34,712 bases of DNA, taken from assembly GCA_013416795.1 (NCBI GenBank), contig RQSC01000015.1:428543-463254 (forward strand). The letters run 5' to 3'. The position numbers and the translations under genes were made by a program. Position 1 is the stretch's first letter, and the number at the start of each line of letters is the position of its first letter. Shown here one piece after another: positions 1 to 34,712 of this stretch. Source of the stretch: Prasinococcaceae sp. CCMP 1430 (taxonomy: Eukaryota > Prasinodermophyta > Palmophyllophyceae > Prasinococcales > Prasinococcaceae). The notes beneath the pieces are model-generated. The model was given only the letters and a program-made list of their open reading frames with translations. It was not told the origin of the DNA and made no database searches.

Positions 1-11
1 TGGACTGGATA

Positions 12-103
12 CTAGGGTCTAGGGTCTAGGGTTTAGGGTCTAGGGTTTAAAGGGTTTAGGGTTTAGGGTTTAGGGTTTAGGGTTTAGGGTTTAGGGTTTA
101 GGG
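12..103 (+). repeat. Interstitial telomeric repeat tract (TTTAGGG)n
   Basis: The left part has TCTAGGG variants, and the right part (about 52-103) is a nearly perfect run of TTTAGGG, the plant/alga-type telomere repeat. The G-rich strand points into the window, whereas a true left chromosome end would read CCCTAAA. The tract is therefore interstitial, a fusion point, or an assembly joint. The variants lie on the side away from the gene and the perfect repeats abut it, as if the old chromosome end had faced right. Confidence 0.9.
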
Positions 104-142
104 TCGCCGCCGCGCCGCGCGGCCGCCACGGCGCTCTTCGGC

Positions 143-811
143 ATGGGCGGCGGCGGCGGAGACGCCACGCCGATGATCTGCATCGACTGCGGGTACATCT
201 ACAAGGGGGACTTCTCAAAGGAGAACTTCTTCACCTACAAGTGCCCGACGTGCGGCGTGGGCAAGAACAGGTTCAAGAAGGCCCCGCAGTCGCAGGTGTG
301 CGGCGGCCGCGCGAGGCGCCGGCCGGCGCCGACCGGCTCGGCGCGAGCGGCCGCCGCGAGCGGGGCCTACCCGGGCGCGCGCTCGGTCAAGGCAGCGGTC
401 GTCGCGGCGGGCGGCGAGTGGCGAGGGACCGTCATCGGCGTGGGAGAGGCCGCGGCAGGTGAGGTTGAGGCCGAAGAAGGGCTGGCGATTGGAGGATCGG
501 GCGTGGGCGGCGCGCTCACAGCGCTCTGTGACGCGGCCGAGCAGTTCGCGGCGGCCTCGAGGCTTGCGGCGAAGGTGACACAGACCTCCGACGGGGGCGC
601 CTCCGTGCGCACCGCGCGCGCCGCGCACGTCAAGGGCGGCACCAACATTCTGAGCTTGCTCTGGGTCGACTCGGTGCACGTGCTCGCGCTCGCCGTGGCG
701 CTGCCCTCGGAAGAGAGCGCAGCGCTCGCTGACACGGCCAAGGCCGAGGCGCGCCTACAACCCGTACTCGAGGAGCTCAGGGAGGCGCTCCTGCCGCTGG
801 CCGAGTACTGA
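143..811 (+). CDS. Rubredoxin-like domain protein with unrecognised C-terminal region, possibly 5'-truncated
   Basis: Residues 11-46 form a rubredoxin-type iron site: a C-x2-C-G-Y-x-Y knuckle (ICIDCGYIY) and a second C-P-x-C-G knuckle followed by KNRFKK. Such proteins bind one iron on four cysteines and carry electrons; algal versions are usually plastid proteins. Residues 47-85 are Arg/Ala-rich, and residues 85-222 form an Ala-rich, possibly alpha/beta region that I do not recognise. It has at most a vague likeness to Roadblock-type folds. The frame is open upstream of the ATG only to position 95, where it meets a stop inside the telomeric tract, so no targeting peptide is visible. The N-terminus may be lost, or lie in an upstream exon with the tract in an intron. 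A GT at 296 (CAG|GTGTGC) could be a donor, so the C-terminal part may belong to another exon or gene. The stop is only 24 bases before the next start codon. Confidence 0.6.
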   Translation: MGGGGGDATPMICIDCGYIYKGDFSKENFFTYKCPTCGVGKNRFKKAPQSQVCGGRARRRPAPTGSARAAAASGAYPGARSVKAAVVAAGGEWRGTVIGVGEAAAGEVEAEEGLAIGGSGVGGALTALCDAAEQFAAASRLAAKVTQTSDGGASVRTARAAHVKGGTNILSLLWVDSVHVLALAVALPSEESAALADTAKAEARLQPVLEELREALLPLAEY

Positions 812-835
812 GCGGCTGTGGGTGCGCCTGCCGCC

Positions 836-1900
836 ATGTTCGGCCACCCCGGCTTCCGCATGATGGACCCTGGCACGTGGACGCCGTGGCAGCAGATCGG
901 CATTTCGTACTCGCTTATGCTCATTCAGCTCACGCTCTCGTCCTCTCTCATCCTGCTCAACAAGTGGCTGCTCTCGAACGCGGGCTTTCACTACCCGATC
1001 ATTCTGAGCAGCATGGGGATGCTCTTCAGCTCTGTGGCGTCGTTCGTGTTGGTCGACGTGATCAAGATCGTCACCGTGCCTGAAGAGACGCGGCAGGCGG
1101 CCGATGCGCGCTTCCAGCTGACGCGCATGAATCCTCTCGCATTCGTAGCGGCCATCACGTTATCTACTGGGAACTACGCCTACATTTACCTCTCCGTGAG
1201 CATCATCCAGATTCTCAAGTCATTTACGCCTGTTCTTACGCTGCTGTTGCTCGTCGCGCTGCGTATGACCTCGCCCACCCACAAGCTCGTCGCGAGCGTG
1301 AGCATCATCACCGTCGGCTGCGCGATCGCCGCGTGGGGCGAGATCGAGACCGCTGGCGCGACGACCCTCTTCGGGCTGCTCGTATTCTTCGCCAGCGAGT
1401 GTGCCGAGTGCTCTCGAGTGGTGATGCTCGACTTCCTGCTGCGTGGAGAGAGTGGGTCAAAGATCAAGCTGAACGGTCTCACCACCCTGTACTACTTGGC
1501 GCCGCTGACGTTCATGTGGTGCCAGGTGTTTGCCTTCTTTCTCGAGTGGCCAAAGTTTGCACAGGAATCTGGCTGGCAAACCTTTGCGATGCATCCTGGT
1601 ATGATGCTCGTGGCGGCGACGATGGGCTTCGGTGTGAATCTCTTTGCCTTTCTCACCATCCAGACCGCGCGCGGGGGGAGCCTCACCTTCAAGGTCGCTC
1701 AGACGGCCAAAAATGCACTGCTGGTGTGGTTGTCTGTGCTCATCTTTCACAACGTCGTGTCGCCACGCGTCGTGCTTGGCTACGGCATCTCTCTCGCGGG
1801 ATTCCTGTGGTACACCGTGCTACAGGCCAACAAGCGCTCCAAGGAGGAGGAGAAGCAAAAGTACGCGCGCGTGCCCTCACAGCAGGATGTTAAGAGCTGA
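836..1900 (+). CDS. Triose-phosphate / nucleotide-sugar transporter family protein (TPT/DMT superfamily)
   Basis: This 354-residue polytopic membrane protein has about ten hydrophobic segments, as expected for the drug/metabolite transporter superfamily. Family hallmarks are an N-terminal stretch ending in NKWLL, the IIQILKSFTPV motif in the fourth to fifth helices, and a basic cytosolic tail (NKRSKEEEKQK). Relatives exchange sugar phosphates or nucleotide sugars across Golgi, ER or plastid membranes. The substrate cannot be read from the sequence, and no clear plastid targeting peptide precedes the first helix, so an endomembrane location is a little more likely. The start is the first in-frame ATG, in a good context (gccgccATG). 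It lies 24 bases after the upstream stop, so the 5' UTR is tiny or overlaps the neighbour. No intron is needed. Confidence 0.9.
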   Translation: MFGHPGFRMMDPGTWTPWQQIGISYSLMLIQLTLSSSLILLNKWLLSNAGFHYPIILSSMGMLFSSVASFVLVDVIKIVTVPEETRQAADARFQLTRMNPLAFVAAITLSTGNYAYIYLSVSIIQILKSFTPVLTLLLLVALRMTSPTHKLVASVSIITVGCAIAAWGEIETAGATTLFGLLVFFASECAECSRVVMLDFLLRGESGSKIKLNGLTTLYYLAPLTFMWCQVFAFFLEWPKFAQESGWQTFAMHPGMMLVAATMGFGVNLFAFLTIQTARGGSLTFKVAQTAKNALLVWLSVLIFHNVVSPRVVLGYGISLAGFLWYTVLQANKRSKEEEKQKYARVPSQQDVKS

Positions 1901-2079
1901 AGCCGCTGCTACCACACGTGCCAGCTTCTGTGCTCCCACCAGGACCTTTGTACTTTAAAAATGTCTATTGAACATGCATGCGGGCCACCGCCGAGGTACC
2001 CTCCGCCTTTTCGCCGCAAGCGTGGCGGTCTCTGTATCAGGCAGCTTTCCAACGTGGCGTGGCCGGCTCTCGTCGATGG

Positions 2080-3246
2080 TCATGCGATGGCGAAGCGCCC
2101 AATGCGCAGAGCCACACGGGTAGGCGCGCCTCCATCACTAGCCGCATCGCCTGGCAGCGCGCGTGGCTCCAGGGCGCAAAGCGTCGCCTCCTGCACCTCG
2201 TCTCGATCTAGGCGCACGCGGACGGCCGGGGCGCGTCGCCAGCTCATCCCGAGCGCGGGGTTTTGCGTCTGGCCGGGAGCGCTGTCGCCTCCGCCAGCCC
2301 CGCCGCCTCCGCCCACGACGTGATTGGTGCACAGCACCGAGACTTTCGTGCTGCCCCTGCACGACGCCAGGCGCTTCATCGCCGCCTCCATCTGCGCCAT
2401 GACCGCGTGACCCTGGCCCGACCCCGCGCCGAGCACCGGCGCGAGCAGGGCGCCCGCGCTGTCCACCACCACGAGCTCCAACCGAGAGAAGAAGGAGGAC
2501 AGGGCGTCTGCTTCGGGCGGCGGGCCGCTGTTCGGATCCTCTTGCGACCCCTGCGCGCCATCATCAGCGAGCGTGCCCTCGGCGCTGGCGTTGGACGTCG
2601 CCACGAGCACTTCGTCTAGCAAAGCAATGGCCTCGTGCGCTGAGTGCACCCTGAACAAAGCGACCGAGCTCAGCGCGCTGCTCTCCGCTCGCCTCTCGGC
2701 GTCTGCAGCCGGTGCGGTCTGGGGTGGTTGCGGCGCCCGCCCACCATTGCGCACTCCCGCGAGCAGCTGGGCCATCCGTCGTGCCGAGAACGAGTTCGCA
2801 GAGTCGACGTACACCACGCTTGCGCCCCGCGCTGCGGCGGCCGCGGCGGCGAGCATCGCGAGCTGCGTCTTGCCTGTCGCGCTGCCGCCGCAGAGCTCGG
2901 TGAGCGCACCCCGCCGCAGCCCCCCACCCAGGAGCGCATCGAGCGCGGTGCAGCCCGTCTTCGCTCGCCCGTCGCCCAGCAGCTCGCTCGCCGGCCGCGG
3001 CGGGGGCGGCGCATCGCCCGTCGCCTCGAGAGCGCGCAGGATCGCCTCGAGCGCTCCTGCCTCTGCCGCGTCCAGCGACGCACCCGCATGCCTGGATCCC
3101 ACGCCGCCCCCAGCCCCGGCGGACGAACGCGCCTCGCACCGCACGTTCGCCAGGGCGACGTCCGCGGCACCCCTCACGCCCCTCGCCTCCAGCACCGCCG
3201 CCTCGCCTGGTGCGACGAGACCCGCTGCCTCCATGCGGGCGAGCAT
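2080..3246 (-). CDS. RAD51D: RAD51D-like RecA-family recombination protein
   Basis: This 388-residue RecA/RAD51-family ATPase has a short helical N-terminal domain (about residues 1-90). Its core begins at GCTALDALLGGGL, with Walker A GGSATGKTQ, then VYVDSANSFSARRMAQLL, Walker B LVVVDSAG, and a TNH motif before a Gly-rich loop. The C-terminal NPALGMSWRRAP followed by VRVRLDR resembles RAD51D more than RAD51, DMC1 or XRCC3. RAD51D acts with other RAD51 paralogues in homologous recombination and strand-exchange mediation in the nucleus. Low-complexity insertions follow the VYVDS segment (residues ~190-270). The start chosen is ATG 3246-3244; ATG 3237-3235 (MEAAG) is equally possible. Upstream in-frame sequence is Arg/Pro-rich and unlike the family. 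The gene runs head to head with the SET-domain gene and tail to tail with the transporter (179 bases between stops). Confidence 0.82.
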   Translation of the reverse strand: MLARMEAAGLVAPGEAAVLEARGVRGAADVALANVRCEARSSAGAGGGVGSRHAGASLDAAEAGALEAILRALEATGDAPPPPRPASELLGDGRAKTGCTALDALLGGGLRRGALTELCGGSATGKTQLAMLAAAAAAARGASVVYVDSANSFSARRMAQLLAGVRNGGRAPQPPQTAPAADAERRAESSALSSVALFRVHSAHEAIALLDEVLVATSNASAEGTLADDGAQGSQEDPNSGPPPEADALSSFFSRLELVVVDSAGALLAPVLGAGSGQGHAVMAQMEAAMKRLASCRGSTKVSVLCTNHVVGGGGGAGGGDSAPGQTQNPALGMSWRRAPAVRVRLDRDEVQEATLCALEPRALPGDAASDGGAPTRVALRIGRFAIA

Positions 3247-3247
3247 G
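3244..3247. other. Overlapping divergent start codons in one CATG
   Basis: CATG at 3244-3247 contains a minus-strand ATG (RAD51D-like gene) and a plus-strand ATG (start proposed for the SET-domain gene). If both are used there is no intergenic space, and each 5' UTR lies inside the other's coding region. The plus-strand start depends on an apparent one-base frame slip just downstream. Confidence 0.4.
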
Positions 3248-6200
3248 GCTGCCGGCGGGCGGGCCGGCCGGCGCCGCCGGCGCCTACGCACAGCACCAGC
3301 CTGCCCCTCTTGGCCTCCACACGGCCCCTCTGGCGGTGGGCACGAATGGCGGGGGTGGGGGCGCCGCACCGCAGGAGAGCGCGGGCCCACTTCTCTACTC
3401 GCAGCAAATGGTTGGTGGCAGCATGCCGTCCACCCAGCCGCCCATCGACGCTGGGGGCGCGGCGGGCAGCGGGCACGGCATGAATGGCGCGCCCGCCCCC
3501 CTGCCGATGCAAACGATGCCGCAGGTTCAGCCGCAGGTGCTGTCCACTTCTCCTCCGGACGCGAGCTTTCTGCTGCGGCAACACTCTGGCAGCCTGTCGG
3601 AAGGGGCCGGGGACGGCATGGCGGCGGCGTTTTCTGGGCTCGGTGGGATGTTGCCGACGCTCGACGCCGACATGGCCACGATGCTGCTCGGAAAGAGCGT
3701 GGCTCCGCAGCAGCACACGAGCGCGCGCAGCGCTTCGCACAAGCAGCCCGCGCAGCGCGTGAAACTCGAATCCCCGCTCGACGCGCCCGGGCGCGTGGCG
3801 ACCGCCGCTGCGGCCGTGGGTGGGCGCGCCGTTGAGCCGACTCAGCCCGTCGACCCCGACGGCGTGCTCGGGCTCCGCTGGGTGCAGTCGCTCATGGAGA
3901 TTCGAAACAAGAAACCAAGCGCCGGCGGCCCGATACGTCAGTGCGTGCGCGACGCCCTCGAGGCGGTGCCTGGCCCTCCCTCGGCGCTCGCCGACAGGCT
4001 AGCATTCATCATCACCCCAGCGGGAGGCTACAAGAGCAACTCGGCGGGACCCTGCAAGCGCGCCGCGTGTGCTGCGCTGAAGCAGTACCTGGACGACCAC
4101 GGTGTGGTCGAGGCCACGCCCGACAAAGCGGCGGAGCGCGCAAGCAAGAAGCGTGACGGCGTCGGCGGCGGAGGGCCGCGTCTGCCGCCGCACGTGAGCA
4201 CCGCGCAGCGGAAGGAGGCCGAAATCGCCGCCGCGGCCGCGGCGTCCGTCCTGGGCGTCGAGCCGTCGATGGTCATGGCCGAGCGTGCCAAGGTGCCTCG
4301 CGAGGTGCACGTCACGTGCAATGGCGCCAAGGCTGTCTTTCGCACGGCCACGTGCGACGTGCGCTGCTTTTGCGGCGAGTGTTTCGGCTCAAAGCCGCTC
4401 ATGACCCCGAGCGCTCTGGAGAAGCACGTGGGATGCGCGGCCAAGAAGTGGAAGCTCAGCTTCCGCGTGCGCGACCGCACGCATCCGAATGGCGCGCTAC
4501 CGCTTGGCGACTGGCTCACGAAACAGGGCGTCGACGAGTCCCTCTTTATCAACGTCAGCGGACTGACCGCCGCTGTCGCCTCGCAGAAGGTGAGTGTGCG
4601 CGCAGCACCCGACGAGTGCGCCTTGCGAGCCAGCAGCTCGCCAGCCGGCGCGCACGTGTCGTCGCCGTTTGCGAGCGCGCGCATGAATCTGACGCGCTCC
4701 GCTGCGACACGCACGCGGGCCGCGTAGATGGGCAACTCCAAGTACTCCAAGCTTGTGTCTGGCCTGAAGACTGCAGACACCAACAAGAAGTGGGGCACTT
4801 TCGAAACCAACGCACCCACCGTGCCTGGCACCTGGCTGGCGAATCGATGCGGAGTGTGCGGCCACACAGAAGATCACGACAGCAACATGCTGCTCACGTG
4901 CGATGGCTGCGGCGCGACCGCGCATCAAAACTGCTATGGCAAGTCGTCATCGTTGCCCAGGGCGGACGGTTCCTGGCTGTGCCGAGCGTGTGCGTATCAC
5001 GAGGTTCGGGAGAACGCAGCGGCAGAGGCAGCGGAGAGGCTTGCTCAGCTCAACATGGCTCGCCAGGAAGCGCTGCAGGCGCGGCGGGATGCGCTCGCGG
5101 CCAAGATCGCCGCGACCAAGAAAAAGGCCGCGGGACAGGCCAATGGAAGCGGTGGCCCCGTCGGAGGCGCAGGTGGTGCAGGCCTGGGCCCGCTTGCACG
5201 CCCGCCGAAGCGAGTGCGCGTCGCTGGCCCTGCTGGCGACCCCAAACTTCGCCAGAGCCTCCTCGCGCAGTCGAAGGTGCCCGCAAAGCCACGTTGTGTG
5301 CTGTGCCCCATCGAAGGAGGCGTGCTCAAGCCGACAACGCTGCGAGACACATGGGCGCACGTGCTTTGCACCCTCTGGGTCCCTGAGACCGTGGTGGTTG
5401 ACCCAGACGAAGTCGAGCCGATGGACCGCATCCAGTACGTGCACCGCGACAGGTGGGGACTCAAGTGCACGGTGTGCAATTGCAGGCATGGCGCGTGCAT
5501 TCAGTGCCATGCGCCGAACTGCTTTGCGTCGTACCACGCGAGCTGTGCCTTCCTGGCCGGCCTGCCCATGGAAGTCAAGTCAGTTCGCAGGCCAAAACCG
5601 CCCAAGACCAAGACCGCTGCTGCGAATGCAGCGGCTGCCGTATCGCTGCTCGTGCCTCTCGGCGACACCGTGACGGGCCGTACGTTTGAGATTTACTTCG
5701 ACGGCGATGGCGTATGGTACACGGCTACGTGCCTGCGTGCGGACCCGCTCAACCACAGATGGGAGGTGCTCTATGAGTGCGACGGCGTCAAGGAGGTGCT
5801 CGATGCGACCAAGGCAGACAAGCAAGAGTTCCCGCCTGTCAAGCTTGTGCCGCTCGGAGGGGGCGAGGGGGTTGAGGGCGATGCCGATTCCTCGGATGAA
5901 GACGCCATGGACGTGGATGTCGATGCACCCGGCGCCGCATCGGAGGGGCGGGGCACCCCTGCGGCCCCTTACGTTCTGGCCGCGGCGGGGTTCGCGGTCC
6001 CCGCGGAAGGTGGCGCGTGCGAGCAGCCTGCGCGCGGCAAGAGCAAAGGCAAGGGCAAGGGCAGAAAGAACACTGTGGTGAGGTTGCACCCCGATGATGA
6101 CATGGAGGAGATCGTCGAGCTTGTCTCGTACTGTCCGCGGCATGCGCACCTGGGATCGGTGCCGAAAGACGGCGTGGCGACGGGCGGCATCGTGAGCTTC

Positions 6201-7142
6201 TGTGGCGCGGAGGGCGCTGCGGCGGTCGGTGGCGCTGCGCTACTCAAGGGAGCGTCGGCAGCAGCGGAGCACACGCTACGCACTATCGCCACGGGAGCTC
6301 TGGCTGACGCCAAGGCGCGGCTGGTCGCGTCGGTGGAACCCGACATGCTTGACACGTATCCGATGGAGGTGCAGGAAGAGGAGACCGGCGAGCACGCCGC
6401 TCGATGCTTTCCGTGGGGGCGGAGGGGAAGGGGGCGCGTGAGGCCGTGGGCAGGCGAGGAGCGCTGGCAGCGGCAGAGCGCACCTTACATTGTCGGCGGC
6501 CTGGGCCCGCACTCGATGAAGGAAAAGGCGGCGACCCTCTCAGGCATCGCCCCTAGGCTGGCGAAGGTGGCTGCCGCCGCCGCTGCCGCCACCGCGGCTG
6601 TGGGCGGCGAGGCACCGCGCGGCCCTCGCCCGCCCGAGGAGGTCTTGCGCCCGCACCAGGAGTCGGGGCTGGCACCCTCAGCTCGCCTCAGCAAAGCCAG
6701 CGAGGAGGGCATGGACCGGGTGACGTTTGGCAAGTCGCGCATCCACAAGTATGGCGCATTCGCCAAGCGCAAGATCAAGCGCGGCGAGATCGTCGCCGAG
6801 TACAAGGGCGAGTACGTGCGGGTGGCGGTGGCGAATGCACGAGAGCGCAAATACCGCGCGAAGGACATCGACTGCTACCTCTTTCGCGTTGGTGAGGACG
6901 TCGTCATCGACGGGACGATGAAAGGCTGCGGCTGCAGCAGGCAGATCAATGCGAGCTGCGAGCCGAACATGTTCGCGCGCATCGTGGACTCGGAGTCAGG
7001 AAGGCGCGTAGTATTTAACGCGCTGCGCGACATCGAGGCCGGGCAGGAGGTCACGTACGACTACCGCTTCGACGAGGAGGACAGCGATGCCAAGGTCGCT
7101 TGCTACTGTGGCTCCGAGAGGTGTCGGGGCACTCTAAACTGA
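3245..7142 (+). CDS. Trithorax/ATX-like histone methyltransferase: SAND/ULT-like, PHD, extended PHD with Tudor insert, SET, post-SET
   Basis: This is a nuclear lysine methyltransferase of the MLL/trithorax/ATX type (the family methylates H3K4). It has two exons (to 4589, and 4728-7142) joined in phase 0. Exon 1 has a Gly/Pro/Gln-rich N-terminus and a Cys/His module at about 4330-4530 (CFCGECFGSK ... EKHVGCAAKKWK ... LPLGDWL) like SAND/ULT/TDBD domains. Exon 2 (own numbering) has a C4HC3 PHD finger (40-90), an extended PHD finger starting at RCVLC (189), a Tudor-like segment (GRTFEIYFDGDGVWYTA, 317-375), the last Cys/His pair of the extended PHD far downstream (YCPRH, about 6130), then SET (about 662-785) and post-SET CYCGSERCRGTLN. 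The SET NHSC motif reads NASC. The first in-frame ATG is 3408, but coding character starts earlier; ATG 3245 is natural if one base is wrong between about 3250 and 3265. The protein has 1198 residues from 3408. Confidence 0.85.
4590..4727 (+). other. Intron in the SET-domain gene
   Basis: Donor AAG|GTGAGT, acceptor CGTAG|ATG, 138 nt, phase 0. The intron has no stop until the TAG that forms its acceptor, so retaining it would truncate the protein just before the PHD fingers. Confidence 0.8.
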
Positions 7143-7407
7143 GGCGCGAACGACTCCCTGTGCCTGCCGCCCCTTCAAGTTCGTTCGCGCGCGACCTGAA
7201 ACTCCGCGCACACGTGCGCGGGCCTAGGGACTCTGTAATCAACTTGCCGACATCAAGCCCGCGCGCTTGCGGCGCGGCCAGAGCGCGCGGCTCCACGTCC
7301 GCAGGTGCAACGTCACTGTGGTACATGCAAAGGTGGGATAACGCGCATGAAAAGGCACAACTTGTGAGGCAGCTGCTGCCGCATGTCCGCGCCAACACTG
7401 CTCGCGC

Positions 7408-10400
7408 TCACTGAGTACTGCCTGCGGCCTCTGCGGCCGCACCGCTCAGGGGACCACCCGCAGCGGTCTCTGCGAGCACCGTCGGCGAGGGCGCGGTCGG
7501 CACCTCCGCGCCGCCGGCTTCAAGGTCGCTCTCGTCGCTGGCCTCGCGGTCATCCTCTCGTAAGTCGCCCTCAGCCGCCTGGGCGGCCGACTCCTCGTAC
7601 GCCTCCTCTGCGCCTTGCGACCTAAAGGACCTATTGAGCATCCTCTCGCGCCTCAGCTTGGTCTCCAGTCTCTCCTTCAAGGTCAGGGTCATGCGATTCT
7701 TCTTGTGCACGCGTGCCTTGGCCTCGAGCTCCTGCTGCAGCATTTTGTTGGCGTAGAAGGTCGCCTCGCGCGCTGAGGCCGCAGCCTCGGCCTCTCCAAG
7801 ATGCGAAGCCTGCTCGGCGGCCACGCTGCTCGCGGCGTTGTGACCGTCCACGATGCAAGTGTCGAGGCGAGCGCGGTCGGGTGCGGTCGCCCGGACGCCC
7901 TCGGCTTCGAGCTCGGCTTCGATGTCTTGCCAGACCTCCCCGCGGCGGAGCGCCGCATACGCGCGCACACCAACGAGCGTCGCTCGTTGTGATGGGGCCA
8001 AGTACGATAGTTCCGCATCATCGAATCCGACAAAGACAGCGTACACGCGCATGAGCAGATCCACCGATCCCGCGGCGGCCGCGATGGCGGCTGCCCCGGA
8101 TGCGCCAATGCCGAAAGCGCCCACGGCACCACCGCTCGCGGGCGAACCCGCCGCGGAGCGCGACGCGCTGCCCGGGCGCGAAGAGGAGCCAGTGCTCGCC
8201 GCCGCGCCGTACACACCAATCGCAGCAGGTGGCCTCGCTACCGCGAGAGTGGCGTCGCCCGCCAGAGGCTTGTCAATCCCCGCGAGCGTTCCCCCGTCGT
8301 TGCGCATGCCACGGACGCTCTCCTCTGCCTCCCACAACGCCAGCACCATGTGCGCCGCCGAACGGCCTGTGCGCTCAGAGCGCCACGAGTGGAAGAGCTC
8401 GCGCGCGGGTGCATAGCCGAGTACGTCGGCCAGACACGCCAGCGCAAGCGGGGCGTGCTCCGCAGCGCCTGCCTCAAGCAACGCCAGCAACGCCGTGAGG
8501 CCACCGCCGGCGACGAGCCGCGCGAGCGAGCGGCGCTCGGACGCGACCGCAGCCCAAACCAGGTCGATTGCAGCGAGAGCGCGCGCGCTGGGCAGCGTCG
8601 CATCCATTCCCGTGAGCACCGTGAGCTCAGCCGCCAGAAGCGAAACTCCTCCGGCTGCACGAAACCGCGCACGCGCATCTGCCGCCGCCGCGCGCACTGG
8701 CGAGCGGCAGAGCCTCGCTACTAGCTGTGCTGCCTGGCGCCTCTCGGTGTCCGGCGCGGCAACAGGGGCACCGGCGCCGCTGCCAACGCTGCCACCCCCA
8801 GCGAAGATATCGAGCGACACCTCCACAGCACCTGCGTCGACTAGCGGTAGTGCCACGTCGTCAATCGCCGCCAGCGCGCCCAGCAGGCGCATCCCGCTGC
8901 CGCCTCCACCCGGCTCGGCGGCGCGCGCTGCGGTCGCCCGGATGGCAGCCGCAGGCGCGCCCGCCGCCAACACCTCCGCTGTGCAGTGCGGTGCGAGAGC
9001 GCAGAGCGCCAGTGCGGCATCGCCCGCGAGCGCTGCCAGCTGGGGCGGCGTCAGCGAGCCGTCACACCGACGCGCGGGCGGGCTGTCTGAGCTCAGATAC
9101 GCCACCAGCACGCGCGGCACCAACGATGTCGCGACGGCCTCACGACATGCCACGTCGCGCCTCGCGAGGGCAGTGCAGAGGCTCCACGCCAGGGGTTTCA
9201 GCTCGAGGTCGTCGTCGTCGCGAGTAAGACAGCACGACGACAGATCCGCGTAGAACTCGGATAAGGAGTCGCCCTCAGCCAGCATATTCGCGCGCAGCGT
9301 CGCCTCCGGCGCCGTCGCGGCCACGAGCGCGAGGCGCAGCGCACCGCTCTCCCTCAGCGCCGCGCACGTCGCGCTCGCCGTCGTCTCCGTCGCGCTACGC
9401 CGCGCATCCAAGTCTGCGGCGTCCTCATTTGCGTTCACCGCCATGCCCCGTGGGCTGTTCGCGCCCCCCTTGGCCAGCAAGCCCATGATAACGAATCCCT
9501 CATTGCGCAGTTCCTTGTCGCGACGGCGGAAGCCTGCACCGGGCTGCGCGAGCAGCGCCCCCGACGCGAGGCGCACGGCGGCTGCGCACACGGAATCGTC
9601 GAGCTCGGCGCTCGCGCCTATCGCATCCACCGCATCGGGTCTCCCCTCGACACGCGCGAATGGGGCCGCGTCCAGCAAATTCCACAGCAGCTCAGCGCCC
9701 ATGTAGACGACGGACGAGGACACGTCAGGCGCCTCGTTGATGAGCGCGGCCACCGCGCGCACGGCTCCGGCCGCCGCAGCTTGGCGTGCGCTCGGCGCAT
9801 GGTATGAGAGCTGCAGGAGCGCGTCCACCAGAGTCTCGCAGAGCGACCCATCCGCAACGCAACGCGCTCGCTCGCCGCACACGGCCGCCCGCAGGCCACC
9901 CGCGAGGGGTGCGGCGATCCCGGAGCGGCACACGGCGAGCTGTGACGTGCAGTACAAGCGCGCATCGGGGCCTGCGGCCGCTATGCCGTCGGCGACCACG
10001 CTGGCCTCGAGTGCCTCCGCCGTTTCTGTGGGCGAATCACCGCCCGGGGGACGCGTGCCGTATCCGCTCGCGATGTTGGCGACGGAGCCGGCGCACGCGC
10101 GCAGCAGCGGCGAGAGCGCGTGGAGCTCGTCGACCGACGCGCTTTCGAGTCCCTCGAACACTTCGCCCATCGCCGTGAGCAGCTCCGCCACTGCCGGCAG
10201 GTGTCGCAGGTCGTCAGTCGCCGAACGCCGCACAAACGGCGCCGCTCCCAGCGCGTTCGCGAGTCCCGCCACGCCGCGCACCAGTGCGCCACCGCCTCGC
10301 TCGGGGCCCGCCCGCACGGCACGCAGCGCAGCGCTCAAGACAGCCGTCACCGAGGGCAGCTCCTTCACAGGGAATCCCTCGCGCGAGTGCACGCGCACCA

Positions 10401-10818
10401 GCCGTTCCATCGCGGCCGTCTGTCGCGGAACTATCGCCGGGGACGGAGACGGGGCGCCGCTCCCACCGAGCGCGAAGAGCGCCTCGAGCTTGGCGTAGTC
10501 AACGGACACGGGCGAATTTGGGCGTGGGAGCGTTGCGAACGCGCCGCTGACCGACGCCGACGTCGCCCCTGTCCCAACCGCACTCCTGCACAGGGTGCCC
10601 GGCGCCATCGTAACGCCGGCGGGTGCCCCCCCCGCGAGCATGGCCAGCGCGTCCATCTCGCCGAGGCCGGCCATCCCGTCGCCCGCCCTGTGCTCCAACG
10701 CGCCCGTGGCCGCCGTGGCCGTGCCGCCAAACGCCGCAGCGGCGGAGGCATGCGCGCCAGCGGACGCGCGCGCGTGGACGACCGCGGGCGGCGACGCCGA
10801 CACCATTGCGGGAGCCAT
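7408..10818 (-). CDS. CFAP69: CFAP69-like armadillo-repeat flagellar protein
   Basis: This 1136-residue single-exon protein is mostly Ala/Leu-rich helical repeats of armadillo/HEAT type (about residues 100-880), for example YMGAELLWNLLDAAP and a NEGFVIMGLLAKGG segment. The C-terminal part has the order known from CFAP69: a helical stretch MRVYAVFVGFDDAELSYLAP, then RRGEVWQDIEAELEAEGV, then a charged coiled coil (about 1000-1085) rich in Lys, Arg and Glu. CFAP69 is a component of the central-pair apparatus of motile cilia, which fits a flagellated alga. The N-terminus (1-90) is low-complexity Ala/Gly. The start is the first ATG of the open frame. The last 40 residues are acidic and then Ala/Gly-rich. 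It converges on the SET-domain gene with 265 bases between stops. The assignment rests on domain order and motif resemblance; a generic armadillo-repeat protein is the alternative. Confidence 0.65.
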   Translation of the reverse strand: MAPAMVSASPPAVVHARASAGAHASAAAAFGGTATAATGALEHRAGDGMAGLGEMDALAMLAGGAPAGVTMAPGTLCRSAVGTGATSASVSGAFATLPRPNSPVSVDYAKLEALFALGGSGAPSPSPAIVPRQTAAMERLVRVHSREGFPVKELPSVTAVLSAALRAVRAGPERGGGALVRGVAGLANALGAAPFVRRSATDDLRHLPAVAELLTAMGEVFEGLESASVDELHALSPLLRACAGSVANIASGYGTRPPGGDSPTETAEALEASVVADGIAAAGPDARLYCTSQLAVCRSGIAAPLAGGLRAAVCGERARCVADGSLCETLVDALLQLSYHAPSARQAAAAGAVRAVAALINEAPDVSSSVVYMGAELLWNLLDAAPFARVEGRPDAVDAIGASAELDDSVCAAAVRLASGALLAQPGAGFRRRDKELRNEGFVIMGLLAKGGANSPRGMAVNANEDAADLDARRSATETTASATCAALRESGALRLALVAATAPEATLRANMLAEGDSLSEFYADLSSCCLTRDDDDLELKPLAWSLCTALARRDVACREAVATSLVPRVLVAYLSSDSPPARRCDGSLTPPQLAALAGDAALALCALAPHCTAEVLAAGAPAAAIRATAARAAEPGGGGSGMRLLGALAAIDDVALPLVDAGAVEVSLDIFAGGGSVGSGAGAPVAAPDTERRQAAQLVARLCRSPVRAAAADARARFRAAGGVSLLAAELTVLTGMDATLPSARALAAIDLVWAAVASERRSLARLVAGGGLTALLALLEAGAAEHAPLALACLADVLGYAPARELFHSWRSERTGRSAAHMVLALWEAEESVRGMRNDGGTLAGIDKPLAGDATLAVARPPAAIGVYGAAASTGSSSRPGSASRSAAGSPASGGAVGAFGIGASGAAAIAAAAGSVDLLMRVYAVFVGFDDAELSYLAPSQRATLVGVRAYAALRRGEVWQDIEAELEAEGVRATAPDRARLDTCIVDGHNAASSVAAEQASHLGEAEAAASAREATFYANKMLQQELEAKARVHKKNRMTLTLKERLETKLRRERMLNRSFRSQGAEEAYEESAAQAAEGDLREDDREASDESDLEAGGAEVPTAPSPTVLAETAAGGPLSGAAAEAAGSTQ

Positions 10819-12029
10819 GTCGACTCAGCCAGCGCGCCCGGTCACCGCTCGACAGACGGGCGCGGGCGCCCCGCGGGCGCCCGCCCACGCCGCGTTGGGC
10901 GTGCACGGGCGCGCAGCCCAGTGCAGCGCACCGACCCCCTCGCGCGAGGCGCTCGCCTCCCCACCCCCTCACCCCTCGCCTGCTCCCAATTCCCCCGCGC
11001 GCGCGAGGCGCGCGGGGGCTCGCGCGCGCTATGGCTCCCGCCTTCCGGTGCGTCCGTTCATCCCCTTCCCTCGCCGGTGGCCCTCCTTCAGCCCCACCCC
11101 ACGCCTCCGTCCCCTCCCGCCCCCACGCACCCCAGGCGTTTATCCCTCTGCCCCCCCCCCCTCGCGCTGGCGCGCGGGCGCGGACGCCTCGCCCGCGCCC
11201 GCGCCCGCACCACCAAACCAATTCAGGCGCCCGGCCGCGGCCGGTCGGTCGGTCACTACTCACTCATCGCACCGCTCGCTCGCCGGCCGCAAGCCAGGCC
11301 ACCCGGCCAGCCGGTCCATCCAGGGCAACGCCGCGCGCGCGCGCGCGCTCGGGGAACGCGCGCCGGTTCCCGTTCCGGCGCGCGCCACCACACCCAAACC
11401 GCGGAAGAACCCAGCACAAAATCCACCCAAAACATCATCACAACGCATCAAACGACAGAGTATGCACGCGCACACGCCCCCGTCATCCGCGCTTTTTGCA
11501 CGCCTCGTCAAAGAGCTCGCGTCGTCGTCCCTCATCACTCACCATCACGCGAAGCGCGTCGTGCGTGTGCTCCACATGACTACACCGTGGGTCAATGTGA
11601 TATTCATTCAGGTGGAATGTCACACCCATTTTGACACATCAACAGGCGTCGTGCGTCGTGCGTGTGCTTGTGCTCGCAACTGTACGTAGGTTTGGGTTGG
11701 ATGGGGTTTTGGGGGGTTGGAAAGTTTATTAGGGTTATGCTTTTTTGAGGGTCCGCAGCGGCGTCCGTTTTCGCGCGCGGCGCGGCGGCGGGGGGGCGCG
11801 GTGGGTGGCGCCGCCGGCGCCAGGCGGTGGCGGGGGGGGGTGTTGGAGGGCAGGGATCGGAGCGAGAGGAGGGGCGCGGTGCCCTTGCCGCTGCGCCCCG
11901 GGGCGCCTACGCGCCAGGCGCGCACGGCGCGGCGTGTGCCCCCCGGGGAGAAGGAGACTTGGGCAGTGGTGGTGGTGGTGGTGGTGTGTGTGTGTGGGGG
12001 GGGGGGATAGGGGGTGCTAATTAGCAGCG
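10819..12029. other. Divergent intergenic region between CFAP69-like gene and small acidic gene
   Basis: About 1.2 kb of very GC-rich sequence with pyrimidine-rich runs (a C-run at about 11153-11161), CG-dinucleotide runs near 11335-11350 and an AT-richer patch at 11395-11460. A short motif (CGTCGTGCGTG) occurs near 11560 and 11648. Long open frames here are compositional and show no protein-like features. It presumably holds both promoters; no core element is clear. Confidence 0.5.
11965..12006 (+). repeat. GGT/GT/G simple repeat before the small acidic gene
   Basis: A run of GGT triplets passes into GT dinucleotides and then a poly-G run, ending about 24 bases before the ATG at 12030. The G-rich strand could form quadruplex structure in the 5' UTR or promoter; that is inference. 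Confidence 0.85.
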
Positions 12030-12796
12030 ATGGGCAACGCCGCCGAGCCGGCGCCGCAGCGCGTCGGCGGCGCGGGCGACGCCAACGCGGACGACCGCGA
12101 GGTGCACTGGCGCGACGTGGCGACCAAGCGGGAGCAGGACCTGACCGAGGTCAGGGAGTTCGTGCCAAGGTGCGCGCGCGGCGCCGCTCCCGAGACCCCC
12201 GCCCCCATCCACCAACTTTTTCCCCTCGAACATTCGGCCCCTTTTCACCAAGGAAAAACAAAAAAAACGCCAGCTGGGGCGAAACGGACGCGCGCGCGCT
12301 GGGGCGGGGCCGGCACGCCGGATGCGCCCCCCCCCGCCGCGCGGGGTCCCGCCTCCGCGCGCCACGGAGCGGCCACGCATCAGAAAACGTTCAGATGTGC
12401 GCCCCGCCGCCGGTTGGGTGGGGCGGACGCACGTGCGGCGCGCGCTTGGGGACGGGATGGGGCACGCGCGAGCTCCGCAGCGCGGCGCGGCCCTCCCCAG
12501 TTTTTTTTTTTTTTGTGGCGCGCGTCTGTTCGCGCGGCACTCCCGCGGCTCCGCGGCGAGTGGCGGCCGCGCCGGGCGCCGTGCCACGCCGCTGGCCGCG
12601 TCGCGCCGACCCATGCCATCGCATCGATCGATCGCTGACGCCACCGGCCTCGATCCCCCCCCCCCACCCACCCCACACACACCACCACTTTCCCCATCGC
12701 CCTCCCTGCCCTGCTTCGCGCAACAGCGACGACGAATCCGAGTCGGACGTCGAGTATGAGGAGGAGGAGCCCGGCTGCCGTTGCGTCGTGCAATAG
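12030..12796 (+). CDS. Small acidic protein with N-terminal MGN and C-terminal CaaX box
   Basis: Two exons (12030-12169 and 12727-12796) with a 557-nt GT-AG intron in phase 2 give a 69-residue protein. Exon 1 starts MGNAAEPAP, a possible N-myristoylation signal (Gly2), followed by a charged helical segment (REVHWRDVATKREQDL). Exon 2 encodes a Ser/Asp/Glu cluster (SDDESESD, likely casein kinase 2 sites), a run of Glu, and ends GCRCVVQ. CVVQ is a CaaX box, and Gln in the last place favours farnesyl transfer; the second Cys could be palmitoylated. I recognise no family. Size and CaaX end recall G-protein gamma subunits, but the usual NPF-type motif is missing. It is probably a membrane-tethered acidic adaptor. 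The exon pairing is inferred from splice signals and phase. Confidence 0.55.
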
Positions 12797-13435
12797 GCCA
12801 TGCGATGCGGCGCAGGTGCGAGCGTCTCCGGAGGCGGGTGGCGAGGGCGGGGGACCCGGCGCTCCCCGCACGCACGGCGCTTGCAAAGTGGATGGGATGG
12901 GAGCGACGCCAGCGAGCACGCGTTTGCGGCCCGGGCTCGCGTGCCGACGCATGCGCCGCGCTGCAGCCGAGCGGCTCCGCTGCGCGCGGCGCGCTCCTGC
13001 GAGGCGCATGCCGACTCCCGCAGCGTGCGCTGCCCGACGCGGCGGCAGCGCGCGCTCGAAGCTCGCGGTTGGGACGCCGCCCATCTCGCGTCGTCGCGTG
13101 GGACTCAAAGACCTCTCGGCTGGCCATTGCCACGCCGGGACGAAAGTAATAATATCGCTTGGACGCGCTAACGGAGCGGCTCGCCGCTACCGCCAGCACG
13201 TGCGTGCGTGCGCGCGAGCGCAGCACGCGCCCGGACAGCGCCCGCCCGAACGTCGCGCGGGCGCACTGCGCTGGGGCGCCTGGGCATGCGCAGCCCAGGC
13301 ACATCGCGCACGTGTTGCGAAGTGCAAAGACGTGGCCGCAATGAAGCGGCCGGGCCGTCTCGCTGGACGCGCGCCTCGTGCGCGCGATTTGGCACGGGCC
13401 ACTCCTCGGCACTGACACACAAAGCTCTTGTTCGC
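12797..13435. other. Convergent intergenic region, no gene seen
   Basis: Between the stops of the small acidic gene and the kinase gene. It is GC-rich with an AT-rich island near 13143-13156. Open frames on both strands are Arg/Ala-rich composition artefacts. No repeat, RNA gene or conserved motif is apparent. Confidence 0.5.
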
Positions 13436-14824
13436 TTACATTCGCTGCCGCATGTCCTCCACGCCAAGCTTGAGCCACTCCGGCGCGTACGGCCCGAGCG
13501 TCTTGGCATTACGCATGAGCACTTGCTGCAGCTCGTACCACTCATCGGTCCCCGGCATCGCCGTGCGTGAGCCAGCCTGCATGAGCAGCGACGCGTCGCC
13601 GCCGGCCCCGCCGTGCACGAGTCCCTGCGTGTCCACGGCCGCCAGCGCCGCGCCGCCCAATGCCGTGAGCTGCTGCGCCTTTGACGTCTTGACGTACTCG
13701 AAGAAGGCCTTGACTTTGTTGCGGTACGCGGCCTTGGCAAGCTCGTCCGCGTCGAAGTCGATGTGTTCGTTGCAGTCGAGCACCAGCGCGGGGACGTTGT
13801 TCAGCAGGTCGGGAAGAGAGGCGTTGTCGTTCCCGAGGTACAGCACGCTGTCTGCGATGTCCGACGGCAGCCCGCTGTTGCCGGCGCCGAACCCAGCGCC
13901 GGGCGACACGGCGAGGCGCTCGTAGCCCTCGGGCACGCCGCCCGCGGGGAAGAGCACCTGCCTGCGCTCCCGCTCATTCCTCGAGTCCCTGAACCACTCC
14001 TCGTGCTTGTCGTGCAGCCCCTGCAGGTACTCGTGGCTGACTCCCGCCTCCTCGCTGCGGCCGCGGTTGGCCAGGCGCTGCAGGCACGTGTCGGGGTCGG
14101 CGCGGAGGTAGATGAAGGCGTCCGGAACCAGGCCCGGCATGGCCGACACCATCGGGTCGAACCACGAGTCGTAGAGCTCCAGTTCCATCTCGTTCATCCA
14201 TCGCGCCTCGTGCACGGCGCGAACGAAGACCATCCGGTCCGAGAAGACGCTGCGCTCGAGCAGGCGCAGCGGCTTGGCGCTGCTGGCGCGGCTCTTGCTT
14301 TCCTGCAGCGCGCGAGTCACGAAGACGTAGTTCTGAAAGGTGTACGCGTAGCGCTCGGGTTCGTCGTAGAAGGCGTCGAGCATGTTGAACTTGCCCGAGC
14401 CGAGCGCCTGCCAGCTCTCAACGGGCTCGGGCACAATCTGCACGAGCTCCTGCAGCTCCACCTCGTGCCCCTCGAAGATCTTCTTGAGGAAGGTCGTCTT
14501 GCCCACCGAGATGTTGCCCTCTACGGCGAACGTGATGCGATCGGCGGCGGAGATGCCAGCGGAGAGCGTCCCCGCCTTGTCGGCCTCCTCTGCCTTGGAG
14601 GCGATGTACTCGGCAATGTTTCTGCAGTGGGATTTGTGCACGATGCCCACGTCCTCCGTGAGGAAGGACACCATCGTCCTCGTGTTGGCGCCGATCGACG
14701 CGTCCGCGAAGCGCGCCTCGAGCGCTGCGATCGAATCCAGGCCCTTTGCCACCAGCAGGGCCTCGTTCTTAGCGCCAACGCCAGGGATCTTCTTCAGGTC
14801 GGTGGCGCCACTCGCGCCCCCCCT
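13436..14824 (-). CDS. Deoxynucleoside kinase with N-terminal helix-hairpin-helix module (5' end missing)
   Basis: This dCK/dGK-type deoxynucleoside kinase phosphorylates deoxynucleosides for the salvage pathway. Visible motifs, in order: P-loop EGNISVGKTT, substrate-side EPVESWQ, FQNYVFVTR, the ERS motif in LLERSVFSDR, and the Arg-rich lid NRGRSEE followed by HEYLQGLHDKHEEWF. A spacer of about 70 residues with Gly-rich sequence precedes the VLDCNEHIDF strand. Before the kinase lies a helix-hairpin-helix-like unit (LKKIPGVGAKNEALLVAKGL) and a conserved-looking DVGIVHKSHCRNIAEYI segment, so the protein is a fusion. No in-frame ATG precedes this unit; the start is lost in, or beyond, the assembly gap, or upstream of an intron with an acceptor near 14820-14830. 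The C-terminus adds about 70 residues after the kinase fold. Cytosolic, mitochondrial or plastid location cannot be told without the N-terminus. Confidence 0.85.
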   Translation of the reverse strand, partial: RGGASGATDLKKIPGVGAKNEALLVAKGLDSIAALEARFADASIGANTRTMVSFLTEDVGIVHKSHCRNIAEYIASKAEEADKAGTLSAGISAADRITFAVEGNISVGKTTFLKKIFEGHEVELQELVQIVPEPVESWQALGSGKFNMLDAFYDEPERYAYTFQNYVFVTRALQESKSRASSAKPLRLLERSVFSDRMVFVRAVHEARWMNEMELELYDSWFDPMVSAMPGLVPDAFIYLRADPDTCLQRLANRGRSEEAGVSHEYLQGLHDKHEEWFRDSRNERERRQVLFPAGGVPEGYERLAVSPGAGFGAGNSGLPSDIADSVLYLGNDNASLPDLLNNVPALVLDCNEHIDFDADELAKAAYRNKVKAFFEYVKTSKAQQLTALGGAALAAVDTQGLVHGGAGGDASLLMQAGSRTAMPGTDEWYELQQVLMRNAKTLGPYAPEWLKLGVEDMRQRM

Positions 14825-14895
14825 GCTACCACCCGCGCCCGCGGCCGCCCGTGCGCACGCGCGCCGCCGTGTGTGCGTGTGCGCACGCGCGCGCG

Positions 14896-15287
14896 NNNNN
14901 NNNNNNNNNNNNNNNNNNNNNNNNNNNNNNNNNNNNNNNNNNNNNNNNNNNNNNNNNNNNNNNNNNNNNNNNNNNNNNNNNNNNNNNNNNNNNNNNNNNN
15001 NNNNNNNNNNNNNNNNNNNNNNNNNNNNNNNNNNNNNNNNNNNNNNNNNNNNNNNNNNNNNNNNNNNNNNNNNNNNNNNNNNNNNNNNNNNNNNNNNNNN
15101 NNNNNNNNNNNNNNNNNNNNNNNNNNNNNNNNNNNNNNNNNNNNNNNNNNNNNNNNNNNNNNNNNNNNNNNNNNNNNNNNNNNNNNNNNNNNNNNNNNNN
15201 NNNNNNNNNNNNNNNNNNNNNNNNNNNNNNNNNNNNNNNNNNNNNNNNNNNNNNNNNNNNNNNNNNNNNNNNNNNNNNNNNNNNNNN
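14896..15287. other. Assembly gap (392 N)
   Basis: Unknown bases flanked by CG-dinucleotide and GT-rich simple sequence on the left and CG-rich sequence on the right. It probably hides the 5' end of the kinase gene. The flanking composition explains why assembly failed. Confidence 0.99.
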
Positions 15288-15356
15288 GCTGCGGGTCCGT
15301 TCCGGGCCCGGGCGCCGCCGCCGCGCGCGCGCTCGCTCGCGCGCGCGCGCGCAGAT

Positions 15357-15375
15357 TTTTTCACGCCGTGAAAAA
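15357..15375. repeat. Inverted repeat TTTTTCAC-GCC-GTGAAAAA
   Basis: Perfect 8-base arms around a 3-base loop. The right arm (GTGAAAAA) recurs, sometimes altered, in each unit of the A-rich tandem repeat that follows. Confidence 0.8.
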
Positions 15376-15526
15376 GCGCCGCAGCGAACCCGCGGCATCC
15401 GCGCGGCGCCCGAAGGCTCGAATGACACGCGCGCAAATTGGAACCCGTATAGAAGAAATGGATTCAACACGCTGGATTCCATACGGAGGGCGCTCCCAGC
15501 CCCCCCCGGGCCCGCCGTCAACCGCA

Positions 15527-15796
15527 CGACCCCGCCGAATAAAAAAAAAGAAAACGCGCGTAAAATAAAAGAAAAAGAAAAAAAGAAAAAAGAAAAAGAA
15601 AAAAGGGGTGAAAAACCGCTCGACCCCGCCGAATAACAAAGAAGAAAACGCACGCAAAAAAAGAATGAAAAAGAAAAAAGAAAAAGGGCGTGAATAACGC
15701 TCGATCCCCGCCGAACGAAAGGAAGAGAGCGCACGCGAAAATAAAAAACAGAAAAAGAAAAAGAAAACAAGAGGGGGTGAAAATCCGACCGTTCGC
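15527..15796 (+). repeat. Three-copy degenerate tandem repeat, A/G-rich
   Basis: Units start near 15527, 15621 and 15702 (94, 81 and about 95 bases). Each has a CGACCCCGCCGAA-like head, a long run of AAAAG/GAAAA purines, and a GGGGTGAAAAACCGCT-like tail. The purine bias is strongly strand-asymmetric. No coding potential is seen. It may be part of a promoter or a minisatellite. Confidence 0.7.
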
Positions 15797-15944
15797 TCGT
15801 GCGCGCAGGGCGGGGCCGCGGCGCCCCCCCCCCCCTTTTCATTCGGTGGGACGTCGAACCTTTTTCTCTTTTTTTTTCACATGTAAGTTTGACACATAAG
15901 AAACAGTCCAATTCCTCCCTTTTGTCTTTCTCTACCTCTTAAAA

Positions 15945-15971
15945 TCTAGTTTTTGACAAGTTCGTCAACAT
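15945..15971 (+). repeat. Dispersed palindromic motif, copy 1
   Basis: TCTAGTTTTTGAC, then a 6-base spacer, then GTCAACAT; the palindromic core is TTGAC-N6-GTCAA. Same orientation as the copy at 16153-16178. Confidence 0.7.
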
Positions 15972-16152
15972 CGACATTCAGGGGGCGGCGGCGGCTAGGG
16001 GTGGGCGCGTGTGAGGGCGCCCGATGGTTAGGGGGGCGCCATGGATGTTGGGAGAGCGCCTGCAATGCTCGTGGGACAGCCCATGTTTGCATGGGTGCCG
16101 CCAGGCGCTACACGGCGCCGCGGTGTTGTGGACCCAGAACTGTGCATCGAAA

Positions 16153-16836
16153 TCTAATTTTTGACAGTTTGTCAACATGGTGGGCAGATGCCGGCGGCGG
16201 CGCCCATTTATCGCCCCCCCGGCCCGTTTGAGCGGCGACAGAGCCACTGTGGGGGGTTGGGAGGACGCCGCACGCGCGGGCCAGACTTGGGGGTGGGAGG
16301 GGGGGCGCTGCGCCGCGCTTGAAAAGTAAGTATCACTCGCCTCCCAAAACGCGCCCCAAAACAAATGTTTTACAGTTTGTGAACCCAGCATGCCCGTATC
16401 AAAATACATTCAAATAGTAAAGTCAAAATGCATGTGGAAGAAAAATTTTGTTGGTAGGGACCCCTCTGTGGGCACGCGGGCGCGGCAGCACCAGCCCCCC
16501 CTGTGCCCAGGGACTGCGCCGGGGGGCGATACGCACCTCAGGGGCGTAGAACTGAGGCGCTCGCCGTGCCCTGGAAGGCGCCATGCCGCCCCCCCGAGGG
16601 GTGCAGCCCCTATGTTGACAAACTGCGCGTGCGCAAAATGGCGCCGCGGCATGGACCTCCAATTTTTCGCGCTGTCGCAGCTGCGGCGTGACTTGGCCGG
16701 CAGCGGCACCGATTAGTGCGCCGGAAAGCTCTGCTCGAGCGCTGCGCATTGAGCCTATTTTCGGGTCCGCATGAGGCCGACCGGGCGGGTGTCCGGGCCA
16801 GTAAGGGTTGATGTTGACAAAGTGTCAAATTTTAGA
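16153..16836. repeat. Segment bounded by inverted copies of the palindromic motif (possible non-autonomous element)
   Basis: The left end (16153-16178) reads TCTAATTTTTGACAG then TTTGTCAACAT. The right end (16811-16836) reads the reverse complement with few changes. Each contains a perfect TTGACA-N3-TGTCAA palindrome (16161-16175, 16814-16828). A decayed copy lies at 16369-16383 and a half-copy in reverse orientation at 16615-16625. The interior (684 bases in all) has no convincing gene. The layout suits a small inverted-repeat transposable element, or a cluster of binding sites for a dimeric factor. No clear target duplication is visible. Confidence 0.45.
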
Positions 16837-16903
16837 TGGGTGTCAAAAATTAGATTTTAACAGGTAGTGCTCTTTTTTTGTTGCGGGTCCATTTTTTGCG
16901 ACA

Positions 16904-16940
16904 TTTTGGCGCCATTTGAAGGGTTTCAAAAAAATATAAG
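16904..16940 (+). promoter_or_regulatory. Core promoter of the coiled-coil gene: E2F-like site and TATA-like box
   Basis: TTTTGGCGCCA at 16904-16914 contains TTTGGCGC, matching the E2F/DP consensus (TTTSSCGC). ATATAAG at 16934-16940 lies about 32 bases before the ATG at 16972, so a TATA-driven transcript would have a very short leader. Assignment is by motif only. Confidence 0.45.
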
Positions 16941-16971
16941 CGGGGCGGCAGAGCGAGGGCGCGGGGGAAAC

Positions 16972-19900
16972 ATGGAGGGCGACGATGGCTCCGGCGGACG
17001 GCGCACGCCGCTCGCGTCGCTGACAAACAAGCGCGCGCGCACGCCCGGCGGCGCGGGGTCAGCGCTCAAGCCGCCGCCGAAGCGCAGCGCGGGCGCAGCG
17101 CCGCCGGCCGCGCCGACGCCCGGAGCGGCTGCTCTCGGCACTCCGGCGATGCTGGCGGCAATGGGCATCTTCTGCGACGGCGATGAGCGCATGCAGACTG
17201 CGCAGCACACCGCAGACAAGGGTGCGTCCGCCGCGTGCGGCAGCATCGCCTACACGCACATGCCCGCGTGGGCGAGCGCGCATGGGTGTGGCCCCGCGGC
17301 CGGCGCGTGCTTCCCCGCGACTGCGCCTGACCCCTCGCGCCTACTCGTATTGACGCGCCACGCGTGCGACGACCGTGCGCGCGCAGACCGTGCTCCGCTG
17401 AGGGCTGCAGCGTGTGATTCGCCCATCCCGTCGATGGAGGTGTTGTCGACCCCATCGCCAAGCGCCAACGCCTCGGCGGCGTCATTCGCCGAATTGGCGA
17501 GCAGCTCGCATGTGCACGCCACGCCCGAGGCTGCCATCGGCGCGGCCAGCGCCGACAACATCCCCGTGTCCGTCGGGGGCGCAACGCCGGGCGAGTTTGA
17601 AAAGTGGCTAGGGAAGAGGCTGCGCTCGCTCGAGTTCGGCAGAGGTACGGGCGACGCTGAGGGGTTCTGCGTGCGCCGCGCGCGTCACTGTGCCCGCGTC
17701 GACGTCGAATCTTCTGCCATGGCCCTTTCTGACGCGGCACTGGCGGCGCATTTGCGCGCATGCGCTCCCGCGCTGGCACCCGCAGGCGACGCGAGCCCAG
17801 GGGCTGTCGCCGCCGCCGATCACGTCACCCTTGATGTGGCACCCGGCGCGCCTGCTCGTGAGGAGCTGTACCGACTCTTCCTGGGCGCGCGAGAGACGCA
17901 CCGGCTTCGCAGCCTCGTCGAGACTCTCAAAGACGAGGAGCTCGATCTCGCAAGTGCCGAGGCCGAGGCGTCGCAGCAGCGCGCGCTTGAGTTCGCCGCC
18001 GCTGTCGACCGCGTGGAGGTGCTTGAGGAGGAGAAGGCGGGGCTTGCTGCCAAGGCGCTGGAGCTCGAGGACCAGCTGGCGGACGCCCGTTCGTTCTCTG
18101 ACATGCTTGAGGCGGAGAAGGAGGCGGCAGATGATGCCAGGGACGAAGCAGCCCGCCGCGCGGACGAGCTGACCGCCGCCAAAGAAGAGCTTGCGGAACG
18201 TCTGCACGAAGTTGACGCCGAGCTTTCGTCCGTCAGGATCGAGCTCAAGCGCGTCGTCGACGGCGAGGTATCGCAGCGCGCGCGAGCCGACGCAGCGGAG
18301 GCTGCGGCAGCGAGTGCGAAAGCCGAGGCCGAGTCGAAGCTCAGGCTCGCCGAGGAGGGGCTCGCGGGTACCGTGGCCGAGCTCGCAGGTACCAAAGCCA
18401 AGCTCGCCGCGGTGGAGGGCGAGCTCTCTGCCAAGGCGGTGACGCTCGACCGCAGTGCGGAGGCGCTCACCAGTGCGCAGGGAGAGCTGCAGCGGGTCAG
18501 ATCCACCATGGAGGAGCTGACGGCGAAGCAGTCGGCTACCGAGGTGGAGCTTGACGAGGCCAAGTTCGACCTCGTGTCGAGCACCGAGGCGCGCGACGCT
18601 TTGCAACTGAAGCTCGGCGAGGTGCAGGGGGATCTGGAGATGGCGAATTCGGTTGCTGAGAGGACCAAGGCGGAGCTCGATGCGGCCTCGGCCGAAGCAG
18701 AGAAGGCCGGCGATGCGATTGCCGAGCTCGAGGAGGCCAGGAACGAGCTCGACGCGGCGCGTTCCGACCTGCGAGACGCGATCGCCGAACGGGATGACGT
18801 GCAGGCGCAGCTCGAGGACGCCACGGCTGAGCGCGACGAGGTCAAGGCCGATCTCGAGAAAGCAGTCTGTGACAAGGACGCCGAGCTCGCATCGCTGCGA
18901 TATGAGTGCGCGGAGGCAAAGGCCGCTCTCGAAGCAGGCAACAGCGAGGAGGCTGCCGCGCTGCAAGCCGTCGAGTTCGACCGAGCGATGGCCCTCGAAC
19001 AGCTTGCTGAGGCCACCGAGGCGATCAAGGAGCTACAGACGCTGAAAGAGACGAGCGATGCCGCCCTCTCGGAGAGCAAACACGCTGTCGCCGACCTGTC
19101 CGCTGCGAAGGATGCGCTCGCGCGCGATCTGGCGCGCTCTGAATCGGAGGTGCTCACGAGGGACGACGCCATTGCCGCGGCGGCAACGTTGGCTGGCGAG
19201 AAGGATGCTGCGCTCGCCGCCACCAACGCGCAGCTCGCGAGCGCCACAGCGGAGCTCAGGGATGCAAAGGAGGCGTTGAGGACCGCCGAGCACTCGCACG
19301 GAGTCGCGCTGGCCGAGCTTGAGGCCGCAGCTGCTAGTACGGCCGAGGAGGCTGCCAGTACTGTCAGGGCCGCGTTGCAAGCACGTGAAGAGTCCCTCGG
19401 CGCCGAGATCGAGTCGCTGAAGGCCGACCTCGCGGAAGCGCGCGCGAGTCGCGACGCGATGGAGGCCACGTCGGAGGGTGCACACGAGCAGATTGAGGCC
19501 ATCAGGCAGGAGTGTGACGTCCTCTCCAAGGAGCTCGCGCTCGCCAAGGAGGCCGCTGCTGCCCTCGAGGCTCTCAAGGTAGAGTCTTCGGCTGCGCTCG
19601 AGGAGCTGCGTGGGCAGCTGGACGCCCTCGCGTGCGAGAAGGAGGATTTGGGCGCCGATCTCGCCGCTGAGCGGGAACGCGCCGATCGCCTCGAGGAGAC
19701 GTCGGGGGACCTTGCCGCCAACGTGGAGGAGAAGGTATCGCAAGCGGTGGCCGAGGCCGAGGCCGAGCACGAGGCGTTCCTCGCGGCTCTCGAGAAGGAC
19801 AACGAAGCAGCACTGGCTGCGGCAATCGCCGAGGCCGAGGATCGCCGCTCCGAGGAGGTGGAATCGGTCGCGTCGGAGAAGGCCCAGGCGCTCCAGGCCC

Positions 19901-22407
19901 TGGAAGATCTCAAGGCCGAGCTCCACGAGGCCAGGGACGCCGCGAAGGCAGCTGACGAAACGCTCGCTGTGGAGATGGCCAAGCGCATCGCGCTTGAGAA
20001 CACGCTTGCCGATGGCTCGGACGAAGTGGAAAGGCTGCGTGCCGAGCGTGACAGCTTGCGAGGTGAGGTCGCAGCGGCTCGCGAGATCACTCAGAACGAG
20101 CTCGAGGATGTGCAGGCGCGCCTGGCAGAGGGCGCGGCCAACTTGAGCGCGGCTGAGGCAGAGAAGGCGAGCGCCCTTGCAAGGGTGGCCGAGCTCGAGG
20201 CGTGCGTGCAGGTCGCCGATGGCCGCGCCGCAGCGAGCGAGGCGGGCCTCGCCTCTGCGAGGGCTCTCACGGAGGAGGCGACCCGCGCGCGTGACGCGGC
20301 CGTCGCTGCAGCGGAGGCCGAGAGGGACGAGCTGGCAGCAAAGAACGACACGCTCGAGCGCAAGTACGATGAGCTCGTTTCGAAGGCCGAACAGGACGCG
20401 CACGCGCTGGTGGCCACGCACAAGGACAACATCGCCCAGGCGGTGGCCGAAAAGGCACACGCAGTCGCACGAGTGCAGGAGGAGATGCGGGCGGCTTTGG
20501 ATGCGGCTGCGCTCGAGATGCGCCAGCAGCTCGAAACGGCAGCCGCGCGCGCCGAGGAGGCCAAATCCAAGGCAGTGGCCGACGCGGTCGCGGCGACCGA
20601 GGTGGCCGCCTCTTCACTGGCGGCCAAGACCGTCTCCGAGTCGGAGCGCGTCGCTGAGTTGACGCAGAGACTGGATGCGGCTCTTGGTGACAAGGCTGCG
20701 GCCGTCGAGCGCGCGCTCGCCGATCGAGAACGCGCGGTCGAGGAGGTGCGCGCGCTCGCGGAGGCGGACAAGGAGCGCGCGCTCGCAGAGGCTCGCGCCG
20801 ATGCCGCGAGGGCGCTGTCCGAGTCTGAGCAGTGGCTCGCGTCCGCGAAGGAAGCCGCAGACAGCAAGGCGGCGGCCGCGCTCGCCGCTGCCGCCAAGGA
20901 GCGCGATGAGATGATCGCCGAGGCGCAGAAGGGCCTGATGCTCGAGAGCGCCCTGCAGGAAGCGCGCGCGGAGGCTCAGAGCGCCGCCGAGGAGGAGGCC
21001 GTGCAGCGAGCGCGGGCTGAGAGGCTCGAGGAGGAGCTTGAGGCGCTGCGTGAGAGCGGGGAAGTCCTGGCGGGAGAGCCGCTCGAGGAGGCGCCCCCGC
21101 TGTCGCCGGGCGTGTCGCACTCGCCAGCAGTCAATCCCAGCGGCCTCGCCGCGCAGCTCAAGGCCGAGCGCGCGGCCGTCCTGGCGGACCTTGCTGCGAC
21201 GCGCAAGGAGCTCCTGGCCGAGAAGGATGCGGCGGCCGAGGCGACGGCGGGGATGGCGGAGGAGGCTGAGAGCTTGCGGCTTCGTTTGGAGGAGGCGACT
21301 GCGCAGAAGGAGGCGCTCGAGTCGCAGCTCCGCGCGGCCGTGGATTCCAACGAGGCAGCAGTTGGGGAGGCGCGCGAGGCTGCGGAGCGCGCCGTCGAGG
21401 CGGCGCGCGAAGCGGAGCTCAGCGCCGATCGCGCCGAGACCGCCGAGGCCACCGACGCGGCGCCCTCCGGCGCCGACGTGCCCACGCTGCAGCGCATCAA
21501 CCGTGCGCTTCGACTGCGATGCGCCCGGCTGGAGCGCGAGATGGCCGCGGAGGCTCAGGCGCGCGCGGCGATCGATCGCGCGTTCGCCGAGCTCAACGGC
21601 GAGGAGGACGAGCATGAGAGCGTGGTCGACGACGAATCTGAGGCTGGCGAGGAGGGGGATGAGGGCGCGGCCATTCATGATTTTGAGGCTGGTTGGGTCG
21701 AGGCCGAGGACGCGCGTGTGCATCCGGCCACTGGCGACTGCGAGGCTGAGGAAGAGGCTTCCGGCATGGCGGTGCGCACGAACGAATTGTTCGAGAGGGA
21801 GGGCGGTGGCGATGCCGGCGGGGATGGCGCAGACGAGGCGGGCACAAGCGCGCAAGCGGAGCGGCTGCAGCAGATGCGCAGCGTGTGGGAGAGCGCGTCG
21901 TGGAGGGGGGCTATGGGCGCGAAGGCGAGCAGAGCCACGCACGCCCGTCCCTCCGCTGGTTGGACGCGCGCCCACGGGCGGGCGATGGCACGGCTGGCGG
22001 CAGCCAGCGAGCGGCTGCGCTCGTGGCACCCGCTGGCGGTGGGCCTCGGTTCTGGCGCCGATCAGGTGGAGGGTGGCTGCCGCTCTGTGGCGGCGGCTGC
22101 CGCAGAGGCGGCGCTCCGCGCCCGCCGCGGCGCCGAGGAGCGCGCTGCGCGCGCCGAGGAGCGCTGCCGCGAGCTGGCCGGCCGGTTGCAGGCCGCCGAG
22201 GCGAGGGCGCAGAGGGCGAGTCAGAGGTCTCGAAGGACTGCTGCTGTCGAGGCTGGAGCCGAGGGCAGGCGGACCGTGCGGGAGACGGACGGCGCGAGGA
22301 GGCGTGGTGGTGGGAGGAGCGTGCGGGCGGATGTGCGAAAGGCGCTGTCGGCGATGCTGCTGGAGGGGGATGATGGCGACGATGGTGATTGCGATGGTGA
22401 TGACTAA
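16972..22407 (+). CDS. Giant coiled-coil protein, 1811 residues
   Basis: Single-exon gene. The N-terminal about 300 residues are low-complexity, with a basic cluster (TNKRARTP) that may be a nuclear signal and several TP/SP sites. Residues about 300-1540 form a nearly unbroken Ala/Glu/Leu-rich coiled coil with repeated patterns such as AELEEARNEL and ERDEVKADLEKA. An acidic linker (about 1550-1680) is followed by a second short Ala/Arg/Glu helix (about 1720-1760) and a C-terminus that is basic and then ends in an Asp-rich run. There is no motor, kinase or GRIP domain. It resembles golgin, NuMA or TPR-type scaffolds only in composition, so the function is unknown; a structural or cell-cycle scaffold is a guess supported only by the E2F-like promoter motif. 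The start is the first ATG (gaaacATGG); in-frame sequence upstream overlaps the promoter. The last about 170 bases are duplicated at 24007-24193. Confidence 0.8.
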   Translation: MEGDDGSGGRRTPLASLTNKRARTPGGAGSALKPPPKRSAGAAPPAAPTPGAAALGTPAMLAAMGIFCDGDERMQTAQHTADKGASAACGSIAYTHMPAWASAHGCGPAAGACFPATAPDPSRLLVLTRHACDDRARADRAPLRAAACDSPIPSMEVLSTPSPSANASAASFAELASSSHVHATPEAAIGAASADNIPVSVGGATPGEFEKWLGKRLRSLEFGRGTGDAEGFCVRRARHCARVDVESSAMALSDAALAAHLRACAPALAPAGDASPGAVAAADHVTLDVAPGAPAREELYRLFLGARETHRLRSLVETLKDEELDLASAEAEASQQRALEFAAAVDRVEVLEEEKAGLAAKALELEDQLADARSFSDMLEAEKEAADDARDEAARRADELTAAKEELAERLHEVDAELSSVRIELKRVVDGEVSQRARADAAEAAAASAKAEAESKLRLAEEGLAGTVAELAGTKAKLAAVEGELSAKAVTLDRSAEALTSAQGELQRVRSTMEELTAKQSATEVELDEAKFDLVSSTEARDALQLKLGEVQGDLEMANSVAERTKAELDAASAEAEKAGDAIAELEEARNELDAARSDLRDAIAERDDVQAQLEDATAERDEVKADLEKAVCDKDAELASLRYECAEAKAALEAGNSEEAAALQAVEFDRAMALEQLAEATEAIKELQTLKETSDAALSESKHAVADLSAAKDALARDLARSESEVLTRDDAIAAAATLAGEKDAALAATNAQLASATAELRDAKEALRTAEHSHGVALAELEAAAASTAEEAASTVRAALQAREESLGAEIESLKADLAEARASRDAMEATSEGAHEQIEAIRQECDVLSKELALAKEAAAALEALKVESSAALEELRGQLDALACEKEDLGADLAAERERADRLEETSGDLAANVEEKVSQAVAEAEAEHEAFLAALEKDNEAALAAAIAEAEDRRSEEVESVASEKAQALQALEDLKAELHEARDAAKAADETLAVEMAKRIALENTLADGSDEVERLRAERDSLRGEVAAAREITQNELEDVQARLAEGAANLSAAEAEKASALARVAELEACVQVADGRAAASEAGLASARALTEEATRARDAAVAAAEAERDELAAKNDTLERKYDELVSKAEQDAHALVATHKDNIAQAVAEKAHAVARVQEEMRAALDAAALEMRQQLETAAARAEEAKSKAVADAVAATEVAASSLAAKTVSESERVAELTQRLDAALGDKAAAVERALADRERAVEEVRALAEADKERALAEARADAARALSESEQWLASAKEAADSKAAAALAAAAKERDEMIAEAQKGLMLESALQEARAEAQSAAEEEAVQRARAERLEEELEALRESGEVLAGEPLEEAPPLSPGVSHSPAVNPSGLAAQLKAERAAVLADLAATRKELLAEKDAAAEATAGMAEEAESLRLRLEEATAQKEALESQLRAAVDSNEAAVGEAREAAERAVEAAREAELSADRAETAEATDAAPSGADVPTLQRINRALRLRCARLEREMAAEAQARAAIDRAFAELNGEEDEHESVVDDESEAGEEGDEGAAIHDFEAGWVEAEDARVHPATGDCEAEEEASGMAVRTNELFEREGGGDAGGDGADEAGTSAQAERLQQMRSVWESASWRGAMGAKASRATHARPSAGWTRAHGRAMARLAAASERLRSWHPLAVGLGSGADQVEGGCRSVAAAAAEAALRARRGAEERAARAEERCRELAGRLQAAEARAQRASQRSRRTAAVEAGAEGRRTVRETDGARRRGGGRSVRADVRKALSAMLLEGDDGDDGDCDGDD

Positions 22408-22436
22408 AAGTGCTTTACACGAAGCTTTCGATCTTC

Positions 22437-23537
22437 TCAGTCGACGTGGGCACTGAGTGCTTTGATCGCCTGCGTGTTCTTTGCCCTCCGGGCGACATCG
22501 AGCGCGGTCCTGCCTTCTTTGTCGCGCAAGGACGCGTCCGCGCCCGCGTCGAGAAGTGCGTGAATGCAGTCGATGTGCTGGGGCGACGTCTCCTCCGCCG
22601 CGAGGTGCAGGGGCGTTCGGCCGTCGTCGTCCGGGTGATCTTTGTCTGCACCGGCCTCAAGAAGGAGCGCGACGCACTCTCTGTGGCCATTACGTGACGC
22701 CCAATGCAGAGGAGTAAAGCAGAGTTCGTCCTCGGGATCTATGTCCGCGCCCGCACCTATCAGAAGGTTGGCGAATTCGGCCTGGCCGTTTCCCGATGCG
22801 TAATGCAACGGAGTCATGCCCTCTCCGTCTTTCGTGCAAACCGTGGATGCGTCCGCATCGAGCAGCAGCTTGGCGCATGCGACTTGGCCGCCATTTCTCA
22901 TCAATGCCCGATGCAACGGAGTGTAGCCGTATTCGTCCGCGCGATCTGTGGCTGCGCCCTTATCGAGCAGCAGCTTGATGCATTCAGCAGAGCCACATTT
23001 CGATGCCCAATGCAACGGAGTCATGCCACATTCGTCCGCGCAATCCATGGCTGCTGCGTCCGCATCGAGCAGCAGCTTAACGCATGCGGCGTGGCCGCCC
23101 TGCGATGCATAATACAACGGAGTTAGGCCGTCTTTGTCCGCGAGATCTGTGGCTGCGCCCGCCTCGAGCAGGACCTTGACGCATTCGGCTTGGCCACATT
23201 CCGCTGCAAGGGCCAACGCAGTGGCGTGGTATTCTTCATCCACCGTATCCTTGTCGATGCCCGCATCCAGGACGCGGCGGATAACTTCAGCCCGCCCTTT
23301 TATTGCCGCCCACCTCAGGACCTCCTGCAAGTCTCCAAATAGAAGCAGCGCGTCGGCAAACAAGTCCACCTCCCTGCGCGCCGCGTCAACCTCCGCTCGT
23401 GCCGCCTGCACAGCGGCCGCGTTCACGCCGAGCGCCTGCGTGGCGACCAGCAGCGCCTGCCGCGTGCTCTCCGCCTTTGCGGCACCCGCGCCGCCGCTTT
23501 CGCCGCCGCCGCTGCCACCCGCGCGGCCGCCCGCCAT
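22437..23537 (-). CDS. Ankyrin-repeat protein (copy 1 of a tandem pair)
   Basis: 366 residues. After a Gly-rich start comes a helical motif of about 35 residues (ALLVATQALGV ... QAARAEVDAARREVDLF), which is shared with the neighbouring ankyrin gene. Then follow about eight ankyrin repeats (residues about 75-355) of the GMTPLHWASKCGSAECIKLLL type, some with a one- or two-residue insertion. Ankyrin repeats bind partner proteins; no enzymatic domain is present. There are no membrane segments or signal peptide. The stop lies 29 bases from the stop of the convergent coiled-coil gene, so the 3' UTRs must overlap. The promoter side contains the block repeated at 26028-26261. The in-frame Gly-rich start MAGGRAGG is the first ATG. 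Confidence 0.88.
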   Translation of the reverse strand: MAGGRAGGSGGGESGGAGAAKAESTRQALLVATQALGVNAAAVQAARAEVDAARREVDLFADALLLFGDLQEVLRWAAIKGRAEVIRRVLDAGIDKDTVDEEYHATALALAAECGQAECVKVLLEAGAATDLADKDGLTPLYYASQGGHAACVKLLLDADAAAMDCADECGMTPLHWASKCGSAECIKLLLDKGAATDRADEYGYTPLHRALMRNGGQVACAKLLLDADASTVCTKDGEGMTPLHYASGNGQAEFANLLIGAGADIDPEDELCFTPLHWASRNGHRECVALLLEAGADKDHPDDDGRTPLHLAAEETSPQHIDCIHALLDAGADASLRDKEGRTALDVARRAKNTQAIKALSAHVD

Positions 23538-24006
23538 TTCTCAGGGAGCAAGGGCCTGGCGGGCAGCGCCGTGTCTCGTGTCTCGTCCCCCGCGGTGCCG
23601 CGTCCCCCGCTACCGCCGGCGCGCGCAGTGTGGCGGCGGCGCGCCCGGCAGCCCCGGCTGTTTGCGCGCGCGCGCTTTTTTGTGCTGCCCGCACACACCA
23701 CAAAAATGATGTTTCAATCTGATGTGACGGCGACGTCCCATCACCAACCTGCGAAAACTCTTTCTCCCCGATGATTTCACCCATCTTCTGAGCGGAAGTG
23801 GAACCGTCGATCGCTCGCGCTGGTCCACCCGATTCCATTCGATTTCCGCTCAGTGCGTCGGCGGGTGCGGCCAGATAAAAATGCGTGTGGCAACCGTGTT
23901 ATGATAGGACCGTGGATGTTCGTGTGGGTCGAGGGTGCGTGACGTGACGGCGATGCGAGGCCGCGGCGAGCCACACCGGGTGATATGATACCAATGCGCG
24001 AGGGCT
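23538..24006. other. Upstream region of ankyrin gene 1
   Basis: GC-rich leader, then AT-richer sequence from about 23690. It includes a motif at 23713-23747 (TTCAATCTGATGTGACGGCG-like) seen again near 26301, and the block at 23780-24005 found again at 26028-26261. The block has a CRE-like GTGACGTGAC (about 23940). No gene is seen. Confidence 0.6.
23780..24005. repeat. Duplicated promoter-side block, copy 1
   Basis: Shares CCCATCTTCTGAGCGGAAG, CACCCGATTCCATTCGATTT, GTGGATGTTCGTGTG and GCCACACCGGGTG with 26028-26261, in the same order and with small insertions. In both places it ends at a fragment matching the 3' part of the coiled-coil gene. Confidence 0.85.
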
Positions 24007-24193
24007 GGAAGGACTGCTGCTGTCGAGGCTGACGCCGAGGGCAGGCGGACCGTGAGGGAGACGGACGGCGCGAGGAGGCGTGGTGGTGGGAGGAGCGTGC
24101 GGGCGGATGTGCGAAAGGCGCTGTCGGCGATGCTGCTGGAGGGGGATGATGGCGACGATGATGATTGCGATGGTGATGGCCGCGAGTGCTTTG
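24007..24193 (+). pseudogene. Duplicated 3'-end fragment of the coiled-coil gene
   Basis: This sequence matches 22233-22418, the last about 55 codons of the coiled-coil gene and the first bases after its stop, with only a handful of differences. The stop codon (GACTAA) is changed to GGCCGC, and there is no upstream coding part. It stands in front of the second ankyrin gene just as the original stands in front of the first, so gene end and ankyrin gene were duplicated together. Confidence 0.85.
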
Positions 24194-24285
24194 CTGATGC
24201 TACCAAGCACACACGCGCGCACGCGTTAAGTCGCCACGCGATGCGCCGTGGCAGCGGCCGTGCGCGACTGTGCGCTCATTTACAG

Positions 24286-25671
24286 TTAGCATCGCGGGCG
24301 CGTGCTTGCTTTGGGCTCCTCGACGGGCTCGGCCCTCTGCGGGGCGCGGGGGGTGGCGTGCTGGCGCAGCAGCGCCGCGGCCTCCTTGTGTCTGGTTAGT
24401 TCAGCCATGTCGAGCGGCGTCCAGCCAAAGTTGTTGCGAGCGGATGCGTCGGCGCCCGCCTCGAGCAGCAGCCGCAGGCAACCAAGGTGTCCAACCTTAG
24501 CCGCACTATGCAGGGGTGTGTCGCCAGCCGTGTCGACCTTATCCTTGTCGGCGCCAGCCTCGAGCAGCAGCTGCAGGCAATCAAGGCTTCCAAAATAAGC
24601 CGCATGATGCAGGGGTGTGTGGCCACCCGTGCCTCCTTTGTTCTTGTCGGTGCCAGCCTCCAGCAGCAGCCGCACGCAATCGAGACGGTCCCGAAAAGCG
24701 GCGTAGTGCAACGCAATTCTGCCAATCCAATCTGCCTTTTCCGTCTCGGCACCCGCCTCGAGCAGCAGCCGCAGGCAGTCTGGCGTATTTCCCTGAGCAG
24801 CTTGATGCAGGGGTGTGCGGCCCACATTGTCGGCCTTGTCCTTGTCGCCGCCGGCCTCGAGCAGCAGCTGCAGGCAATCAAGGCGCCCGTACTCAGCCGC
24901 TTGATGCAGCGGTGTGAGGCCCATCGTGTCTCCTTTGTGCTTGTCGGCGCCAGCCTCCAGCAGCAGCCGCAGGCAGTCGAGACAGCCCCGTGAGGCGGCG
25001 TAGTGCAAGGCAGCGCTGCCATCCAGATCTGCCTTGTCCGTCTCGGCACCCGCCTCGAGCAGCAACTGCAGGCAATCAACGTGCCCGCACTGAGCCGACA
25101 CATGCAACGGTGTCATGCCATTGAAAGTGGCCTTGTCTATGTCGGCCCCGGCCTCGAGCAACAGCCGCAGGCAGTTCATTTGGCCGCCATTAATTGCGTC
25201 CACAAGTGCGCCCGCGTCCACATTCGCGCCTCGCGACAACGCGTGGCGGAGCGCATACTCCGCACCGCATCCCGCGGCACGTCGGAGCAATACGTTCACG
25301 TCCAAAGGTAGCACAATCGATGTGCCAACCGGAGGCTTCCCGTCAGTGAGGAACAGGTCAAGCTCCTCCTTCAAAGCGTCGCGCTCCGCGCGCGCTTTTT
25401 GCACGGCGACGGCGCTGACGCCGCACACCTGCGTCACCAGAAGCAGCGCCCGGCGCGAGCGCTCCGCCGACGCAGAGCGGAGGCCTCCGGAACCACATTT
25501 GCTGCCACCCGTGGCACTGTCAGTGGCGTGGACAGCCGCGCCGGCATTGCAGCCGATCGCTCCGATGCATCCATTGCCGACCCATGTGATCTCCGCCCTC
25601 ATCGCGTCACTGGCTGCACGCGCCTCGCGCACGGCCGCCTCGTTGACGCCGAGCGCCTGGATTGCCAGCAT
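24286..25671 (-). CDS. Ankyrin-repeat protein (copy 2), highly regular repeats
   Basis: 461 residues from ATG 25671. It carries two copies of the helical motif also found in ankyrin gene 1 (MLAIQALGVNEAAV... and LLLVTQVCGVSAVAV...), separated by a Gly/Ser/Cys-rich linker, then nine ankyrin repeats of 33 residues, the first and last degenerate. Repeats 3-5 and 6-8 form a doubled three-repeat block (GAETxKAD ... CLRLLLEA). The C-terminus is Arg/Pro-rich. Comparison with gene 1 suggests an original Gly-rich start at ATG 25744 (MDAGGAGGGG), now out of frame: alignment around 25670-25730 is five bases short relative to gene 1. The N-terminus may thus have been lost by frameshift, or the assembly has an error. 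Open sequence further upstream lacks family resemblance. It is a protein-binding scaffold; partners are unknown. Confidence 0.82.
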   Translation of the reverse strand: MLAIQALGVNEAAVREARAASDAMRAEITWVGNGCIGAIGCNAGAAVHATDSATGGSKCGSGGLRSASAERSRRALLLVTQVCGVSAVAVQKARAERDALKEELDLFLTDGKPPVGTSIVLPLDVNVLLRRAAGCGAEYALRHALSRGANVDAGALVDAINGGQMNCLRLLLEAGADIDKATFNGMTPLHVSAQCGHVDCLQLLLEAGAETDKADLDGSAALHYAASRGCLDCLRLLLEAGADKHKGDTMGLTPLHQAAEYGRLDCLQLLLEAGGDKDKADNVGRTPLHQAAQGNTPDCLRLLLEAGAETEKADWIGRIALHYAAFRDRLDCVRLLLEAGTDKNKGGTGGHTPLHHAAYFGSLDCLQLLLEAGADKDKVDTAGDTPLHSAAKVGHLGCLRLLLEAGADASARNNFGWTPLDMAELTRHKEAAALLRQHATPRAPQRAEPVEEPKASTRPRC

Positions 25672-25744
25672 CGCTCCATGCCGACGCGACCCACGCCTCG
25701 CCCGCGCCGCCGCTCCCGCCGCCGCCCGCGCCGCCGGCGTCCAT

Positions 25745-26954
25745 CCCCGCGAGCGCGCTCGTCTCGTCGAGTGCACGCGCGTGAGCTCGTTCAGAGACGC
25801 GGCCACCTCGGGACAGACGTGGGACTCGTGGGCACCCTCGGCTGCCTCTCGCGCGCTGTTTGGCGCCTCCGCCTGCGCGCGCACGCGCGCAAAAAAGCGC
25901 CGCTGTCGCATCGATCGCATCGCATTGCGCGGAAAAAAATACGCATGTCAAAACGCACGCAAAGTTGTGAAAGAAAGAAAGTGAGTGGGCGCACGAAAAA
26001 AGCCCCATCAAAACGAACGAGTGTAACCCATCTTCTGAGCGGAAGTGGAACAGTCGATCGGTCGCGTGCGCCCACCCGATTCCATTCGATTTCCATTCGA
26101 TTTCCGCTAAGTGCGTCGGCGGGCGCGCCCAAAAAAAATGTGTGGGTCAACCTCTTTCCGTACAGTGGATGTTCGTGTGTGTCGAGGGTGAGTGACGTGA
26201 CTGCGATGCGAGGCCGCGGGGAGCCACACCGGGTGGGATGATACCAATGCACGAGGGCTGGAAGGGCTGCTGCTGTCGAGGCCGAACGCGGAAACTGACT
26301 TTCAATCAGATGGGACGGCGACGTCCGATCCGATCAATCCCTCGTTAAGGTGACAGCGGCCGTTTCCGTTTCAGTTTATGTTTCTGTTTCCGGTTTCGGC
26401 GCTCACAGGCGTGCGGGGGGAGGCCCCTGCGCGAGCAGCTGGGGCGTCATTTCGGGACCCCTGCGCCCGCCGTCGACGCCGCCTGCGCGTCCGCGGAGGG
26501 TTCGGGGTGGGCGTCCTTGACGTGGGCCCGCCGAGCGACGGCCGTCGGCGCACGCAATCAACAAAGAGGGCAAGATCGACATCGCCAAAAGGCAAGAACT
26601 TCACCAGGCCGCGGCGATGCTGCGTCACTATGGCGTCTCCGCCGCGCGGGGGCGTCGCTAGAGAGCTCGGACAGGAGAGGAGAGACATGCGTGTGCGCAG
26701 GCAAACGCGCGAGTATACGCACGTGCACACGTACGTGTCTTATAAGTCCTCATCAGTTTCGTCGCGCATTGCTTCTCACACGGCCATGCGATGGAGTGGC
26801 ACGCGCCAACTGCCCTTTCAAGGCGAGACTGATACCCTCTCTGCGCGCGTAATCTCAGCTGGGGCTGAAGCCGTCGTCCCCACCGGCCTCCTTCGGCGAA
26901 TAAGAGGGCCTTCGGAGAGAGAAGATGGGTGATTGGGCACACATAGAGTGCGAG
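25745..26954. other. Intergenic region between ankyrin gene 2 and RPB1 3' end
   Basis: Contains upstream sequence of ankyrin gene 2, the second copy of the promoter-side block (26028-26261), a stub of about 25 bases matching the coiled-coil gene fragment (26262-26286), a motif shared with 23713-23747, and about 600 bases of unassigned sequence. A short frame at 26554-26661 has protein-like composition but no start or partner exon. Confidence 0.5.
26028..26261. repeat. Duplicated promoter-side block, copy 2
   Basis: Second copy of the block at 23780-24005. It has an internal doubling of ATTCCATTCGATTTCC and a shorter middle part. It ends in a stub (to about 26286) of the same coiled-coil gene fragment, after which homology stops. 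Confidence 0.85.
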
Positions 26955-29900
26955 TCAGCGCAGCTCATACACATGCGAGTTTGGACAAGAATGAATCGCT
27001 GTTGGCGCGTAGGTCCACACGCACAGGCTGGCAAAAACGAGCGGCATGAGCGCAACGTACGATGTTGGCGAGTACGAGGGACTCGTGGGCGAGTACGATG
27101 GACTGTGCAGAGAGCACAGCAGCGCGACCGCGGTCGCCAAGGGCGTGCCAGACAAGCCGCCAAGCGTCAGTTGTCAGTCGAGCAGAAAAATCAAAAATCG
27201 AAAACGAAACATGGAAGAGGGTGGCACGAGCGCGCAGCGAGCTCGACGGGGCGCAGTCGCGCGCCACCAACCTTGTCGGCGAGTACGAGGGGCTCGTGGG
27301 TGAGTACGATGGACTGTGCAGAGAGCACAGCAGCGCGACCGCGGTCGCCAAGGGCGTGCCAGACAAGCCGCCAAGCGTCAGTTGTCAGTCGAGCAGAAAA
27401 ATCAAAAATCGAAAACGAAACATGGAAGAGGGTGGCACGAGCGCGCAGCGAGCTCGACGGGGCGCAGTCGCGCGCCACCAACCTCGTCGGCGAGTACGAG
27501 GGGCTCGTGGGCGAGTACGATGGACTGTGCAGAGAGCACAGCAGCGCGACCGCGGTCGCCAAGGGCGTGCCAGACAAGCCGCCAAGCGTCAGTTGTCAGT
27601 CGAGCAGAAAAATCAAAAATCGAAAACGAAACATGGAAGAGGGTGGCACGAGCGCGCAGCGAGCTCGACGGGGCGCAGTCGCGCGCCACCAACCTCGTCG
27701 GCGAGTACGAGGGGCTCGTGGGCGAGTACGATGGACTGTGCAGAGAGCACAGCAGCGCGACCGCGGTCGCCAAGGGCGTGCCAGACAAGCCGCCAAGTGT
27801 CAGTTGTCAGTCGAGCAGAAAAATCAAAAATCGAAAACGAAACAAAAAATCAGCCTCGGAAGGGGGCGGCGCGAGCGCGCAGCGAGCTCGACGGGGCGCA
27901 GTCGCGCGCCACCAACCTTGTCGGCGAGTACGAGGGGCTCGTGGGTGAGTACGATGGACTGTGCAGAGAGCACAGCAGCGCGACCGCGGTCGCCAAGGGC
28001 GTGCCAGACAAGCCGCCAAGTGTCAGTTGTCAGTCGAGCAGAAAAATCAAAAATCGAAAAAGAAACAAAAAATCAACGGAAGAGGGCGGCACGAGCGCGC
28101 AGCGAGCTCGACGGGGCGCAGTCGCGCGCCACCAACCTCGTCGGCGAGTACGAGGGGCTCGTGGGCGAGTACGATGGACTGTGCAGAGAGCACAGCAGCG
28201 CGACCGCGGTCGCCAAGGGCGTGCCAGACAAGCCGCCAAGCGTCAGTTGTCAGTCGAGCAGAAAAATCAAAAATCGAAAACGAAACATGGAAGAGGGTGG
28301 CACGAGCGCGCAGCGAGCTCGACGGGGCGCAGTCGCGCGCCACCAACCTCGTCGGCGAGTACGAGGGGCTCGTGGGCGAGTACGATGGACTGTGCAGAGA
28401 GCACAGCAGCGCGACCGCGGTCGCCAAGGGCGTGCCAGACAAGCCGCCAAGCGTCAGTTGTCAGTCGAGCAGAAAAATCAAAAATCGAAAACGCACGGAC
28501 GGGGGCGGCGCGAGCGCGCAGCGAGCTCGACGGGGCGCAGTCGCGCGCCACCAACCTCGTCGGCGAGTACGAGGGGCTCGTGGGTGAGTACGATGGACTG
28601 TGCAGAGAGCACAGCAGCGCGACCGCGGTCGCCAAGGGCGTGCCAGACAAGCCGCCGAGCGTCAGTTGTCAGCTCAAAAACATTGTGAAACGAAACAACA
28701 AGAATCAATCGCGAACGAGAGCGCGCTCGACGGAGCGCAGGCGCGCGCCACCAACCTCGTCGGAGAGTACCCCGGGCTTCGCGGGGAGCAGAGCATGGCC
28801 GCGGAGGTCGCACAGGGCGAGCCATACAAGGCAGCCGCGCCGCGCGTCACTTGTCAGCAACCAATGAACAATTGTGAAACGAAACAACAAGAATCAATCG
28901 CGAACGAGATCAGCGCGCTCGACGGAGCGCAGGCGCGCGCCACCAACCTCGTCGGAGAGTACCCCGGGCTTCGCGGGGAGCAGAGCATCGCCGCGGAGGT
29001 CGCACAGGACGAGCAATACAAGGCAGCCGCGCCGCGCGTCACTTGTCAGCCGAGCAGCACCAGAAAACAATTGTGAAACGAAACAACAAGAATCAATCGC
29101 GAACGAGGTCCGCGCACACAAGAGCAGCGCGCTCGACGGAGCGCAGGCGCGCGCCATCCACCTTGTTGGCGAAAACCCCGGCGATGTTGGGCTGAACCCC
29201 GGGCTCGGCCCCACTCCGCCCCCACCCCCACCACCGCTCGCCCCGTACGGCGAGAACATGACGCTCCCCAGCCCGCCGCTCCTCAGCGGGCTGCTGCCGT
29301 GCGCCATGGGCGACATGGCCGCCGAGAGCACGGGCGTCCTGCCACCCTCGTTGATCCCGCCCTCCTCTCCCACCGTCGCCAATTCGATCGCGTCCGCCAG
29401 CCCATCCTCCTCGAGCATGATGTCGAACGCCCCGGTGCCCAGCGGCCCGAGCTGGCCGAGCATCACCTGCGCGCTCACCCCCCTCAGGTCGTCCTTTTCA
29501 CTAAACATGGCGGCCTGCATCAGGATATCGACGGTCTCCTCAAAGGAGCACCGCATGAGCGGCCCCGAGTTCAACCGATTGATCCCGTGCCTGCTGATCG
29601 ACATCAGGTGGCCCCTGTACGTCATGACGTCGCACATGATCGCCAGGTGCCTGTAGTTCACGTAGCTCCCGTCGAAGGAGATCACGTTCCTCACCTCGTT
29701 CAGCAGCGCCCCGCGCACGGCCTCCACCCCCAGCACCTCCATCACCTCCACCAAATGGTTGCTTGTCGTCCTGCTCCCATCGACGTCCTCCTCGCTCATC
29801 ACTCTCAGCAAGTTGACCCCCTCCGTGTCCAGCATCCACTCGTTGGCCGTCACGAACCCCGTGTCGGCACTCGGGTCGTGCCTGGTCCGCTTGGTCTCAC

Positions 29901-32900
29901 GAATGAACACCTTCTTGATGTCCGGCACGCCCCGAAGCGCCATCGAGTTCAGCATGTTCATCTCGATCATCTTCAAAAACATGTCGTCCTCGCCGTCGGA
30001 TCCTCCAGAAGAGCCCTTCTCCCCGTCCATGACGTCCTCCATGATCCTGAGCCGCATGACCAGCTTCTCGGCGTTGTCATCGCTGTAAATCACGTTCAGA
30101 TCGTCCCCAAACTCATCGGTGATCTTCCGCGCGACGTCCTCCATCCGCAAGCTCTTGTCCACCATCATCTCGCGGTTCAATTCGATCCTCAGCATCCACG
30201 GACTCGCCCTGTCCAAATCCACCTCCTCATCGGGCATCTCGTGGTACGCCTCCACGAACTCCTTGTCCTCCGCGATCACCGTTCCCCTCACGTCGGGGTC
30301 GTACCAGATCTCAGTCATGGCAGTCACGCTCTTCAGAGTGGTGTACTCCAGCCTGCACTGCACCGCCTTGGCCTCCTCCCTGTCCCTCCCACACCTGTCG
30401 CTCAAGTACACGCTCAAGCTGGGCGTCTTGACCGTCTTGGCAATGTTCATGATCTCCTTCAGCCTGGGCACGCCCAGCGTCACGTTCTTGGCCGACACGC
30501 CCGCGTAGTGGAAGGTGTTCAGCGTCATCTGCGTGGCGGGCTCCCCCACGCTCTGCGCGGCGATCGTGCCGATCATCTCGCCCGGGTGCACCAGGCTCTG
30601 CGCGAAGCGGCTCTCGATTTCACCCAGCACCCAGTCCAGCCCGGCCTCGTTCAGCCGATACCTGCTGCACACCTCTTTGGAACTCAGCGTCATGCGCACG
30701 AAGGCGCCGTACAGCAACGTCGCGTTCCTCTGCGCCTCCTGGGACAGCCCGTCCTCCCCTGGAACCACGACCAATTTCTCGCAAAGCCGCGCGACTTTCT
30801 GCGCCACCTCCGAAGGACAGAGGTCGCTCTTCGGCTTCAGAAGCACCGAGTGCGATCCTTCGCTCTCGACGAACCTCTTCCGCGCGTTCCAGATCAGCCG
30901 GTCCAGGTTCAGCGGCAAGAACACCGAGTCATCGCCCGAGCTCAGCACCTCGCTGCGCAGCACCTGCAGGTCCTCGCGCAGCGCCCTCTCCTCCTCGCTC
31001 AGGATCGCAATCCTTGCGGCGTCCCCCCTCAGGCGCTCGAACACGTCCTTGTCCAAATACTCGCCCGCCTTGTCGACGTCAACGACGTACCGCCGATCGA
31101 AGGCAGCCTTGCCGCTCCTCAGGTTCTTGATCTTCTGCGACTCGATGTGCACGGCGTCCATCCCGTCCTCGCCGTAGAGGAACTGGATCACATCCCCGAG
31201 CGAGTTCCTCACCGTGCCGTCGTACTGCGCGCTCAAGTCCTCCATGGCCTTCACCAGCCTTCTTTGAATATACCCCGTCTCGGCCGTCTTCACGGCCGTG
31301 TCGATGAGGCCCTCGCGGCCGCCCATGGCGTGGAAGAAGAACTCCTGCGGCGTGAGGCCGCGCAGGTAGCTGTTCTCGACGAAACCCCGACTCTCGGGAC
31401 CGAAGTCGTCTTTCGTGAAGTGCGGCAGGGTCCGATCCACAAAGCCGAAGCGAATCCGTTTGCCCTCGACGTTCTGCTGCCCGACGCACGCCGTCACCTG
31501 CGAGATGTTGATGAACGAGCCCTTGCTGCCCGCGTCGACCATCTGCTTCATGTTGTTGAGCTCCCTCAGCGAGCGCTGCGCGCGCTGGCCGGCGTCGTCG
31601 CGCGCCTTGTTGAGCACCTGGTTGACCTTGTTCTCGAAGCTCTCCTGCATCGTCCGCCCGGGCTGCGGCTCGAGCTGCCCGTTCTGCGCCTGCTGGATCA
31701 AGTCCTTCACCTGGCTCTTCGCGTCGGCGATCGTCTCGGTGATCTGCTTCATCGTCGCGTTGTCCGGGATGCCATCCCCGATGCCGATGGAGAAGCCGGT
31801 GTGCAGCAGCCAGTGGTTCACCAGCGTCTGCGTCTGGTTCAGGAAGCTGCGCGTGGCCGCGGGGCCGTGCTCCTGCCAGATGGTGTGCACGAGGCCGCCG
31901 GGCGCCGTCCCCATCGACTTCTTGCACAGCATGCCGTGGAGCAGCTTGCCGCGCTCGATGCGTACCTGCGTGTCCCCGGCCGAGAAGTCCTTGATCTCGC
32001 CCTCCCGGTGCCCCGCGGCGGTGCGAGTCAGGTTGACGTCCGGCAGGAAGAGGTTGAACACCTGCTTGCCGGTCCACAGCGGCCTGGGCTTCAGGATGGC
32101 CGGCACGGGCATCTTGCCCTGGAACTCCTCGGCCCACAGCATGATGTTCATCATGAGGTCCTTCTCAATGAAGCAATCCCTCTTGGTGATGTTGCGGCAC
32201 CCCAGCAGGGTGTCCTGCACGATACCGATGACCGGCTTGTTGCCCTGCGGGCTGACGATGCAGCGCGGCACCATCATCATCTCGCTCACCTCGGCGCGCG
32301 TCTCGAACGTCTGCGGCACGTGCAGGTTCATCTCGTCGCCGTCGAAGTCGGCGTTGTACGGCGAGGTGACCGACAGGTTGAGGCGGAACGTGGAGTAGGG
32401 GAAGATGCGCACCTTGTGCCCCATGATGGACATCTTGTGCAGCGACGGCTGGCGGTTGAAGAGCACCACGTCGCCGTTCTGCAGGTGGCGCTCCACCTTG
32501 AAGCCCACCTCGAGCGCCCGCTCGCTCGGGCCGAGGGCGTAGCGCAGGTCGATGCGCGAGCCGTCGGGGCGGATGATGTAGTTGGCGCCGCGCTCGCCGG
32601 GCGGCGGGTTGGGCCCGTTCTCCACGAGCTGCTGCAGCTTGTCGACGTTGTACGGCGTGACGCACTCCGGCACGGTGAGCGTCTGGGAGATGCTCAGGGG
32701 CACGCCGACCTCGTCGATCGAGATGTTGGGGTCGGCGGTGATGACGGTGCGCGCGGAGAAGTCCACGCGCTTGCCCATCAGGTTGCCGCGGATGCGGCCC
32801 TCCTTGCCCTTGAGGCGCTGGCAGATCGACTTGATGGGCCGGCCCGAGCGCTGCGTGCTCACCGGCACGCCGGGGATGGTGTTGTCCATGTACGTGATCA

Positions 32901-34247
32901 CGTGGTACTGCACGAGCTTGGTGTACTCGGCCAGGATGTGCGCGGGGGCGCCGAGCTCGTCCTGCTGCTTCAGCTTGGCGTTCGCGCGCACGATCTCGCT
33001 CAGCTTGTGCGTGCAGTCGTCCTCCGAGCGCCCGCCGTCCATGGCGACGCTGGGGCGCACCGCCGGCGGCGGCACGGGCATGGCGGTGATCACCATCCAG
33101 TCGGGGCGCGCGAACTCGGGGTCGAGGCCGAGCACGCGCACGTCCTCGTCCGAGATGCGGCGCAGGATCTCGTGCACGCGCTCCGCGCTGAGCTCCATCT
33201 TGCTCTCCTCGGGCGCGATCACGTCGGAGTCCGCGCCTTTCTTGGTCTTGAACTCGGCCATGAAGGTGATGCCGTCCTGCAGGGTGATCTTCGGCTGCAG
33301 CGCGTTGGTCGCCTCCGACACGTCGATGTTCTGGCTAGCCTGCGCGATGCGCGTGAGGCGCTGGAAGCCGTTCTTGATCCTGCGCGCGGCGACCATGCGG
33401 CGGTCGGGCTCGTTGCCGTCCGCGTCCTTCTCCGCACGCAGGCGCAGCTTGGACGTGAAGAAGCACACGCTGCGCAGGACCTTGAGCACGATCTTCACGA
33501 AGTGCGGGTGGAACACCGGCTTGGCGAGGTCGATGTGGCCGAAGTAGCCCGGGCACTCGTTGATGTCGTTGCCGTCCGTCAGGCAGTTGAGCGCCTTGTC
33601 GACGGTGCCCAGGCGCAGGTCATTGACGCCGCCCGCCTTGGGCTTGCCCTTGTCCATCGAGTCGCCGGAGGTGATCTGCGCGACCGAATACCTCCGCTGC
33701 GGGGCGCGCGGCGCGAGCGGACGGCGAGCGCGCGTGCGCGGGGGCGGATGGGCGCACAGGGGTGCGCGCGGGTCGCAGGGCGCCATGCGAGCGCATCATC
33801 ATTAGCGACGACGGGATGCCGATGAGCTCGGCCCAGCTGCCTGCGTCTGGCGTCCGCGCGGGCGCGGGGCGCGCTCCCACAGCCTGGCCGCGACGCGATG
33901 CAACACGGCATGCGCGCCGCGGCAGCGGAGGCTAGGCTGGACGGGCGCGCTCGCGCGCTCGCGCTCGCGGCGCCCACTCTCGCGCGAGCGCATCGCGACG
34001 ACGCGGGCACTGCGACGAGGCGCGTGTGCTGCGGCTCCCGCTGTGCGCGGCGCGGCGCCCCCGCCTCGCTCCGCTAGGGTTGCACCCATGCGCAGGCGCA
34101 AGCGAGGCCTCGCGACGCCACCCGCCGCCACGCCCTGTCGCGCGCACTCACCACCTCCTCGGGCGACAGGATGCCGAACTGCACCGCCTGCACGCGGCGC
34201 AGCTCGCAGCTCGAGTAGTCGAACTTGTCATGGACGGACGACGCCAT
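26955..34247 (-). CDS. RPB1: RNA polymerase II largest subunit RPB1, 12 exons, CTD encoded by micro-exons
   Basis: Catalytic subunit of nuclear RNA polymerase II, 1704 residues. Exons (descending): 34247-34152, 33696-29162, 28968-28948, 28776-28756, 28597-28556, 28389-28348, 28178-28137, 27958-27917, 27735-27694, 27524-27483, 27313-27272, 27102-26955. The sum is 5115 nt, divisible by three. Exon 1 gives MASSVHDKFDYSS and FGILSPEEV; exon 2 resumes RRYSVAQI in phase 0. Exon 2 holds the clamp, LMGKRVDFSARTV, the catalytic loop NADFDGD (about 32335-32356), funnel and bridge helix (GGREGLIDTAVKTAETGYIQRR) and trigger loop (SVGEPATQMTLNTFHYAG). The clamp has lost several zinc ligands. The CTD has 20 heptads: two PGFSPTS, two PGYSPTS, sixteen PSYSPTS, then a 34-residue tail ending HVYELR. 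Introns 2-11 are all phase 2 (AG|T or AG|C, giving Ser). The splice model is read from sequence and not from transcripts. Confidence 0.95.
27103..29162 (-). repeat. Tandem exon-intron repeat array encoding the RPB1 CTD
   Basis: Units of about 192-223 bases (211 most often), each one micro-exon plus one intron. Introns, descending: 28969-29161 (193), 28777-28947 (171), 28598-28755 (158), 28390-28555 (166), 28179-28347 (169), 27959-28136 (178), 27736-27916 (181), 27525-27693 (169), 27314-27482 (169), 27103-27271 (169). The four 169-nt introns look identical by eye. Donors are GTTGGTGGCG, except the first (GTGGATGGCG). Acceptors are CTCTGCACAG in front of 42-nt exons and CCCCGCGAAG in front of 21-nt exons. 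Both intron families share a CTGACAA(C/G)TGACGC element, a possible branch region, and a GCGCC...TCGA donor-side segment. Confidence 0.93.
33697..34151 (-). other. RPB1 intron 1
   Basis: 455 nt, donor GAGGTG|GTGAGT, acceptor CCCCGCAG|CGG, phase 0. It separates the SPEEV motif from the RRYSVAQI segment, which are contiguous in the family. It is Arg/Ala-coding by composition only. Confidence 0.88.
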
Positions 34248-34712
34248 GGCCGCCGCGGGGGAGGGCGCGCCCCTTGCCTCCCTCGCGAGCCTCGCCCGCG
34301 CGAGCTGCCCCTGCGGCCCGGCGCGCGCTCGAGCGCTTACCCGTTGTATCATACTGTAGACCTCAAAAGTCCAGCCACACCTCCACGGAAACTATCCCTC
34401 GAATTTCTCCAAAGGAGCGCACTTGTTATTTCAACATTACCTACATTCGCGGGATATGCGCGGAATAGCGCCGCATTTCCGCGTCTTTTTTCCGCGGAGC
34501 CCATCGAAACGCAGCCGCCGGCGGCCGATCGGGAGCGCGGCAGCGCGCGGCGCCGCGCGCAGGACGTGGATTCCATTTTTATCGCCATAAATATTGGATT
34601 CCATATGGAATCCATATGTTTCTGGGATGTTGAATGGCGCAGAAGGCTCGGCTGGGGCGCGAATGCGCGAGCGAGGCGCCCGCGCCCGCGCGGCCGGCAG
34701 CTTCCCGCGCGC
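34248..34712. other. Upstream region of RPB1
   Basis: GC-rich near the start codon, then AT-richer from about 34345 to 34470, which is where a promoter would be expected. No definite TATA box is seen. An 18-base palindrome lies at 34596-34613. No coding region is seen up to the window end. Confidence 0.5.
34596..34613. repeat. Perfect 18-base palindrome GGATTCCATATGGAATCC
   Basis: Each half is GGATTCCAT. Another half-site stands just upstream (GGATTCCAT at 34568-34576), and the word GGATTCCATA also occurs near 15473. It could be a dimeric factor site or the end of a small element. Confidence 0.7.

Follow-up and report, generated by a model that had tools for sequence, protein, structure and literature searches.

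Predicted tandem micro-exons encoding the heptads of the RPB1 C-terminal domain in Prasinococcaceae sp. CCMP 1430

The RPB1 locus and its surroundings

The window, the whole stretch of 34,712 nucleotides from Prasinococcaceae sp. CCMP 1430 that we analyzed, contains a single complete RPB1 gene on its minus strand. All features of the gene are given on that strand and in window positions. The coding part runs from a start codon at 34247 to a stop codon at 26855, and our corrected model, which is predicted from sequence, has 13 exons and a coding sequence of 5,064 nt for a protein of 1,687 residues. Exon 1 (34152-34247, 96 nt) ends at the donor GTG/GTGAGT and is followed by a phase 0 intron (33697-34151, GTGAGT...CCCCGCAG). 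Exon 2 (29162-33696) is 4,535 nt long and carries the catalytic body undivided. Its product of 1,511 residues contains seven Rpb1 Pfam domains (PF04997, PF00623, PF04983, PF05000, PF04998, PF04992, and PF04990), including Rpb1 domains 6 and 7, and solved fungal and mammalian/animal RPB1 structures match it along its full length. On these similarities, the locus is a genuine gene for RPB1, the largest subunit of Pol II, as the first-pass annotation had proposed. There is no N inside the gene.

The assembly consists of 145 contigs totaling 24.5 Mb and represents a small, GC-rich genome (~66% GC in the window). The first-pass annotation had named a second RPB1 locus with a conventional C-terminal domain (CTD) as a finding that would speak against its reading. 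We searched the 24.5-Mb assembly for a second RPB1 or Pol II body, using PF04998 and a heptad-pair pattern, and found none. Six other PF04998 matches were considered as RPB1 candidates and rejected; they represent Pol III (C107), Pol I (C139), and plastid rpoC genes plus a fragment. For the largest subunits of Pol III and Pol I, the match falls within a frame that is open for 1,506 and 2,053 codons, and seven chaperonin-family genes have their domain wholly or nearly wholly within one frame. Because the conserved genes that we sampled are mostly long uninterrupted frames, eleven introns within the 2.3 kb of the CTD stand out. The NGN domain of Spt5 (PF03439), sought across the assembly, was not found and may be split by an intron, located in a gap, or missed.

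Several other features of the window and assembly were recorded. A degenerate TTTAGGG telomere-type array at 13-104 lies in the interior of the contig (C52), which points to an interstitial telomere or to scaffolds joined at this place. The segment at 14001-16000 is AT-richer (49% GC versus ~66%); it includes a 392-base gap (14896-15287) and an A-rich repeat of 82 bp (15573-15767). Tandem repeats with periods of ~99-102 bp (33-34 codons) lie in open frames at 22699-23195 and 24448-25175, as would be expected of ankyrin-type repeat proteins. Elsewhere in the same nuclear contig, a plastid rpoC2 fragment adjoins a run of N (C52:205168-205269 and around), which is either a plastid insertion or a gap-filling error. 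Contig C136 (477 kb) carries two different plastid gene sets, with two psaA/psaB pairs, two rpoC sets, and two 16S genes, and one of its PsaB proteins scored best against moss-like chains. The doubled set points to a mixed culture or to scaffolds that were joined. The rRNAs recovered from the assembly match bacterial-type (organellar) models. The plastid genes and the TTTAGGG-type repeats suggest that the genome is green-algal.

A CTD divided among predicted micro-exons

The first two heptads of the CTD (SPGFSPT SPGFSPT) form the end of exon 2. The rest of the domain is distributed over ten micro-exons, two of 21 nt and eight of 42 nt, and a short terminal exon. Eleven introns of 151-193 nt interrupt the CTD, all of them in phase 2, as is every micro-exon boundary; introns and micro-exons together span 26855-29162. 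Exons 3 (28948-28968) and 4 (28756-28776) are 21 nt long and each encode one heptad, SPGYSPT. The eight 42-nt exons each encode SPSYSPT twice: exon 5 (28556-28597), exon 6 (28348-28389), exon 7 (28137-28178), exon 8 (27917-27958), exon 9 (27694-27735), exon 10 (27483-27524), exon 11 (27272-27313), and exon 12 (27061-27102). Since the cuts fall at the same heptad site, in phase 2 and inside a Ser codon, every unit contains a symmetric micro-exon. The split codon reads TC+G at the end of exon 12, which closes with ...ACATC/GTACGT, versus AG+T at the other micro-exon ends.

We placed the end of the gene downstream of where it had been drawn. In our model, the stop formerly assigned at 26955 falls inside intron 12 (26910-27060), a phase 2 intron of 151 nt (GTACGT...CCGAAG) with the acceptor CTTCTCTCTCCGAAG, and the last exon had been overlooked. 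What had been taken for the start of the last exon becomes internal exon 12, which ends at the GTACGT donor. Exon 13 (26855-26909, 55 nt) encodes PSYSPKEAGGDDGFSPS and a stop codon after the split Ser. It reads SPSYSPKEAGGDDGFSPS before the stop, that is, a further heptad, SPSYSPK, followed by an acidic tail. An in-frame heptad behind an acceptor of the right phase is very improbable by chance, so we prefer the model in which RPB1 is predicted to end in exon 13 with its stop at 26855.

The predicted CTD has 21 heptads (two SPGFSPT, two SPGYSPT, 16 SPSYSPT, and one SPSYSPK), and their register is unbroken across the eleven predicted junctions, each of which restores a Ser codon. The gene model thus bears out the first-pass description of 21- and 42-nt phase 2 exons that carry exact heptads and rebuild Ser codons. 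Its totals needed revision: there are ten micro-exons rather than nine, 21 heptads rather than 20, and 5,064 nt of coding sequence rather than 5,115. The heptad-pair pattern has eight matches in the whole 24.5-Mb genome, all within the array. A shorter heptad pattern has eight matches in the window and none in dinucleotide-preserving shuffles of it. Heptad pairs with the codon pattern of the array were absent from the prokaryote genome collection, and the search for relatives gave one viral contig only.

The 42-nt exons differ at five single bases (TCG/TCA and ACG/ACA, with AGC/AGT, CCG/CCA, and ACG/ACA in exon 12), and all five differences are synonymous. Of the 126 single-base changes that a unit allows, 34 (27%) are synonymous, which puts the chance of five out of five at ~0.0014 if the events are independent. 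At the end of exon 12, the double change of AG to TC also leaves Ser in place once the next G is read. The only residue changes in the array (Gly/Ser at position 7, Tyr/Phe at position 1, and Lys at the final position 7) distinguish one group of exons from another.

Array introns and tandem repeats

Tandem Repeats Finder reported two arrays in this region, one with a 211-bp unit (27067-28672, 7.5 copies, 95% matches) and one with a 192-bp unit (28653-29115, 2.4 copies, 90% matches). The 211-bp unit corresponds to a 42-nt exon plus an intron of ~169 nt and carries two heptads. The 192-bp unit corresponds to a 21-nt exon plus an intron of ~171 nt and carries one. Introns 2-11, beginning with the first array intron (intron 2, 28969-29161, 193 nt, GTGGAT...CGAAG), are homologous and can be aligned over their full length, with no differences among introns 6, 9, 10, and 11. 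DNA searches of the genome, using as queries one unit and intron 2, found no copies outside the array, and no significant similarity was found between intron 1 and the array introns. Intron 12 shares a 15-bp match with array introns at the offset seen in intron 2 (p ~0.04-0.09 against introns 2-4).

Neighboring exons and introns of the array are homologous, and the symmetric exons hold whole protein repeats, which is the pattern of tandem exon duplication. Because introns 2-11 are mutual copies that were not found anywhere else in the genome, tandem duplication of a unit made of one exon and one intron is the most likely way in which the array grew. An ancestral CTD intron would have been duplicated with its neighboring heptad to yield one-heptad (~192 bp) and two-heptad (211 bp) units, through either unequal recombination or replication-based tandem duplication. 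Exons 8 and 11 carry the same two synonymous variants despite differing introns, exon 11 being flanked by introns of another type. This arrangement suggests recombination or conversion among units.

We also considered whether the region is coding on the plus strand, where frames of 587 aa (26925-28688) and 601 aa (27062-28867) are open. We rejected this reading because a period of 211 bp is not divisible by three. The body of RPB1 is likewise covered by an antisense open frame, of 1,508 aa, and the long antisense frames can therefore be attributed to GC-rich codon use.

Splicing signals

Introns 3-11 share the donor AG/GTTGGT (nine cases), whereas intron 2 has AAG/GTGGAT and intron 12 has ATC/GTACGT. 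We compared these with seven other donors, namely those of RPB1 intron 1 and of six introns that we located by eye in this genome's Ras-family genes. This sample contains GTGCGT, GTGCGC, GTGAGT, and GTACGT, all with a purine at +3, versus T in GTTGGT. The U1 RNA of this genome has the canonical ACUUACCU 5' end, with a score slightly under the Rfam gathering score, and GTTGGT would pair with it with one mismatch (+3) and one wobble (+4). The array donors look usable but weaker than those of this small sample.

A CTGAC branch-like motif occurs once or twice in each array intron (twice in introns 4-11), 68-81 nt before the acceptor. Intron 12 has CTGAC at 49 nt from its acceptor, and the sampled introns, including those of the Ras-family genes, have CTGAC or TTGAC close to their 3' ends. 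The distance from CTGAC to the acceptor in the array exceeds that of most introns that we saw. AG-free stretches before the CTD acceptors are weakly unusual (p 0.02-0.16); we set them aside as proof of splicing, the signal being too weak.

Discussion

The reading that best explains these observations, to which we give a probability of about 0.87, is that this is the only RPB1 found in the assembly, that its CTD array arose by tandem duplication, and that all of its introns would be spliced out to give 21 heptads. The spliceosome would remove all twelve short introns by intron definition, producing an RPB1 of 1,687 residues. Constitutive splicing to one CTD as the main product is our default expectation from the gene model. 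Counting against the preferred reading are T at +3 in the array donors, the greater distance between the branch-like motif and the acceptor, the only weakly unusual AG-free stretches, and the identical adjacent units.

The array may be real DNA whose copy number was misassembled, in which case the true number of micro-exons would be lower or higher. Units 6, 9, and 10 do not differ at any of their 211 bp, and two of them are adjacent. Together with the other assembly flaws, such as the rpoC2 fragment beside a gap in this same contig and the two plastid gene sets of C136, these identical units make the exact copy number uncertain. Against an error of this kind, variants in units 5, 7, 8, 11, and 12 establish how most of the array is ordered, and the gene is free of N. 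We regard a miscounted array as somewhat unlikely, but a possibility to be kept in mind when the figure of 21 heptads is used.

A second alternative holds that the array serves variation, with weak, identical donors and interchangeable acceptors yielding isoforms of 3-21 heptads, perhaps in response to splicing capacity. All micro-exons are multiples of 21 nt and share one phase, so any pairing of donor and acceptor within the array preserves both frame and heptad register, and the first-pass annotation was right that gain, loss, or skipping of units keeps the frame. Each such event would alter the CTD by one or two heptads, within a range of 3 to 21. The nine GTTGGT donors look weaker than the other donors sampled (n=7), which would favor skipping. 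In the gene model, retention of one array intron introduces a stop or frameshift in nearly all cases; skipping would therefore be a mild error and retention a harmful one, leaving skipping as the least damaging mistake. Yet frame-neutral exons follow automatically from duplicating a phase 2 unit, and selection for skipping need not be invoked. In yeast, more than eight heptads are required for viability (PMC5940151), so many skipped forms would be expected to perform poorly and at most part of the 3-21 range would be useful. On balance, we find it unlikely that the array serves variation.

Capping, splicing, and 3'-end formation are all coordinated through the CTD, a tail that contributes to the organization of splicing in every complex cell. 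A cell might contain a mixture of RPB1 molecules whose heptad counts vary through skipping and are set by splicing capacity, with splicing dosing the domain that recruits it; we would put only a small chance on this scenario. CTD length affects growth in yeast (PMC5940151), and the idea that CTD length takes part in a splicing feedback is possible and interesting, though it is conjecture. If the predicted structure is real, no normal CTD can be made unless eleven introns are accurately excised from the message that encodes it. The locus would then be a natural example of a CTD whose length can vary as frame-neutral exons are gained, lost, or skipped, and both the evolution of CTD length and a possible splicing-scaffold loop could be tested within one short stretch.

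Returning to the preferred reading of a fully spliced CTD, we weighed it against the view that the introns remain unspliced, RPB1 stops shortly after exon 2, leaving its CTD truncated, and the array is a decaying minisatellite. The frame continuing from exon 2 does stay open to 28894. A decaying minisatellite would be expected to lose the synonymous-only variation, the register over eleven junctions, and the acidic tail with its stop codon, all of which are present, and a CTD of two heptads would be unusual. This view is very improbable. Hardly any weight falls on repeated insertion of a mobile intron family (introner-like elements) into the CTD, for although introns 2-11 are nearly identical, as recent copies should be, related introns were met only inside the array and not at many loci, and the repeat unit contains the exon, which fits tandem duplication rather than insertion.

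Comparison with known systems

We compared the predicted CTD with those of well-studied RPB1 proteins, which have 26 heptads in yeast, 44 in Drosophila, and 52 in humans (PMC3335468). The protein, the position of the domain, and the heptad are the same, and the similarity extends to first repeats that are degenerate, a last repeat with Lys at position 7, and an acidic terminus. Unlike in the canonical CTD, the coding sequence here is split into ten whole-heptad micro-exons. Changes in yeast CTD length arise by rearrangement within the repetitive coding sequence itself (PMC5940151), whereas the repeating DNA unit here is an exon plus an intron, of 192 or 211 bp. Stiller and Cook 2004 (as cited in PMC3335468) described the heptad pair as the unit in which the CTD functions, and the main type of exon in this array holds exactly two heptads. 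That work, as cited, concerns protein function, and two of our exons hold a single heptad; the match between exon size and functional unit may be a coincidence.

A CTD-like sequence was also seen in an IMG/VR contig, IMGVR_UViG_3300025886_001939 (2-952; 40% GC), which encodes a C-terminal part of RPB1 with a match to the Pfam Rpb1 repeat. This part has about five consecutive YSPTSPC/YSPTSPR heptads in a single unbroken frame and adjoins a BT1-family transporter. The contig possibly comes from a large DNA virus of a protist with a CTD-like polymerase tail, or else from host contamination.

The gene architecture has parallels in other repetitive proteins. Fibrillar collagen genes contain arrays of 45- and 54-bp exons, for which growth by exon addition and unequal recombination has been proposed (PMC4450265). 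As in those genes, a repetitive protein is encoded here by many short exons that each hold a whole number of repeats. The protein is a different one, most of the exons are smaller, and all are in phase 2. The array introns remain nearly identical to each other, and the expansion therefore looks recent or homogenized. Schistosome micro-exon genes encode variable, host-exposed proteins, and their differential splicing has been reported (PMC8293314). They share with this array symmetric micro-exons that can be skipped with the frame kept, but the product here is a core transcription enzyme, and its variation is conjectural. By published size limits for short symmetric exons, all ten micro-exons fall within 51 nt (PMC6600660) and two of ten within 36 bp (PMC8293314). 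We found no CTD micro-exons in the open-access literature that we searched. We provisionally conclude that the array represents a known kind of structure, tandem duplication of symmetric exons as in collagen and micro-exon genes, and that its occurrence in the CTD of RPB1 is new.
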